NCBI RefSeq assembly: GCF_007997035.1
Contig: NZ_VOSS01000001.1
Coordinates: 1-64,000, forward strand
Reading direction: 5' to 3'
DNA: 64,000 nt
Source: Ralstonia sp. TCR112
GTDB lineage: Bacteria; Pseudomonadota; Gammaproteobacteria; Burkholderiales; Burkholderiaceae
In this document: positions 1 through 64,000 of the stretch, piece after piece
How the letters are laid out: each line of letters begins with the position of its first letter
Numbering within the stretch: position 1 is the stretch's first letter
Translations under genes and position numbers: made by a program
The notes under the pieces: generated by a model
Databases searched by the model: none
What the model was told of the DNA's origin: nothing
What the model saw: only the letters and a program-made list of their open reading frames with translations

Positions 1-100
1 GCGACAGCGGCGGCTGCGTCATCGAAAGCCGCTCGGCGGCGCGCCCGAAATGCAGTTCTTCGGCAACGGTCACGAAGTAGCGAAGCTGGCGCAGATCCAT
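1..100 (-). CDS. LysR-family transcriptional regulator, 5' end only
   Basis: The gene starts at the ATG complementary to 98-100 and runs off the left edge, so only 33 codons are visible. They read [20 protein letters not shown] followed by [13 protein letters not shown], which is the classic N-terminal winged helix-turn-helix of LysR regulators, including the recognition helix start ([13 protein letters not shown]). It is transcribed away from the dehydratase gene at 229 with 128 bp between the starts, the usual arrangement for a LysR protein that controls its divergent neighbour. The effector is unknown because the ligand domain lies outside the window. Confidence 0.9.
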
Positions 101-228
101 ATCGGCAATTGATACTTTTTACGACTCAATAATCGCTCAATAATATATTTGACGCGCCATTTCTCCAAGCGCATGCTGGGCGCCAGGCAGTTGACTACAA
201 CGATAGTGCCGATCCCACGGAGACCCCC
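101..228. promoter_or_regulatory. Divergent regulatory region between LysR gene and ilvD
   Basis: This AT-rich gap contains two copies of CTCAATAAT (125-133 and 136-144) exactly 11 bp apart, and ATTGA (108-112) faces TCAAT (126-130) as an inverted repeat. TTGACG at 149-154 followed 17 bp later by CATGCT is a tentative promoter toward the dehydratase. The arrangement fits LysR binding plus a sigma-70 promoter, but the assignment is inferred from sequence alone. Confidence 0.5.
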
Positions 229-1902
229 ATGCCAGACAACAAGCGTTCCCAGCACATCACACAGGGCGTGGCGCGCTCGCCCAACCGCTCGATGCACTAC
301 GCGCTGGGCTACACGAAAGACGACTTCAACAATCCGATGATCGGCGTGGCCAACGGCCATTCGACCATCACGCCGTGCAACTCCGGCCTGCAAAAGCTGG
401 CCGATGCCGCGGTGGCTGCCGTGAAGGACGCCCGCGCGAATCCGCAGACTTTCGGCACGCCCACCATTTCCGACGGCATGTCGATGGGCACGGAGGGCAT
501 GAAGTTTTCGCTGATCTCGCGCGAAGTGATTGCCGACTGCATCGAGACCTGCGTCAACGGCCAATGGATGGATGGCGTCGTCGTCATCGGCGGCTGCGAC
601 AAGAACATGCCCGGCGGCATGATCGCCCTGGCGCGCACGAATGTGCCGGGCATCTACGTGTACGGCGGCACCATCAAGCCGGGGCACTGGAAGGGCAAGG
701 ACCTGACCATCGTGTCGTCGTTCGAGGCCGTGGGCGAATTCACCGCCGGGCGCATGAGCGAGGAGGACTTCGAGGGCATCGAGAAAAACGCCTGCCCGTC
801 GAGCGGTTCGTGCGGCGGCATGTACACGGCCAACACCATGAGTTCGTCGTTTGAAGCGCTGGGCATGTCGTTGCTGTATTCGTCGACGATGGCCAATCCC
901 GATCAGGAGAAGGTCGACAGCGCCGCCGAATCCGCCCGCGTGCTGGTCGAAGCCGTGCGCCGCGATCTGAAGCCGCGCGACATCATCACGCGCAAGTCCA
1001 TCGAAAACGCCGTGGCCGTCATCATGGCGACCGGCGGCTCGACCAACGCCGTGCTGCATTACCTGGCCATCGCCCACGCGGCCGAAGTGGAATGGACCAT
1101 CGATGACTTTGAGCGCGTGCGCCAGCGCGTGCCGGTCATCTGCAACCTCAAGCCGTCGGGCCAGTACGTGGCGACCGATCTGCACGCCGCCGGCGGCATC
1201 CCGCAGGTCATGAAGATCCTGCTCAACGCCGGCCTGCTGCACGGCGATTGCATCACCATCACCGGCAAGACGCTGGCGGAAGAACTCGCCAACGTGCCCG
1301 ACCAGCCGCGTGCCGATCAAAACGTGATCCTGCCGATCGACAAGGCGCTCTACAAGGAAGGCCACCTCGCCATCCTGAAAGGCAATCTTGCCGAGGAAGG
1401 CGCCGTGGCGAAGATCACCGGCCTGAAGAACCCGGTCATCACCGGCCCGGCGCGCGTGTTCGACGACGAGCAAAGCGCCATGAGCGCAATCCTGGGCGAC
1501 CAGATCAAGGCCGGTGACATTCTCGTACTGCGCTATCTCGGGCCGAAGGGCGGTCCGGGCATGCCCGAGATGCTGGCCCCGACGTCGGCCATCATCGGCA
1601 AGGGCCTGGGCGAGTCGGTCGGCTTTATCACCGACGGGCGCTTCTCGGGCGGCACGTGGGGCATGGTGGTCGGGCACGTCGCACCGGAAGCGTACGTGGG
1701 CGGCACGATTGGCCTCGTGCACGACGGTGATTCGATCACCATCGATGCGCACCAGCGCCTGCTGCAGTTGAATGTGCCCGACGATGAGCTTGCCCGGCGC
1801 CGCGCCGTGTGGAAGCAACCCGCACCGCGCTACACGCGTGGCGTGCTGGCGAAGTTCGCGAAACTGGCAGCAACGGCTAGCAAGGGCGCGGTAACGGACT
1901 GA
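229..1902 (+). CDS. ilvD: Dihydroxy-acid dehydratase, short form
   Basis: This 557-residue protein dehydrates 2,3-dihydroxy-isovalerate and 2,3-dihydroxy-3-methylvalerate to the 2-keto acids that precede valine, leucine and isoleucine. Family signatures are visible: [10 protein letters not shown] near residue 121, [16 protein letters not shown] near 189, and GRFSGGTWG near the C-terminus. Three candidate cluster ligands, C50, C123 and C195, match the three-cysteine pattern of the [2Fe-2S] branch of the IlvD/Edd family. It is distinct from the long-form paralogue at 20303, which resembles Escherichia coli IlvD. The start has an ATG directly after GGAGACCCCC. A divergent LysR gene suggests specific control. 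A sugar-acid dehydratase role within the IlvD/Edd family is possible but less likely given the closeness to DHAD. Confidence 0.93.
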
Positions 1903-1920
1903 GTTGTTGGCGACACCCAC

Positions 1921-1947
1921 AAAAAACCCGCCAGACGGCGGGTTTTT
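1921..1947. terminator. Intrinsic terminator, likely bidirectional
   Basis: AAACCCGCC and GGCGGGTTT form a perfect stem around an AGAC loop, flanked by an A-run on the left and TTTTT on the right. It lies between the ends of the convergent ilvD (1902) and DUF2486-like gene (1958) and can serve both. Confidence 0.9.
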
Positions 1948-1957
1948 CTTTGTGCGA

Positions 1958-2383
1958 TCAGCGATGCGGTGGCTTCTGCTGCGCGGCGAGCGCATCGTCC
2001 AGCGCGGCGCCCAGCCAATCCATCAGGCGGGCCTCCAGCGTGCGGGTCAATTCCGCTGCGAGCTGCTCACTCAGCAACGACAGGCGCGACTCCATGGCGG
2101 CACGGCACTGCGCTTCGATGAGCGCTGGCCATTCGGATTGGAAACGCCACATCACGTCGCCCATCACGCGGGCCGCGTCGGTGCCGGCGGGCGGCATGGC
2201 CGAAGTCGGCGCAAGGCCCTGCTCGCGCAGGGCGGGCGGCACATCTACGCCGGGAGCCGCAACGGGCGCGGGCGGCGTCGCGGCGGGCGCTGCCGTGGGC
2301 GCGGCATCCTCCAGCTCGACAATCTCCGTCAGAACTGGAATGTTGTTGTCCGCCTGGGACCCGGGATAGCGTCCGTCGGTCAT
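1958..2383 (-). CDS. DUF2486-like conserved hypothetical protein
   Basis: The 141-residue product starts with an acidic stretch containing SQADNNIPVLTEIVE, continues through an Ala/Pro-rich low-complexity linker (about residues 27-65), and ends in an amphipathic helical segment rich in Ala, Leu and Glu (about 80-135). The N-terminal IPVLTE motif and the position just behind holC and pepA are those of the DUF2486 proteins of Burkholderiales. Its ATG overlaps the holC stop by four bases (ATGA), so translation is probably coupled. Function is unknown. Confidence 0.75.
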   Translation of the reverse strand: MTDGRYPGSQADNNIPVLTEIVELEDAAPTAAPAATPPAPVAAPGVDVPPALREQGLAPTSAMPPAGTDAARVMGDVMWRFQSEWPALIEAQCRAAMESRLSLLSEQLAAELTRTLEARLMDWLGAALDDALAAQQKPPHR

Positions 2384-2808
2384 GCGCGCCCCACGTCGTG
2401 GTGTTGGATCGGGTAACCGCGATCGCGGTAGAAACGGAAGCGATCGCGCGCAGCGGCGCGATCGGCATCGTCATCGCCCACGATCTCGATCAGCCGCTCG
2501 AAGCGCGCGAACAGCGGCGGCGGATCGAACGACAGGTTGACGAGGATGTCGTGATGCGGTGCGTCGTCCAGCGGCTCAGTTGCATCGGCCAGCAGGATGG
2601 GCGTCTGCGCGGCCAGCGGATGCCGCAGGCCGCAATGCGGCAGGAAATCGAGCTGGCTGAACGTCCACAACTGCGTGTCGAACGCTTGCAGCGCAGCCTG
2701 ATCCCCGACCACGATCACCTTCTGGCCTGCGCCGTAGGCCTTGCGCACGAGCCGGCAGGCATACGCCAGCTTGACGGGCACATTGCTGTGGAAATCGACG
2801 CGGGTCAT
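2380..2808 (-). CDS. holC: DNA polymerase III chi subunit
   Basis: This 142-residue protein is the chi subunit of the clamp loader, which links the replicase to single-stranded DNA-binding protein. It shows the family start MTRVDFHSNVPVKLAYACRL, the segment KVIVVGDQAALQAFDTQLWTF, the DFLPHC block near residue 56 and the later PILLAD and LVNLSFDPPP segments. It follows pepA by 22 bp on the same strand, the usual proteobacterial order pepA-holC, and overlaps the next gene by four bases. Length is normal. Confidence 0.93.
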   Translation of the reverse strand: MTRVDFHSNVPVKLAYACRLVRKAYGAGQKVIVVGDQAALQAFDTQLWTFSQLDFLPHCGLRHPLAAQTPILLADATEPLDDAPHHDILVNLSFDPPPLFARFERLIEIVGDDDADRAAARDRFRFYRDRGYPIQHHDVGRA

Positions 2809-2830
2809 ACGGTGCAGTGCCTCCGGCTCG

Positions 2831-4339
2831 TCAACCGCGGTCCATCAGGAAGCGCGTCAGCAGCGGTACCGGGCGGCCCGTGGCGCCCTTGGCCGCGCCG
2901 CTCTTCCACGCCGTGCCTGCGATGTCGAGGTGGGCCCAGTCGTACTTTTCAGTAAAGCGCGCCAGGAAGCAGGCGGCCGTCACGCTGCCGGCCGGGCGGC
3001 CGCCGATATTGCCCATGTCGGCAAAATTGGACTTGAGCTGTTCCTGGTATTCCTCGTCCAGCGGCATGCGCCACGCGGTGTCGAGCGACTGCTTGCCCGC
3101 CGCCACCAGGGCATCGGCCAGCGCATCGCTGCGGGCGTACATGCCGGTGTTGATGTGGCCCAGCGCGATGATGCAGGCGCCCGTGAGCGTTGCCACGTCG
3201 ATCACCACGGCCGGCTTGAAGCGCTCCACGTAGGTGAGCGCATCGCACAGGATCAGGCGGCCTTCGGCATCGGTATTCAGGATCTCGATGGTTTGGCCCG
3301 ACATGCTGGTCACCACATCGCCCGGCTTGGTGGCGACGCCGCTGGGCATGTTCTCGCAGGTCGGCACCACGGCGATGACGTTCTGCTTGAGGCCCATTTC
3401 GGCCACAGCACGCAGCGTGCCGAGCACGGAGGCAGCGCCGCACATGTCGTACTTCATCTCGTCCATGCCCTCACCCGGCTTGAGCGAGATGCCGCCCGTA
3501 TCAAACGTGATGCCCTTGCCGACCAGCACCACCGGCGCCTGCTTGGCCGGGCCACCGTCGTAGCGCAGCACGATAAATGCCGGCGGCTCCACGCTGCCCT
3601 TCGTCACGGCCAGGAAAGCCCCCATCTTCAGGGCCTCGATCTGCTTGCGGCCGAGCACTTCCACCTTGAGCTTGAAATCCTTGGCGATCTGGCGTGCGGT
3701 ATTGGCCAGGTACGTCGGCGTGCAGATGTTGGACGGCAGGTTGCCCAGGTCACGCGTGAGGTCCATGCCGTTGGCGATGGCGGTGCCGCGCGCTGCGGCC
3801 ACGCTGGCGGCCTTGGCATCGGCAGTCGGCACGGCCAGCACCAGCTTGCGCAGACTGGTGCCGTTCTTGTCGCGCTTGCTCTTGAGTTCCGGATGGCGCT
3901 CGATGAAGCGGTAGCTGGCTTCGCGGATGAGCGTGACGGCGGTCAGCACGGCCCAGGCGGTGTCCTTGTCGCGCGCGGTGTGCTCGGTGAGCGTCCACGT
4001 CACGCTGGCGGCCTTGGTGCTGGCCAGCGCGCGCAGCGCTGTGCGCACGGCTTCGGCGTAGGCGCGGTCGGTGAAGTCGGCTTCCTTGCCCAGACCGACC
4101 AGCAGCACGCGCGCGGCGCCCACGCCGGCCACTTCGTGCAGCAGCAGCGACGTACCGCGCTTGCCCTCAAAGTCGCCCAGCTTGACGAGACGGGCAACCA
4201 GGCCCTTGGTGGCCACGTCCAGCGCCTTTGCGGCGCCGGCAAGGGTCTGCGACTCGAACAGACCGATCACGAGGCAATCGCTCTTGGCGGCCAGGGCGCC
4301 GGCTTTGGCCCAGTCCAGGGCTTTTGTGCTAAATTCCAT
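2831..4339 (-). CDS. pepA: Leucyl aminopeptidase (cytosol aminopeptidase, M17)
   Basis: A 502-residue zinc/manganese aminopeptidase that removes N-terminal residues from peptides and in some bacteria also binds DNA. The metal and catalytic signatures are present: [29 protein letters not shown], and the M17 hallmark [16 protein letters not shown]. The variable N-terminal domain (about residues 1-160) precedes the catalytic domain. I chose the ATG at 4339, which gives the family start [10 protein letters not shown], over an extended frame beginning at 4366. It heads the pepA-holC operon and is divergent from lptF, with 134 bp between the starts. Confidence 0.95.
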
Positions 4340-4473
4340 CGCGCTTCTCTCTATGAGGCGAGTCAACGAAAGCCCACATTATCCGCCATTTTGCGCGGGG
4401 GCTCCGATGGAACCTAGATGGGCACGCATCGTCCCAACCTGGCCTAGACCTCGTCCTCCCTTCCCGCATCCGC

Positions 4474-5592
4474 ATGATTTTCGAACAAGCCCTGCGACGC
4501 GAGCTGTCCTTTACTGCCGGCGCCGTCTTCCTCGTGCTGCTGACGTTCATGCTGACCACCCTGGTGATCCGCATTCTCGGCATGGCCGCCAACGGCGAGG
4601 CCAACCCGAATGACGTCCTGCTCCTCATCGGCCTCGCAACGCTGGGCTACCTGGCGATTCTGCTGTGCGCCACGCTCTTCATCTCGGTGTTGCTGGTGCT
4701 GACGCGCTGGTACAAGGATTCCGAGATGGTGGTGTGGTTCACCTCGGGCATCAGCCTGACGGATTTCATCCGCCCGGTGCTGCGCTTCTCGCTGCCGTTC
4801 ATCGTGCTGGTGGCGTTGCTGGCGCTGTTCGGCTGGCCGTGGGCCAACCAGCAGAGCGCGCTGTTCCGAGACCGCTTCGAGCAGCGCGACGTGCTGTCGA
4901 TGATCTCCGCCGGCCGCTTCATCGAGCCCGCGCACGGCAACTACGTGCTGTTCATCGAGGGCGTCGATAACGGCATGAAGCACGCCCGCAACCTGTTCGT
5001 CGCCAATGCGGAGCAGGACAAGATCGGCGTGGCGATGGCCAAGACGGGCGAATTCAAGACGATGCCCAACGGCGACCGCTTTGTGGTGCTCGACAAGGGC
5101 CGCCGCTATGAAGGCACCCCCGGCAAGCTCGACTACCGCATCGTCGAATTCGACAAATACGGCGTGAAGGTGGCCAACAAGCCGCCGCAGGCTGACGCCA
5201 ACCTGCCGACCAAGAGCCGCTCCACGAAGGATCTGCTGGCCAACCCGACGCCCGAGAACCTCGGCGAACTGGTCTGGCGGATCGGCCTGCCGCTGCTGGC
5301 GCTGAACTTCGTGCTGATCGCCATTCCGCTGGCCTACGTCAACCCGCGCCTGGGCCGCTACACGCCAATGATCTTCGCGGTGCTGATCTACCTGACGTAT
5401 TCGAACCTGCTGAACCTGTCGCAGGCGTGGGTCTCGCAGGGCAAGATGAATGTGTTCATGGCCTGGTGGCCGATCCACCTGGTCGCCTTCATCTGCGCGG
5501 TGCTGCTGTTCCGCTTCCGGCATTACAGCGCGGCCGGCCTGAAGGGGATTTCCGCCCTGCTCGGCTTCGCACCCAAGAAGGCGGGTGCGTGA
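4474..5592 (+). CDS. lptF: LPS export ABC transporter permease LptF
   Basis: The 372-residue inner-membrane permease pairs with LptG and LptB to extract lipopolysaccharide and pass it to the LptC-LptA bridge. It begins MIFEQALRRELSFTAGAVF and has the YjgP/YjgQ layout: three transmembrane helices within about residues 15-120, a periplasmic beta-jellyroll segment (about 125-265), and three C-terminal helices. The stop overlaps the lptG ATG by one base (TGATG), so the two are translationally coupled. Divergent pepA is the usual neighbour. Confidence 0.95.
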   Translation: MIFEQALRRELSFTAGAVFLVLLTFMLTTLVIRILGMAANGEANPNDVLLLIGLATLGYLAILLCATLFISVLLVLTRWYKDSEMVVWFTSGISLTDFIRPVLRFSLPFIVLVALLALFGWPWANQQSALFRDRFEQRDVLSMISAGRFIEPAHGNYVLFIEGVDNGMKHARNLFVANAEQDKIGVAMAKTGEFKTMPNGDRFVVLDKGRRYEGTPGKLDYRIVEFDKYGVKVANKPPQADANLPTKSRSTKDLLANPTPENLGELVWRIGLPLLALNFVLIAIPLAYVNPRLGRYTPMIFAVLIYLTYSNLLNLSQAWVSQGKMNVFMAWWPIHLVAFICAVLLFRFRHYSAAGLKGISALLGFAPKKAGA

Positions 5593-6785
5593 TGAAGATG
5601 CCGGTCTACGAGAAATACTTCGCGCGCCAGATCTACGGCGTATTCGTCTTCATCCTGTTTGCGGTGCTGGCGCTGTTCATCTTCTTCGACATGCTGGGCG
5701 AGCTGGGCTCGGTGGTCGGACGCTACACCACGCTCGTTGCCTTCTTCCACGTGATGCTGCAGGCGCCGACACGCGTGTATGAAGTGATTCCGGTGGCGGC
5801 GCTCATCAGCGCCATCTATGTGTTTTCGCAGATGGCGAGCCAGTCGGAATTTACGATCTTTCGCGTGGCGGGGCTCGATACACGCCGCGCGCTGCTGTCG
5901 TTGTTCAAGATTGCACTGCCGCTGGCACTGGTGACGTACATCTTTGGTGAATTCATCGGCCCGAAGGCCGAAGAGTACGCACAGAAGGTGCGACTGGAAG
6001 CGCTGGGGGCGACGGTGTCGGCCGGGTTCCGCTCGGGCGTCTGGGTGAAGGATCGCGGCCCCGCCAAGCCGGACGGCACGGGCGGCGAAGTCACCCGCTT
6101 CGTCAATGTCGGGTCGCTGCAACCCGACCAGTCCATCAAGGGGCTGCGCATCTATGAATTCGATTCGGACTACCGCCTGAGTTCGATTCGCGTAGCGGAG
6201 CAGGCGCGCTATCAAGGCCACCAGAACTGGCAACTGAATGGCGTGACGGAGACGCGCTTCATTGAATTCCCGCGCAAGCCGGGCACCGTCGCCCCGCAGG
6301 ACACGGTGCAGGCCGTGCCCGGCGCTCCCGATGCGTTGGCGCCCGACTTCCGCGGCGAGCAAACCAAGCTGCCGCAGCAGGAGATGCGATCCGAGCTGAC
6401 GCCGCAGATCCTGTCGGTGCTGATGGTGACGCCTGACCGCATGGCCACGCTGGACCTCTTCCAGTACATCCGCCACCTGCGCGACAACAAGCAGGACACG
6501 CAGCGCTACGAGATCGCGCTGTGGAAGAAGGTGGTCTACCCGTTCACCGTGCTGGTGATGATGGCGCTGGCGCTGCCTTTTGCGTACCTGCATGCACGTG
6601 CGGGGGCGGTTGGCCTGAAGGTATTCGGCGGCATCATGCTCGGGTTGTCGTTCCAGCTCGTCAACAACCTCTTCTCGCACGTCGGCCTGCTGAACACTTG
6701 GCCGGCCATCTTCACGGCCATCGTGCCGGGCGCGCTGTATCTGGCACTGGCGCTGGTCAGCCTGCGCTGGGTGGAGCGCCACTGA
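5592..6785 (+). CDS. lptG: LPS export ABC transporter permease LptG
   Basis: The 397-residue partner of LptF starts at MKMPVYEKYFARQIYG. The ATG at 5592 sits in the TGATG overlap with lptF, which decides the start; a longer in-frame reading runs back into lptF. It has N-terminal membrane helices (about residues 15-120), a periplasmic domain (about 130-300) and three C-terminal helices ending WVERH. The pair forms the transmembrane channel of the LptB2FG exporter. Confidence 0.95.
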   Translation: MKMPVYEKYFARQIYGVFVFILFAVLALFIFFDMLGELGSVVGRYTTLVAFFHVMLQAPTRVYEVIPVAALISAIYVFSQMASQSEFTIFRVAGLDTRRALLSLFKIALPLALVTYIFGEFIGPKAEEYAQKVRLEALGATVSAGFRSGVWVKDRGPAKPDGTGGEVTRFVNVGSLQPDQSIKGLRIYEFDSDYRLSSIRVAEQARYQGHQNWQLNGVTETRFIEFPRKPGTVAPQDTVQAVPGAPDALAPDFRGEQTKLPQQEMRSELTPQILSVLMVTPDRMATLDLFQYIRHLRDNKQDTQRYEIALWKKVVYPFTVLVMMALALPFAYLHARAGAVGLKVFGGIMLGLSFQLVNNLFSHVGLLNTWPAIFTAIVPGALYLALALVSLRWVERH

Positions 6786-7156
6786 TGGCCGAGCGCGCGC
6801 TTGTCCTGTTCGCACACGGCGCTCGCGATGCCCGCTGGCGCGAACCATTCGATCGCCTGCAAGCGCGTTTGGCTGCACAGCAACCCGACGTCGACACGCG
6901 CCTCGCCTTTCTTGAACTGATGGCGCCCGATCTGCCGAGCACTATCGACGACCTGGCCGCAAGCGGCACACAGAGCATCACCATCGTGCCGGTGTTCTTC
7001 GGCCAGGGCGGACACCTGCGGCGCGACGTGCCGGCGCTGGTCGCGCAATGCGCGCAGGCCCACCCCGCACTCTCCATCCGCTGCGTCGACGCCGTTGGCG
7101 AAGACGACGCCGTGCTCGACGCCATCGCGGGTTACTGCGTGCGGCAACTCGGCTAA
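6785..7156 (+). CDS. cbiX: Short CbiX/SirB-like sirohydrochlorin chelatase
   Basis: A 123-residue, single-domain CbiX-type chelatase that inserts cobalt or ferrous iron into sirohydrochlorin. The metal-binding histidine motif VLFAHGARDARWREPF is at the N-terminus and the second motif FFGQGGHLRRDVP near residues 72-85. Single-domain chelatases act as homodimers. Its ATG overlaps the lptG stop (TGATG). Iron insertion would finish the siroheme needed by the CysI protein encoded at 14173, and the SUMT at 9643 makes the substrate, so a sirohydrochlorin ferrochelatase role is plausible. Metal choice cannot be read from the sequence. Confidence 0.85.
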   Translation: MAERALVLFAHGARDARWREPFDRLQARLAAQQPDVDTRLAFLELMAPDLPSTIDDLAASGTQSITIVPVFFGQGGHLRRDVPALVAQCAQAHPALSIRCVDAVGEDDAVLDAIAGYCVRQLG

Positions 7157-7166
7157 GCCAGACGTC

Positions 7167-7568
7167 CTACCGCGGTTCCGCGACGCGCGCAAAACGCGCA
7201 TGCACGTTGTTCTCGACGTGAAAGCCATGCGGGTCAAACTCCACCAACTCCAGTGTCAACCCGAGATAGCGGCGCGCAAATACGTCGGCCAGATGTGCGC
7301 GCATGGCGGCGAACATGGCTGCACAGATCGGCCCCGTCACGGCTTTTTGCCGGCCTGCCTTGATGCGGAAGGTCACGTGGATGAAGGCGTCATCTTCGGC
7401 GCCGTCGGCCATGCGGTACTGATCGAGGCGCAGCGCACGCGTGCGGATGCCGCCAACGGGAAACACATCCGCATGGCCGATCAGCACTTCGTTGAGCACG
7501 CGCATCAGCTCAGGAATGCGCGCATCGGCTTCGACATTGGCGGTGTATTCGATGATGACGTGCGGCAT
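7167..7568 (-). CDS. 5-carboxymethyl-2-hydroxymuconate isomerase-like tautomerase
   Basis: The 133-residue product begins MPHVIIEYTANVEADARIPE, giving the catalytic Pro at position 2 that becomes N-terminal after methionine removal. The body (GGIRTRALRLDQYRMADG, and FARRYLGLTLELVEFDP) matches the CHMI (HpaF/HpcD) branch of the tautomerase superfamily, which isomerises an intermediate of homoprotocatechuate breakdown. No other homoprotocatechuate genes lie nearby, so the true substrate is uncertain. It sits 29 bp behind the LysR gene at 7598 on the same strand and could be co-transcribed with it. Confidence 0.8.
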   Translation of the reverse strand: MPHVIIEYTANVEADARIPELMRVLNEVLIGHADVFPVGGIRTRALRLDQYRMADGAEDDAFIHVTFRIKAGRQKAVTGPICAAMFAAMRAHLADVFARRYLGLTLELVEFDPHGFHVENNVHARFARVAEPR

Positions 7569-7597
7569 TCGCGGGCGTCCAGAGATGGCTTAGATGA

Positions 7598-8494
7598 TTA
7601 ACGCGCCGCTGCCGCCTCGGTGGACAGCGCGGCTTCAAGCGCATCCACCACACGTGCCAGGCGCCCCAGCGAGGGTGCGCGCTGCACGCAAACATCCCAG
7701 ACGGAGGGCGCCGAGGCAAGCCTGTGCATTGACAGCGTGCCCTCGGCAATCTGCGGCTCGATCAGCCTCACCGGCGCGAAACCGAGCCCGAAACCCTCGG
7801 CCACCAGCGCGTGCTGCAGCGGCACCGATTGCACCTCGGCAGCCACGTTCGGCGTCAATCGATCGGCCTCGTAGCGGCCCAGCAGCCAAGCCCGCATCTC
7901 GCAGCCGGCCGGGTTCAGCACCCAGGCCTCGTCGGTCACTTGCGCCATCGACAGCGTGGCCGGCAGCTTGCGCGAGGGCGCGGCGATCAAGCGGACCGGC
8001 TCGGTGCCGATCACGCGGATGCCGGCATCGGCGTGGTAACCGCGCGCGCCGGACGGCGCCAGCCACAGCGCGGCGTCCAGCTCTGCGCGGTTGAGACGCT
8101 CTCGCAGCACGCCGCCCCACTCGCAACTCAACCGGAACGACACGGCCGGATAACGCTCGCGCAGACCAGCCAGCACGCGCGCAAACCGCGCATCGCCCAC
8201 CGCGTGGCTCACGCCGACGCGCAGCACGCCCTCCGGCTCACCCGTTGCGCGCACGCTGCCGCGCAGGGCTTCGAACTCGCCAACGATGGTGCGGCACCGC
8301 GCGAGCACCGCTTCGCCCTCAGCTGTGAGTCGGAACGGCTTAACGCGACGGTCGAACAGCACCGTATCCAGCGCGCGCTCCAGCCGCTGAATCTGCTTGG
8401 TCACGGCCGGTTGCGTCAGCGGCAGGCGCTCGGCCACGCGGGCGATCGAGCCGGTCTGCGCCAACAACACAAAAGTGCGCATCTCCTCGAGCAT
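7598..8494 (-). CDS. LysR-family transcriptional regulator
   Basis: I place the start at the ATG complementary to 8492-8494, giving 298 residues beginning MLEEMRTFVLLAQTGSIARV; a longer in-frame reading starts at 8530. The N-terminal helix-turn-helix (RVAERLPLTQPAVTKQIQRLE) and the two-lobed effector domain (about residues 85-290, EGVLRVGVSHAVGDARF onward) are typical LysR. It is divergent from the alcohol dehydrogenase at 8619, which is its likely target. The effector is unknown. Confidence 0.9.
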   Translation of the reverse strand: MLEEMRTFVLLAQTGSIARVAERLPLTQPAVTKQIQRLERALDTVLFDRRVKPFRLTAEGEAVLARCRTIVGEFEALRGSVRATGEPEGVLRVGVSHAVGDARFARVLAGLRERYPAVSFRLSCEWGGVLRERLNRAELDAALWLAPSGARGYHADAGIRVIGTEPVRLIAAPSRKLPATLSMAQVTDEAWVLNPAGCEMRAWLLGRYEADRLTPNVAAEVQSVPLQHALVAEGFGLGFAPVRLIEPQIAEGTLSMHRLASAPSVWDVCVQRAPSLGRLARVVDALEAALSTEAAAAR

Positions 8495-8618
8495 GGCGAT
8501 ATTCCCAATCGTTATGTTTTTTCTGACCAAATTGAATTGGATTCATCTTAAGCCAGGCGCGACAGTATCGCCAGACGCGCCCTGCACACAGTCCGCTTCC
8601 ACCGACAACGAGGAACCC
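8495..8618. promoter_or_regulatory. Divergent LysR/dehydrogenase regulatory region
   Basis: This 124-bp gap between two divergent starts contains the imperfect dyad CCAAATTGAATTGG at 8527-8540, which has the T-N11-A character of LysR boxes. Promoters in both directions must lie here, but no strong -10/-35 pair stands out. AGGAAC at 8611-8616 is the ribosome-binding site of the dehydrogenase. Confidence 0.45.
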
Positions 8619-9635
8619 ATGAAAGCTCTGGCACTAACCGACGATTACGGCATTGACGCCCTGCGCGCCATCGAGCGCGACGACCCCACGCCGGGTCCCG
8701 ACGAGATCATCGTGCACACGCGAGCCGCCTCATTGAACTACCGCGATCTGGAGATCGTTTCTGGCACGTTCTTCACGCGCTTTCCGCTGCCGCTGATCCC
8801 GTTGTCCGACGGCGTGGGCGAAGTCGTGGCGGTCGGCGACAACGTAACGCGGGTGCGCCTTGGCGACCGTGTCGCAGGCACCTTCTGGCAACGCTGGGAC
8901 GGCGGCGACTTTCGCAATGCCGACACGCGGCGCATGCTCGGCGGCCCGATCGACGGCTGGCTGGCCGACACCATCCGCCTGGACGCGGGCGGCGCGGTGG
9001 TCGTGCCGCCGCACCTGAGCGACACCGAAGCCGCCACCCTGCCCTGCGCAGGCCTGACCGCGTGGCATTGCCTGATCGAAGCGGGCAGCCTGCAACCCGG
9101 CGAGACCGTGCTCGTGCAAGGCACGGGCGGTGTAGCGATGTTCGCGGTGCAGTTCGCATTGATGGCCGGCGCGCGGCCCATCGTGCTGTCGAGCAGCGAC
9201 GCCAAGCTGGAGCGCGTCCGCCGGCTGGGTGTGCCCGCATCGGACACGATCAACTACCGCGTGACGCCCGAATGGCACGAACCGGTGCTCGCGCGCACGG
9301 ACGGCCGCGGCGTCGATCACGTCATCGAAGTGGGTGGCGGGGGCACACTGCAGCGCTCGCTGAAAGCGTTGCGGGTTGGCGGGCAGATCCACTTGGTCGG
9401 CTATCTGGCCGGGCGCGAGGGTGGCGTGAATCCGCTGGAGATTTTCGCGCGCAAGGCGGTGATCCGGCCGGCGTCGGTCGGATCGCGCGCGTCGTTCGAG
9501 GCGATGAACCGGGCGCTGGCGGTGCACGGCTTGCGCCCGATCGTCGATCAGGTACGGCCGTGGCAGGAAGCGCGGGAAGCGTTCCGGGCGATGGACGCCG
9601 GAACGGTGTTCGGGAAGGTGGCGCTAGCGTTCTGA
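8619..9635 (+). CDS. Zinc-independent MDR alcohol dehydrogenase / quinone-oxidoreductase-like
   Basis: This 338-residue NAD(P)-dependent medium-chain dehydrogenase/reductase starts MKALALTDDYGIDALRAIER after an AGGAAC ribosome-binding site. It contains the GroES-like domain (about residues 25-125, SLNYRDLEIVSGTF), the ALPCAGLTAWHCLIEAG-like hinge, and a Rossmann fold with QGTGGVAMFAVQFA near residue 165. The family GHE zinc motif is replaced by LIPLSDGVGEV and the structural-zinc cysteine cluster is absent, so it belongs with the non-zinc branch near quinone oxidoreductases. The divergent LysR gene probably controls it. Substrate is unknown. Confidence 0.85.
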   Translation: MKALALTDDYGIDALRAIERDDPTPGPDEIIVHTRAASLNYRDLEIVSGTFFTRFPLPLIPLSDGVGEVVAVGDNVTRVRLGDRVAGTFWQRWDGGDFRNADTRRMLGGPIDGWLADTIRLDAGGAVVVPPHLSDTEAATLPCAGLTAWHCLIEAGSLQPGETVLVQGTGGVAMFAVQFALMAGARPIVLSSSDAKLERVRRLGVPASDTINYRVTPEWHEPVLARTDGRGVDHVIEVGGGGTLQRSLKALRVGGQIHLVGYLAGREGGVNPLEIFARKAVIRPASVGSRASFEAMNRALAVHGLRPIVDQVRPWQEAREAFRAMDAGTVFGKVALAF

Positions 9636-9642
9636 GCGTCGC

Positions 9643-10449
9643 TCAGGCGGCCAGGATGTGCGGCTCGCTGACGAGGACTTCCGGCGCGGATGCCGTAGCC
9701 CGCGCGGCAAACGCGTCGCCGATCATCAGCAGGCTCGGGTGTTCGGGGTTGATCCACTGCGCGGCGGCGCCATCGGCCATTTGCCGCAGCGTGAAACAGG
9801 CCGAGCGCTGCTCCGGTGTGGTTGCGGCCTCGACCACCCAGGCGGGCGTTGACGGCGCGCGGCCACGGGCGATCAGGTCCGCAGCGATGGAGGCGGCTTG
9901 ATCACGGCCCATGTAGTAGACCAGCGAATCGGCCTGCGCCGCGGGTTCCGGCACGACGCTTTCGGGTTGCGGCGTATCCGGATCGGTCGCCTTGGCCTGC
10001 GTAACAAACGCGACGCTGCGAGCGACGCCGCGCTTGGTCAACGGCTGCCGGATAGCGGACGCAGCTGCCAGCGCGGCGGTAATGCCCGGCACGACTTCGT
10101 AGCCGATACCGGCCTGTTCGAGCGCCTGCAATTCCTCATCAGCCCGGCCAAACAGCATCGGATCGCCGCCCTTGAGGCGCACGACACGCTGGTACTTGGT
10201 GGCCAGATCGACGAGTTGGCGGTTGATGAAGCGCTGCGCGGTCGAGCGCTTGCCGCAGCGCTTGCCGACCGCAATCAGCACGGCCTGCGGGCAGTACTGG
10301 AGGACCTCCGGCGAGACCAGTGCGTCGTGCAGCACAACCTCGGCTTCGCCCAACAACCGTGCACCGCGCACCGTGATGAGGTCTGCGGCGCCAGGGCCCG
10401 CACCAATCAGGCTCACGTGGCCAAGCGTTTTGGGGGTCTTCGCTTCCAT
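9643..10449 (-). CDS. cobA: Uroporphyrinogen-III C-methyltransferase
   Basis: A 268-residue SAM-dependent enzyme that methylates uroporphyrinogen III twice to precorrin-2, the first step toward siroheme and cobalamin. Signatures are VSLIGAGPGAADLITVRGAR at residue 13 onward and VRLKGGDPMLFGR near residue 91, followed by GIGYEVVPGITAALAAASAI. It lies downstream of cysN on the same strand, and the siroheme product is the prosthetic group of CysI, so membership in the sulfate-assimilation unit is logical. It lacks the CysG N-terminal oxidase/chelatase domain; the CbiX-like enzyme at 6785 could supply chelation. Confidence 0.92.
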   Translation of the reverse strand: MEAKTPKTLGHVSLIGAGPGAADLITVRGARLLGEAEVVLHDALVSPEVLQYCPQAVLIAVGKRCGKRSTAQRFINRQLVDLATKYQRVVRLKGGDPMLFGRADEELQALEQAGIGYEVVPGITAALAAASAIRQPLTKRGVARSVAFVTQAKATDPDTPQPESVVPEPAAQADSLVYYMGRDQAASIAADLIARGRAPSTPAWVVEAATTPEQRSACFTLRQMADGAAAQWINPEHPSLLMIGDAFAARATASAPEVLVSEPHILAA

Positions 10450-10476
10450 TGCCTAGGTTCCTTTGCTTTTTCCTGC

Positions 10477-10497
10477 GGGGCGCAACTTACGCGCCCC
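10477..10497 (-). other. Hairpin between cysN and cobA
   Basis: GGGGCGC and GCGCCCC form a perfect 7-bp stem around a 7-nt loop in the 55-bp gap between cysN and cobA. No strong U-tract follows on either strand, so it may be a weak terminator or an RNA-processing/stability element that tunes cobA expression relative to the cys genes. Confidence 0.4.
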
Positions 10498-10504
10498 TTT
10501 CACA

Positions 10505-11812
10505 TCAGGAAAATGCACGGATCATGCCAGCCGCCACCGTATGGTGCGTGGCTTCGTCCACCAGGATGAACGCGCCGGTGGCCGGGTTGTCGCCGTACGT
10601 ATCGCAGACGATCGGCTTTTGCAGGCTGATGTTGACCGTGCCGATATCGTTGAGCGCGATCTGCTTGCGGCCAGTTTCGTGCGACAGCGTATGCACATCG
10701 AGCACGCGCTCCACGTCCGACACGCGTGCGAACACGGTGGACGTCGTGTGCTTCAGCACGTACTTGCGGGCCGGGTTCAGTTCGTGTTCGTCGAACCAGC
10801 ACAGGTCCGCGTGCAGCTTCTTGGCAGCGTTGGCGGCAGTCGTCGGGGCTGCGACGATGGTGTCGCCGCGCGAGATGTCCACGTCGTCGGCCAGGCGCAC
10901 GGTGATGGTCTCGCCGGGGCCGGCAGAAGCGGCTGCGCCATTGGGCGTCAGCACTTCGGCCACGGTCGTTTCGCGGTTCGCGGGCAGCACGCGCACGGCC
11001 TGGCCCACGCGCACGGTGCCGGCTTCGACGCGGCCCATGTAGCCGCGGAAGTCGTCCGCCTGCGAGCCGTCCTGGCGCGCCACCAGCTGCACCGGGAAGC
11101 GCAGCGCATCGTCGCCCACGGGCGCGGTCTCTTCCACCTTCAGGTCTTCGAGCAGCGCCAGCAGCGGCTCGCCCTGATACCACGGCATGGCTTCGGACGG
11201 ATGCACGATGTTGTCGCCGCGCAGGGCCGAGACCGGCACGTAGCGCACGTCGCGTAGGCCGAGTTGTGCGGCCAGCGCATCGTAGGCGGTGCGGATTTCG
11301 TTGAAGCGCGCTTCGCTGTAGTCGACCAGGTCCATCTTGTTGATGGCCACGATCACGTGCTGCAGTTCGAGCAGCTTCACGATGGCCGAATGGCGCTTGG
11401 TCTGGGCCAGCAGCTCGGTCTTGCCGTCGACGGACGTCACGCGCGTCGCATCAATCAGGATGATGGCGGCGTGCGCGGTCGAGGCGCCCGTCACCATGTT
11501 ACGCGTGTACTGCTCGTGGCCCGGCGTGTCGGCAATGATGAATTTGCGGCGCGCGGTCGAGAAATAACGGTACGCCACGTCGATCGTGATGCCCTGCTCG
11601 CGCTCGGCTTCAAGGCCGTCGGTCAGCAGCGAAAAATCGATCTGCTCGCCGGCAGTACGCTTGTTCTTGGCGTTGGCCAGCGCTTGCAGCTGGTCGGTCA
11701 GCACGGCCTTGCTGTCGTACAGCAGGCGACCGATCAGCGTGCTCTTGCCGTCGTCAACGGAACCGGCGGTGATGAAGCGCAGCAGGCCTTGGTGCGATGC
11801 TTGATTTGTCAT
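10505..11812 (-). CDS. cysN: Sulfate adenylyltransferase subunit 1 (GTPase)
   Basis: The 435-residue GTPase subunit of ATP sulfurylase drives APS formation by the CysD subunit through GTP hydrolysis. The translation-factor-type GTP motifs are clear: GSVDDGKSTLIGR near residue 16, DTPGHEQYTRN near 96, and NKMDLVD near 160, followed by EF-Tu-like beta-barrel domains. There is no C-terminal APS-kinase domain (it is CysN, not a CysNC fusion), consistent with reduction of APS directly rather than PAPS. It starts 2 bp after cysD ends. Confidence 0.95.
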   Translation of the reverse strand: MTNQASHQGLLRFITAGSVDDGKSTLIGRLLYDSKAVLTDQLQALANAKNKRTAGEQIDFSLLTDGLEAEREQGITIDVAYRYFSTARRKFIIADTPGHEQYTRNMVTGASTAHAAIILIDATRVTSVDGKTELLAQTKRHSAIVKLLELQHVIVAINKMDLVDYSEARFNEIRTAYDALAAQLGLRDVRYVPVSALRGDNIVHPSEAMPWYQGEPLLALLEDLKVEETAPVGDDALRFPVQLVARQDGSQADDFRGYMGRVEAGTVRVGQAVRVLPANRETTVAEVLTPNGAAASAGPGETITVRLADDVDISRGDTIVAAPTTAANAAKKLHADLCWFDEHELNPARKYVLKHTTSTVFARVSDVERVLDVHTLSHETGRKQIALNDIGTVNISLQKPIVCDTYGDNPATGAFILVDEATHHTVAAGMIRAFS

Positions 11813-11814
11813 GA

Positions 11815-12765
11815 TCAGAAATACCCTTCCTTCTTGCGCTTTTCCATCGAGGCTTCGCTCGTCTGGTCGTCCATGCGCGTGGCGCCACGCTCGGTGATCT
11901 CGGTCACGGCCGTCTCGGCGATGATCTCGGCCGGCGTGGCGGCGGTGCTCGCCACGGGGCAGGTGCAGCTGATGTCACCCACGGTGCGGAAGCGCACCGA
12001 CAGCACTTCGCTCACGTCGCCGTCGGCCTTGGGTGTGATCGGCGTAACCGGCACCAGCAGGCCGTTCTTGCGCACGACTTCACGCTGATGCGCGTAGTAG
12101 ATCGGCGGCAGGGCGAGGTTCTCGCGGGCGATGTACTGCCACACGTCGAGTTCCGTCCAGTTGGAAATCGGGAACACGCGCATCTGCTCGCCCTGCGCCA
12201 TGCGGGCGTTGTACAGGCTCCAGAGTTCCGGGCGCTGCGCCTTCGGATCCCACTGACCGAATTCGTCGCGGAACGAAAAGATGCGTTCCTTCGCACGGGC
12301 CTTTTCTTCATCGCGACGGGCGCCGCCCATCAGGGCATCGAAACCGTTCGCTTCGATCGTTTCCAGCAGGGTGACGGCCTGTGCGGCGTTGCGAGAATCC
12401 GTTTCCTTGCGCAGGCGCACGGTGCCGCGCTTGATGGAATCTTCGACATGGCCGACCACCAGACGCGCGCCCAGCTTCGCAACCTGCTCGTCGCGGAAGG
12501 TGATCACTTCCGGGTAGTTGTGGCCCGTGTCGATATGCACCAGCGGGAACGGCAGCTCGATCTTGCGATCGCCCAGGCGGAAGGCCTTGAGCGCCAGATG
12601 CAGCATCACGATCGAATCCTTGCCGCCGGAAAACAGCAGCGCCGGGTTGCGGCACTCGGCCACCACCTCGCGGATGATGTAGATCGACTCGGCTTCCAGC
12701 CAGTCGAGGTGTTCGTTCTGCACGGGCGTCAAGGCCGTGCCGGGGATCTCGCTCATCACTCCCAT
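11815..12765 (-). CDS. cysD: Sulfate adenylyltransferase subunit 2
   Basis: The catalytic ATP-sulfurylase subunit makes adenosine 5'-phosphosulfate from ATP and sulfate. It carries the PP-loop SGGKDSIVMLHLALKAF near residue 50, followed by PFPLVHIDTGHNYPEVITFRD and the C-terminal RGATRMDDQTSEASMEKRKK signature of CysD. I take the ATG at 12765 (MGVMSEIPG, with an AGGAAG site just upstream), giving 316 residues; ATG at 12756 is an alternative. The long in-frame extension to 13086 runs antiframe through cysH and is not real. Confidence 0.95.
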   Translation of the reverse strand: MGVMSEIPGTALTPVQNEHLDWLEAESIYIIREVVAECRNPALLFSGGKDSIVMLHLALKAFRLGDRKIELPFPLVHIDTGHNYPEVITFRDEQVAKLGARLVVGHVEDSIKRGTVRLRKETDSRNAAQAVTLLETIEANGFDALMGGARRDEEKARAKERIFSFRDEFGQWDPKAQRPELWSLYNARMAQGEQMRVFPISNWTELDVWQYIARENLALPPIYYAHQREVVRKNGLLVPVTPITPKADGDVSEVLSVRFRTVGDISCTCPVASTAATPAEIIAETAVTEITERGATRMDDQTSEASMEKRKKEGYF

Positions 12766-12785
12766 GATTCTTCCTTCGCTTTCGC

Positions 12786-13612
12786 TCAATTCTTTTGCGA
12801 CGGGCTCGTCGCCGAATTTGTCACCGCATTTGCCGCATGCAGACCGCATTCCTTGCTGTCGCGCGATTCCCACCACCACCGGCCGCGCGCACATCCTCGC
12901 CGGCGCGCACTGCGCGCGTGCAGGGCTCACAGCCGATGCTGGGATAGCCCTTGTCGTGCAGCGCATTGGTCGGCACGTTGTGCTGCTCGAGGTACGCCCA
13001 GACTTCCGCCTCGGACCAGTCGAACAGCGGGTTGTATTTGGCGATGCCGCGGGCCTCGTCATCTTCGGCAAACGGCAGATCAGCACGCGTGACGGCCTGT
13101 TCGCGGCGCTGGCCCGTGAGCCACGCGTCGGCGTCTTTGAGCGCGCGGTTCAGCGGCACCACCTTGCGGATGTTGCAGCACGCCTTGCGCAGCTCGATGC
13201 TGTCGTAAAAAGCGTTGAGGCCGTGGTCGCGCACGTAGGCTTCCACCGCGCGGGCGTCCGGCGCGTACTGCTCGATGGCATAACCGTAATGCGCCCGGAC
13301 GCGATCGAGCATCTCCAGCGTTTCGGCGTGCAGACGGCCCGTCTGCAACGTGAAGATCGGCAGGTGCGCGCGCACGGCCTCGGGACTGCGCAGGATCGCA
13401 TCGGTCACGACCATGTCTTCGGCAGCCAGGCTGGTGGCGAACTTCGCCACGCCGTGCTTGGCGGCGATCTCTGCCAGGCGCTCAAGCAGCGCAGCTTCCT
13501 TCGCGGCCAGGGCTTCAGCCGTGCCGGTGTAGGCCGGACGCGTCCAGAGCACCGGGCGACCGATTGCGGACACCGGCACTTCGGACACGCTCACGTCTTG
13601 CACGTCGCTCAC
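12786..13612 (-). pseudogene. cysH: APS reductase with an apparent 3' frameshift
   Basis: CysH reduces APS to sulfite with thioredoxin. The frame from 13612 is normal through about residue 242 and shows the [4Fe-4S] ligands of the APS-reductase type, C145-C146 and C228/C231 (YPSIGCEPC). It then reads RAAGGGGNRATARNAVCMRQ and stops at 12821. One frame over, the same DNA encodes GRWWWESRDSKECGLHAANA and stops at 12786, restoring the conserved tail with the catalytic cysteine (ECGLH at 12837-12851). One missing base near 12881-12890 explains this; repair would give 275 residues. As written, the enzyme lacks its nucleophile. It overlaps the DUF934 gene by four bases. A sequencing error is the simplest cause. 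Confidence 0.88.
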
Positions 13613-14154
13613 GCGGCCTCCTGAACGGCACGCTCGCGGCGGAACAACGGACGCGGCTCGTCGACGGCACCTTGGTAGCGCACGCTGATCTCGCCGAAGC
13701 CATTCAGTGCATCATCGATGTTCTTGTCTGCGCGCACGGCATAGGCGTCGAAACCGCAACGGCGCATGAAGTCGAGTTGGTCGCGCAGCACGTCGCCGAT
13801 GGCGCGCAGCTCGCGCGTGAAGCCCAGGCGCTGGCGCAGCAGGAAGGCGGTGCTGTAGCCGCGGCCATCGCGGAAGACCGGGAAATCCACCGCCACCAGG
13901 GACAGGTTCGGCAGGTCTGCCTCCAGCGCGAACGGCTCATCGTCCGGAGCCAACCAGACGGCCAGCGTGCCGGCGCGCGCGCGGCCGAGCAGTGCGTCAC
14001 GATGGGCTTGCCAATAGGCCAGCGGCACGATGGCGTGCGCGGCGGCGTCCACATCGGCTTGCGTCAACTCGCCGCCTTCCGGCGCGCGCAGCACGGTCCA
14101 TTCGTCAGCCACGATTTTCGGGGCACCGTTTTGCAGCTTGATGATCTTGCTCAT
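13609..14154 (-). CDS. DUF934 protein of the sulfite-reductase operon
   Basis: The 181-residue product starts MSKIIKLQNGAPKIVADEWT at the ATG complementary to 14152-14154 and contains the conserved VDFPVFRDGRGYSTAFLLRQ block, near residue 90, and GDVLRDQLDFMRRCGFDAY. This is the DUF934 family, which sits almost always between cysI and cysH in proteobacteria and is often labelled oxidoreductase without proof. It lies 18 bp after cysI and overlaps cysH by 4 bp. Its job is presumably an accessory one in sulfite reduction. Confidence 0.88.
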   Translation of the reverse strand: MSKIIKLQNGAPKIVADEWTVLRAPEGGELTQADVDAAAHAIVPLAYWQAHRDALLGRARAGTLAVWLAPDDEPFALEADLPNLSLVAVDFPVFRDGRGYSTAFLLRQRLGFTRELRAIGDVLRDQLDFMRRCGFDAYAVRADKNIDDALNGFGEISVRYQGAVDEPRPLFRRERAVQEAA

Positions 14155-14172
14155 GTTCGTTTCCCTCGGCAT

Positions 14173-15834
14173 TCAGGCTTCTGCACGGGCGTAGACGCGT
14201 TCCTTGAACGGGGCCATGCCGATGCGGTGGTAGGTGTCGATGAACAGCTCGTCTTCCCTGCGGTTGGCGACAAAGGTGTCGATGATGCGTTCGATCACGT
14301 CAGGCATCTCCTCGGCCTTGAACGACGGCCCGATGATCTTGCCGATCGCCGAATCGTTGCCCTGGGCGCCGCCCAGCGACACCTGGTACCACTCTTCGTC
14401 GTGCTTATCGACACCGAGGATGCCGATGTTGCCGACGTGGTGGTGGCCGCACGAGTTGATGCAACCCGAGATGTTGAGCGACAGCTCGCCGAGGTCGTGC
14501 ACGTAATCGAGATCGTCGAAACGCGCCTGGATCGCCTGCGCGATGGGGATCGACTTGGCGTTGGCCAGCGAGCAGAAATCGCCGCCCGGGCACGCAATGA
14601 TGTCGGTCAGCAGACCGATGTTGGCGGTGGCCATGCCGTGTTCCTTGGCGAGTTGCCACAGCGCGAACAGGTCGTGCTTCTTCACGTCCGGCAGGATCAG
14701 GTTCTGCTCGTGCGCGACACGCAGTTCGCCAAAGCCGAAGCGCTCGGACCAATCCGCCACCAGCGCCATTTGCTCGGCCGTCGCATCACCCGGGGGCAGC
14801 GCCACGCCCGGCTTGAGCGACAGCGTGACCGCGGCGTAGCCCGGCACGCGGTGCGGATGCACGTTGCGGCTCACCCAGCGGGCGAACGCCTTGTTCTCCA
14901 GGAGTGCCTTTTCATAGGCGGCGTCGGTGTCGGCCAGCTTTTCGTAGGCGGGCGGCGCAAAGAATTGCGCCACGCGGTCGAACTCGGCCTGCGGGATGGT
15001 CGACGGGCCGTCCTTGATGTGCTGCCACTCTTCTTCCACTTGGCGGGCGAATTCTTCCGCGCCGATGGCCTTCACGAGAATCTTGATGCGCGCCTTGTAC
15101 TTGTTGTCGCGGCGGCCGTAGCGGTTGTACACGCGCACGGCGGCCTCGATGTACGACAGCATGTGCTGCCACGGCAGGTCTTCCTTGATGATCGCGCCCA
15201 GGATCGGGGTGCGGCCCATGCCGCCGCCGGCCAGGATGCGCAGCAGCGTCTGGCCGTCCTTCTCATAGGCATAGACGCCGATGTCGTGCATTTGCGTCAC
15301 GGCGCGGTCTTCACGCGAGGCCGACACGGCAATCTTGAACTTGCGCGGCAGGAAGGCGAATTCAGGAATGAACGTCGACCATTGGCGAAGGATTTCCGCC
15401 AGCGGACGCGGATCGACGAACTCATCCGGCGCGATGCCGGCAAACTGGTCGGTCGTGATGTTGCGAATGCAGTTGCCCGAGGTCTGGATGGCGTGCATCT
15501 CGACCGAGGCCAGCTTGGCGAGGATGTCGGGCACCTGCTCCAGCTCGATCCAGTTGTACTGGATGTTCTGGCGCGTGCTGAAGTGGCCGTAGCCGCGATC
15601 ATGCTCGGCGGCGATGTGGCTGAGCATGCGCAGTTGCTTAGCGCGCAGGTGGCCATACGGAATCGCCACGCGCAGCATGTAGGCGTGGCGCTGGTAGTAC
15701 AGACCATTCTGCAGACGCAGCGGCAGAAACTCTTCTTCCGTCAGTTCGCCCGAAATGCGGCGGCGCACCTGGTCGCGGAATTGCGCGACGCGGTCGGCGA
15801 CGAGGCGGTGATCGTAAGCGTCGTATTGGTACAT
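14173..15834 (-). CDS. cysI: Sulfite reductase hemoprotein subunit
   Basis: A 553-residue siroheme and [4Fe-4S] protein that reduces sulfite to sulfide with six electrons. The nitrite/sulfite-reductase repeats are visible, and the cluster-ligand pattern appears as ACPGGDFCSLANAKS (two cysteines) and later NISGCINSCGHHHVGNIG (two cysteines). FSTRQNIQYNWI near residue 82 is the substrate and siroheme loop. No flavoprotein CysJ lies nearby, so electrons likely come from ferredoxin or another reductase. It is the first gene of the cys run after the TauE-like exporter gene. Confidence 0.92.
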   Translation of the reverse strand: MYQYDAYDHRLVADRVAQFRDQVRRRISGELTEEEFLPLRLQNGLYYQRHAYMLRVAIPYGHLRAKQLRMLSHIAAEHDRGYGHFSTRQNIQYNWIELEQVPDILAKLASVEMHAIQTSGNCIRNITTDQFAGIAPDEFVDPRPLAEILRQWSTFIPEFAFLPRKFKIAVSASREDRAVTQMHDIGVYAYEKDGQTLLRILAGGGMGRTPILGAIIKEDLPWQHMLSYIEAAVRVYNRYGRRDNKYKARIKILVKAIGAEEFARQVEEEWQHIKDGPSTIPQAEFDRVAQFFAPPAYEKLADTDAAYEKALLENKAFARWVSRNVHPHRVPGYAAVTLSLKPGVALPPGDATAEQMALVADWSERFGFGELRVAHEQNLILPDVKKHDLFALWQLAKEHGMATANIGLLTDIIACPGGDFCSLANAKSIPIAQAIQARFDDLDYVHDLGELSLNISGCINSCGHHHVGNIGILGVDKHDEEWYQVSLGGAQGNDSAIGKIIGPSFKAEEMPDVIERIIDTFVANRREDELFIDTYHRIGMAPFKERVYARAEA

Positions 15835-15961
15835 GACTGTTCAGTCCAATCCGGCTGGGCCGGCGTGCGATTCAATTGGGGGAAACGGTTCTTTGTGTGG
15901 CTGCTGCCGTCGGTTCAACGACAGCAGCAACAACCAAGCAGGGCCGGCATGAAATCACGCA
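15835..15961 (-). promoter_or_regulatory. Gap between TauE-like gene and cysI
   Basis: This 127-bp gap contains an imperfect inverted repeat at about 15899-15933 (CTGCTGCCGTCG against CGACAGCAG). It may terminate or attenuate the upstream TauE transcript, or hold the cysI promoter and a CysB site. No clear -10/-35 pair is seen. Confidence 0.3.
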
Positions 15962-16735
15962 TCACGACACCAGCTTGATGGCCGTGATCGTCAGCGTGGC
16001 GGCAAGCGCGCCGCGCACCAGACGTTCCGGCAGATTCTTGGACAGGCGCGCCCCCAGCCAGATACCCGGGATGGAGCCCACCAGCAGCGACACCAGCAGG
16101 TTCCAGTCGATCGTGCCCAGGTACATATGGCCCAGGCCCGCCACGGCGGTCAGCGGCACCGCATAGGCGATGTCGGTACCAGCCACTTCGGCGCTCTTCA
16201 ATTCGGGATACAGGACGAGGATGAGGGTCGCGCCAACGGCACCGGCGCCAATGGACGACACCGTCACCAGCACACCCAGGACCGCGCCAACGACAACGGT
16301 GGCCACGGCCAGCGCCGAGCCTTGGAGGCGATAGCGCGGGTTGCGGGCCAACCAGCCCAGCACGCGCTGGCGGAACAGCAGCGAAATCACGGTCAGGATG
16401 ACGGACACACCAATCGTCAGGCGAATCAGGTGCATCCATTCAGCGTCGAGGTTGCCGGCGTTCTTCAGCACGATCACGGTCACCAGCGCCGCGGGGAGGC
16501 TGCCCAGGCAGAGGCGCTTGACGATGTCCCAGCGGACATGGCCGTGGCTGCGGTGCGCGATCGTGCCGACGCCCTTGGTCAACGAAGCGAATGCCAGGTC
16601 AGTGCCCACGGCGGTCGCCGGCGAAAAGCCGAACATCAGCGTCAGCAGCGGTGTCATCAGCGAGCCGCCGCCAACGCCCGTCAGGCCGACCAACAGGCCG
16701 ACCAGCAAACCGGAAACCGTATAGGCGAGCGTCAT
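15962..16735 (-). CDS. TauE/SafE-family sulfite or sulfonate permease
   Basis: The 257-residue integral membrane protein has about eight hydrophobic helices and the duplicated TauE/SafE pattern: GLTGVGGGSLMTPLLTLMFG near residue 18 and VSSIGAGAVGATLILVLYP near residue 160. Members move sulfite, sulfoacetate, taurine products and other organosulfur anions. Placed at the head of the cys cluster and divergent from cysB, it probably imports sulfate or exports excess sulfite. Direction cannot be judged from sequence. Confidence 0.88.
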   Translation of the reverse strand: MTLAYTVSGLLVGLLVGLTGVGGGSLMTPLLTLMFGFSPATAVGTDLAFASLTKGVGTIAHRSHGHVRWDIVKRLCLGSLPAALVTVIVLKNAGNLDAEWMHLIRLTIGVSVILTVISLLFRQRVLGWLARNPRYRLQGSALAVATVVVGAVLGVLVTVSSIGAGAVGATLILVLYPELKSAEVAGTDIAYAVPLTAVAGLGHMYLGTIDWNLLVSLLVGSIPGIWLGARLSKNLPERLVRGALAATLTITAIKLVS

Positions 16736-16890
16736 GGCGCGGGAGACAGTGAGGGCGTGTTATCACGAAGTTCGAGCATCGTAATGAACTGGCCTCATAT
16801 CCCAAACCAATAAAAAATTGTTTGTTTATATGGTGTCGGTTATAAGTAGCGTTCAGTTCGCACCCGTTCTTCTTTATCGACCGCGCAGCC
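16736..16890. promoter_or_regulatory. cysB / cys cluster divergent control region
   Basis: An AT-rich 155-bp gap. TTGTTT (16818-16823) and TATAAG (16841-16846) with 17 bp between them form a good sigma-70 promoter for cysB. Autoregulatory CysB sites would be expected to overlap it; the A/T-rich stretch 16800-16830 is the candidate. Confidence 0.6.
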
Positions 16891-17832
16891 ATGAACCTTC
16901 ACCAATTCCGCTTCGTGCGCGAAGCCGTGCGGCAGAAATTCAACCTGACAGAGGCCGCAAAAGCGCTCTATACATCACAACCCGGCGTCTCCAAGGCCAT
17001 CATCGAGCTGGAAGAAGAGCTGGGCGTCGATATCTTCACCCGGCACGGCAAGCGCATCCGGGGCCTCACAGAGCCCGGCCGACGCATCCTCGCCTCCGTC
17101 GAGCGCGTCCTGGAAGAGGTCGAAACCCTCAAGCGCGTGGGCAAGGATTACGCCGCGCAGGACCAGGGCAACTTCACCATCGCCACCACGCATACGCAGG
17201 CGCGCTACGCGCTGCCCAAGGCGATTGCCGAGTTCACGCGCAAATACCCCAAGGTGCGCCTTTCCATTCAGCAGGGCACGCCCGCGCAGATTGCCGAGAT
17301 GGTGCTGCACGACCAGGCCGACCTTGCCATCGCCACCGAGGGCATGTCGCACGTGAAGGATCTGATCTCGATCCCGGGCTACCAGTGGCAGCATGTGGTG
17401 GTAACGCCGCCCGATCATCCGCTTCTGTCTCGCCAGCACCTGACGCTGGAAGACCTGAAGGGTTATCCGCTCATCACGTACGACCAGCACTTTGCCGGGC
17501 GCCCCAAGATCGACCACGCCTTCGAACTGCGGCAGATCAAGCCCGACATCGTGCTCGAAGCCATCGACGCGGACGTCATCAAGACGTACGTGGAAGTGGG
17601 CCTGGGTGTGGGCATCGTGGCCGGCGTCGCGTTTGACGCCGAGCGCGACCGCAACCTGCGCGCCATTCCGGCCGGGCACCTGTTCGGCACCAACGTCACG
17701 CATCTGGGCGTCAAACAAGGCGCGTACCTGCGCGGCTTCGTCTACACCTTCATCGAACTGTTTGCGCCGACGCTCACGCGCAAGCTGGTCGAACAACTCA
17801 TGTCCGGCGATCACGAAGCGTACGAGCTTTGA
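16891..17832 (+). CDS. cysB: CysB-type LysR regulator of sulfur assimilation
   Basis: This 313-residue LysR protein begins MNLHQFRFVREAVRQKFNLT and has the CysB/Cbl hallmarks: the FNLTEAAKALYTSQPGVSKA helix-turn-helix, EELGVDIFTRHGKRIRGLTE, and in the effector domain the TTHTQARYALP motif that contacts sulfate or thiosulfate and O-acetylserine. It is divergent from the sulfate-assimilation genes, exactly the expected position for their activator. Length is standard. Confidence 0.95.
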   Translation: MNLHQFRFVREAVRQKFNLTEAAKALYTSQPGVSKAIIELEEELGVDIFTRHGKRIRGLTEPGRRILASVERVLEEVETLKRVGKDYAAQDQGNFTIATTHTQARYALPKAIAEFTRKYPKVRLSIQQGTPAQIAEMVLHDQADLAIATEGMSHVKDLISIPGYQWQHVVVTPPDHPLLSRQHLTLEDLKGYPLITYDQHFAGRPKIDHAFELRQIKPDIVLEAIDADVIKTYVEVGLGVGIVAGVAFDAERDRNLRAIPAGHLFGTNVTHLGVKQGAYLRGFVYTFIELFAPTLTRKLVEQLMSGDHEAYEL

Positions 17833-17873
17833 TCCGCCGGCAATCTGCAACACTCGAACCTCCCGGAGATTCC

Positions 17874-19043
17874 ATGACGACCCGACGTCGCCTGCTGTGC
17901 GGCATGGCGCTCTTTGCCAGCGCTGCCGCCATCGCCCTGCCCGCCCAAGCGGACATCCGCGTGGGTGTGGTGTTGTCCACCACCGGCCCCGCCGCGGCCA
18001 TCGGCATTCCCAGCAAGAACACCGTACAGATGTGGCCGGCGACCATCGGCGGCCAGCGCGCGCAGGTCATCGTGCTGGACGATGCCTCCGACCCGTCGAT
18101 GGCGGTGCGCAACGTGCGCAAGCTGATCGCCGAAGACAAGGTCGATGTCATCGTCGGCCCGACGATCGTGCCGACGGCGCTGGCCTCGCTCGATGCCGTA
18201 GCCGAGGGGCAAACGCCGATGATCACGCTGGCAGCGTCCGCCTCCATCGTCGAGCCGCAGGACGCCAAGCGGCGCTGGGCCTTCAAGATGCCGCAGAACG
18301 ATTCGCAGATGGCCACGCTCGTCACCCAGCACATGGCGGACAACGGCGTGCACACCGTCGGCTTCATCGGCTTTACCGATGCGTATGGTGAGAGCTGGTG
18401 GCGTGAATTCTCGAAGCTGGCCGAGGTACGCAAGCTGCGCGTGGTGGCCAACGAGCGCTTTGCGCGCACAGATACCAGCGTGACGGGCCAGATCCTCAAG
18501 TTGATGGCGGCCAAGCCTGACGCCATCCTGATTGCCGGCGCCGGCACCCCGGCCGCCCTGCCCCAGCGCACGCTGGTCGAGCGCGGCTACAAGGGCCGCA
18601 TTTACCAGACGCACGGCATCGCGAGCACCGAATTCCTCAAGGTGGGCGGCAAGGATGTGGAAGGCACGCTCTTCCCGACCGGCCCCGTGGTGGTGGCGCG
18701 CGAGTTGCCGGCCAGCCACCCGGTGCGCAAGGTGGCCGTGGAATTTGCCGATCGCTATGAAGCCAAGTACGGCGCGAACACCGTCACGCAGTTCGCGGGC
18801 GATGCATGGGGCGCGTGGCAGCTGCTCGACAATGCCACGGCGCGGGCGCTTAAGAGCGGCGCCACGCCGGGCACCCCCGCCTTCCGCGCCGCCTTGCGCG
18901 ACGCGCTGGAAACCACGCGCGATCTGACCGTGCCCAACGGCGTGCTGAACCTGAATGCCCAGGATCACCAAGGCTTCGACCAACGTTCGCGCGTGATGGG
19001 CATCATCAAGAACGGCCGTTTCGCATACGCTGGCCCGCGCTAA
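17874..19043 (+). CDS. ABC-type branched-chain amino-acid-like substrate-binding protein (orphan)
   Basis: The 389-residue protein starts MTTRRRLLCGMALFASAAAI and has a twin-arginine-like and hydrophobic signal peptide cleaved after ALPAQA. The mature part (DIRVGVVLSTTGPAAAIGIP onward) is a type-1 periplasmic binding fold of the LivK family (Peripla_BP_6). No permease or ATPase gene is adjacent, so it either uses a transporter encoded elsewhere or acts in sensing. It follows cysB by 41 bp on the same strand and could be co-transcribed, suggesting a possible sulfur-containing or aromatic-acid ligand, which is inference. Confidence 0.88.
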   Translation: MTTRRRLLCGMALFASAAAIALPAQADIRVGVVLSTTGPAAAIGIPSKNTVQMWPATIGGQRAQVIVLDDASDPSMAVRNVRKLIAEDKVDVIVGPTIVPTALASLDAVAEGQTPMITLAASASIVEPQDAKRRWAFKMPQNDSQMATLVTQHMADNGVHTVGFIGFTDAYGESWWREFSKLAEVRKLRVVANERFARTDTSVTGQILKLMAAKPDAILIAGAGTPAALPQRTLVERGYKGRIYQTHGIASTEFLKVGGKDVEGTLFPTGPVVVARELPASHPVRKVAVEFADRYEAKYGANTVTQFAGDAWGAWQLLDNATARALKSGATPGTPAFRAALRDALETTRDLTVPNGVLNLNAQDHQGFDQRSRVMGIIKNGRFAYAGPR

Positions 19044-19064
19044 TCCAACACGCAGAGATTTGCC

Positions 19065-19949
19065 ATGACACGCATTGCCTTCATCGGCCTCGGCAACATG
19101 GGCACGCCGATGGTCCAGCACCTGATTGCCGCCGGACACACCGTGCGCGCCTATGTGCGCCGTCCGGAAGCCGCCGACAACGCCCGCGCCCTCGGCGCCG
19201 AGCCCTGCAACACCCCCGCCGAAGCGGCGCGCGACGCGGAGGTGATCTTCACCAACGTCACGTCCACGGCCGATGTGGAAAGCGTGCTGCTCGGGCCGGA
19301 CGGCGTCATCCATGGCGCGCCGCGTGGCGCGGTCTGCATCGATCACAGCACGATTTCCGCTGTGGCCACGCGCCGGATCGCAGCTGATCTGGAAGCGGCG
19401 GGCCTGGAGTTCCTCGATGCGCCGGTCTCAGGTGGCACCGCCGGCGCGCAGAAGGCCACGCTGTCGATCATGGTCGGCGGCAAGGCCGATGTGCTGGAAC
19501 GCGTACGGCCGCTGCTCCAACTGCTCGGCACGACGATCACGCACGTCGGCGATCACGGCGCGGGCCAGGTCGCCAAGGCGTGCAACCAGATCGTGCAGGT
19601 CATCAACATCCAGGGCATTGCCGAAGCCATGCTGTTTGCACGCGCCCAAGGCACCGATCCGTCGCGCGTGCTGGCCGCCATCGGCCCGGGCTTTGCCGGC
19701 AGCCGCATGCTCGACCTGGAAGGGCCCAAGATGGCCGAGCGCAACTTTGCCGCCGGCATCGAAGCGCGCTTGCACGACAAGGATTTCGGCCTCGTGCGAG
19801 AGATCGCCCAGGAACTCGGCCTGCAGATGCCGGCGATGGAGCTGGTGGCTTCGCAGCTCAATACGCTGGTCGCCAATGGCTGGGGATATGACGATACGGC
19901 GTCGCTGCTGCGCGTGCTCGAGCAGCAGAACAACCAGCAGACGGATTGA
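19065..19949 (+). CDS. Beta-hydroxyacid dehydrogenase (GarR/MmsB-like)
   Basis: A 294-residue NAD(P)-dependent enzyme starting MTRIAFIGLGNMGTPMVQHL, which is the Rossmann GxGxMGxxM motif. It also has DAPVSGGTAGAQKATLSIMV near residue 120 (substrate-binding signature) and GAGQVAKACNQIVQVINIQG near residue 166 containing the catalytic lysine. Relatives include tartronate semialdehyde reductase, 3-hydroxyisobutyrate dehydrogenase and glyoxylate reductases, and I cannot choose among them. It follows the binding-protein gene by 21 bp. Confidence 0.88.
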   Translation: MTRIAFIGLGNMGTPMVQHLIAAGHTVRAYVRRPEAADNARALGAEPCNTPAEAARDAEVIFTNVTSTADVESVLLGPDGVIHGAPRGAVCIDHSTISAVATRRIAADLEAAGLEFLDAPVSGGTAGAQKATLSIMVGGKADVLERVRPLLQLLGTTITHVGDHGAGQVAKACNQIVQVINIQGIAEAMLFARAQGTDPSRVLAAIGPGFAGSRMLDLEGPKMAERNFAAGIEARLHDKDFGLVREIAQELGLQMPAMELVASQLNTLVANGWGYDDTASLLRVLEQQNNQQTD

Positions 19950-19966
19950 ACGTCTTCCGGCCCGCC

Positions 19967-19996
19967 TTGTTTGGCTGGCCGGACTTCTGGCATAAT
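19967..19996 (+). promoter_or_regulatory. Promoter of tRNA-Leu
   Basis: TTGTTT (19967-19972), an 18-bp spacer and CATAAT (19991-19996) make a reasonable sigma-70 promoter. Transcription would begin about ten bases before the mature tRNA 5' end at 20016. Confidence 0.65.
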
Positions 19997-20015
19997 TGCC
20001 GGCTCATCAGCACCT

Positions 20016-20100
20016 GCCCGAGTGGTGAAATTGGTAGACGCAGGGGACTCAAAATCCCCCGCCGCAAGGCGTGCCGGTTCGATTCCGGCCTCGGGCACCA
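20016..20100 (+). tRNA. tRNA-Leu (anticodon CAA)
   Basis: An 85-nt class II tRNA with encoded CCA. The acceptor stem pairs GCCCGAG with CTCGGGC, the D-arm reads TGGTGAAATTGGTAGACGC, and the anticodon stem GGGGA/TCCCC encloses the loop CTCAAAA with anticodon CAA, reading UUG leucine codons. A long variable arm (GCCGCAAGGCGT) and the T-loop GGTTCGATTCC follow. It is a single-gene unit with promoter and terminator. Confidence 0.98.
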
Positions 20101-20106
20101 GAATTC

Positions 20107-20139
20107 AAGCCGCTTCTGTTCACGCAGAAGCGGCTTTTT
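20107..20139 (+). terminator. Intrinsic terminator after tRNA-Leu
   Basis: AAGCCGCTTCTG and CAGAAGCGGCTT pair perfectly around a 6-nt loop, followed by TTTTTC. It lies seven bases after the tRNA 3' end. Confidence 0.92.
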
Positions 20140-20302
20140 CATTGGGCGTTCGGCAACGCGATGACAGCCGGCAACACGCCCCGCGTGGCGTGGGATAATG
20201 GCGGTTTTGCCCCGGGCGCGGCTCAAGAGGTTGATCGCACGGGCGCGCGAGGGCCTTTATCCGCGTGGCCCGCCCCACCATCGACTTTCTTCAGCACCCA
20301 AA

Positions 20303-22162
20303 ATGCCCGCATACCGTTCCAAAACCTCCACCGCCGGCCGCAACATGGCGGGGGCACGCTCGCTCTGGCGCGCCACCGGCATGAAAGACGAAGACTTCCA
20401 GAAGCCGATCATCGCGGTGGTCAACTCGTTCACCCAGTTCGTTCCCGGCCACGTGCACCTGAAAGACCTGGGCCAGCTCGTCGCGCGCGAGATCGAAGCC
20501 GCGGGCGGTGTTGCCAAGGAATTCAACACGATTGCCGTGGATGACGGCATCGCCATGGGCCACGACGGCATGCTGTATTCGCTGCCCAGCCGCGACATCA
20601 TTGCCGACTCGGTCGAATACATGGTCAACGCGCACTGCGCCGATGCCATGGTCTGCATCTCGAACTGCGACAAGATCACCCCGGGCATGCTGATGGCCGC
20701 GATGCGCCTGAACATTCCCGTGATCTTCGTCTCGGGCGGCCCGATGGAAGCAGGCAAGACGCGCCTGGCCAACCCCGTCACCAAGGCCATCGAGATCAAG
20801 AAGCTGGACCTGATCGACGCGATGGTGATCGCAGCCGACAGCAAGTATTCCGACGAGGAAGTTGCAGAAGTCGAGCGCTCGGCTTGCCCGACCTGCGGTT
20901 CGTGCTCGGGCATGTTCACGGCCAACTCGATGAACTGCCTGACCGAGGCGCTCGGCCTGTCGCTGCCCGGCAACGGCACCGTGGTCGCCACGCATGCAGA
21001 CCGCGAACAGCTCTTCAAGCGCGCCGGCCGCCGCATCGTTGAACTGGCCCGCCAGTACTACGAGCAGGAAGACGAGCGCGTGCTGCCGCGTTCGGTCGGC
21101 TTCAAGGCCTTTGAGAACGCCATGACGCTCGACATCGCGATGGGCGGCTCGACGAATACGATCCTCCACCTGCTGGCCATCGCGCAGGAAGCTGAGATCG
21201 ACTTCACGATGGCGGACATCGACCGCCTTTCGCGCGTCGTGCCGCAGCTGTGCAAGGTTGCGCCGAATACGAACAAGTACCACATCGAAGACGTGCACCG
21301 CGCGGGCGGCATCATGGCCATCCTCGGTGAGCTGGACCGCGCCGGCAAGCTGCACACCGACGCACCCACCGTGCACGCGCCCACGATGAAGGACGCGCTG
21401 GACAAGTGGGACATCGTCCGCACGTCGGACGAAGCCGTGCAGACGTTCTACCGTGCCGGCCCTGCCGGTATCCCGACGCAGGTCGCGTTCAGCCAGAACA
21501 CGCGCTGGCCGAGCCTGGACCTGGACCGCGCCGAGGGCTGCATCCGCTCGCACGAACATGCGTTCTCCAAGGAAGGCGGCCTGGCCGTGCTGAGGGGCAA
21601 CATCGCGCTGGACGGCTGCGTGGTGAAGACCGCCGGCGTGGACGAAAGCATCCTCGTGTTCGAAGGCACGGCGCACGTGACGGAATCGCAGGACGAAGCG
21701 GTCGAGAACATCCTGGCCGACAAGGTCAAGGCCGGCGACGTGGTGGTCGTGCGTTACGAAGGCCCGAAGGGCGGCCCCGGCATGCAGGAAATGCTGTACC
21801 CGACGAGCTATATCAAGTCCAAGGGCCTGGGCAAAGCCTGTGCGCTGCTGACGGATGGCCGCTTCTCGGGCGGTACGTCGGGCTTGTCGATCGGTCACTG
21901 CTCGCCGGAAGCGGCTGCAGGTGGCGCCATCGGCCTGGTGCGCAACGGCGACAAGATCCGCATCGACATCCCCAACCGCACGATCAACGTGCTGGTGTCG
22001 GATGAAGAACTCGCGCGTCGCCGCGAAGAGCAGAACGCCAAGGGCTGGAAGCCTGCGCAGCCGCGTCCGCGCAAGGTGTCGGCCGCGCTCAAGGCGTACG
22101 CCAAGCTGGTCATGTCGGCGGACAAGGGCGCCGTGCGCGACCTGTCGCAACTGGACGACTGA
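20303..22162 (+). CDS. ilvD: Dihydroxy-acid dehydratase, long form (E. coli type)
   Basis: This 619-residue enzyme performs the third common step of valine, leucine and isoleucine synthesis. It opens [20 protein letters not shown] and tracks E. coli IlvD closely: [36 protein letters not shown] (C122), [19 protein letters not shown], and [14 protein letters not shown]. Like E. coli IlvD it has no cysteine at the place equivalent to C50 of the short paralogue at 229, so it should belong to the oxygen-sensitive [4Fe-4S] branch. I use the ATG at 20303 rather than the in-frame GTG at 20198, because the family start is MPxYRS. Confidence 0.94.
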
Positions 22163-22192
22163 TGCAACGCGGGCCAAGCGCTCGTCACCGTG

Positions 22193-22221
22193 AAAAAAGC
22201 CGCTCTTCGGAGCGGCTTTTT
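22193..22221. terminator. Intrinsic terminator, bidirectional
   Basis: AAAAAAGCCGCTC and GAGCGGCTTTTT pair around a TTCG tetraloop. It separates ilvD from the convergent aldo-keto reductase gene and can stop transcription from both sides. Confidence 0.92.
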
Positions 22222-22244
22222 CTATTGCGTCGGTAGCGCGACGT

Positions 22245-23051
22245 TCAATCCCACTGCGGCGCCAGCCCGTCTGGTGAAACCTCGCGGCCGTTGCGCTCAA
22301 GCGCGGCAATCTGCGCCATGTCGTCGGCGGTCAGTTGCAGCGTTTGTGCGCGCAGGTTGCTCGCAAGATTTTCACGCTTGGTCGACGACGGGATCACCGA
22401 ATAGCCCAGCTGCATCGCCCAGGCCAGCGCCACCTGCGCCGGCGTCGCCTCGTGCCGCTGTGCAATCGCGCCGATCACCGGATCGCCCAGCACCTTGCCG
22501 TAGGCGAGCGTCATGTACGACGTGACGTGAATGCCCTCGTGCTGCAAGAAATCGACGAGCTTGCGGTTCTGCAGATACGGGCTCAGCTCAATCTGGTTCG
22601 TCGCGATGGCGTCTTTGCCGACCGCGGCCATCGCTTGCTGCGTTAGCGCGATGTTGAAGTTCGAGACGCCGATCTCGCGCGTCAAACCCCGGGCCTTGGC
22701 GTCTGCCAGCGCAGTCATGAATTCTTCGAGCGACACGCCGTTGTTGGGCGCAGGCCAGTGGATCAGCGTGAGGTCGACGTAATCGGTACGCAGCTTGGCG
22801 AGGCTGTCTTCGAGGCTCGGCGCCAGCTTGTCCTTGGCGTAGTTGTCGACCCAGATCTTGGTCGTGAGGAAGAGGTCTTCGCGGCGCACGCCTGAGCCGG
22901 CAATCGCCTCGCCCACGTCGGCTTCGTTGCCGTAGATCTGCGCCGTGTCGATTGCGCGGTAGCCGAGTTCGAGGCCGTTGCGGACCGAGTCGATGACGAC
23001 CTGGCCCTTCAGGCGAAACGTGCCGAGGCCGAAAGCGGGAATCTTGTTCAT
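22245..23051 (-). CDS. dkgB: Aldo-keto reductase, 2,5-diketo-D-gluconate reductase B-like
   Basis: A 268-residue NADPH-dependent reductase in the AKR5 group. The catalytic tetrad segments are visible: [16 protein letters not shown] (Asp and Tyr), [12 protein letters not shown] (Lys) and [12 protein letters not shown] (His), and the coenzyme loop is [14 protein letters not shown]. The ATG at 23051 ([16 protein letters not shown]) has a GGAG site eight bases upstream. It is the last gene of a three-gene minus-strand run with an MFS pump and a luciferase-like oxidoreductase, which suggests a reactive-carbonyl or xenobiotic response rather than sugar-acid metabolism. Confidence 0.9.
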
Positions 23052-23074
23052 CTTGCGCTCCAAGGAAAATCGAA

Positions 23075-24277
23075 TCAGGGGTTCATGGCAAGGCGCGTCC
23101 GGCGCTGCACGACGTGCAGGCCAACCAGTGCAAGCCCTGCCGCAGCAATCACCGCGCCGACAATCGGCACCGCCGCGTAGCCCAGGCCTGCGGAGATGGC
23201 CGCACCGCCCGCTGCCGCGCCCAGGGCATTGCCGAGGTTGAACGCGCCCACGTTGACCGACGATGCAAGGCCCGGCGCCTCAGCCGCGGCGCGCATCACG
23301 CGCATCTGCAGCGGCGGCACGACCGCGAAGGTGGCAATGCCCCACACCAGCAGCGCGGCGGCTGCACCGACGTGCGTCTTGGCCAGCACGGGAAACGCGA
23401 GCATCGTCACGATCAGCAGCAACAGGAAGCCGATCAGGCTGCCGTCGAGCGAGCGATCGGCCAGGCGGCCGCCAGCAATGTTGCCGATCGAAAAACCGAT
23501 GCCGATCAACACCAGCATGGCCGTCACGAACGCCGGCGAGGCGCCGGTCAGCTGTGCAAGCGTCGGTGCAACGTACGTGTAAAGCGTGAACATCGCGCCG
23601 GCACCGAGCACCGTCGTGGCAAGCGCGCCAAGCACGACGGGACGTGTCAGCACGGCCAGTTCGGCGCGCAGGTTGGGCATCTTGCCGGCATCACCCTTCG
23701 GCAGTGCGGTGAACAGGCCTGCGATGGCGATGAGACCCAGGCTTGCCGTGGCGGCAAACGACATGCGCCAGCCGATCATCTGGCCCAGCCACGTCGCGGC
23801 CGGCACGCCGCCCACGTTGGCGATCGTCAGTCCCATGAACATCGTTGCCACAGCGCTGGCCTGCTTCTCGCGCGGCACAAGGCTGGCGGCCACCACGGAA
23901 CCCAGCCCGAAGAACGCGCCGTGGTTGAGGCTGGTGACGAGCCGGGCGAGCAGCAGCGTCGTGTAATCCGGCGCGACGGCCGACAGCAGGTTGCCGATGG
24001 TGAAGATGCTCATCAGCGCGATCAGCGCCTTGCGGCGCGGCCACCGTGCGAGCAACAGCGTCATGATCGGCGCGCCGACCATCACGCCGATGGCGTATGC
24101 GCTGATCAGCATGCCGGCCTGCGGAATCGATACATGCACGCCGTCGGCAATCACGGGCAGCAGGCCCATCGGCGAGAACTCGGTGGTGCCGATGCCAAAG
24201 GCGCCGGCGGCAAGCGCGAGCAGCGGCAGCGTCGCGCTGCTGCGTTCGCGCTCGGTGGAAGTTTGGATGGAATTCAT
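23075..24277 (-). CDS. MFS efflux transporter (AraJ/YdhP-like, DHA1 family)
   Basis: The 400-residue protein has twelve predicted membrane helices and the MFS loop motif [20 protein letters not shown] near residue 78. The start [20 protein letters not shown] (residues 20-39) is typical of AraJ-like arabinose-efflux and chloramphenicol-resistance permeases. Export of small drugs or sugars is likely. It overlaps the upstream luciferase-like gene by four bases (ATGA) and precedes dkgB by 23 bp, so the three are one operon. Confidence 0.88.
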
Positions 24278-25218
24278 GCGGTGTACTCCAAGGCAGAGGA
24301 ATGGAAAGCGGGCAGGACCTCTGCCGCGATTTCCGCAAACGTTTCAGCAAGCGGGCGACGATTCCGGCGGAAATGCAGCCCGATATGCTGCACACCGGCT
24401 TCGCGCATCGCCGCCAATTCTTCGGACAGTGCGATGCGCCCCCCGCGCGCGCCAAAGCGATGACGCTGCAGCGGTTCGTGCGGGTCTTCCGCCAGGTCGA
24501 GGTGGATGAAGCTCACGTAGGGCTTGTCGCCGGCAACGGCACGCCATGCGGCGGCGCGTTGCGCGTGGTCGGCCGGCGTGCCCGGATAGGCGAGGCAACC
24601 GTCCATGTGTGCGCCGATCCAGGCCGGCGTCTGTTGCGCGAGGCCGGCCACCAGCAGCGGAAGCGGCGTCCGCACGGCCGGAAGGATTTCCAAGCCGGCG
24701 GGCAAGCTGCCCCGCGCGCCGTCACGCAGTAGCGCGATCTGGTCGCGGAAGCTGGCGCCGCGCGATTCGAAGTCGCGCCCGAAGAGCGGATATTCCACAG
24801 GCCGGTCACCGCTGGCCACGCCGAGCAGCAGACGGCCGCCGCTCAGTTCCTGAATCGTCGCGGCCGATTTGAGCGTCAGCAGCGGCTCGCGCAGCGGCAG
24901 CACAACAGCCGCCGTGCCGAGCAGGATGTTGCGGGTGATGCCGGCCAGATAGCCCAGATACGAGAACACTTCGAACACCTGCGCGGCATCGCCGAATGCG
25001 GGGTCGTAGACCGGCACATCGCGCACCCACAAGGCGCGAAAGCCGAGCGAGTCCGCGAGTTGCGCGAGCTTTGCGTGGTGCTCGATATCGGGCACACCGT
25101 GGCGGCGCCCATCACGCAGGCGCTTGGCATCCCCGGAGGGGGACCAATCGTTGTCGAGCGGCAGCTCGATACCAATGCTGAAGCCGCCGTGTGTCAGTTT
25201 GTCGAGTGTGGGGGACAT
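24274..25218 (-). CDS. LLM-class F420/FMN-dependent oxidoreductase
   Basis: A 314-residue luciferase-like TIM-barrel protein with the ATG at 25218 (MSPTLDKLTHGGFSIGIELP). Signs are ADSLGFRALWVRDVPVYDPA near residue 50, LLGTAAVVLPLREPLLTLKS near residue 95, and GGRLLLGVASGDRPVEYPLF near residue 120. Bacterial proteins of this group usually use FMN. Substrate is unknown. It is first in the minus-strand operon with the MFS pump and dkgB, and divergent from marR by 242 bp. A longer frame starts at 25422 but would run over the regulatory palindrome. Confidence 0.85.
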   Translation of the reverse strand: MSPTLDKLTHGGFSIGIELPLDNDWSPSGDAKRLRDGRRHGVPDIEHHAKLAQLADSLGFRALWVRDVPVYDPAFGDAAQVFEVFSYLGYLAGITRNILLGTAAVVLPLREPLLTLKSAATIQELSGGRLLLGVASGDRPVEYPLFGRDFESRGASFRDQIALLRDGARGSLPAGLEILPAVRTPLPLLVAGLAQQTPAWIGAHMDGCLAYPGTPADHAQRAAAWRAVAGDKPYVSFIHLDLAEDPHEPLQRHRFGARGGRIALSEELAAMREAGVQHIGLHFRRNRRPLAETFAEIAAEVLPAFHSSALEYTA

Positions 25219-25407
25219 GGTTTTGGCCGGTCCAAGGGCGCTGAAGGCGGAGCGCCCCCAACCGGTGTAATGAGCATGGACCGCAGTGTGCGGGCTCAAC
25301 CTTTGCAGAAAAACCCGCCGGTTGACGAAACAGTCTTGATTGCCAATCAACAATCCATGCGATCCCGAGTGCACTCGAGGTGCGCAAGACAGCAACAGGG
25401 CGCGCTT
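25219..25407. promoter_or_regulatory. Gap between LLM gene and marR
   Basis: About 190 bp that must contain the promoter of the minus-strand LLM-MFS-dkgB operon. No strong -10/-35 pair is obvious to me on that strand. The marR promoter and operator occupy the right-hand end from 25408. Confidence 0.4.
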
Positions 25408-25435
25408 TTCACAATATGTCACGCCGTGATATATT
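25408..25435 (+). promoter_or_regulatory. marR-clc promoter overlapped by a 23-bp palindromic operator
   Basis: TTCACA (25408-25413) and TATATT (25430-25435) with a 16-bp spacer form the promoter. Overlapping it, AATATGTCACG (25413-25423) and CGTGATATATT (25425-25435) are inverted repeats matching at 10 of 11 positions around a central C. Size and position fit an autorepressive MarR operator: a repressor dimer bound here would block both promoter elements. Confidence 0.75.
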
Positions 25436-25460
25436 CCGCCACGAACCGCTTGATTCCGCC

Positions 25461-25898
25461 ATGTCTACCCCCAGCCGACCTTTGTCCAAACAGGATTTCG
25501 AGAGTCTGTCCGATTTCCGCTACCACCTGCGCCGCTTCCTGCGCGCCTCCGAAGATCTGATCCACGCCAAGGGCATCACGCCGCTGCAGTACCAGTTGCT
25601 GCTGCACGTGAAAGGCTATGCCGGGCGCGAATGGGCCACCGTCGGCGAACTGGCCGAACGCCTGCAGGCCGCGCCGCACGGCACGGCGGCGCTCGTCACG
25701 CGTTGCGAAGAAGCGGGCCTGGTCGAACGTCGCCAGAGCGACACCGACGCGCGCCAGGTCGAAGTCCATCTCTCCAGGAAGGGTGACCACCTCGTCGCGC
25801 TGCTGGCCGGACTGCACCAGAGTGAGCTGTCGACCTTCAGCCGCGCCTTCAAGATCCCGCACCTCGATCACCCCGCCGAACCCTCCGCCGAGCAGTAA
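25461..25898 (+). CDS. MarR-family transcriptional regulator
   Basis: A 145-residue winged-helix regulator. It shows the MarR core: FLRASEDLIHAKGITPLQYQ (residues 22-41), the DNA-recognition segment VGELAERLQAAPHGTAALVT and the wing RRQSDTDARQVEVHLSRKGD. I chose the ATG at 25461 because an upstream in-frame ATG at 25416 lies inside the promoter/operator palindrome. It ends four bases before the CLC channel gene, so the two form an operon that it probably represses. The ligand is unknown. Confidence 0.9.
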   Translation: MSTPSRPLSKQDFESLSDFRYHLRRFLRASEDLIHAKGITPLQYQLLLHVKGYAGREWATVGELAERLQAAPHGTAALVTRCEEAGLVERRQSDTDARQVEVHLSRKGDHLVALLAGLHQSELSTFSRAFKIPHLDHPAEPSAEQ

Positions 25899-25902
25899 CC
25901 TC

Positions 25903-27720
25903 ATGCAAACCCTTGAACACCAACAGCACCGGCGCGATTTTGCGACCGACACCACGCTGTTCCGCACCACAGCGCTGGCGGTCGTCATCGCGGCGTTTGC
26001 CACGCTGGCAGCCGTGGTGCTGCTCAACCTGATCCGCTTCTTCACCAACCTGTTCTTCTTCCAGACGCTGTCGCTGGCCGACCGCTCGCCGGCCACCAAC
26101 ACGCTCGGCGCATGGGTGATTGCGGTGCCGCTCATCGGCGGGCTGATCGTTGGGCTGATGGCGCGCTTCGGCTCGGAGAAGATCCGCGGCCACGGCATTC
26201 CCGAGGCCATCGAGGCCATCCTGTTCGGCAAGAGCAAGATGTCGCCGAAGGTGGCGGTGCTCAAGCCGCTGTCGTCGGGCATCGTGATCGGCAGCGGCGG
26301 TCCGTTCGGCGCGGAAGGCCCGATCATCATGACCGGCGGCGCGATCGGCTCGCTGTTCGCGCAGTTCTTCAAGCTGACCGCCGCCGAGCGCAAGACGCTG
26401 CTGGTGGCCGGCGCCACGGCCGGCATGACTGCCGTGTTCGGCACGCCCGTGGCGGCGCTGCTGCTGGCGGTGGAGCTGCTGCTGTTCGAATGGCGCCCCC
26501 GAAGCATGCTGCCGGTGGCGGTGGCATGTGCCGTGGCGGGCTTCCTCCGCGTTTTGGTGCTGGAGCCCGGTCCGCTCTTCCCGCTGGAAACCGCGCCCGC
26601 GACGCTGCCTGCGCTGGGCTCCTGCGTGGTCGCCGGGTTGCTGTGCGGCGCGCTGGCACGCTCGCTGTCGATGGCGCTGTACAAAACCGAAGACCTGTTC
26701 GGCCGCCTGCCGATCCACTGGATGTGGTGGCCGGCCATCGGTGGCCTGGTGGTGGGCATCGGCGGCTATTTCGAGCCGCGAGCGCTGGGCGTCGGCTACG
26801 ACGTCATCGGCGATTTGCTGCACAACCATCTCGCCATCCGCGTTGCGCTGGCGCTGCTGGTGGTCAAGGCCATCATCTGGGTGATCGCGCTGGGCTCCGG
26901 CACGTCGGGCGGTGTGCTCGCTCCGCTGCTGATGATGGGCGCTGGTCTTGGTGTGCTCATCGGCCCGGTGCTGCCCGGTGGCGACGCAGCCCTGTGGCCG
27001 CTCGTGTGCATGGCCGCCATGCTGGCCGGTGTGCTGGGCGCCCCGCTCACGGCCATCGTCTTCGCCTTCGGGCTCACACACGACGTGAACGCCCTGCTGC
27101 CGATTCTGCTGGCGGTCGCGGTGTCCTACGGCTTTGTCGTGCTGACCATGCCCCGCTCGATCATGACCGAGAAGATCGCGCGCCGCGGCTTCCACATCTA
27201 TCGCGAATACGCTGTCGATCCGCTCGAGCGCCACGCCGTCGATGAGGTGATGACGCGTTCGGTACAAACCATCGACGCACAGTCCACGCTGGCCGATACA
27301 CTCGCCAACCGCTTTGGTCCCAAGCAGGCGCATCGTGCGTTTCCGGTGGTGCGAGGCGGCCCGAATGGCACGTTGATCGGCATGCTGGACCGCGATGCGC
27401 TGCTGGCGGGCCAGAAGCGCGGCGCCGTCACCGTGGCCGAGTTGTTTGGTGCGAATGCCCCCGTGATGGCGCTGCCCGGCGAGACCTGCCGCATCGTCGC
27501 CACGCGCCTCGCAGTGCATGGGTTGGAGCGGCTGCCGGTGGTGGCTGATTCGCAATCGCGCGCGCTGGTGGGCATTGTCTCGCGCAGCGATCTGGTCAAG
27601 CCGTCGCTGGCGTTCTTTGATGAGGAACAGCGCCGCGAGCGTTTCCGACGTGGGCCGCTCGTGGGCACGCGCACGCACCTCGAACTGCGCCGCCGACGCG
27701 CTGGCCGCGTCGCGCGTTAG
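25903..27720 (+). CDS. CLC-type chloride channel/antiporter with C-terminal CBS domains
   Basis: The 605-residue protein has a CLC core (about residues 20-435) followed by two CBS repeats (about 440-590). Pore motifs are GHGIP at 96-100 (E. coli ClcA has GSGIP), GAEGP at 136-140 with the gating glutamate E138, and GTSGGVLAPLLMMG in place of GxFxP. The serine-to-histidine change at the first motif occurs in other CBS-containing bacterial CLCs as far as I recall. CBS pairs sense adenine nucleotides. Being co-transcribed with a MarR regulator implies inducible anion transport, perhaps for acid or toxic-anion stress. Confidence 0.92.
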   Translation: MQTLEHQQHRRDFATDTTLFRTTALAVVIAAFATLAAVVLLNLIRFFTNLFFFQTLSLADRSPATNTLGAWVIAVPLIGGLIVGLMARFGSEKIRGHGIPEAIEAILFGKSKMSPKVAVLKPLSSGIVIGSGGPFGAEGPIIMTGGAIGSLFAQFFKLTAAERKTLLVAGATAGMTAVFGTPVAALLLAVELLLFEWRPRSMLPVAVACAVAGFLRVLVLEPGPLFPLETAPATLPALGSCVVAGLLCGALARSLSMALYKTEDLFGRLPIHWMWWPAIGGLVVGIGGYFEPRALGVGYDVIGDLLHNHLAIRVALALLVVKAIIWVIALGSGTSGGVLAPLLMMGAGLGVLIGPVLPGGDAALWPLVCMAAMLAGVLGAPLTAIVFAFGLTHDVNALLPILLAVAVSYGFVVLTMPRSIMTEKIARRGFHIYREYAVDPLERHAVDEVMTRSVQTIDAQSTLADTLANRFGPKQAHRAFPVVRGGPNGTLIGMLDRDALLAGQKRGAVTVAELFGANAPVMALPGETCRIVATRLAVHGLERLPVVADSQSRALVGIVSRSDLVKPSLAFFDEEQRRERFRRGPLVGTRTHLELRRRRAGRVAR

Positions 27721-27729
27721 TCGCTCGTC

Positions 27730-29397
27730 TCAGCCGGCCACGTGCCGGTTGCGCCCGCTTTCCTTGGCGCGATACAGCGCCAGATCGGCGCGCTTCAGCA
27801 TCTCCGACGCCGTATCGCCCGGCCGGCAGACCGTCATGCCCATGCTGACGGTCATCGACAGCCCGGTCGGGAAACTCTCGTCGGTCTCGGCGACCGCCGT
27901 ACGCAGGCGCTCCACCACCTCGGTGGCCGTTTCCAGCGTGGTGCGCCCCATCACCATGGCGAATTCCTCGCCGCCCAAACGCCCAACCAGGTCACTGCTG
28001 CGCAGCACGCCCGTGGCAAGCGACGCAAAGCGCTGCAGCGCCATGTCGCCCACGGCGTGGCCCCATGTGTCGTTGATCCGCTTGAAGTGGTCCAGATCGG
28101 CCAACACGAGAACAAGCGGCTCGGCGCGATTGTGGGAACGCGTGAGCACCGTGTCGAACAGCGCGAGGAAGCGCCGGCGCGTCAGCACGCCCGTCAGATG
28201 GTCGAAATGCGCCTCGTTGGCGAGCGCGCTGTTGGTGCGCTGCAGCCGCTGGTTCAGATGGCGCGTCACGCGGTGGTGCTGCCGCTCGCGCACCAACGAC
28301 CACGCCACCAGCGCGAATGTCGCCAGCACGCTCACGAACAACACGAAACCGATCATGCGATTGCGCGCATGGTTGGCGATCTGCTGGCCCCACGTCGGCA
28401 GCGGCTCGGCCACGACAACGGTGAGGTCCGCACTCGCATTGCGCGACACGGTGAGCGATGGCGTCGCGCTGCCCTCGCGCCAGGCCAGCGTATCGCGCAC
28501 CTCGGCTGGCACCCAGCCGGGCACGTCGTGATGCGCCTTCGCGGTGGGCTGATAGGGCCAGGGTTCGAAGTCGACGCGCTGGTAGGCGTTGTACCGGTCG
28601 CTGGCACCCATGCGCTGCAAGCGCGCATCGGGCAGGATCTTGCCCACCAGCGACGCATCGGTCGACAGGATGATCAAGCCGTTCGGATCGGCCACCAGCG
28701 ACGTCGGATGCGACACCCAGTGCTGCAGCCTTGCAAGACTCACCTTGGTGCCCATCGCCGCGACCAGGTAACCACCGGCGTCATACACCGGCGCGGCGAA
28801 GAAGAGGCCCGGCACGCCCGTCACCCGCCCGACCGTGAACTGCTCGCCCAGGCCGCCCAGCATCGCCTCCTTCATGTAAGGCTGCATGCTCGACTGCACG
28901 CCGACGAACGAATCGGCATGGCCGGCGTTATTGGAGAGCACCACGTAATTGTGCTGGTTGACGACCCACAGGTAGTCCAGCCCGAGGTTGCCTGCGGTGG
29001 CGTCCAGGAATGCATCGATGTCGACCACTTCCGGATGCGACCTGGCCTCTTGGGCCCGCGAGCCCTGATCCATCAGGTTCCAGCGCCGGGTGTCGACGCG
29101 CTCCACTGCCCGCGGAATGGCATCGATCTGGGCGAGCGTCTGCGGCAACGCGCGCAGCAGCGCCACGTCGGCCGTGATCTGGCTCGACATCCCCTCCGCC
29201 ACCTGCGCAGCCAGCTGCCGCCGCGCGGCGACCATCTGCTGCATCTCGCGCGCACTCATCGAATCGGCCACGAAGCACGCGGCAAACCAAGAGACGCCTA
29301 CACCCACCACCGCGGCCGACAGCCAAAGCGCCAACCGCGCAGCGCGCAGCCGGGCGCCGAGCGACGGCGGTGCAGGGGCGGGCGCAGGCGCCTTCAT
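27730..29397 (-). CDS. Membrane sensor diguanylate cyclase (GGDEF)
   Basis: A 555-residue enzyme that makes cyclic di-GMP. N-terminal helix at about residues 20-42, an extracytoplasmic Cache-like sensor region (about 45-305, with VADPNGLIILSTDASLVGKI), a second helix (about 315-340), then a GGDEF domain (about 385-550) with active-site GRLGGEEFAMVMG. The GGEEF motif is catalytically competent. It starts one base after the SDR gene stop and its end lies nine bases from the CLC gene. No EAL domain is present. Confidence 0.92.
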   Translation of the reverse strand: MKAPAPAPAPPSLGARLRAARLALWLSAAVVGVGVSWFAACFVADSMSAREMQQMVAARRQLAAQVAEGMSSQITADVALLRALPQTLAQIDAIPRAVERVDTRRWNLMDQGSRAQEARSHPEVVDIDAFLDATAGNLGLDYLWVVNQHNYVVLSNNAGHADSFVGVQSSMQPYMKEAMLGGLGEQFTVGRVTGVPGLFFAAPVYDAGGYLVAAMGTKVSLARLQHWVSHPTSLVADPNGLIILSTDASLVGKILPDARLQRMGASDRYNAYQRVDFEPWPYQPTAKAHHDVPGWVPAEVRDTLAWREGSATPSLTVSRNASADLTVVVAEPLPTWGQQIANHARNRMIGFVLFVSVLATFALVAWSLVRERQHHRVTRHLNQRLQRTNSALANEAHFDHLTGVLTRRRFLALFDTVLTRSHNRAEPLVLVLADLDHFKRINDTWGHAVGDMALQRFASLATGVLRSSDLVGRLGGEEFAMVMGRTTLETATEVVERLRTAVAETDESFPTGLSMTVSMGMTVCRPGDTASEMLKRADLALYRAKESGRNRHVAG

Positions 29398-29398
29398 G

Positions 29399-30427
29399 TC
29401 AGGCCCCGCTACTGAGGAAATCGGCCACCGTCGGGTAGCGCAGCGCCACGCGCAACTCGCGCGCAAGCCGCGTGTTGCGCAGCCGCCGCGATTCGCTCAT
29501 GAAAGACAGCAGCGACGGCTCGATCTGCTGGATCGCCTCGGCGCGCGAAATGCGCGGCGGCCGCTGCAAGCCGCGCGCGTCGGCTACGGCGTCAAAGTAA
29601 TCGCCCATGCGCAGCTCCGATGCGTCGCTTGCATGCACAACGCGCTGCGGCTTCCCCCGGAACAGCGCGGCAATGACAGCGCGCGCGAGGTCGTCGGCGT
29701 GGATGTGGTTGGTGTAGACATCGTCCTCGGCGCGCAAGGCGGGGGTACCGCGCTGGAGCCGCGCGACGGGCAGCCGGTCAGCCGCATAGATGCCGGGAAT
29801 ACGCAAGATAGACGTGCGCCAGCCGCCGCCCGCGCCGAACCAGCGCACACGACGCTCCGCAGCGACACGGCGCTGGGCACGCGCCGTGGTTGGCTTTACC
29901 GGCCGGGATTCGTCGACCCAGGCACCGCCCGCATCGCCGTAGACGCCGCTGGTGCTGGCGTACACGAACGCGCGCGCTTGGAAGTGAGTTTTCAAGCGGC
30001 CAGTGAAGCCCCCCGACCTGCGCGCCTGCTCGGGTAAAATGCGACGTTTTGTGGCCCGGGGAACCGGGGCCGGGCCCGCCAGCGCATGCAGTAACGCGGC
30101 GGTACGCGGATCATCGTTGCCGGCAGAAGGCGGCGGCGCGAGATGCAGCACGCGGGGGCTTAACCCTCGCAGGCGGCGCAGCGATGCGGCATCGTCCAGA
30201 TTGGCGACAATCGGCACGGCACCGGCTTCGCGCAACGCAGCGCGACCCTCAAGGCGCGAGGTGACGGCAAAGACGCGAAAACGCGTGCGAAGCATCGCCA
30301 GGCAGCGTTGCCCGACATCGCCGCAGCCGACGATCACCACGCGGGGACGGCCCAAGCGCAGTGCAGATTGGGATGGCCGAGCGACTGACTGATTCACCAT
30401 CGGACGTGCTGCCGGATTGACCACCAT
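29399..30427 (-). CDS. NAD-dependent epimerase/SDR family protein (YeeZ-like)
   Basis: The 342-residue product has a Rossmann motif RVVIVGCGDVGQRCLAML near residue 29, the extended-SDR active-site piece FVYASTSGVYGDAGG near residue 152, and DVYTNHIHADDLARAVIAAL later. This matches YeeZ-like NAD-dependent epimerases of unknown substrate. Start choice is uncertain: ATG at 30427, 30400 and 30466 are all in frame and none has a strong ribosome-binding site. It is divergent from the flavoreductase and directly coupled to the cyclase gene downstream. Confidence 0.8.
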   Translation of the reverse strand: MVVNPAARPMVNQSVARPSQSALRLGRPRVVIVGCGDVGQRCLAMLRTRFRVFAVTSRLEGRAALREAGAVPIVANLDDAASLRRLRGLSPRVLHLAPPPSAGNDDPRTAALLHALAGPAPVPRATKRRILPEQARRSGGFTGRLKTHFQARAFVYASTSGVYGDAGGAWVDESRPVKPTTARAQRRVAAERRVRWFGAGGGWRTSILRIPGIYAADRLPVARLQRGTPALRAEDDVYTNHIHADDLARAVIAALFRGKPQRVVHASDASELRMGDYFDAVADARGLQRPPRISRAEAIQQIEPSLLSFMSESRRLRNTRLARELRVALRYPTVADFLSSGA

Positions 30428-30479
30428 TGCATGCCCATCAGGGCGACCAGACACTCTTTTCAACATATTCGGATTGTAG

Positions 30480-31528
30480 ATGGCTTACCAGATCAACGTG
30501 CTGCCCAGCGGCCGCCAGTTCCAGGCCGAAGACGGCGAGACCATCCTTGCAGCGGCGCTGCGCCAGGGCATCGGCCTTCCGTATGGCTGCAAGAACGGCG
30601 CGTGCGGCTCATGCAAGGGCCTCGTGCGCGAAGGCTCCATCGTTCAGGGCAACCACTCGCCCAACGCGCTGAGCGCCCAAGAGGCCACCGAAGGCCGCGC
30701 GCTGTTCTGCTGCGCCACGCCCGCCACGGACGTCACCATCGAAGTGCGCGAAGTGCACGGCGCCGGCGATGTCCCCATCAAGAAGATCCCATGCCGCGTC
30801 GCGTCGCTGGAGAAGGCCGCGCCGGACGTCACCATCGTCAAGCTGCAACTGCCTGCCACCGAGCGTATGCAATTTCTGGCCGGGCAGTACGTGGAATTCC
30901 TCCTGCGCGACGGCAAGCGCCGCAGCTACTCGATCGCCAACCCGCCGCACGACGACGGCCCGATCGAGCTGCACATCCGCCACATGCCGGGCGCGCCTTT
31001 ACCGACTACGTGTTTGGTGCCAAGGAAGGCGCCCCGGCCATGAAGGAGCGCGACATCCTGCGCTTCGAGGGTCCGCTGGGCAGCTTCTTCCTGCGCGAAG
31101 AATCCGACAAGCCGATCATCCTGCTGGCCTCGGGCACCGGTTTCGCACCCATCAAGGCAATCATCGAGCATGCCCAGTTCATCGGCAGCACACGGCCGAT
31201 GACGCTGTACTGGGGCGGCCGCCGGCCGCAAGACCTGTACATGCACGCCAAGGCCGAAGAATGGGCGCGCACGCTGCCGAACTTCACGTACGTGCCGGTC
31301 GTCTCCAACGCCCTGCCCGAAGACGCCTGGACGGGCCGCACCGGCTTCGTCCACCAAGCCGTGATGGCCGACCACCCCGATCTGTCGGGCCACGAGGTCT
31401 ACGCCTGCGGCGCGCCGGTGGTGATCAACTCCGCCCGCACGGACTTCGCTGCCCAGTGCGGGATGCATCCGGACGCGTTCTTCGCCGATTCCTTCACCTC
31501 GGAGGCAGACCTTCACCCGGCCGGCTGA
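30480..31528 (+). pseudogene. AscD-like [2Fe-2S] ferredoxin-NAD(P)H reductase, frameshifted
   Basis: The protein joins an N-terminal plant-type [2Fe-2S] domain with ligands in PYGCKNGACGSCKGLV and FCCATPA (residues 1-90) to an FNR-type FAD and NAD domain (RSYSIANPP; LLASGTGFAPIKAII; YACGAPVV). This is the architecture of CDP-6-deoxy-delta-3,4-glucoseen reductase and related flavoreductases. The frame from 30480 ends at 31043 after HIRHMPGAPLPTTCL. The adjacent frame continues RAFTDYVFGAKEG to 31528. A single missing base near 30990-30996 accounts for it, and restoration gives about 349 residues. Neither half alone would be functional. Sequencing error is the leading explanation. Confidence 0.88.
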
Positions 31529-31563
31529 CGTTGCACAAATCCCAAGAAGGCCAAAATTTCGTT

Positions 31564-31592
31564 TTGACTTGACTTGGCATCCGTCTTATTCT
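31564..31592 (+). promoter_or_regulatory. Promoter upstream of argD leader
   Basis: TTGACT (31564-31569), 17 bp, TATTCT (31587-31592). The predicted start is at about 31599-31601, essentially at the ATG of the small ORF that follows. Confidence 0.65.
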
Positions 31593-31600
31593 TGCGCCTT

Positions 31601-31672
31601 ATGAACCAAGCCCTGCACCTCCGACGCCGCCGTACGTTGCTCCCCCCGGGAAGCCACGCGGCTGTCTGCTGA
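31601..31672 (+). CDS. Putative arginine-rich leader peptide
   Basis: A 23-codon ORF reading [20 protein letters not shown] then AVC, with four consecutive arginine codons (CGA CGC CGC CGT) at positions 8-11. It starts at the predicted transcription start, so it would be leaderless. A strong terminator begins 33 bases after its stop and the argD-like gene starts beyond. This is the layout of a transcription-attenuation leader whose ribosome stalls when charged tRNA-Arg is scarce. The ORF could also be fortuitous. Nothing shows that it is translated. Confidence 0.4.
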
Positions 31673-31705
31673 TTGCATATCGGGTTCACAGGATTCGACG
31701 ATCAC

Positions 31706-31742
31706 AAGGCCACGGGGCGCCCCCCGTGGCCTTTGTCTTTTT
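31706..31742 (+). terminator. Strong intrinsic terminator or attenuator before argD
   Basis: AAGGCCACGGGG and CCCCGTGGCCTT form a perfect 12-bp stem around CGCC, followed by a T-rich tract (TTTGTCTTTTT). It lies between the promoter at 31564 and the argD start at 31800, so it either attenuates argD or ends a small RNA of about 140 nt. Confidence 0.85.
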
Positions 31743-31799
31743 CCAACGCGCGTTTTTTCGGTTTTTCATCTTCCTGCCGCCTTTTTCTGGAGCTTTGCC

Positions 31800-32987
31800 A
31801 TGGCGTTTGCTGACTACCCCGTCCAGTCCCTGATGTACATCACCAACCGGCCCGAGATCGTCTTCACCGAAGGCAAGGGCTCGTGGCTGACGGACCACAA
31901 CGGCAAGCGATACCTGGACTTCGTGCAAGGCTGGGCCGTCAACTGCCTCGGTCACTGCAACGACGGCATGATCGAAGCGCTGAACGCACAGGCCCGGAAG
32001 CTGATCAACCCGAGCCCGGCGTTCTACAACGAGCCGATGGCCAAGCTGGCCGGCCTGCTGACGGCGCACAGCTGCTTCGACAAGGTGTTCTTCGCCAACA
32101 GCGGCGCCGAAGCCAACGAAGGCGCCATCAAGCTCGCCCGCAAGTGGGGCAAGAAGCATAAGAACGGCGCCTTCCAGATCATCACGTTCGACCACAGCTT
32201 CCACGGCCGCACGCTCGCCACCATGAGCGCATCCGGCAAGGCAGGCTGGGACACCATCTTCGCGCCGCAGGTGCCGGGCTTCCCGAAGGCCATCCTGAAC
32301 GACATCGCCTCGGTCGAGGCGCTCATCACCGACGAGACGGTCGGCGTGATGCTTGAGCCGGTGCAAGGCGAAGGCGGCGTGCTGCCGGCCACGCCGGAAT
32401 TCATGCAGCAACTGCGCGCGCTGACCAAGAAGCACAAGATCCTGTTGATCGTTGATGAAGTGCAGGCCGGGTGCGGCCGCTGCGGCACGCTCTTCGCCTA
32501 CCAGCTCTCGAACATCGAGCCGGACATCATGACGCTGGGCAAGGGCATCGGCGGCGGCGTGCCGCTGTCGGCCCTGCTGTGCACCGATGAAGTTGCGAGC
32601 TTCGAAGCCGGCGACCAGGGCGGCACCTACAACGGCAACCCGCTGATGACGGCCGTTGGCTGCTCGGTGATCGAGCAACTGCTGGCGCCGGGCTTTCTGG
32701 CAGGCGTGGAAGAACGCGGCGCCTATCTGCGCACGCAGCTGCTCAAGCTGAGCGAAGAGTTCGGCCTGGCCGGCGAGCGCGGAAACGGTCTGCTGCGCGC
32801 CCTGCTGCTCGGCAAGGACATCGGCGGCCAACTGGTTGAAGCGGCACGCGAGATGAATCCGACGGGCCTGCTGCTGAACGCCCCGCGTCCGAACATCCTC
32901 CGTTTCATGCCTGCGCTGAATGTGACGACCGAAGAAATCGACACGATGATCGGCATGCTGCGCACGTTGCTGAAGGCGCACGCCTAA
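31800..32987 (+). CDS. argD: Acetylornithine aminotransferase
   Basis: A 395-residue class III PLP aminotransferase that converts N-acetylglutamate semialdehyde and glutamate to N-acetylornithine in arginine synthesis. Signs: [20 protein letters not shown] near residue 98, [14 protein letters not shown] near 135, [14 protein letters not shown] near 216 (PLP-binding Asp), and [16 protein letters not shown] near 244 with the Schiff-base lysine K247. Length and order match ArgD. The leader and terminator upstream suggest amino-acid-dependent regulation. Confidence 0.92.
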
Positions 32988-33066
32988 GGCGCACCGCATT
33001 AACCCGGGCGGCGCGCAATGCGTCGCCCCTGCATCGCCCTCCCCTGTTTCCACTCTGAGGTTTGCC

Positions 33067-33543
33067 ATGGCCGTGACGCGAGAAGTTCCGGCCACGGGGA
33101 TCGTTTTGTCCGATGATTCCGCGTGGCTTCCGCTGGACCAGATTTACCAGTTCCTCTCACAGGAAACGTATTGGGCCCGCGGCCTGCCGCGCGACGTGTT
33201 CGACCGATCCGTCGCGAACTCGCTGTGCTTTGCCGCCTATCGACGGAACGACGATGGCTCGCATGGCGATCTCGTGGGCTTTGCGCGGGTCATTACCGAC
33301 CGCGCGACGTTTGCGTATCTGTGCGATGTGTTCGTGCTGCCGGCATGGCGTGGGAAAGGCGTCTCGCACGCGCTGATGGATTTTCTGCGTGAGCATCCGG
33401 ACCTGCAGACGCTACGGCGCACAGTGTTAGTGACAACGGGCGCCGACTGGCTTTATCGCAAGCATGGCTTTACCGATGTGCCCGAGGGCATTGGCTTCAT
33501 GCAATTGCATCGGCCGAACATCTACACAGCCACGTCGGCCTGA
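33067..33543 (+). CDS. GNAT-family N-acetyltransferase
   Basis: A 158-residue acetyl-CoA-dependent N-acetyltransferase. The GNAT core is present: FARVITDRATFAYLCDVFVL near residue 76, acetyl-CoA pyrophosphate loop PAWRGKGVSHALMDFL near 97, and WLYRKHGFTDVPEGIGFMQL near 131. It is 79 bp downstream of argD on the same strand. Substrate is unknown. Confidence 0.88.
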   Translation: MAVTREVPATGIVLSDDSAWLPLDQIYQFLSQETYWARGLPRDVFDRSVANSLCFAAYRRNDDGSHGDLVGFARVITDRATFAYLCDVFVLPAWRGKGVSHALMDFLREHPDLQTLRRTVLVTTGADWLYRKHGFTDVPEGIGFMQLHRPNIYTATSA

Positions 33544-33566
33544 AACGTCTAGCACGCGCAAAGAAA

Positions 33567-33590
33567 AAGCCCCGCGATTGCGGGGCTTCT
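33567..33590. terminator. Intrinsic terminator, bidirectional
   Basis: AAGCCCCGC and GCGGGGCTT pair around a GATT loop with A-run and T-run flanks, between the ends of the convergent GNAT gene and livF. Confidence 0.9.
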
Positions 33591-33609
33591 TCATGATGCT
33601 TAAGGGTGC

Positions 33610-34326
33610 TTATTCGCCCAGGTAGGCGGCGCGCACCTTCGGGTCGTCGAGCATCTGCTTGGCATCGCCGCTCATGGTGATGAGACCGGAGTCCATCACG
33701 TAGCCGCGGTGCGCAGCCTGCAACGCCAGACGCGCGTTCTGCTCGACGAGCAGCACGGTCACGCCTTGCGCCGAGATGTCGCGCACGACCTCGAAGATCT
33801 TCTCGACCATGATCGGCGAGAGACCCATCGACGGCTCGTCCAGCAGCAGCAGCTTCGGTTGGCTCATCAGCGCACGCGCCATGGCCAGCATCTGCTGCTC
33901 ACCGCCCGACATCGTGCCGGCCAGCTGGTTTGCACGTTCCTTCAGACGCGGGAAGATGCCGAACATGCGGTCGATGTCGGCCTTGATGTTGGCCTCGTCG
34001 TTGCGCGTGAAGGCGCCCATCTGCAGGTTCTCGGTGATGGTCATGCGCGCGAACACGCCGCGGCCTTCCGGCACCATCGCCAGGCCCTGCTTGAGCAGGT
34101 TGTAGCTCGGCACGCCCTTGATGGACTTGCCCAGATACTGCACATCACCGCCGGCCCAGCCCTGCAGGCCGGTGATGGCCTTCATGGTGGTCGTCTTGCC
34201 GGCGCCGTTGGCACCGATCAGCGTGACCAGTTCACCTTCGCGAATCTCCAGATCCACGCCCTTGACCGCCTGGATGCCGCCGTACGCGACCTTCAGGCTG
34301 TCGATCTTCAACATTACTGGTTTCAT
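33610..34326 (-). CDS. livF: Branched-chain amino-acid ABC transporter ATP-binding protein LivF
   Basis: A 238-residue ABC ATPase with Walker A GANGAGKTTTMKAITG near residue 37, signature LAGTMSGGEQQMLAMARALM near 135 and Walker B LLLLDEPSMGL near 157. Length and motif context match LivF rather than LivG. Start MKPVMLKIDSLKVAYGG has a GAGGAA site. It is the last gene of the liv operon and pairs with LivG on the cytoplasmic face of LivHM. Confidence 0.94.
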   Translation of the reverse strand: MKPVMLKIDSLKVAYGGIQAVKGVDLEIREGELVTLIGANGAGKTTTMKAITGLQGWAGGDVQYLGKSIKGVPSYNLLKQGLAMVPEGRGVFARMTITENLQMGAFTRNDEANIKADIDRMFGIFPRLKERANQLAGTMSGGEQQMLAMARALMSQPKLLLLDEPSMGLSPIMVEKIFEVVRDISAQGVTVLLVEQNARLALQAAHRGYVMDSGLITMSGDAKQMLDDPKVRAAYLGE

Positions 34327-34342
34327 ATTCCGTTCCTCTGCG

Positions 34343-35119
34343 TCAGTGCGCTGACGCGCCGAGGTAGGCCTCGATCACGGCCGGGTTGCTCTGCACTTCC
34401 TGCGGCAGACCTTGGGCGATCACCTTGCCGTAATCGAGCACGGTCAGGCGATTGCACAGGCCCATCACCAGCTTCACGTCGTGCTCGATCAGCAGGATGG
34501 TCTTGCCGTCGGAACGGATCTTGTCGAGCAGGCCACGGAGTTCCACCTTTTCCGTGGCGTTCATGCCGGCGGCCGGCTCGTCCAGGGCCAGCAGCTTGGG
34601 CTGCGTGGCCAGGGCACGGGCGATTTCCAGACGACGCTGGTGACCGTACGACAGGTTGCGCGCCGTGTAGTTGGCGTACTTGCCGATGCCGACGTAATCC
34701 AGCAGGTCGTGCGCCCAGTCTTCGATCGACTGCTCTTCTTCGCGTGCCGCCTTGGTGCGGAACACCGCGCCGATCAGGCCGGCCTTGGTGCGGACGTGGC
34801 GGCCGACCATGACGTTTTCCGCCGCAGTCATGTCGCCAAACAGGCGGATGTTCTGGAACGTGCGCGCAATGCCGGCCTTGGCCACTTCATGCACCGCGGT
34901 CGGCTGGTAGGGCGTGCCGCCCAGCACGAATTCGCCGGCATCCGGCGTGTACAGCCCCGTGATGACGTTGAAGAACGTGGTCTTGCCGGCGCCGTTCGGG
35001 CCGATCAGGCCGTAGATTTCGCCTTCGCGAATTTCCAGGCTCACGTCGGACAGCGCTTGCAGGCCGCCGAAACGCTTCTGGACTCCTCGGATCGAGAGGA
35101 GGACGTTGTTGTTGCTCAT
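34343..35119 (-). CDS. livG: Branched-chain amino-acid ABC transporter ATP-binding protein LivG
   Basis: A 258-residue ABC ATPase: Walker A GPNGAGKTTFFNVITGLYTP near residue 40, signature LSYGHQRRLEIARALA near 155, Walker B LLALDEPAAGMNATE. The C-terminal LTVLDYGKVIAQGLPQEV is LivG-specific. The start at 35119 (MSNNNVLLSIRGVQKRFGGL) has a good GGAGG site; a longer in-frame start at 35152 is not needed. It precedes livF by 16 bp. Confidence 0.94.
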   Translation of the reverse strand: MSNNNVLLSIRGVQKRFGGLQALSDVSLEIREGEIYGLIGPNGAGKTTFFNVITGLYTPDAGEFVLGGTPYQPTAVHEVAKAGIARTFQNIRLFGDMTAAENVMVGRHVRTKAGLIGAVFRTKAAREEEQSIEDWAHDLLDYVGIGKYANYTARNLSYGHQRRLEIARALATQPKLLALDEPAAGMNATEKVELRGLLDKIRSDGKTILLIEHDVKLVMGLCNRLTVLDYGKVIAQGLPQEVQSNPAVIEAYLGASAH

Positions 35120-35132
35120 GTGCGTGCCTCCA

Positions 35133-36260
35133 TCAGATACGGGACAGTCCACCAGCCCGCTGCTTTTGCGGACGGTCTTCCTTGCGCGGCGAGGGCCACA
35201 GGCCCGCAGGGCGATACAGCATCACCACCACCATCGCCAGGCCGAACAGCAGCTGACGAAGCACTTCCGCTTCCACGATCACATGGCCGAACAGCTTGTT
35301 CTGCACCGGCTCGGCCAGCGCACGCAGCAACTCCTGGAAACCGACCAGCAGAATGCCGCCCAGGATCACGCCCGGGATATGGCCCATGCCGCCCAGCACC
35401 ACGATCGCCAGGATGTAGATCGACTCCCACAGCACGAACGATTCCGGCGACACGAAGCCCTGGAACGACGCGAACATCGCACCCGACACACCACCGAACG
35501 ACGCACCCATCGCAAAGGCCAGCAGCTTGATGTTGCGCGTGTTGATGCCCATCGCCTTGGCGGCGATTTCATCTTCACGCAGCGCCACCCATGCACGACC
35601 GATACGCGAGTTCTGCAACCGCAGGCACACGATGATGATGATCGCGGCCAGGATCACGAACAGGTAGTAGTACATGTAGACCGAGTCGAAGCGGATGCCG
35701 AAGAAATCGTGGCGCTTCGAAAAGTCGAACCCGAAGATCTTGACCGGCTCGATCAGGTTGATGCCCTTCGGACCGTTGGTGATGTTGACCGGGCGGTCGA
35801 GGTTGTTCATGAAGATCCGGATGATTTCACCAAAGCCCAGCGTCACGATGGCGAGGTAGTCACCGCGCAGCTTCAGCACCGGCGTGCCCAGCAGAATGCC
35901 GAACAGCGCCGCAAGCCCGGCACCCAGCGGAATCACCCACCAGACGATGAGGTGCAGCCCATTGGGGAACAGGTTGTGGATCCACTCGAACTGGTTGGTC
36001 AGGTGCGGCGAACCCAGCAACGCCATCATGTAGGCGCCCACCGCGTAGAACGCGATGTAGCCCAGGTCGAGCAGGCCGGCAAAGCCGACCACGATGTTCA
36101 GGCCCAGGGCCAGCATGATGTACAGCAGTGCGAAGTCCAGCACGCGTACCCAGTAGTTGCCACCTGCGGCTCCCACGATGAACGGCGCGAAGATCGCAAG
36201 GATCAGGAAGCCGTACAACGCGGCGCGCGTCTTCATCGGCGCTTTGAAATTTTCTGTCAT
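35133..36260 (-). CDS. livM: Branched-chain amino-acid ABC transporter permease LivM
   Basis: The 375-residue inner-membrane permease starts MTENFKAPMKTRAALYGFLI at the ATG complementary to 36258-36260, preceded by GGGGAG. It shows about ten hydrophobic helices and the LivM hallmarks LALGLNIVVGFAGLLDLGYI near residue 62 and GMGHIPGVILGGILLVGFQE near 295. It pairs with LivH to form the channel. It ends 13 bp before livG. Confidence 0.94.
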   Translation of the reverse strand: MTENFKAPMKTRAALYGFLILAIFAPFIVGAAGGNYWVRVLDFALLYIMLALGLNIVVGFAGLLDLGYIAFYAVGAYMMALLGSPHLTNQFEWIHNLFPNGLHLIVWWVIPLGAGLAALFGILLGTPVLKLRGDYLAIVTLGFGEIIRIFMNNLDRPVNITNGPKGINLIEPVKIFGFDFSKRHDFFGIRFDSVYMYYYLFVILAAIIIIVCLRLQNSRIGRAWVALREDEIAAKAMGINTRNIKLLAFAMGASFGGVSGAMFASFQGFVSPESFVLWESIYILAIVVLGGMGHIPGVILGGILLVGFQELLRALAEPVQNKLFGHVIVEAEVLRQLLFGLAMVVVMLYRPAGLWPSPRKEDRPQKQRAGGLSRI

Positions 36261-36273
36261 GGCGCTCCCCTTC

Positions 36274-37209
36274 TTATGCGCGGTCCGCAACGCGTTCACC
36301 CATGATGCCGGACGGGCGGAACAGCAGCACGCCAATCAGCACGATGAATGCGAACACATCCTGGTAGTTCGAACCGAACACACCGCCAGTCAGATCGCCG
36401 ATATAACCGGCACCCAGTGCTTCGATCAGGCCCAGCAGCATGCCGCCGACCATGGCGCCGGCCAGGTTGCCGATGCCGCCCAGCACTGCGGCGGTAAACG
36501 CCTTCAGGCCAGGGATGAAGCCCATGTAGAAGTGGGCGTTGCCATAGTTGGTCGCCATCATCACGCCAGCGACCGCTGCCATGGCAGCACCGATCATGAA
36601 GGTGGCGGAGATCACGAAGTTCGGGTTGACGCCCATCAGGCCTGCCACACGCTGGTTCTCGGCGGTCGCGCGCATCGCACGGCCGAGCTTGGTGCGGTTG
36701 ACCAGCAGGATCAGCCCGACCATCACCAGGATCGACACCACGATGATGACGATTTCCTTGCCCGTAATCGTTGCGCCCGTGGAGCCGATATCAATCGGGC
36801 TCGAAGGCAGCAGTTGCGGGAAGGTGAGCGGGTTGCGCGACCAGATCATCATCGCCAGCGTCTGCAGCACGATCGACACGCCGATGGCGGTGATCAGCGG
36901 CGCCAGGCGCGGCGCATTGCGCAGCGGCCGGTAAGCGACACGTTCGATGGTGTAGGCCACGATGGCGCAGACCGGCATTGCAAACAGCAACGCGAACACC
37001 AGCGTGAGCCAGTCAGGCAGATTGGGGAAGTACTTCTGGAGGAAGTTGATGGCAGTCAGGGCAGACATTGCACCGACCATCAGAACATCGCCGTGGGCGA
37101 AGTTGATGATGCCGAGAATACCGTAGACCATGGTGTAGCCAAGTGCGATCAGCGCGTAAATGCTGCCGAGCACCAGACCGTTCACGATCTGCTGGATAAA
37201 GATATCCAT
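36274..37209 (-). CDS. livH: Branched-chain amino-acid ABC transporter permease LivH
   Basis: The 311-residue permease begins MDIFIQQIVNGLVLGSIYAL at the ATG complementary to 37207-37209 and has the LivH segments GYTMVYGILGIINFAHGDVL (residues 24-43) and FTAAVLGGIGNLAGAMVGGM. It is the first gene of the permease/ATPase block, separated from livK by an intrinsic terminator, so it probably depends on readthrough from livK or on its own promoter in the 210-bp gap. Confidence 0.94.
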   Translation of the reverse strand: MDIFIQQIVNGLVLGSIYALIALGYTMVYGILGIINFAHGDVLMVGAMSALTAINFLQKYFPNLPDWLTLVFALLFAMPVCAIVAYTIERVAYRPLRNAPRLAPLITAIGVSIVLQTLAMMIWSRNPLTFPQLLPSSPIDIGSTGATITGKEIVIIVVSILVMVGLILLVNRTKLGRAMRATAENQRVAGLMGVNPNFVISATFMIGAAMAAVAGVMMATNYGNAHFYMGFIPGLKAFTAAVLGGIGNLAGAMVGGMLLGLIEALGAGYIGDLTGGVFGSNYQDVFAFIVLIGVLLFRPSGIMGERVADRA

Positions 37210-37364
37210 GAGAACAGCTCCTGCTATGCCTTGCTTTGTTGTAGGCGACGGGATGACGTGCCCGCAAGGTATGCGATCAATCGGATGGGTAAGGTGAGGT
37301 TGCTGGTAAGCGGCCTGCCGAACGCGCCCATGGTGAGGGCCTTGTGTAACTGGCGAGGCTATAA
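37210..37364 (-). promoter_or_regulatory. livK-livH intergenic leader
   Basis: About 155 bp between the livK terminator and the livH start on the minus strand. No clear promoter was recognised. The ribosome-binding site for livH is in the AGGAGCTGTTCTC-like stretch just before 37209. Confidence 0.35.
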
Positions 37365-37400
37365 AAAACGGCACCGCTAGGGTAGGCGCGGTGCCGTTTT
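37365..37400 (-). terminator. Intrinsic terminator after livK
   Basis: AAAACGGCACCGC and GCGGTGCCGTTTT pair with a short loop. Read on the minus strand it is followed by TTTTTTAT, 20 bp after the livK stop. It would make the binding protein transcript more abundant than livHMGF, as is common for liv operons. Confidence 0.88.
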
Positions 37401-37419
37401 CAGGGCGGTAGCCCTTCGA

Positions 37420-38628
37420 TTACATCTTCACAACGTCAAGAACGCTCTTCTTCTTGTCCTTGTAGTTGTACAGGGTGATGGAACCTTGCTTCAGGTCACC
37501 CTTGTCGTCGAACGCGATGTTGCCGATCACGCCGTTGTAGTTGGTTGCCGGCATGGCAGCCAGGATCTTGGCCGGATCGGCCGAGTTGGCACGCTTCATC
37601 GCGTCGATGATCACGTTGACGGCGTCATACGTGAACGGTGCGTAGATCTGCACCGGCGTGTTGAAGCGCGCTTGGTACTTCTTCTCGAAGTCTGCGCCCT
37701 TCTCCATCTTCGACAGCGCCAGGCCTGCTTCCGAGCAGACGATGTTGTCGATTGCGTCGCCAGCCAGTTCGGCCACCTTGTCGGTACACACGCCGTCGCC
37801 GCCAACGATCTTGGCCGTGATGCCCAGTTCCTTGGCTTGCTTGGCGAACGGACCACCGGTGGCGTCCATGCCGCCGTACATGATCACGTCCGGCTTCTTG
37901 CCCTTGATCTTGGTCAGAATGGCCTTGAAGTCGGTCGCCTTGTCGTTGGTTGCCTCACGCGCGACGACGTTCACGCCGCCAGCCTTCGCGGTCTTCTCGA
38001 ACTCGTCGGCCAGGCCCTTACCGTAGGCGGTGGCATCGTCAACGATGGCCACGGTCTTGGCGCCCAGGGTCTTGGCGGCGTAGTTCGCCAGAGCCGGACC
38101 TTGTTGCGCGTCGGTTGCAACCACGCGGTAGGTCGTCTTGAAGCCTTGCTTGGTGTAGTCGGGGTTGGTCGACGACGGCGAGATCTGCACGATGCCTGCA
38201 TCGCTGTAGATCTTCGAGGCCGGGATCGAAACGCCCGAGTTCAGGTGGCCGACGACGGCAACAACGTGCTCGTCAACCAGCTTCTGCGCCACGGCGGTAC
38301 CCGTCTTGGGGTCGCCCGCATCGTCTTCACCGACCAGTTCCAGCTTGATCTTCTTGCCGTCGATGGTCAGGCCTTCCTTGTTGGCTTCTTCAACGGCCAG
38401 ACGTGCACCGTTTTCGTTGTCTTTGCCAAGGTGAGCAATACCGCCCGTGAGCGGAGCCGCGTGACCGATCTTGACGACGGTCTCGCCGCCACCGGCAGCA
38501 GCAGCCGGAGCCGACGTTGCTGCAGGTGCAGCAGCTTGGTCTGCGGGCTTTTCCTCGTTCTTACCGCAAGCTGCTACGAGTGCCACGGCAGCCGCAAGCG
38601 GCAGAACTTTGGCAAACTTAATTTGCAT
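37420..38628 (-). CDS. livK: Branched-chain amino-acid-binding lipoprotein LivK
   Basis: A 402-residue periplasmic binding protein of the Leu/Ile/Val type. The signal ends in the lipobox LVAAC (cysteine 21), so it should be a lipoprotein; a low-complexity Ala/Pro linker follows (residues 23-45). The mature domain starts VKIGHAAPLTGGIAHLGKDN and contains VAVVGHLNSGVSIPASKIYS and GGDGVCTDKVAELAGD. It is the head of the liv cluster and is separated from livHMGF by a terminator. Promoter upstream at 38720-38747. Confidence 0.95.
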   Translation of the reverse strand: MQIKFAKVLPLAAAVALVAACGKNEEKPADQAAAPAATSAPAAAAGGGETVVKIGHAAPLTGGIAHLGKDNENGARLAVEEANKEGLTIDGKKIKLELVGEDDAGDPKTGTAVAQKLVDEHVVAVVGHLNSGVSIPASKIYSDAGIVQISPSSTNPDYTKQGFKTTYRVVATDAQQGPALANYAAKTLGAKTVAIVDDATAYGKGLADEFEKTAKAGGVNVVAREATNDKATDFKAILTKIKGKKPDVIMYGGMDATGGPFAKQAKELGITAKIVGGDGVCTDKVAELAGDAIDNIVCSEAGLALSKMEKGADFEKKYQARFNTPVQIYAPFTYDAVNVIIDAMKRANSADPAKILAAMPATNYNGVIGNIAFDDKGDLKQGSITLYNYKDKKKSVLDVVKM

Positions 38629-38719
38629 GAGTGATCTCCTAGATCTCGCAAGAGCAAGAAGAGCGTCCTGCCTCCCGGCCGCTCCCCCTGCGCCGATTGT
38701 TTCAATTTGAAACGCGCGA

Positions 38720-38747
38720 ATTGTATCCCCTTTTATTGCGGATGCAA
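38720..38747 (-). promoter_or_regulatory. livK promoter
   Basis: On the minus strand TTGCAT (38742-38747), a 16-bp spacer and TACAAT (38720-38725) form a strong sigma-70 promoter about 90 bp before the livK ATG. Confidence 0.8.
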
Positions 38748-38965
38748 TACGCGTCGCAACAACGATTTTTACAGTAACTACGCCGCTTTACGGGCTTTCC
38801 CCAATGCCCAAACAGGCGTCATTTCGCGCAGGCATTCGCGAACGGCGCATAGCCATATCAAGAAGCATGCCAGACTAGGGGAAACCCCCTACCCATGCGG
38901 CTTGGCGGGCGATTGCCACGATAAATCAAGGCTTCGCCGGTGTTGAAGAGGTTTTTGCAACGCAC
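38748..38965. other. Gap between livK promoter and ispH terminator
   Basis: I recognise no protein gene here. The stretch contains the dyad TAGGGG AAA CCCCCTA at 38876-38891, which could be an operator or hairpin. Several short ORFs occur but none has a recognised domain or ribosome-binding site. Confidence 0.5.
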
Positions 38966-39001
38966 AAAACAAAACGGCCACTCCCCGAAGAAGTGGCCTT
39001 G
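38966..39001 (-). terminator. Intrinsic terminator after ispH
   Basis: Read on the minus strand, GGCCACTTC and AGTGGCC segments (38976-38982 with 38992-38998) form a stem followed by GTTTTGTTTTG. It lies about 80 bp downstream of the ispH stop. Confidence 0.75.
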
Positions 39002-39034
39002 ATTCCTCAAAAGCGCTTTATGCACCGCATTAGG

Positions 39035-39057
39035 GCGCACAGTTTTTGTGCGCTTTT
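39035..39057 (+). terminator. Second hairpin near ispH end, + strand sense
   Basis: GCGCACA (39035-39041) and TGTGCGC (39047-39053) pair perfectly, followed by TTTT. It has the form of a plus-strand terminator although no plus-strand gene is seen upstream. On the minus strand it forms the same stem just after ispH. Confidence 0.5.
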
Positions 39058-39081
39058 AAGTGGGCATTTACATAAACGCAT

Positions 39082-40065
39082 TCAATTGATTTGAAGCCCC
39101 CTCGGAAGGGGGAAGGACATGTTTTCCTGGATACCGTCCAGCGGACGCACGGTACGCGCGCCCAGCGCCTTGAGCCGATCGACAATCGACTGCGCCAGCT
39201 CTTCGGGCGCCGATGCCCCGGCCGTCAGGCCCACCCGGCGCTTGCCGGCCACCCATTCGGGCTTTACCTGTTCAGGCGTATCCACCATATAGGCAGGCAC
39301 GCCCAGCTTTTCGGCCAACTCACGCAGACGATTCGAGTTCGAGCTGTTCGGGCTGCCGACCACGATCACCACTTCCACCTGCGGCGCCATGAACTTCACG
39401 GCGTCCTGGCGATTCTGCGTCGCGTAGCAAATGTCCTGCTTCTTGGGCTCGTGCACGGCCGGATAGCGCGCCTTGATGGCCGCCACGATCTCCTGGGTCT
39501 CGTCCACCGACAACGTGGTCTGTGTCACGTAAGCCAGTCGCGTCGGGTCTTTCACTTCGAGGTGCGCAACATCATCGACGGACTCGACCAGCAGCATGCC
39601 GTCGTTGGCCTGCCCCATGGTGCCCTCCACCTCGGGATGACCCTTGTGCCCAATCATGATGATCTCGAAACCCTGCGCACGCATCTTCGAGACTTCGACG
39701 TGCACCTTGGTCACCAGCGGGCAGGTCGCATCGAACACGCGCAGACCGCGCGCCTCGGCCGCCTCACGCACCGCCCGCGACACACCATGCGCGCTGAAGA
39801 TCACCGTGCCGCCCACAGGCACATCATCGAGTTCCTGCACGAACACCGCGCCCTTGTTGCGCAGATCGCCCACCACATAGGCGTTGTGCACGATCTCGTG
39901 ACGCACGTAAATGGGCGCGCCAAACAGCTCCAAGGCGCGCTCGACGATCTCGATGGCGCGATCCACGCCGGCGCAGAAGCCGCGCGGCTGCGCCAACAGA
40001 ACCTCTGCGTCGGCCTGGGTGACAGGATCAATGGGATCGAGCGGGGCGTTCACGGCATTGCTCAT
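39082..40065 (-). CDS. ispH: 4-hydroxy-3-methylbut-2-enyl diphosphate reductase
   Basis: The 327-residue [4Fe-4S] enzyme completes the MEP pathway to IPP and DMAPP. Cluster and substrate residues are visible: [20 protein letters not shown] with the first cysteine near residue 32, [15 protein letters not shown] near residue 110, [18 protein letters not shown] near 208, and [19 protein letters not shown] near 232. It sits one base after the slpA stop, the standard slpA-ispH operon. Confidence 0.95.
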
Positions 40066-40066
40066 A

Positions 40067-40561
40067 TCAAAGAATGCCGATCAGCTGGACTTCAAACACG
40101 ATCGTCTGGCCGGCCAGCGGATGGTTGAAGTCGAACAGCGCGGAGGTCTCGCCGACTTCCTTCAGCACGCCGGCATATTTACCGCCGCTGGGCGCATTGA
40201 ATTCAACCAGGTCGCCCGGCTGGTAGTCCTCTTCGAACGAAGAGTTTTCCCGCAGCGTGGCCAGCGACACGCGCTGCAGCAGTTCTGGATTGCGCGGGCC
40301 GAACGCATGCTCGGGCGCCAGGCGGAATGTCGTGCGCTCGCCCTCGCGCATACCGAGCAACGCCTGCTCCAGCGTCGGCGCCATCTGGCCCTGGCCGAGC
40401 AGCAGCGTGGCCGGCTTGTCGTCGAAGGTGGTGACGATATCCGTGTCGTTTTCCAGCGCGATGCGGTAGTGCAGCGTCAGAAATGAATCTGGGCCGACCA
40501 CCTTGCCTGCGCCGCCTGGCGCCGTCGCGGACGCCTCGTTCACCAAATTTTGCACGCTCAA
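40067..40561 (-). CDS. slpA: FKBP-type peptidyl-prolyl cis-trans isomerase SlpA/FkpB
   Basis: A 164-residue SlyD-like FKBP protein: [20 protein letters not shown], the insert-in-flap [20 protein letters not shown] near residue 56, and [20 protein letters not shown] at the C-terminus. The SlyD histidine tail is absent, as in SlpA. Start is unsure: TTG at 40561 or GTG at 40555, the latter with AGG six bases upstream. No ATG is near. It is coupled to ispH. Confidence 0.9.
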
Positions 40562-40673
40562 CCTGCTTGACCAAAAAGTAACCCGTTATTGTACGTCAGC
40601 CATCCGCGCGGCCGCAGGCGTGTCGCGCGCCGCACTCCCGCTGGCAGGGCCTTTCTTCCGTTCATCGCATCCT

Positions 40674-41348
40674 ATGGCAATCGTCGACTGGCCCGCCCAC
40701 GAGCGGCCCCGAGAAAAGCTGCTCGCCCACGGCCCCGCCGCCCTCTCCGATGCGGAGCTGCTGGCCATCTTCCTGCGCGTCGGCATGCCGGGCAAAAGCG
40801 CCGTCGACCTCGCTCGCGAACTGCTGGCGCACTTTGGATCACTTGGGCGGCTGTGCCATGCCTCACAAGAGGAGTTCTCGTCGATCAACGGTATGGGCCC
40901 CGCCAAGTACGCACAGCTGCACGCGCTGCTGGAAGTTGCCCGGCGCGCGCTGAAGGAAGACTTCACCCAGGGGCAGACCTTCGAGTCTCCACAAAGCGTG
41001 AAGGATTTTCTGCGCCTGACACTCGGCCACCGGCCGCACGAAGTCTTCGCCTGCTTCTTTCTAGATGTACGGCACCGGCTGATCGCCTGGGAAGAACTCT
41101 TCCGCGGCACACTGACCGAAGCCCGCGTCTACCCGCGCGAGATCGCCAAGCGCGCACTCCATCACAATGCAGCCGCAGTGATCCTTGCCCACAACCACCC
41201 TACCGGCAACACCGAACCCAGCGAGTCCGACATCACCCTGACACGCGAGCTGCGCCGTGCACTGGCCACGCTCGATGTGATCGTTCTGGATCACATGATC
41301 GTTGGCCGCAGCCATGTCTACGGCTTCCTGGAACACGGCAAAATGTAG
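40674..41348 (+). CDS. radC: RadC-family DNA repair / JAB1-domain protein
   Basis: The 224-residue product starts MAIVDWPAHERPREKLLAHG and has an N-terminal helix-hairpin-helix-like domain (FSSINGMGPAKYAQLHALLE) and the JAMM metal motif AVILAHNHPTGNTEPSESD near residue 165 (His, His, Asp). Length is that of full RadC proteins. The ancient radC phenotype has been disputed; the fold suggests a metalloprotease-like function. It is divergent from slpA. Confidence 0.93.
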   Translation: MAIVDWPAHERPREKLLAHGPAALSDAELLAIFLRVGMPGKSAVDLARELLAHFGSLGRLCHASQEEFSSINGMGPAKYAQLHALLEVARRALKEDFTQGQTFESPQSVKDFLRLTLGHRPHEVFACFFLDVRHRLIAWEELFRGTLTEARVYPREIAKRALHHNAAAVILAHNHPTGNTEPSESDITLTRELRRALATLDVIVLDHMIVGRSHVYGFLEHGKM

Positions 41349-41395
41349 TGCCGAGGCCGCATCGGGCGGTGCCCAACAGCAATCCATCGATCTCG

Positions 41396-41425
41396 TTGAT
41401 TTGTCAGCGGTTTTGTGTGTATAAT
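41396..41425 (+). promoter_or_regulatory. rpmB-rpmG promoter
   Basis: TTGATT (41396-41401), an 18-bp spacer and consensus TATAAT (41420-41425). Transcription would begin about 100 bp upstream of rpmB. The strong -10 suits a ribosomal-protein operon. Confidence 0.8.
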
Positions 41426-41528
41426 CCGCGTTTCGCTGAAGTCCCACCTCTACAGTGGCGCTGCGCTTGGTTTTGGTCCCATCGCCCGGTCGCAAACTGT
41501 AGCCAACGAATTTAGTTAGGAGTGCTCC

Positions 41529-41762
41529 ATGGCACGCGTCTGTCAAGTGACCGGGAAAGCGCCGATGGTCGGCAATAACGTTTCCCACGCAAACAACAAG
41601 ACCAAGCGCCGTTTTCTGCCGAACCTGCAGAATCGCCGCTTCTGGGTCGAATCCGAAAACCGCTGGGTGAGCCTGCGCGTCTCGAACGCTGGTCTGCGCC
41701 TGATCGATAAAAAAGGCATCGACGAAGTGCTCGTGGACCTGCGCGCACGCGGCGAAGTCTAA
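41529..41762 (+). CDS. rpmB: 50S ribosomal protein L28
   Basis: A 77-residue basic ribosomal protein reading [20 protein letters not shown] at the start and [19 protein letters not shown] next, the bL28 signature. An AGGAG site precedes the ATG. It is followed 13 bp later by rpmG, the conserved pair. Confidence 0.97.
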
Positions 41763-41775
41763 TTAGGAGTTAAAC

Positions 41776-41946
41776 ATGGCCAGCAAAGGCGGACGCGACA
41801 AGATCAAGCTGGAATCGACCGCAGGTACGGGTCATTTCTACACGACCACCAAGAACAAGCGCACCAAGCCGGAAAAGATGGAGATCATGAAGTTCGATCC
41901 CGTCGCCCGCAAGCACGTCGCTTACAAGGAAACCAAGATCAAGTAA
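41776..41946 (+). CDS. rpmG: 50S ribosomal protein L33
   Basis: A 56-residue protein starting [20 protein letters not shown] and containing [20 protein letters not shown], then [16 protein letters not shown]. This is bL33. The zinc-binding cysteines are absent, so it is the C-minus form usual in Burkholderiaceae. An AGGAG site lies just upstream. Terminator follows. Confidence 0.97.
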
Positions 41947-41991
41947 TCCTCGCGGATTGCGCATCTTGTTTCCGTCGGCATGACCGACAGC

Positions 41992-42018
41992 AAAAACCCG
42001 CTCTCAGGCGGGTTTTTT
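41992..42018 (+). terminator. Intrinsic terminator after rpmG
   Basis: AAAACCCGC and GCGGGTTTT pair around TCTCAG, with TTTTTT following. Confidence 0.92.
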
Positions 42019-42123
42019 GTTGCCTGCTGTTTGGCGCATGCTGCGGTGTACACTGCTTCTCTTTCCGATTGACACGCGACTGTGTTACCTCCAGCCGCGC
42101 CCGCACCGCATCCCGCGTCTTCC

Positions 42124-43725
42124 ATGAATTTCGATGTTGCCGTTGTTGGCAGCGGCTTGGCGGGCCTGACCGTCGCCCTGCACCTAGCCGATCACCGTCG
42201 CGTGGTCGTCATCAGCAAACGCAGCCTGCCGGAAGGCGCCAGCGATTGGGCACAGGGCGGCATTGCCGCAGTGCTCGATTCAGGTGACAGCCATGACGAG
42301 CACGTCGACGACACGCTCATTGCCGGGGCAGGACTGTGCGATGAGGCCGCTACGCGCTACATCGTCGAAAACGGCCGCGCTGCCATTGAATGGCTGATTG
42401 GCCATGGCGTGCCTTTTACGCGCGACGAGCAGGCCGAACTCGGCTTCCACCTGACGCGTGAAGGCGGCCATCGCCATCGACGCATCATCCACGCCGCCGA
42501 TGCCACCGGCCATGCCGTGGTCACGACGCTGGTTGAGAAGGTGCGCAATCACCCGAACATCACGCTGCTGGAAGACCATTTCGCGATCGACCTGATTACC
42601 GACGCGAAGCTGGGCCTGCCCGGCATGCGCTGCCATGGCCTCTACGCACTCGACATTGCGTCAGGCCACGTCAAGACGATTACCGCGAGCCAAACCGTGA
42701 TGGCCACGGGCGGTGCGGGCAAGGTCTATCTCTATACGACGAATCCGGACACGGCCAGCGGCGACGGCATCGCCATGGCATGGCGCGCGGGCTGCCGTGT
42801 GGCGAACATGGAGTTCATCCAGTTCCACCCCACGTGCCTGTACCACCCGTTCGCGAAGTCCTTCCTGATTACCGAAGCTGTGCGCGGCGAAGGCGGCAAG
42901 CTGATCCTGCCCGACGGCACGCGCTTCATGCCTGCGCACGATGAGCGAGCGGAGTTGGCGCCGCGCGATATCGTCGCCCGCGCCATCGACTTTGAGATGA
43001 AGAAGCGCGGCCTGGACTGCGTCTATCTCGATATCAGCCATCAGAGCCCGGCGTTCCTCAAGGAACATTTCCCGACCATCATGGCGCGCTGCCTGGAGCT
43101 TGGCATCGACATCACGCGCCAACCGATTCCGGTCGTGCCGGCAGCGCACTACACGTGCGGCGGCGTGGTGACGGACCATCTTGGCCGCACGGATATCGCT
43201 GGCCTGTACGCCGTCGGCGAGACGGCTTACACCGGCCTGCACGGCGCCAACCGCCTAGCGAGCAATTCGTTGCTCGAATGCATGGTGATCGGGCGCGGCG
43301 CGGCGGAAGACATCCTCGCGCAACCGGCCTCCGGCCCAACGTCGGTGCAGATTCCCGCATGGGACGAAAGCCGCGTGACCGATCCCGATGAGGAAGTCGT
43401 CGTCTCGCACAACTGGGACGAACTGCGCCGCATGATGTGGAACTACGTCGGCATCGTGCGCACGAACAAGCGGCTTGAGCGCGCGCAGCACCGCATTGCC
43501 CTGTTGCGCGAAGAAATTACGGAGTACTACGCCAACTTCCGCGTGAGCCACGATCTGCTGGAATTGCGCAACCTCGTCGAGGCTGCCTCGCTGATCGTCG
43601 ACAGCGCGCTGTCACGGCATGAGAGTCGCGGCCTGCATTTCTCGCGCGACTACCCCGAAACGCTTCCCAAGGCGCTGCCGACGGTCATGCAGCCGACCCA
43701 TCGGCAAATCGCCCGGAAACGCTGA
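42124..43725 (+). CDS. nadB: L-aspartate oxidase
   Basis: A 533-residue FAD enzyme that oxidises aspartate to iminoaspartate, the first step of de novo NAD synthesis. The FAD loop [19 protein letters not shown] is at the N-terminus, [20 protein letters not shown] near residue 40, [11 protein letters not shown] near residue 232, and [15 protein letters not shown] near 338. I chose the ATG at 42124 over the upstream frame start. It is convergent with nadC and close to nadA, forming a nadB/nadAC locus. Confidence 0.96.
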
Positions 43726-43734
43726 GGCCTGGGC

Positions 43735-44634
43735 TTAGTCGACGATCCGCAAAGAGAAGTCGGTTGCGCGCACGTCTTTCGTGAGCGCGCCGACGGAGAT
43801 GCGGTCTACGCCCGTCTCGGCAAAGGTGCGGATCGTCTCGATATTCACGCCGCCAGACACCTCCAGCAGCGCCCTCCCCGCGGTCACGCGCACAGCCTCG
43901 CGCATCGCAGCCGGCTCGAAATTGTCGAGCAGCACGGACGTGGCACCGGCCGCCAGCGCCTCATCCAGCTGCGCGAGCGTTTCCACCTCAACCTGGATCG
44001 TCACGCCGGCATTCAACGCCTGCGCCGCGCGCAGGGCCGCCGTCACACCACCTGCCGCAGCGATATGGTTTTCCTTGATCAGGATGCCGTCGTACAACGC
44101 CAGGCGTTGATTCTCACCGCCACCGATCCGCACGGCGTACTTCTGCGCCAGGCGCAGCCCCGGCAGCGTCTTGCGCGTGTCGAGCACGCGGGCGCGCGTG
44201 CCGGCAATGACCTCGGCGTAACGCGACGTCGTTGTCGCCACACCGGAAAGCAATTGCAGAAAGTTCAGCGACGGGCGCTCGGCCGTCAGTAGCGAGCGCG
44301 CCGGGCCTTCGATCTCGCACACCACCGAATTGGGCGCCATGCGGTCGCCTTCGTGCTGGCGCCACGTAACGCGCAGCGTCGGATCAACGGCCCGCATGCA
44401 CGCGTCAAACCAGGGCGTGCCGCACAGCACAGCATCCTCTCGGACGATCACCCGCGCCCGCGCATGGCGATCGGCAGGGATCAGCAAGCCGGTGCGGTCG
44501 CCCGTGCCGACGTCCTCTGCAATGGCTGCGGCCACGTTGGCGGACAACGCCTCGCGCAGCGCCGGACCAAAACTATCGAAAATTGCCTCAGCCGAAGGGG
44601 CAAGACTTGTCGTGTTCATCTGTGTTGCCGTCAT
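43735..44634 (-). CDS. nadC: Quinolinate phosphoribosyltransferase (nicotinate-nucleotide pyrophosphorylase)
   Basis: The 299-residue enzyme converts quinolinate and PRPP to nicotinate mononucleotide. Motifs include [20 protein letters not shown] near residue 117, [20 protein letters not shown] near 145, and [20 protein letters not shown] near 262. ATG at 44634 overlaps the nadA stop (ATGA), so it is translationally coupled to nadA; an internal ATG at 44619 is an alternative. The long upstream extension of the frame lies within nadA and is not real. Confidence 0.95.
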
Positions 44635-45779
44635 GCCGGGCCGATTCCTTGAAAGAGTTGTGCGTTGGCGGCCAGGTCGCCTTGCGGGCGAACCGCGGCT
44701 TTCTCGCGCGCGGCAAAGTCGAGCATGCGGTCGATGCAGACCACGGCTTGCTGCCCGATGGCCGGATCGACGTGGATTTCGTTGCGACCCGTTTCCAGCA
44801 CCTCTGCCAGATTGGTCAGCGCGTTCATCGCCATCCACGGGCAATGCGCGCAGCTCTTGCACGTGGCAGCGTTACCAGCCGTCGGGGCCTCGATGAAGCG
44901 CTTGCCCGGGGCGGCCATCCGCATCTTGTGCAGGATGCCGTTGTCGGTCGCGACGATGAATTCCTGCGCCGACAACGACTGCGCCGCGGCAATCAGTTGC
45001 GAAGTCGAACCCACCACATCAGCCTGCGCCACCACCGATTCCGGCGATTCCGGATGCACGAGAATCTTCGCGTTCGGGTGTTCGGCACGCAGCAGGTCAA
45101 GCTCGACGCCCTTGAATTCGTCGTGCACCAGGCACGAGCCCTGCCACATCAGCATGTCGGCACCGGTCTGCTTCTGAATGTAGCTGCCGAGGTGGCGATC
45201 CGGTGCCCACAGGATCTTCTTTCCCTGGGCGTGCAGGTGCTGCACGATCTTCAGGCCAATGGACGAGGTCACCATCCAGTCGGCGCGCGCCTTCACGGCG
45301 GCGCTGGTATTGGCATAGACGACCACGGTGCGATCCGGATGCGCATCGCAGAAGGCAGCGAACTCATCCGGCGGGCAACCCAGATCCAGCGAGCACGTCG
45401 CATCGAGATCCGGCATCAGCACGGTCTTTTCGGGGCTCAGAATCTTGGCGGTCTCGCCCATGAAGCGCACGCCCGCCACGACCAATGTCTTGGCCGAATG
45501 ATCACGGCCAAAGCGCGCCATTTCCAGCGAATCGGATACGCAGCCACCGGTTTCTTCGGCCAAGTCCTGCAGGTCGGCGTCAACGTAGTAGTGCGCAACC
45601 AACACGGCCTCGCGCTCCTTGAGCAGGCGCTTGATGCGGGCTTTCAGGTCGTCGCGTTCCTCGCGCGACAGCACCGGCGGCACCTTGGCCCAGGCGTGGG
45701 CGACGCAGCTTGCGCCGGATTGCGCCTCGGAAAGCATATCCGGGCGCTCGAATTCAACCGTCTTGATGTGGGTTTCCAT
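44631..45779 (-). CDS. nadA: Quinolinate synthase A
   Basis: The 382-residue [4Fe-4S] enzyme condenses iminoaspartate with dihydroxyacetone phosphate to quinolinate. Cluster cysteines lie in [26 protein letters not shown], and the C-terminal [16 protein letters not shown] region. It starts [20 protein letters not shown] at 45779 with a GGAG site; an upstream in-frame ATG at 45797 is possible. It is the first gene of the nadA-nadC pair. Confidence 0.95.
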
Positions 45780-45923
45780 GGTGGTCTCCGCGTCCATTCG
45801 CGCTATGAAGGCGCCAAGAAGCTGGCGCGGCAATGAAACGGACAGCGTGTGAGGAGGACTGGCACCGCGATACATTGTCGCGGCTTGTTAAAAATGTGAG
45901 TTGGGGCAGTTTACCCAAAAGAA

Positions 45924-45950
45924 AAGCCCCGCTGCGGAGCGGGGCTTCAC
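45924..45950 (-). terminator. Intrinsic terminator of the desaturase gene
   Basis: AAGCCCCGCT and AGCGGGGCTT pair around GCGG. On the minus strand the stem is followed by TTTCTTTTGGG. It lies 20 bp after the desaturase stop. Confidence 0.85.
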
Positions 45951-45966
45951 CTATGAAACAAGAAAC

Positions 45967-47157
45967 TCAGGCGTAGCGGCGCAGGCGAACAGCGAATTCC
46001 TGCAGCGCGTGGATGCCGCTTTCCTCGGCACGCTTGCACCACTCTTGCAGCTGATGCAGCAGCTGCTCGCGCGTGGCGTTCGAACGGCCCCAGAGGGCGC
46101 CAAGCTCGCGGCGCATCTCAACGAAGGTGTGCAGCGCCGAGTGGTCCGACACGATTTGCGAGAGCTGCTCGCGCTGCGGCGCGCCCAGCTTGGTCTCGTC
46201 GCGGTGGAACCACTTGCGGGCGGGCTTCAGCGCGCGGTACTCGACAGCGCGCGAATCCTTCAGCTTGGCCAGCTCTTGGCGATAGGCCGCCTTGACGGTC
46301 TTGGCGTAGCGGGCCATCACGTCGTAGCGGTTTGCGATGATGGCTTCCAGCGTGTTTTGGTCGACCGGCTTCACGTCGCCAAAGCGGGCCTTGGGCGCCA
46401 CCTTCTTGACCTTCGCCAAACCGACGATTTCGAGCGCGCGGATGTAGCCCCAGCCGATGTCGAACTCATACCACTTGACCGAGAACTTGGCCGACGTGGC
46501 GTACGTGTGGTGGTTGTTGTGCAGCTCTTCGCCGCCGATGATGATGCCCCACGGCGACACGTTCGTCGAAGCGTCTTCGCAGTCGAAGTTGCGGTAGCCC
46601 CAGAAGTGGCCCAGACCGTTGATGATGCCGGCAGCGTGGATCGGAATCCACAGCATCTGCACGGCCCACACCGTCAGGCCGAGCGCACCGAACATCAGCA
46701 CGTCGAGGATCAGCATCAGACCGACGCCTTGCCACGTGAACTTCGAATACACGTTCCTCTCGACCCAATCGTCCGGCGTACCGTGGCCGAACTTCTGGAT
46801 CGTTTCCTTGTTCTTGGCCTCGGCGCGATACAGCTCTGCGCCTTCCATCAGCACCTTGCGGATGCCCCGGGTCTGCGGGCTGTGCGGATCATCTTCGGTT
46901 TCGCACTTGGCGTGGTGCTTGCGGTGAATGGCGGTCCATTCCTTGGTGACCATGCCCGTCGTCAGCCACAGCCAGAAACGGAAGAAGTGTCCGGCGATGG
47001 GATGCACGTCCAGCGCCCGGTGCGCCTGACAGCGGTGCAGAAAAATCGTGACGCTGGCGATCGTGATGTGCGTCATCACCAGCGTGAAAATCAGAACTTG
47101 CCACCAGGCCCAATCCAGGGTGCCGTTAGCAAGGAAAGTCAGAAAGGAGTCGATCAA
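45967..47157 (-). CDS. Acyl-CoA / fatty-acid desaturase
   Basis: A 396-residue membrane di-iron desaturase with the three histidine boxes HRCQAHR (near residue 42), HRKHHAKC (near 78) and HNNHHTYATSAKF (near 212), as in delta-9 stearoyl-CoA desaturases, and hydrophobic pairs between them. No ATG starts the frame: I prefer TTG at 47157, with GGAG six bases upstream, over TTG at 47175. The C-terminal third is an unusual soluble alpha-helical extension (about residues 290-396) rich in basic residues. It may change membrane fluidity. Confidence 0.9.
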   Translation of the reverse strand: MIDSFLTFLANGTLDWAWWQVLIFTLVMTHITIASVTIFLHRCQAHRALDVHPIAGHFFRFWLWLTTGMVTKEWTAIHRKHHAKCETEDDPHSPQTRGIRKVLMEGAELYRAEAKNKETIQKFGHGTPDDWVERNVYSKFTWQGVGLMLILDVLMFGALGLTVWAVQMLWIPIHAAGIINGLGHFWGYRNFDCEDASTNVSPWGIIIGGEELHNNHHTYATSAKFSVKWYEFDIGWGYIRALEIVGLAKVKKVAPKARFGDVKPVDQNTLEAIIANRYDVMARYAKTVKAAYRQELAKLKDSRAVEYRALKPARKWFHRDETKLGAPQREQLSQIVSDHSALHTFVEMRRELGALWGRSNATREQLLHQLQEWCKRAEESGIHALQEFAVRLRRYA

Positions 47158-47523
47158 AGTGTTCTCCGTGGTCAACTCGGGTGATCAAAGCAACCCTTGG
47201 TCCATAAACCAGACTTGGTTGCCTCTTAAGGCCATCCGCTGTCGCAGCGTTACGACAATGGGGTCGGGTTGGCGGGGACTCGGGTGCTGGCACCCGACTT
47301 GCGCGTCACATCGGCGAGCTTTCGGCCGCCGCTTATATGACCTCCGCCCCAGCGCAATACAAGGTATTCGCGGCGCCTTGTCGCAAGTGCTATGCCTTTG
47401 CGAGGGGCCGTCTGATCCTGCGAGGGAGCATTCAGCATTTTAACCGAATAGCCCCTCTATTCCATGGGGGAAAACCGCCGATTTGACCTCAGACAAGGGC
47501 GCCCCGTTCCCCCTGCAGATATG
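47158..47523. promoter_or_regulatory. 366-bp gap between desaturase and MscS genes
   Basis: Holds the desaturase 5' region. CGGGTGC and GCACCCG (47281-47296) form a perfect compact palindrome, a possible operator. On the minus strand CATATAAG at about 47331-47340 is a possible -10. No RNA or protein gene is recognised. Confidence 0.4.
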
Positions 47524-48897
47524 TTAGGCGGGCACGGAGGAGCCAAATGCGGCTGCCGCATCACCTGAAGTGCCTGACGCGCCCTGCAAGGCCAGCGACC
47601 CGAGGACACGCACTTCGCGCTGGGGATACGGAATGTCGATACCCGCCTCCTTGAAGCGGCGATAGATCGCCCGGTTCAGGTCGGACTGCACGCCAAGCTT
47701 GCCGTTGTGCGGATCGCCGATCCACACGCCGAGTTCGTACTCGATGCCGCTGTCGGCAAAGAGGGCCATGAACGCGGCGGGCGCCGGCTCGGGAAGAACA
47801 CGCGGGATGCTCTCGGCGCATTGCACCAGCAGCGCCAGCACGGCTTCCGGGTCGGCGGCATACGATGCCTGGACGCGCACCGCCACGCGCACGGTGCCGC
47901 GCTCGTTGTGGTTCTGCACGGCCTGCGCGACCATCAGTTCGTTGGGGACAAGCGTATCGCCATCGCCGTTGCGCACGACGGTGTAGCGAGTGCGGATCTG
48001 CGTAACGATGCCGGTGTACGTGCTGACCGTGATCTGATCGCCCAGCTTGAGCGAGCGCTCCAGCAGGATGATGAAGCCCGAGACGTAATTGCTGGCGATC
48101 TTCTGCAGGCCGAAGCCCAGGCCGACGCCAAGCGCGCCGCCAAACACCGACAGCACCGTCAGGTCGATGCCCACCAGCGACAGGCTGAGCAGCAGCGACA
48201 CCAGCAGCAGCACCGCCTTGGTCACGCGCGACAGCACCACCTTCAGGTTGGCATCAATGGCCGAAGCACGCGTGATGCGGCTGTCCAGCCACGAGCCGAA
48301 CCACATCGCCACCAACACGGTGACGAGAATCCACACCACGCCCATCAGCATGGCCGCCAGGCTCACCTTCTGCTTGCCGCCCAGCGCAAAACGGATGCCG
48401 TCGAGGTAATCCACCACATCGCCGAGCACGCCCAGCACGTAGAGCACCATGCCGATCCACATCAGCGTGGTCAGCACGCGCTCCGCAACGACCAGCATGC
48501 CATGCAGCTCGCCATTGGCCGACAGCACGCGGCGCAATACGTAGAAGCCGAGATACAGGATCGCCAGGCCAAACAGCGGCACCGCGGCCAGCCGGAACAC
48601 GCTGATCGGCATGGTGCCGACCAGGGCATAGCGCGCGCCCACCACCAGCAGCCAGCCGATCAGCGGGAACATCGCCCGCTCGAGGCTCGACCAGGCAAAA
48701 CGCAGGGCGAACGTCTCGTTCACATGCGCTGCATGCAGGCGCCGCGAAATCGGGCGTGCAACCAGCCAGGCGGCAACGAGCACCAGCACCAGCACGCCCA
48801 GCTGCCAGATGAAGCGCGGGCCACCGAGATCGGACACGATGTCGTCGAGCATGTGGCCCAGCGCGATGTGGTTCAGGTTCAGCGGCAATCCGTTCAT
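47524..48897 (-). CDS. MscS-family small-conductance mechanosensitive channel
   Basis: The 457-residue membrane protein has about five or six hydrophobic helices followed by the MscS pore helix and beta domain: LTVLSVFGGALGVGLGFGLQ KIASN near residue 270, LLERSLKLGDQITVSTYTGI near 300, and VVRNGDGDTLVPNELMVAQA near 325. The C-terminal domain ends near residue 440. It relieves hypo-osmotic stress. Long extra N-terminal helices mark it as a YbdG/YnaI-like member. It is the last gene of the purN-led minus-strand run. Confidence 0.9.
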   Translation of the reverse strand: MNGLPLNLNHIALGHMLDDIVSDLGGPRFIWQLGVLVLVLVAAWLVARPISRRLHAAHVNETFALRFAWSSLERAMFPLIGWLLVVGARYALVGTMPISVFRLAAVPLFGLAILYLGFYVLRRVLSANGELHGMLVVAERVLTTLMWIGMVLYVLGVLGDVVDYLDGIRFALGGKQKVSLAAMLMGVVWILVTVLVAMWFGSWLDSRITRASAIDANLKVVLSRVTKAVLLLVSLLLSLSLVGIDLTVLSVFGGALGVGLGFGLQKIASNYVSGFIILLERSLKLGDQITVSTYTGIVTQIRTRYTVVRNGDGDTLVPNELMVAQAVQNHNERGTVRVAVRVQASYAADPEAVLALLVQCAESIPRVLPEPAPAAFMALFADSGIEYELGVWIGDPHNGKLGVQSDLNRAIYRRFKEAGIDIPYPQREVRVLGSLALQGASGTSGDAAAAFGSSVPA

Positions 48898-48922
48898 TGG
48901 GTTGACGGGTGATTGCGAACCC

Positions 48923-49492
48923 TTACTGGGTCCGATAGGGCAACGCGTCACCCGCATGCTTCTGCCAGTTGGCGGCATAGCGCTGGGCGAGATCGGCGTC
49001 GCCGCGCACGATCAGTACGTTCTCGGCATTGCCGCGCTGCGCAGTCTGCGTGAAGTTGAAGCTGCCGGTGACCAACACCGGATGCGCACCCCGCGGGTCG
49101 ATCACGATGACCTTGTTGTGTGCATTCTTGTAGCGCACCTCCAGCCAGACGGGGATGCCCGCATTGGCGACCTCGGGCACGCGGCTGCCGCCGGAGCGCG
49201 TCATCTGCTCGCGGTCAGCCAGCACGCGCACATCCACGCCACGCTGATGCGCCGCCAGCAGTGCACGGGTAATCGCCTTGTTCGACAGCAGATACGCCTG
49301 CACCAGCACCTGCTCGCGAGCCTGGTCGATGGCATCGGCCAACAACCCTTCGATGTCGTCGTCGGGCGTGAACGCGGCCTGCACCGTGCCCTTGGCCGGC
49401 TGCACCGGCGGCGCGCTGCGGGCCTGAGCCACGCCACCTGCGGCAAACAACAGCCATGCGGCCAGCAGCCAACTCAAGCGGCGCACCATCAT
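48923..49492 (-). CDS. Phospholipase D-like / nuclease family protein, secreted
   Basis: The 189-residue product starts with a signal peptide (MMVRRLSWLLAAWLLFAAGG, cleaved near AQA-RS). It has a single HKD motif, AHNKVIVIDPRGAHPVLVTG, with TGSFNFTQTAQRGNAENVLI after, as in the Nuc-type PLD endonucleases, which act as dimers. The substrate could be DNA or phospholipid. It overlaps rsmB by 4 bp and precedes the MscS gene by 25 bp. Confidence 0.85.
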   Translation of the reverse strand: MMVRRLSWLLAAWLLFAAGGVAQARSAPPVQPAKGTVQAAFTPDDDIEGLLADAIDQAREQVLVQAYLLSNKAITRALLAAHQRGVDVRVLADREQMTRSGGSRVPEVANAGIPVWLEVRYKNAHNKVIVIDPRGAHPVLVTGSFNFTQTAQRGNAENVLIVRGDADLAQRYAANWQKHAGDALPYRTQ

Positions 49493-50883
49493 GCGCGGCG
49501 CTCCAGCACGGCCGCGAAGAAGCCGTCGGTCTGGTGCGTGTGCGGATACAGCTCGAGGTAGGGCCCCATTTCCAGCGCGATCTTCTGCGCGGCCAGCACT
49601 TCACCGGCGGGCACGAGCACGAAGTCCTCATGCGCGGCCAGGAACTGCTCCACCACCTGCTGGTTCTCGCGCGCCAGGACGCTGCAAGTCGCGTAGACGA
49701 GGCGGCCACCCGCCTTCAACAGCCGCGCCGCCGATGTCAGGATCGACAGCTGCTTGGCCGACATTTCCTCGACGGCCTGCGCAGACTGGCGCCACTTCAG
49801 GTCCGGATTGCGGCGCAGCGTGCCCAAGCCGCTGCACGGCGCATCGACCAGCACGCGATCAATCTTGCCCGCCAGGCGCTTGACTTTGGCATCGTGCTCG
49901 CTGTCGATACGGCTCGGATGCACGTTTGACAGGCCGCTGCGCGCCAAGCGCGGGCCGAGGTTCGACAAGCGCTTTTCCGATACGTCAAAGGCATACAGGC
50001 GCCCCGTCGAGCGCATTGCTGCGCCAATCGCCAGGGTCTTGCCGCCGGCCCCGGCGCAGAAATCGACCACCATCTCGCCGCGCTTGGGCGCCAGCAATTG
50101 GCACAGCAGTTGGCTGCCCTCGTCCTGCACCTCGACCGTGCCGTTGGTGAAGATGTCGAGCTTGTTCAGCGCCGGCTTGCCCGCCAGGCGGATGCCCACT
50201 GGCGAGAGCGGCGCCGCAGCGCCTTCAATGCCCGCTTCGGCCAGCGTGGCGAGCACGGCGTCGCGCTCGCCCTTGAGCGTGTTCACGCGCAGATCCAGCG
50301 GCGCTGGCGTCAACCACGCTTGCGCCAGCGCTTCGGTGAACTCGGCACCGTGCTGGGCAACCAGCGCGTCGAACAGCCAGTCGGGCAGATTGGCGCGCAC
50401 GCGGGCCGCCAGCGCGGCGCGGTCGCGGTTTTCCCAGCGGTCGAGCCATTCTGCTTCGGCCGGGTTCAGGAACGGGGCAATGGCCTCGCGTCCGGCAGTC
50501 TGCAACAAGCCGAGCAGCACGAGGCGACGGCGCGCCGGGCCGGTGCCGCTCTCGGCAAACTGGCCGAACTCCACTTTTCGGCGCAGCACGGCAAACGCCG
50601 CTTCGGCGATGATGCCGCGCTCGCGGTGGCCCAGTTCGTGGTGCTCGCGAAAGTACTGGCTGACCACCATGTCGGCGGGCGCCGCAAAGTGCAGCAGGCG
50701 CGCAAGCACCTTGTCGAGGTGCTCCAGATGGCTGCCATGCACGCCCGTGCGGGGACGCGGAGCGCTGCGCGGCGCGGGCTTGCCCTGGGGCGCCCGATAC
50801 CAGCCACCGCCACCGGAACCCGCGCGCTTGTTGCCCGATCCGCCGTTTCCGTTGCCGCGCGAACGCTGACGATCCTGGCTCAT
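49489..50883 (-). CDS. rsmB: RsmB-like 16S rRNA (cytosine-5) methyltransferase
   Basis: A 464-residue SAM-dependent m5C methyltransferase. A basic low-complexity N-terminus (residues 1-45) precedes a NusB-like helical region; the methyltransferase core shows VVDFCAGAGGKTLAIGAAMR near residue 264, VLVDAPCSGLGTLRRNPDLK near 342, and VYATCSVLARENQQVVEQFL with the catalytic TCS near 412. RsmB methylates C967. The exact target could differ, as several paralogues exist. It overlaps purN by 4 bp. Confidence 0.87.
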   Translation of the reverse strand: MSQDRQRSRGNGNGGSGNKRAGSGGGGWYRAPQGKPAPRSAPRPRTGVHGSHLEHLDKVLARLLHFAAPADMVVSQYFREHHELGHRERGIIAEAAFAVLRRKVEFGQFAESGTGPARRRLVLLGLLQTAGREAIAPFLNPAEAEWLDRWENRDRAALAARVRANLPDWLFDALVAQHGAEFTEALAQAWLTPAPLDLRVNTLKGERDAVLATLAEAGIEGAAAPLSPVGIRLAGKPALNKLDIFTNGTVEVQDEGSQLLCQLLAPKRGEMVVDFCAGAGGKTLAIGAAMRSTGRLYAFDVSEKRLSNLGPRLARSGLSNVHPSRIDSEHDAKVKRLAGKIDRVLVDAPCSGLGTLRRNPDLKWRQSAQAVEEMSAKQLSILTSAARLLKAGGRLVYATCSVLARENQQVVEQFLAAHEDFVLVPAGEVLAAQKIALEMGPYLELYPHTHQTDGFFAAVLERRA

Positions 50884-51530
50884 GCTGCCTCCCGGGCGTT
50901 GACGCCAATGACAAGCTGCGATTCGTCCGGCGAGACGCGCACCACACCGTCTTCGACCGACAACCGCCCTTCCACGAACCAGCGCACGGCACGGGGGTAA
51001 ATCGTGTGTTCCTGCGCCAGCAGCCGCCCGGCCAGCGAATCTGGCGTGTCGTTCTGACGCACGTCAATGATGGCCTGCAGCACGATCGGGCCGTGGTCCA
51101 GGTCAGCGGTAACAAAATGCACCGTGGCGCCGTGCGCCTTCACGCCCATGGCCAGCGCGGCCTCGTGCGTATGCAAACCGGGGAAGCACGGCAGCAGCGA
51201 CGGGTGAATGTTCAGCATGCGGCCCGCGTAGCGCTTTACAAAGCCGGGCGTAAGGATGCGCATGAAGCCGGCCAGCACCACCAGATCAGGCGAAAAGCCG
51301 TCGATCACCTGCGCCAGGGCGGCGTCGAAGCTGTCGCGATCGGGGAAAGCCTTGTGGTCGACCACCGCGGTGGCAATGCCGTGCGACGCGGCAAATTTAA
51401 GTCCTGCCGCATCGGGCCGATTAGAAATGACGGCGGCAATGCGTCCCGACCAACCTTCTGCCTGACAGGCGCGGACAATGGCTTCCATATTGGAGCCGCG
51501 TCCGGAAATGAGAATGACGATGTTTTTCAT
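50880..51530 (-). CDS. purN: Phosphoribosylglycinamide formyltransferase 1
   Basis: A 216-residue folate-dependent enzyme of purine synthesis. It has the start MKNIVILISGRGSNMEAIVR, DLVVLAGFMRILTPGFVKRY near residue 85 and the catalytic region MLNIHPSLLPCFPGLHTHEAA with the Asn-His-Asp set (N107, H109 and the later D in ADLDHGPIVLQA). It leads the minus-strand operon purN-rsmB-pld-mscS. Confidence 0.95.
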   Translation of the reverse strand: MKNIVILISGRGSNMEAIVRACQAEGWSGRIAAVISNRPDAAGLKFAASHGIATAVVDHKAFPDRDSFDAALAQVIDGFSPDLVVLAGFMRILTPGFVKRYAGRMLNIHPSLLPCFPGLHTHEAALAMGVKAHGATVHFVTADLDHGPIVLQAIIDVRQNDTPDSLAGRLLAQEHTIYPRAVRWFVEGRLSVEDGVVRVSPDESQLVIGVNAREAA

Positions 51531-51932
51531 CGCGGCATTTTATCAAGTGCGCCGGAGTTCCCCGAGAAAATCGGGTGTGACGCCTGCGCGGCCATGCCGC
51601 GGGCGCTTTTGCAGCCACCGTGGCATTTTGCCGACGCGTGCCGGAAAAAACCCAGTCGCGCCGATAAAAGGAAGGGGCAACCGTTGGCGTGCTTTGGCGC
51701 GCTCTGATAATCTCAGCGCCATAATTGTCCGCGCTCCCGAGGGGTCGGGTGGGCAGCCAGCGGTGATCCGACGCGCATCCAGCGTCCGTTCATCGTGCGC
51801 TGCAACATCGTGCGGACGATACCGTGACGGTCGATCGGCACCGGGTGAGACGCCCGGCCCGTCGGCCATCGCCCGCGCCGGGTCGACACGCGTACAACAA
51901 CAAGAGGGCAGTGCCCTCACCGGGGAATAAGA
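51531..51932. promoter_or_regulatory. 402-bp gap between purN and response regulator
   Basis: Promoters for both divergent directions should lie here. TTGGCG (51684-51689) and GATAAT (51706-51711), spaced by 16 bp, give a candidate for the response regulator. No gene is recognised in the remainder. Confidence 0.45.
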
Positions 51933-52598
51933 ATGACGAGCTCGCTGCGTAGCCTGCTGGTGGTCGACGACCACCCTCTCGCCTTGTCTGGCACGACCAC
52001 GTTTCTTGCACACGCCTTGCCTGAAGTTCAGGTGCACGCGGCCATTGGCCGGCGCCAGGCGCTTGCGCTGGTGGAAGAAGGCGTCCGGCCGGACGTTGTG
52101 CTGCTGGACGTGTGGCTGTCCGACTGCACCGGCTTCGACGCCATGCGCGAGCTGCGCGGCAAACTGCCGGAAGCGCGCTTTGCCTTCATGTCGGCGGAAA
52201 ACACGCCGGAAATCGTCGCCAAGGCCCAAGCGCTGGGCGCCATCGGCTTCATCGGCAAGCACGCCGATGCGCATGCCTTCTCCAAGGCAGTCGCCGGCAT
52301 CTTTGGCGGCGATGCATCCTTCCCGTCGGAAGACGATATGGGCGGCACGAACGGCAAGGGCGGCGCCTCGCACGGCATCCCCATCACGCCGGCGGAACTG
52401 GGGCTGACGCCGCGTCAGGGCTCGGTGCTGGCACTGCTGCTCGAAGGTCTGCCAAACAAGTCGATTGCACGCCAGTTGGGCCTGACCGAAAACACCGTCA
52501 AAGAGCACGTCTCGGCGATTTTGCAGCGGCTCGGCGTGCGCACGCGCATCCAGATCATCTCGCGCATGGAGCGCTTCCGCCTGACAGGCGCGGCCTGA
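51933..52598 (+). CDS. NarL/FixJ-family response regulator
   Basis: The 221-residue protein has an N-terminal receiver (residues 5-125) with the acidic pair VVDDHP and phospho-acceptor LLDVWLSD near residue 54, then a LuxR-type helix-turn-helix (about 150-212): LTPRQGSVLALLLEGLPNKS and NTVKEHVSAILQRLGV. It is convergent with the hybrid kinase at 52665 with only 66 bp and a shared terminator between them, so the two may form a partner pair. Target genes are unknown. Confidence 0.92.
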   Translation: MTSSLRSLLVVDDHPLALSGTTTFLAHALPEVQVHAAIGRRQALALVEEGVRPDVVLLDVWLSDCTGFDAMRELRGKLPEARFAFMSAENTPEIVAKAQALGAIGFIGKHADAHAFSKAVAGIFGGDASFPSEDDMGGTNGKGGASHGIPITPAELGLTPRQGSVLALLLEGLPNKSIARQLGLTENTVKEHVSAILQRLGVRTRIQIISRMERFRLTGAA

Positions 52599-52621
52599 TC
52601 TGCACGCTTGGCCTGACCATC

Positions 52622-52650
52622 ACGGCGCCGCCATCGACGGCGCCGTTTTA
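52622..52650. terminator. Terminator between response regulator and kinase genes
   Basis: ACGGCGCCG (52622-52630) and CGGCGCCGT (52638-52646) pair perfectly around CCATCGA and are followed by TTTTA. It lies between the convergent stops at 52598 and 52665. Confidence 0.85.
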
Positions 52651-52664
52651 CATTCCCGTCCGTA

Positions 52665-54542
52665 TCAGTAAGCGACCTGGGGCTCGGCCGAGCGGCCGCG
52701 CAGCCAGCGCTTGAGCAGCACGCGCAGCATGTTCGGGTCCATCGGCTTGGCCAGCAGCAGATAGCCGGCTTCTTCGGCGCGCGCCAGGGCGGCCGAGTTG
52801 CGATCGCCGGTCAGCAGCACGGCGTGGGCATCGGGGTGGCTGACCTGCCAGCGCTCGAGCAATTGCAGGCCGTCTTCCTCGCCGGGCAGGCGCAAGTCGC
52901 AGAAGATGATCTGCGGACGGATGCCGCGCGCGAGCAGTTGCTCGGCGGAACGGCCATCTGCGGCGCTATGGACTTCGACGCCCCAGGCTTCGAGCAGCGC
53001 GTGCCAAGCCTTGCGGATCTGCGGGTCGTCATCGACCACCAGCACCACGCCAGAGAACCGCGGCTGGTCGAGCACGGCGCGCTTCTGCTCGGCGCGCGGC
53101 TGCGTCGCCAGCGGCGCCTTGATCTCGGCGGGCACGGGCCGCAGCGCCATCCAGAACATCGAGCCGCGCCCCGGTACCGAGCGCACGCCAAACGTGCCGC
53201 GCAGCAGACGCACACATTCCTTGTAGATCGACAGGCCCAAACCCAGACCCTGGCTCGGATCGCGCTCGGGGTTTTCGACCTGGTAATACGTCGAGAAGAT
53301 GTCTTTCTGGTGCTCCGGCGCGATGCCGATGCCGGTATCCCAGACCTCGATCCGCAGATGCTTCTGGCGCACGCGCAGCGCCACCATCACGCCGCCGCGC
53401 TCGGTATAGCGCAGCGCGTTCTGCAGGAGGTTGAACAGCGCCCGACGCAGCAGCACCGGCTCGGCCATCCCGAACACGGGCAGCGGCGGAATACGCGCCG
53501 CGAGCGTCAGGCCCTTGGCGCGCGCATCCGGCATGAACTGCTGAACCACTTCGGTGATGACCTCGCCCAGATCCACCGGCTCCAGCGTCGGCGAGGTCTT
53601 GCGGCTCTCCAGCTTGGACAGGTCCAGCAGCGAGCGGAACAGCAAATCGATGGTCGCAGCACCCGAAGCGAGTTGCTCCACGAGCGGCGCCAAGGATTCC
53701 GACTGGTTGCGCGCCCGCAGCGCCTCCACCAGCAGCACGATCGCGTGCACCGGCTGGCGCAAGTCGTGGCTGGCCGCGGCGAGGAAGCGCGATTTTTCTT
53801 CCGACGCCGACAATGCGCGCTGCTTTTCATCCTGGTAGCGGCGCGCGAGCTGGCGGCTCTCGTTCTCAAGCTGGATTTCGCGCACCAGCGTGTTGTGGAT
53901 GTTCACGGCATGCCGAGTCAGCAGCGCCGCAAAGAACAGCAGCACGCCCCGCAAATACAGCCCGTGCCCCGGAAACGCCTGCTCGGCCAGCACAAAGTGC
54001 GGCGCCAGGATGCCCGTCCCGAGGATCAGCAAACTGGACGGCACCGGCGCCTGCGACAACACCGCCGCCGCCGCCACACCGATGATCACGATCATCAGCA
54101 GGCTGCTGAACTCCAGCGACGGCGACATCAGATACAGCCCCGCCGAACAGCCCCACGCCACCCCGCCCACCGCCGACATGACGTGCATGCCCGTCCACCA
54201 CTTGCGGGTGTGCGCGGCCAGCGTCATGCGGGTCAGGTCGTAGCGGTAGCCGAAATAGAAGCGCAGGCCCGACGCCGTCAGGCACAGCATGATCAGGCAC
54301 CAGCCCAGCAGCACCGGGCGGTTCGAGGCGTCCCAGAACGCGGCGACCGTCAAAGCAGGCAGGACAACGGAGGCGGCAATCCCCATGGGCGCCCCGCGAT
54401 GCACGGCGGCGAGCAGCTTGGCTCGGGCGTCCAGTTCAAGCGGCGCGCGGCTGGCAAGCCCGAACTTGGCGAAGAAAAGGCGCAGCGAGGCGTTCAAGGA
54501 GATGTCGGCAAGAAACTGGATACCGGATTGTGCCGCAAGCAT
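52665..54542 (-). CDS. Hybrid sensor histidine kinase with receiver domain
   Basis: A 625-residue kinase: a hydrophobic N-terminal region with about five or six helices (residues 50-220), then HisKA with the H-box AAASHDLRQPVHAIVLLVEA near residue 265, a HATPase_c domain with VWDTGIGIAPEHQKDI (N, G1) and GLGLGLSIYKECVRLL near 430, and a C-terminal receiver (about 500-615, VVLVVDDDPQIRKAWHALLE). The receiver on the kinase suggests a phosphorelay or feedback. I take ATG at 54542 over TTG at 54581. The input is unknown. Confidence 0.92.
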   Translation of the reverse strand: MLAAQSGIQFLADISLNASLRLFFAKFGLASRAPLELDARAKLLAAVHRGAPMGIAASVVLPALTVAAFWDASNRPVLLGWCLIMLCLTASGLRFYFGYRYDLTRMTLAAHTRKWWTGMHVMSAVGGVAWGCSAGLYLMSPSLEFSSLLMIVIIGVAAAAVLSQAPVPSSLLILGTGILAPHFVLAEQAFPGHGLYLRGVLLFFAALLTRHAVNIHNTLVREIQLENESRQLARRYQDEKQRALSASEEKSRFLAAASHDLRQPVHAIVLLVEALRARNQSESLAPLVEQLASGAATIDLLFRSLLDLSKLESRKTSPTLEPVDLGEVITEVVQQFMPDARAKGLTLAARIPPLPVFGMAEPVLLRRALFNLLQNALRYTERGGVMVALRVRQKHLRIEVWDTGIGIAPEHQKDIFSTYYQVENPERDPSQGLGLGLSIYKECVRLLRGTFGVRSVPGRGSMFWMALRPVPAEIKAPLATQPRAEQKRAVLDQPRFSGVVLVVDDDPQIRKAWHALLEAWGVEVHSAADGRSAEQLLARGIRPQIIFCDLRLPGEEDGLQLLERWQVSHPDAHAVLLTGDRNSAALARAEEAGYLLLAKPMDPNMLRVLLKRWLRGRSAEPQVAY

Positions 54543-54627
54543 GAACCGCGCGGGCGCATCGTTCGGACGATTGTGCAACACCCAGGTTCATCCTCCCTTG
54601 ACCCGCCGGGGATGGGGCAATCCCTTA

Positions 54628-54633
54628 TATAAT
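54628..54633 (+). promoter_or_regulatory. -10 element before ribF
   Basis: A consensus TATAAT about 85 bp upstream of the ribF GTG. No well-spaced -35 is seen: TTGACC at 54598 is 24 bp away, too far. Confidence 0.5.
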
Positions 54634-54717
54634 GTGCGTTTTGCTGGATTTTGGCTGGCTGTCAGCCCATCCGGCACAAAAACGCACTCCTCCTTTCCTC
54701 GACCACCGACGCTTCTC

Positions 54718-55716
54718 GTGAAAGTCTTTCGCGGCCTGCCCAATGCCGAAAGTCGCGCGCCCTGCGCGTTGACCATCGGCAACTTCGACGGCGTGCACCG
54801 CGGGCACCAGTCTCTGCTGGCCCGCGCACGCGCGGCGGCCGACGCACGCGGATTGCCGCTCACGGTGATGACGTTCGAACCGCATCCGCGCGAATTCTTC
54901 ATGCCGGACCGCGCGCCCACGCGCATCGCGCTGCTGCGCGACAAGCTGGAAAGCCTGCGCCGCCAGGGCGTCGACCGCGTGGTGGTGGAGCATTTCAACG
55001 CGCATTTTGCCGGCCAAACGCCCGATGAATTCGTCCGCAATGTGCTGGTGGATGGTCTCCACGCGCGCTGGCTGCTGGTGGGCGATGACTTCCGCTTTGG
55101 CGCCAAGCGCGCCGGAGATTTCACCTACCTGCAAGCCGCCGGCGCGCAGTTCGGCTTTGAAGTCGAGCAGATGGGCTCGGTGTCGGAATCCGGCATCCGC
55201 ATCTCCAGCTCGGCCGTGCGCGAGGCGCTGGCCGCGGGCGACCTCGAACATGCCCGCCGCCTGCTCGGTCACGGTTATGCCATCAGCGGGCACGTGGTGC
55301 ATGGGCAAAAGCTCGGCCGCTCCCTGGGCTTCCCAACGCTGAATCTGCGCATTTCGCATCGCAAGCCCGCAGTGGCCGGCATCTTTGTCGTGCAGGTGCA
55401 CGGGCTGGCCGAAAAGCCGCTGCCGGCTGTCGCCAGCATTGGCGTACGCCCGACGGTGGACGACTCCGGCCGCGTGCTGCTGGAAGTGCATGTCTTCGAT
55501 TACAACGCCAGCGTCTACGGCAAGCTGGTCCGCGTGGAATTCATGAAGAAGCTGCGCGACGAGGCTCGCTACGATTCGCTCGATGCGCTGAAGGACGCCA
55601 TCGCGCAGGACTGCGTTCACGCGCGGCAGTTCTTCGGCCTGCCCGTTCCGCCGGCCGGCGAGTCGCCAACGCTTCGGCGCGACTTCGCCACCTCCGCCAC
55701 CGACCGAATTCAGTAG
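54718..55716 (+). CDS. ribF: Bifunctional riboflavin kinase / FAD synthetase
   Basis: A 332-residue enzyme making FMN and FAD. The N-terminal FMN adenylyltransferase has the nucleotidyl-transferase loop [20 protein letters not shown] and [14 protein letters not shown] near residue 122; the riboflavin-kinase domain carries [20 protein letters not shown] near residue 191. Start is GTG at 54718 ([16 protein letters not shown]); no ATG fits. It heads the ribF-ileS-lspA run typical of beta-proteobacteria. Confidence 0.95.
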
Positions 55717-55825
55717 GCGGCCGACACGTTCGCCGCCCAGAAGCCACACGCTGCGCACGCGCGTCCTGCACTGTCAGCCGCGCCTGCACCCACCCGAATT
55801 GCCCGAATCTGCCCCACATCACACC

Positions 55826-58705
55826 ATGTCCGATTCCAAGAAGCCTACGCCGGAGAAGAGCAAGTACCCGGTCAACCTGCTGGACACGCCCTTCCCCATG
55901 CGCGGCGACCTGCCCAAGCGCGAGCCGCTGTGGGTCAAGCAATGGCAGGACAAGCAGCTCTACAAGAAGATCCGTGCCGCGCGTAAAGGCGCGAAGAAGT
56001 TCATCCTTCACGACGGCCCGCCGTATGCCAACGGCGATCTGCACATCGGCCACGCGGTCAACAAGATCCTCAAGGACATGGTGATCAAGGCGCGCGGCCT
56101 GACCGGCCTGGACGCCGTCTACGTGCCGGGCTGGGATTGCCACGGCATGCCGATCGAAATCCAGATCGAAAAGCAATTTGGCAAGGGCTTGCCGGTCAAG
56201 GAAGTGCAAGAGAAGGCGCGTGCCTACGCCACCGGCCAGATCGCACGCCAGAAGGCGGATTTCGAACGCCTGGGCGTGCTGGGCGATTGGGCCGATCCGT
56301 ACCTGACCATGAACTTCCGCAACGAAGCGGATGAAGTGCGCGCGCTGGGCAAGATCCTGGAGAAGGGCTACGTCTTCCGCGGCCTGAAGCCCGTCAACTG
56401 GTGCTTCGACTGCGGCTCGGCATTGGCTGAGGCGGAAGTCGAATACGCGGATCGCACCGACCTGTCGATCGACGTCGGCTTCCCGTTTGCCGACATCGAC
56501 GCACTGGCGAGCGCCTTCCACGTCGGCGTCGATGTGCTCAAGGCCAAGCCGGGCTGGATCGTGATCTGGACCACCACGCCGTGGACGATCCCTTCCAACC
56601 AGGCGCTGAACCTGCACCCGGAAATCGAATACGCGCTGGTCGACACGCCGCGCGGGCTGCTGATCGTCGCCAAGGAGCGCGTCGAGGCCTGCCTGCAGAA
56701 CTGGAAGCTCGAAGGCACCGTGCTGGCCACGTGCGAAGGTGCGGCGCTGTCGGGCGTGCGCTTCCACCATCCGCTCGCGAAGATGGACGCGGGCTATGAC
56801 CGCACCTCGCCCGTCTACCTGGGCGACTACGTGACCATCGACACCGGCACCGGCATCGTCCACTCCGCACCCGCCTACGGCGTGGAAGACTTCCAGTCGT
56901 GCAAGTCGCACGGCATGCCCGACTCGGAAATCATCAACCCGGTGATGGGCAACGGCGTGTACGCATCGACGCTGCCGCTGTTCGGCGGCCAGATGATCTG
57001 GGATGCCAATCCGAAGATCGTCGAGGTGCTGCGCGACTCGGGCAACCTGTTCGATGCGCACAAGTACGCGCACAGCTACATGCACTGCTGGCGCCACAAG
57101 ACGCCGATCATCTATCGCGCCACGTCGCAGTGGTTTGCGGGGATGGACGTGCAGCCCAACGACGGCAACGCCACGCTGCGCGAAACGGCGCTGGCCGGCA
57201 TCGACGCCACCGCGTTCTACCCGTCGTGGGGCAAGCAGCGCCTGCACAACATGATCGCCAACCGCCCGGACTGGACGCTGTCGCGCCAGCGCCAATGGGG
57301 CGTGCCGATGGCCTTCTTCGTGCACAAGGAAACCGGCGCGCTGCACCCGCGCACGCCTGAGCTGCTGGAACAGGTCGCGCAGCGCATCGAACAGAGCGGC
57401 ATCGAAGCCTGGCAGACGCTCGACCCGCGCGAGCTGCTCGGCGACGAGGCTGAGATGTACGAGAAGAACCGCGACACGCTCGACGTGTGGTTTGACTCGG
57501 GCACGACGCACTGGCACGTCATCCGCGGCTCGCACGCGGCGGATCTGTACGACGCTTCGGCCGACCTGCCGGACGGCCGCCTGGCCGACCTGTACCTGGA
57601 AGGCTCCGACCAGCACCGCGGCTGGTTCCACTCGTCGCTGCTGACGGCTTCGATGCTGTACGGCAAGCCGCCGTACAAGGGCCTGCTCACGCACGGCTTC
57701 ACGGTGGACGGAGAAGGCCGGAAGATGTCGAAGTCGATCGGCAACACGATCGCGCCGCAGGAAATCGCCAACAAGATGGGCGCCGAGATCATCCGCCTGT
57801 GGGTGGCCTCGACCGACTACTCGGGCGAACTCGCCATCTCGGACGAAATTCTCAAGCGCGTTGTGGAAGGCTATCGCCGCATCCGCAACACGCTGCGCTT
57901 CCTGCTCGCCAACCTGACCGACTACGACCACGCCAAGCACGCGCTGCCGACCGAGCAATGGCTCGAAATCGACCGCTATGCCGTAGCGCTGACGGATGCG
58001 CTGCAGAAGGAAGTCCTGTCGCACTACGACGTCTATGAATTCCACCCGGTCGTCGCCAAGCTGCAGACGTTCTGCTCGGAAGATCTGGGCGGCTTCTACC
58101 TCGACGTGCTGAAGGATCGCCTGTACACCACGGCGCCCGATTCCGTGGCGCGCCGCTCGGCACAGAACGCGCTGTATCACATCACCCAGGCCATGCTGCA
58201 CTGGATGGCGCCGTTCCTCTCGTTCACGGCCGAAGAGGCATGGCAGGTCTTCGCACACGGCACCGAGCACACCGACACCATCTTCACCAGCACCTACTAC
58301 GACGCTCCGGTACCGCAAGGCGCCAGCGCGCTGCTGGAGAAGTGGGCCGCCATCCGCAACGTGCGCGGCGAAGTGACCAAGCAACTCGAAGCCCTGCGCA
58401 TCGATGGCAAGATCGGCTCGTCCCTGCAGGCGGAAGTCACGGTGTCGGCGGGCGAATCGGTGCATGACGCACTGGCCAGCCTCGGCGACGACCTGCGCTT
58501 CGTGCTGATCACGTCGGCGGCGAAGCTGGAACGCGCCCCGGAAGGCGGCGACCTGCTCATCACCGTGGTGCCGTCGACGCACGCCAAGTGCGAGCGCTGC
58601 TGGCACTACCGCGCCGACGTCGGCCACGACCACGCCCACCCGACCCTCTGCAAGCGCTGCACCGACAACCTGTTCGGCGCCGGTGAACAACGGAGCGCTG
58701 CCTGA
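55826..58705 (+). CDS. ileS: Isoleucyl-tRNA synthetase
   Basis: A 959-residue class I synthetase. The HIGH motif is HIGHAVNKI after PYANGDLHI near residue 66, KMSKS is in [20 protein letters not shown] near residue 640, and the CP1 editing domain lies between. The C-terminal zinc motif [12 protein letters not shown] plus CKRCTDN closes the protein. I place the start at [20 protein letters not shown], since the frame extends upstream to a TTG at 55799. Stop overlaps lspA by one base (TGATG). Confidence 0.96.
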
Positions 58706-59228
58706 TGGCCACTCGCAACAACGGCAAGAGCAAATCGATCGGAATGAAAAAGAGCGGCGGCGGTCATGGCGTGGGCCCCTGGCTGGGCTTGGCCGTCATC
58801 TGGATCCTGCTGGATCAGTTGACCAAGATCGCCGTCCTCAAGACCTTCACGTACGGCGAGTCACGCCCGGTCACGGGGTTCTTCAACCTGGTGCTCGCCT
58901 ATAACAAGGGGGCGGCGTTTTCGTTCCTGGCGGCGGCGGGCGGCTGGCAACGCTGGTTCTTCACGGGGCTGGGCGTGGCGGCTGCATTGTTCATCGTGTG
59001 GCTGCTCAAGCGGCACAGCGGGCAGAAGATGTTCTGCTTTGCGCTGGCGCTGATTCTGGGCGGCGCGCTGGGCAACGTGATCGACCGCGTCCTCTACGGC
59101 CACGTGGTGGACTTCCTCGACTTCTACCTGCACAACTACCACTGGCGGCCTTCAACGTGGCGGACTGCGGCATCACCATCGGCGCGGTGCTGCTGATCGT
59201 CGACGAACTGCGGCGCGTGCGTCGCTAA
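58705..59228 (+). pseudogene. lspA: Lipoprotein signal peptidase with an apparent frameshift
   Basis: LspA removes the signal peptide of lipoproteins before the modified cysteine and is essential in most Gram-negative bacteria. The frame from 58705 gives four hydrophobic helices and the first catalytic motif [20 protein letters not shown], then after NYHW reads [16 protein letters not shown] and stops at 59196. In the adjacent frame the DNA gives [20 protein letters not shown] (the second catalytic aspartate) and ends ELRRVRR at 59228. A missing base near 59143-59150 explains it; repair would give 174 residues. ATG overlaps the ileS stop. A true loss is unlikely for an essential gene. Confidence 0.9.
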
Positions 59229-59234
59229 GCTGCC

Positions 59235-59612
59235 GTGTCAGACCTTCAGCATTGGAACGGCGAAGCGGTGCTGTGCCTCGATGAGGCCGGCCCGCGCATC
59301 GCTACCGAACAGGACGCACTGGACCATCTGATCGGCGAGGCGCTGGGGCATGGCGCATCGATGGTTGCCGTGCCGGTCAGCCGCTTCGACGCTGCGTTCT
59401 TTGCGCTGCGCACCGGCCTGGCCGGCGGCATCGCGCAGAAGATCACGAACTACCGATTGAAGCTCGCCGTGGTCGGCGACATCTCGGCGCACCTGAACGC
59501 CAGCAGCGCGCTGCGCGACTGGGTGCGGGAATCCAACAAGCGCGACACGATCCGCTTCGTCCCCTCTCTGGACGACCTGGCCGCCGATGCGCGGCCCATG
59601 CCTGCCGAATGA
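59235..59612 (+). CDS. DUF4180-containing protein
   Basis: The 125-residue product starts at GTG 59235 (SDLQHWNGEAVLCLDEAGPR) and contains the DUF4180 core: FDAAFFALRTGLAGGIAQKI TNY near residue 55 and LKLAVVGDISAHLNASSALR near 75. Members are small, of unknown function. It follows lspA by six bases and may be co-transcribed. Convergent with the DUF218 gene three bases away. Confidence 0.8.
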   Translation: MSDLQHWNGEAVLCLDEAGPRIATEQDALDHLIGEALGHGASMVAVPVSRFDAAFFALRTGLAGGIAQKITNYRLKLAVVGDISAHLNASSALRDWVRESNKRDTIRFVPSLDDLAADARPMPAE

Positions 59613-59615
59613 GGC

Positions 59616-60194
59616 TCACGTCCAGTAGCGGACGGCATACCACGCCCGTTTGACGTATTCGGCAAGAATCGACCCGGCTTCGTAGATCGGGACCGACTTG
59701 GCCAGCGTGTCGCCGGGGAATACGCCCCGCGCACCCCAGGCGACCTCCGGCCAGACGTTGCGGAACACCGCCAGCGCCCGGCCGGTGTGATACCAGCTGG
59801 TGACCAGTATTGCGCTGTTGATGTGCTGGTCTGCCAGCGTCTCGCGCGTCATCCGCGCATTCTCCATCGTGCTGCCGGACACACATTCGTGGCCGATGCG
59901 CTCTGCCGGCACACCGGCCATTACCAAACGGCGCGTGATGAGAAGGCAATCGCCCTGCCCGCTGACAAACACGCGTGGCGCGATGCCTGCGTGGTACAGC
60001 TCGGCGGCGCCGATCACGCGCTGACCCGATTCGCCACCCAGCACGACGATCACGTCTGCGCGCCCAAGCTTCGGCTCCTCGCGCAGCCATGCCTTCGCCC
60101 CACACACGAGCGTAGCGCCGACCACCACCGCCACGATGGCGCAACCGCCAATCCAGGCGAGGACATTGCGGACTGCGGAACGACCGAAAACCAT
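59616..60194 (-). CDS. YdcF/SanA-like DUF218 protein
   Basis: A 192-residue product with one N-terminal membrane helix (residues 8-32, WIGGCAIVAVVVGATLVCGA) followed by the DUF218 fold: ADVIVVLGGESGQRVIGAAE near residue 45, APRVFVSGQGDCLLITRRLV near residue 72, and STMENARMTRETL. Relatives include YdcF and the envelope protein SanA, with a SAM-like or nucleotide fold but no proven activity. Start at ATG 60194; upstream frame is longer. Confidence 0.85.
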   Translation of the reverse strand: MVFGRSAVRNVLAWIGGCAIVAVVVGATLVCGAKAWLREEPKLGRADVIVVLGGESGQRVIGAAELYHAGIAPRVFVSGQGDCLLITRRLVMAGVPAERIGHECVSGSTMENARMTRETLADQHINSAILVTSWYHTGRALAVFRNVWPEVAWGARGVFPGDTLAKSVPIYEAGSILAEYVKRAWYAVRYWT

Positions 60195-60343
60195 ATCGAG
60201 AATGCGCGTTTGAGGAAAAACCCGAGCGCCAGACGCGCCCCGGGGCAAGCCGGTATCATCGCCACTGTTCAGCAGGAGGCCCGGGCACCGGGTTGTATCC
60301 TGCCCGCGCATATTGCGTCAATCGGATTCCCAAGCGGGTTGTT

Positions 60344-61549
60344 ATGGAACTGCAAGGCAAACATTTCGTGCTCGGCCTGACCGGGGGCATCGCGTGCTAC
60401 AAGTCGGCCGAGCTGGTGCGGCTGTTGACCAAGGCGGGCGCAACCGTGCAGGTGGTGATGACCGAGGCCGCCACGCACTTCATCACGCCGGTGACGATGC
60501 AGGCGCTTTCCGGTCGCCCGGTCTTCACGTCGCAGTGGGACGGCCGCATCGGCAACAACATGCCGCACATCGACCTCTCGCGCGAGGCCGATGCGATCGT
60601 CATCGCGCCGGCGTCCACCGACTTCCTCGCCAAGCTCGCGCACGGCATGGCCGACGACCTCCTCTCCACGCTGTGCATCGCGCGCGATTGCCCGCTGCTT
60701 GTGGCGCCTGCGATGAACCGCCAGATGTGGGCCGCGCCCGCCACGCAGCGCAACGCAGCGCAACTGCGCGCCGACGACGTCACCCTGCTCGGCCCCGATG
60801 CCGGCGACCAGGCCTGCGGCGAAGTCGGCGACGGCCGCATGCTCGAGCCGGAAGACATCGTCGAGCAGCTCATCGGCTTCTTCCAGCCCAAGCTGCTGCG
60901 CGGCCAGCGCGTGCTGGTGACAGCCGGCCCGACCTTCGAGCCGATCGACCCCGTGCGCGGCATCACGAACCTGTCCAGCGGCAAGATGGGCTTTGCGCTG
61001 GCGCGGGCCGCATCGCAGGCCGGCGCCGAAGTCACGCTCGTCGCGGGGCCATGCCATCAGGACACGCCTGCAGGCGTATTGCGCATCGATGTGCAGACCG
61101 CCCAGCAGATGCACGATGCTGTCATGCGCGAGTTGGACACCACGAAGAACGACGTCTTCATCGCCGTTGCGGCGGTGGCCGATTGGCGCGTGGCCCACGC
61201 CGCGGAACAGAAGCTCAAGAAGCAGAGCGATTCCGACGTACCGACACTTACATTCACGCAAAACCCGGACATCCTCGCCGCCGTCGCACGCCGTGCGAAT
61301 GCGCCGTTCTGCGTCGGCTTTGCGGCCGAAACCGAACGCCTGGAAGAGTTCGGCGAGGCCAAGCGTCAGAAAAAAGGCATCCCGTTGCTGGTGGGCAATC
61401 TCGGCCATCAGACCTTCGGCCGCGACGACAACGAAGTCGCGCTCTTCGATGCCAAGGGCATCACGCGCCTGCCGCGCGCCGACAAGCTGACGCTCGCGCG
61501 CCAGATCGTCGCGGCCATCGCCGACCGCGTGCATGGAGCGCGATCATGA
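60344..61549 (+). CDS. coaBC: Phosphopantothenoylcysteine decarboxylase / phosphopantothenate-cysteine ligase
   Basis: The 401-residue bifunctional enzyme (Dfp) makes 4'-phosphopantetheine for coenzyme A. The N-terminal flavoprotein CoaC half has GGIACYKSAELVRLLTKAGA and APAMNRQMW near residue 124; the CoaB half begins VLVTAGPTFEPIDPVRGITN near residue 191. ATG at 60344 gives the family start MELQGKHFVLGLTGG. It overlaps the next gene by four bases (ATGA). Confidence 0.95.
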   Translation: MELQGKHFVLGLTGGIACYKSAELVRLLTKAGATVQVVMTEAATHFITPVTMQALSGRPVFTSQWDGRIGNNMPHIDLSREADAIVIAPASTDFLAKLAHGMADDLLSTLCIARDCPLLVAPAMNRQMWAAPATQRNAAQLRADDVTLLGPDAGDQACGEVGDGRMLEPEDIVEQLIGFFQPKLLRGQRVLVTAGPTFEPIDPVRGITNLSSGKMGFALARAASQAGAEVTLVAGPCHQDTPAGVLRIDVQTAQQMHDAVMRELDTTKNDVFIAVAAVADWRVAHAAEQKLKKQSDSDVPTLTFTQNPDILAAVARRANAPFCVGFAAETERLEEFGEAKRQKKGIPLLVGNLGHQTFGRDDNEVALFDAKGITRLPRADKLTLARQIVAAIADRVHGARS

Positions 61550-62592
61550 GTGCCGCGCCGATCCGTCTGTCGGTCCTGGACCAGAGCCCCGTCATCTACG
61601 GCCACAGCGCACGCGATGCCATTGCCGCGACGGTCGACCTGGCGCAACTGACGGATTCGCTCGGCTACACGCGCTACTGGTGCGCCGAGCACCACGGCCT
61701 GCGGGGCGTCAGCAACCCGGCGCCGGAAGTGATGATCGCCCGCGTGGCGAGCGCCACGAAACACCTGCGCGTCGGCTCTGGCGGCGTGATGCTGCCGTAT
61801 TACAGCCCGTTCAAGCTCGCCGAGCAGTTCCGCCTGCTGGAGGCGCTGTTCCCGAACCGTATCGACCTCGGCGTCGGCCGCGCTCCCGGCGGCGACATGC
61901 GTACCGCGCAGGCCGTGGCCATGGGCGACTACAACCGCGGCGACATCTTCCCGCAGCAGGTGCAGGAACTGACCTGGCACCTGACGGGCACGCTGCCGCC
62001 GGATCACCCCGCCTACGGCGTCATCCTGCAGCCCGAGATCGACACCCAACCCGAACTGTGGATGCTCGGCTCCAGCGATTTTGGCGGCGCGCTGGCCGCA
62101 CGCCTGGGCATTCGTTTCGCGTTTGCGCACTTCATCAATCCGCACGTCGGTCACATCGTCGCCCAGCAATACCGCACGGATTTCCAACCCGGTTACGACG
62201 CACGGCCGTACAGCGCTGCCGCCGTCTTCGTGATCGCGGCAGACACCGAGGCCGAGGCGCGCCGCTACGAAGCTGCGATTGACTTGCGGCGCGTGCAGAT
62301 GGCGATTGGCGTGAATGGCCCGATCCCGACCGTCGAGCAAGGCGAAGCACACGGCTACACCGAACGTGACCAGGCCATCGTCATGCGCGAGCGGCCCCGC
62401 AGCATCATCGGCACACCGGAATCCGTGGCCGAGCAGATGCATGCACTCAAGGACCGCTTTGTCGCCGACGAGCTGATCGTGCTGACCGTCGCACCGAGCT
62501 ACAAGGCGCGCCTGCGCTCGTACGAGCTGCTGGCCGAGGCGTTTGCGCTACCATCTCCGGCTTCTGCAACCTCTTCGGCCCGCCCCGCATGA
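61546..62592 (+). CDS. LLM-class flavin-dependent oxidoreductase
   Basis: The 348-residue luciferase-like protein begins [20 protein letters not shown]. The signs are [20 protein letters not shown] near residue 43, [20 protein letters not shown] near 82 and [20 protein letters not shown] near 106. This is the YhbW-like branch, common in bacteria with no assigned reaction. It overlaps coaBC and dut by four bases each, so the three are translationally coupled. An insertion between coaBC and dut is unusual. Confidence 0.88.
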
Positions 62593-63035
62593 AACTCGAC
62601 GTCAAGATCCTCGACGCCCGCCTGCACGAACAGCTCCCGCAGTACGCCACCACCGGCAGCGCCGGGCTGGACCTGCGTGCCTGCATCGACGCCCCGCTCA
62701 CCATCGAGCCCGGCACCACGCATCTGGTCCCGACCGGCATGGCCATCCATCTGGCCGACCCCGGTTATGCTGCGCTAATCCTGCCGCGCTCCGGCATGGG
62801 CCACAAGCATGGCATCGTGCTGGGCAACCTGGTCGGCCTGATCGATTCGGATTACCAGGGCCAGCTGATGGTCAGCACCTGGAACCGTGGCAGCACGGCG
62901 TTCGTGCTCAACCCAATGGAGCGCCTTGCGCAGCTCGTGATCGTGCCGGTGGTACAAGCCGAGCTGAACATCGTCGACGACTTTGCAGAGAGCGAGCGCG
63001 GTGCCGGTGGTTTCGGCAGCACCGGGCGACACTGA
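62589..63035 (+). CDS. dut: dUTP diphosphatase (dUTPase)
   Basis: The 148-residue trimeric enzyme hydrolyses dUTP to dUMP. The five motifs are seen in order: [40 protein letters not shown], and [12 protein letters not shown] at the C-terminus. ATG overlaps the stop of the LLM gene. A bidirectional terminator follows. Confidence 0.96.
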
Positions 63036-63052
63036 CAACATCGCCTCGACAT

Positions 63053-63084
63053 AAAAAAAGGCCCGGAACTTCCGGGCCTTTTCC
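63053..63084. terminator. Terminator between dut and clpA
   Basis: AAGGCCCGGA and TCCGGGCCTT pair around a three-base loop, flanked by AAAAAAA and TTTTCC, so it can serve both convergent genes. Confidence 0.9.
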
Positions 63085-63102
63085 TTTGGTGCAACGAACT
63101 CG

Positions 63103-64000
<898 letters not shown>

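Follow-up and report, generated by a model that had tools for sequence, protein, structure and literature searches.

We propose that argD of Ralstonia sp. TCR112, in the 64,000-nt stretch of DNA analysed here (the window), is probably controlled by a cis-acting, arginine-responsive transcription attenuator with a leaderless leader peptide, and we give this reading a probability of about 0.86. It is based on the anatomy of the leader, its conservation, modelled competing pairings that depend on the position of the ribosome, and the lack of an ArgR match in the window's family. From these we infer the start site of the leader, its translation, the stalling of the ribosome and the response to arginine. 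Regulators of this kind are textbook material, but the use of arginine, the leaderless leader ORF and the spread among Betaproteobacteria are undescribed as far as our open-access search shows, and a description of an arginine leader attenuator at argD was not found in the open-access literature (titles and abstract starts).

In the proposed mechanism, RNA polymerase would start at the AUG or within 1-3 nt of it, and a 70S ribosome could load on the bare 5' end of the leader RNA. When charged tRNA-Arg is plentiful, the ribosome would reach the stop codon (31670-31672) and cover region 2. With region 2 covered, region 3 would pair with region 4, resulting in the intrinsic terminator and the release of an RNA of about 140 nt. 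When charged tRNA-Arg is scarce, the ribosome would stall on the Arg run and leave region 2 free; the free region 2 would then capture region 3 ahead of the synthesis of region 4, letting transcription continue into argD.

Layout of the argD leader and its conservation in close relatives

The earlier note had read a promoter, an ORF of 23 codons containing a run of four for Arg, a perfect terminator hairpin of 12 bp and argD in this part of the window (31564-31800), and all of them were confirmed (Table 1). The -10 box was 8 nt away from the ATG at 31601, which places the ATG at about +2 of the predicted start. The terminator stem (AAGGCCACGGGG/CCCCGTGGCCTT) was perfect, with 12 pairs of which 9 were G-C, and was followed by the tail TGTCTTTTT. 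Against an expectation of 2.3, the scan gave three terminator-like sites, of which the one at 31706-31733 was the sole 12-bp site. Furthermore, the segment 31599-31745 (147 nt) folded with a z of -3.94 compared with shuffles. One promoter-like site was found between 30500 and 33500 (0.5 expected); since it was that at 31564-31592, the scan gives no second argD promoter past the terminator. The idea that a rival promoter after 31742 drives argD, also raised at the outset, thus received no support from the consensus scan. The argD protein scored 785.6 bits against NF002985 (cut-off 568), and it was the one match to this family in the window's genome at E<=1e-140. A DNA search of the same genome returned no second copy of the leader element. 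Possibly, the GNAT-like ORF that follows argD is co-transcribed with it.

Table 1. Features of the argD leader region in the window, and the possible Arg-rich argF leader of other genomes
Feature	Position	Strand	Details and basis
Sigma-70-type promoter	31564..31592	+	-35 TTGACT 31564-31569, 17-nt spacer, -10 TATTCT 31587-31592
Leaderless leader-peptide ORF (predicted), 23 codons	31601..31672	+	stop TGA 31670-31672; counterparts in 80/80 named loci
Control codons CGA CGC CGC CGU (Arg x4)	31622..31633	+	sequence reading and comparison with relatives
Region 2, predicted antiterminator 5' arm (GCCACGCGGCU)	31653..31663	+	partner 31708-31718; fold of 31640-31721 and comparative tests
Intrinsic terminator hairpin	31706..31733	+	region 3 31706-31717, loop 31718-31721, region 4 31722-31733
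Terminator U tract	31734..31742	+	sequence reading and terminator scan
argD, acetylornithine transaminase, gene under proposed control	31800..32987	+	NCBIfam NF002985
GNAT-like acetyltransferase ORF 3' of argD	33067..33543	+	weak NCBIfam N-acetyltransferase matches below cut-off
Possible Arg-rich argF leader	last ~145 nt before argF		loci L160, L186-L191, L193, L194, L196-L207

For comparison, 578 argD relatives in named genomes were ranked by argD similarity and the best 80 were used; these 80 named loci, being chosen in this way, are close relatives of the window and came from Ralstonia, Cupriavidus, Paraburkholderia, Burkholderia sp., Trinickia and MAGs. Every one of the 80 loci had a -10 box 7-8 nt 5' of the ATG, a 16-24-residue peptide with an Arg cluster, and an inverted repeat, terminator-like with a T-rich tail, that was followed by argD in the same direction. 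The Arg cluster was therefore kept in 80/80 loci, which refutes the notion that the ORF and its Arg codons might not be conserved in relatives, an outcome that the earlier note had named as refuting its reading. Together with the window, these loci gave 81 sequences with 56 distinct leader ORFs. Among them the Arg run showed synonymous variants (CGACGCCGCCGT, CGACGTCGCCGC, CGACGTCGACGC and CGACGCCGACGC), and differences in its length were whole codons, as in RRSFR, RRRSFR and RRSFRSFR. Outside the Arg run the peptide was weakly constrained, with N/S of 0.46-0.97 by clade-wise counts, and the coding signal was weak as well (23, 20 and 18 variable sites at third, first and second positions, respectively). 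The leader DNA was also present, with one full-length match each, in 65/65 genomes of the genus of G430, a count made at the DNA level in which codons were not read individually.

Predicted leaderless start, codon choice and modelled competing pairings

Two features go beyond the earlier note, namely the leaderless start as a conserved feature and the predicted antiterminator (31653-31663 with 31708-31718). Both were analysed in a set of 43 leaders: 28 came from the 64 order-level places described below, and the window together with the 80 named loci supplied the other 15. The ATGs were picked by eye, so the tests on this set are conditional on a leader being present, and they are not independent because the sampled loci are related. 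A -10 box (NANNNT) was located 6-8 nt before the ATG in 42/43 leaders and a -35 box with at least 5 of 6 consensus bases was seen in 39/43, the hexamers being the best within a range, which favours them somewhat. A Shine-Dalgarno-like tetramer before the ATG was missing in 41/43. Leaderless transcripts have been documented generally in B. cenocepacia J2315 (PMC4603805). If the predicted start is right, the leader would be a natural case in which 70S ribosomes have to initiate at a bare AUG fast enough for a terminator that, in the window, is about 105 nt away.

The choice of codons in the Arg clusters was restricted. In the 43 leaders CGC was used 60 times, CGA 48, CGU 23 and CGG once, with AGA/AGG at 0; the corresponding counts in argD, taken from 32 of these loci, were 396 CGC, 68 CGU, 60 CGG, 18 AGG, 14 CGA and 4 AGA. 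CGA, CGC and CGU, which we take to be decoded by one tRNA-Arg with the anticodon ICG, made up 131/132 of the cluster codons versus 478/560 in the argD genes (Fisher p 3e-7, with codons treated as independent). Ideas on the isoacceptor that reports starvation best can be tested directly with such a bias. CGA opened the Arg cluster in 38/43 leaders, and the CGACG string may also be kept for RNA reasons.

The position of CGA and its enrichment (48/132 cluster codons versus 14/560 in argD) would agree with a general translation-rate sensor in which CGA merely slows ribosomes, and the hairpin could in the same spirit be a constitutive insulating terminator of argD. We give hardly any credence to these explanations. 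A plain terminator needs neither an in-frame Arg run nor an antiterminator, the run stands before an arginine-synthesis gene, and the common codons CGC and CGU make up most of the remaining cluster. The codon choice also bears on another reading, in which the short Arg-rich peptide upstream of an arginine-pathway gene would act by nascent-peptide arrest, with free arginine or ornithine sensed inside the ribosome tunnel as in the fungal AAP or SpeFL/ORF34. However, restricted codons fit tRNA sensing, and the residues outside the Arg cluster were not conserved between families (by eye). Moreover, none of the 4 leader peptides tested gave a Pfam or NCBIfam match at E<=1, and thus none matched DUF2618. 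Arrest by the nascent peptide is consequently considered extremely unlikely.

If the argD leader is an attenuator, region 2, which follows the Arg codons, must be able to pair with region 3, the 5' arm of the terminator. The region 2:3 duplexes of the 43 leaders had a mean z of -1.53 against shuffled region 2, with 18/43 at p<=0.05 and 6/43 at p<=0.01. We also modelled the RNA up to the terminator loop with a ribosome placed on the second Arg codon or on the stop codon. The modelled pairing of region 3 with upstream RNA had a mean of 0.73 with the ribosome on the Arg codon and 0.27 with the ribosome on the stop codon, while the shuffled controls gave 0.52 and 0.39, respectively. The difference between the two states exceeded 0.2 in 37/43 leaders and in 0/43 did it exceed 0.2 in reverse, though L011 and L135 were slightly reversed. 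The pairing picture was the same with footprints of 8, 12 and 16 nt and with two stall codons, and the family mean of the difference was positive in 10 or 11 of 11 labels. In the window, the modelled pairing of region 3 was 0.74 in the stalled state and 0.01 with the ribosome at the stop codon. The window copy alone was not significant (p=0.63 for the 2:3 duplex, p=0.15 for the pairing in the stalled state), so the case for the attenuator is a comparative one. Across the leaders, comparison and in silico folding point to an antiterminator that would compete with the terminator depending on where the ribosome stands.

When no ribosome was placed on the RNA, the mean capture of region 3 was 0.41, which is below the stalled state; for the window it was 0.70, and the model therefore predicts no superattenuation there. 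A region 1:2 hairpin over the Arg codons (GACGCCGC with GCGGCUGUC) looked good by eye. In the duplex test on the 43 leaders it was not above shuffles (mean z -0.23, 3/43 at p<=0.05), and we do not claim it.

Spread across the order and the RF02884 family

The order-level sample contained 399 genomes, of which 63 had an argD of the NF002985 family; this gave 65 places including the window, and the upstream DNA of the remaining 64 was read. An Arg-rich ORF with a terminator was found upstream of argD in 11 family labels, but not in every member. Under a strict rule, in which a terminator near argD is combined with an ATG ORF having at least 3 Arg in 4 codons, the labels were f1, f174, f176, f179, f182, f186, f191, f192, f195 and f206; f210 had a looser leader form alone (L139). 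This conserved layout in 11 family labels supports the arginine attenuator upstream of argD that was suggested from the window's letters.

The strict rule was tested on 67 upstream regions, namely 61/64 order-level places (three near-duplicates were omitted) and 6 others. Of the 38 argD loci bearing a terminator, 26 also had the Arg-rich ATG ORF that the rule asks for, where dinucleotide shuffles expect 2.5. Among the other 12, the Arg-rich ORF was of a looser kind in 8 (L099, L139 and six loci of f176), and in L087, L120, L126 and L131 we could not detect an Arg-rich ORF. In a 2x2 table the counts were 23/35 for loci with a terminator versus 4/29 for loci without one, L107, L108 and L109 being taken as terminator-bearing. 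By the strict rule the combination of ORF and terminator was absent from 11/11 places in f175, 7/8 in f192, 4/4 in f201, and others; in the f201 loci L094 and L133 the Arg ORF was present and no terminator was recognised.

The label g223, within f1, was without the leader combination in 6/6 places. Its members L086, L089, L113, L114, L115 and L117 have small genomes (1.7-2.1 Mb), and no terminator was found near their argD. In L086 and L089, argD is situated closely 3' of a coding region (by eye). These observations suggest that the attenuator was lost along with genome reduction in g223 members.

By eye, leader peptides of different families could be aligned at the Arg cluster alone. The stems of their terminators differed as well, from GCCACGG and GGCCGCA up to GAAGCCGCGC. 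The features that persisted were an AUG 6-8 nt past the -10 box, mostly without a Shine-Dalgarno sequence, a cluster of Arg codons, and a segment able to pair with the 5' arm of the terminator. Seven f176 loci (L104, L105, L142, L143, L145, L146 and L147) had a separate leader type, with Arg codons scattered over an Ala/Arg stretch. They have an Arg-Gly-Ala part in common, the DNA of which (e.g. GGCCGTGGCGCG) can pair with the terminator arm.

Judged by position and sequence, the argD leader is the same element as RF02884 (BcKCsr7), which Rfam lists as type 'Gene; sRNA' with a gathering cut-off of 59 bits; the position of its matches upstream of argD is our own criterion and not Rfam's. The cut-off was passed by 7/12 argD loci in one set and 3/16 in another, with passing matches in the argD leaders of L025, L047, L051, L060, L032, L076, L068, L106, L107 and L085. 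Passing forms belonged to Paraburkholderia, Trinickia and the genus of G430 (69-164 bits), and the tested Ralstonia and Cupriavidus forms were below the cut-off, as was the window with 28.1 bits (E 4.2e-4). A search of 274 genomes from the whole class gave 1 match, L083, which by eye was a terminator 3' of a coding region and not an argD leader. The window's genome was also unmatched under the stricter filters of that search, so the search says little.

The J2315 transcript Bc_KC_sr7 was reportedly named by Ghosh et al. in 2017. According to a review table (PMC10987360), it is identical with RIT34 and nc5U30, lies on chromosome 1 at 2,967,641-2,967,787 (147 nt), was expressed in biofilms, went down in C. 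elegans infection and went up under organic peroxide; arginine is not among these published conditions. The nc5U names appear to denote short 5'UTRs, and RIT34 of J2315 probably lies upstream of argD. Short 5'UTRs in the 2017 J2315 study are said to arise by processing or attenuation (PMC5688073).

A small RNA of about 140 nt had been offered in the earlier note as the alternative to attenuation. That proposal gained a name for the homologue in Rfam and the Burkholderia literature, but an RNA of this size fits the attenuator's terminated product equally, since an attenuator yields a terminated RNA of about 140 nt. For an RNA that acts in trans, with an incidental ORF, speak the Rfam type 'Gene; sRNA', the 7/12 and 3/16 loci above the gathering score and the J2315 transcript RIT34/Bc_KC_sr7, which is listed as expressed and differentially abundant (PMC10987360). 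We nevertheless regard a trans-acting RNA as very unlikely, because the element was upstream of argD and in the same direction in 80/80 named loci (it was sought mainly upstream of argD) and because it is single copy, with no second one in the window's own genome and one full-length match in each of the 65/65 genomes of the G430 genus. In addition, the Arg run varies synonymously and remains in frame while the RNA sequence and stem change between families. BcKCsr7 or Bc_KC_sr7 has been filed as an sRNA, and the available parts of two reports give no function for it (PMC10987360; PMC5688073), whereas we read the argD leader as a cis-attenuator. If this is correct, an Rfam sRNA family without known function would become a cis-regulator with a testable signal.

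Possible arginine control beyond argD and comparison with known systems

We could not find a match to ArgR (PF02863) in the window's genome. Within the window's family, the one family searched and the one for which the absence holds, ArgR was found in 0/100 sampled genomes (some of them very small) versus 8/14 control genomes. This suggests that the attenuator could explain arginine sensing in Betaproteobacteria where no ArgR is found.

Other arginine genes were surveyed in 17 regions upstream of argC, argF and argG from six genomes; for the argC-like loci L153-L155, whose profile match begins within the gene, the survey covered just the final stretch 5' of the start codon. No Arg leader was seen in 16/17 of these regions, and the single Arg-rich ORF was located before argF of G444 (L160). 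In the genus of G444, 22/24 genomes had a pre-argF ORF with at least 3 Arg in 4 codons, and 21 of these ORFs were of one type, MI....LR-K/M-RR-E/K-RR (e.g. MILAVKLRMRRERRLRGALGS). The ORF of this type starts 6 nt past an AATAAT box. An inverted repeat (AAGGCGGCTC ... GAGCCGCCTT, a hairpin by eye) is followed by a T-rich tail that extends into the start codon of argF, and the 5' arm of this repeat overlaps with the RR-E-RRLR codons of the ORF. A ribosome stalled there would sit on the hairpin arm itself. It is possible that Cupriavidus-like genomes have, before argF, a second arginine leader of another build, a lead that comes from sequences of one genus.

The window's genome also has an inverted repeat (AAGGCGGC ... 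GCCGCCTT), again followed by a T-rich tail, in the last ~100 nt before argF (L157), and no Arg ORF there. For G296, we dropped the idea that the argD leader also controls argF, as argF is on contig C5 and the leader-bearing argD on C29. The DNA before argF of G296 (L162), on a separate contig from the leader-bearing argD, resembles by eye the C-terminus of an ArgD-related aminotransferase; perhaps a second argD-like gene adjoins argF in this genome. Downstream of argD in G296 there is also a manganese riboswitch, RF00080 (106.2 bits, L098:2795-2971).

Taking these results jointly, we lean towards a wider reading in which, in ArgR-less Betaproteobacteria, the arginine control of argD would be an old attenuator with a leaderless leader peptide. 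Its Arg run, limited to one isoacceptor (tRNA-Arg ICG) and usually beginning with the rare codon CGA, would be the gauge of a single tRNA; RF02884 would represent the terminated product, which may have an additional role in trans, and the second Arg leader, of another build, would control argF in Cupriavidus-like genomes. If the attenuator is real, leader-peptide attenuation with an intrinsic terminator would extend to arginine as well.

The classical leader-peptide attenuators of proteobacteria are those of the his, trp, leu, ilv, thr and phe operons. Like them, the argD leader combines a short ORF containing codons of the end product, an intrinsic terminator, a predicted competing antiterminator and a pathway gene downstream. 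It differs from them in its proposed sensing of arginine, in an ORF that starts at or next to the predicted 5' end, mostly without a Shine-Dalgarno sequence, and in a competing 1:2 hairpin that was not statistically evident. A similar use of consecutive Arg codons in a short upstream ORF is known from Salmonella orf34-speF, where ribosome pausing sets mRNA folding and expression, as we propose here, and where the arginine response was lost once two Arg codons had been replaced by Lys codons (PMC6386406). However, orf34-speF is a system with Rho-dependent termination, RNase G decay, induction by ornithine, a conserved DUF2618 peptide and a polyamine gene (PMC6386406). The argD leader has instead an intrinsic terminator, little peptide conservation and a gene of arginine synthesis. 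Rfam scans of the window and of the argD leader region gave no T-box match. The fungal AAP is a nascent-chain arrest in eukaryotic translation, and the Arg T-boxes of Firmicutes bind tRNA directly, with no peptide. What the argD leader would have in common with both is arginine control via an upstream leader.
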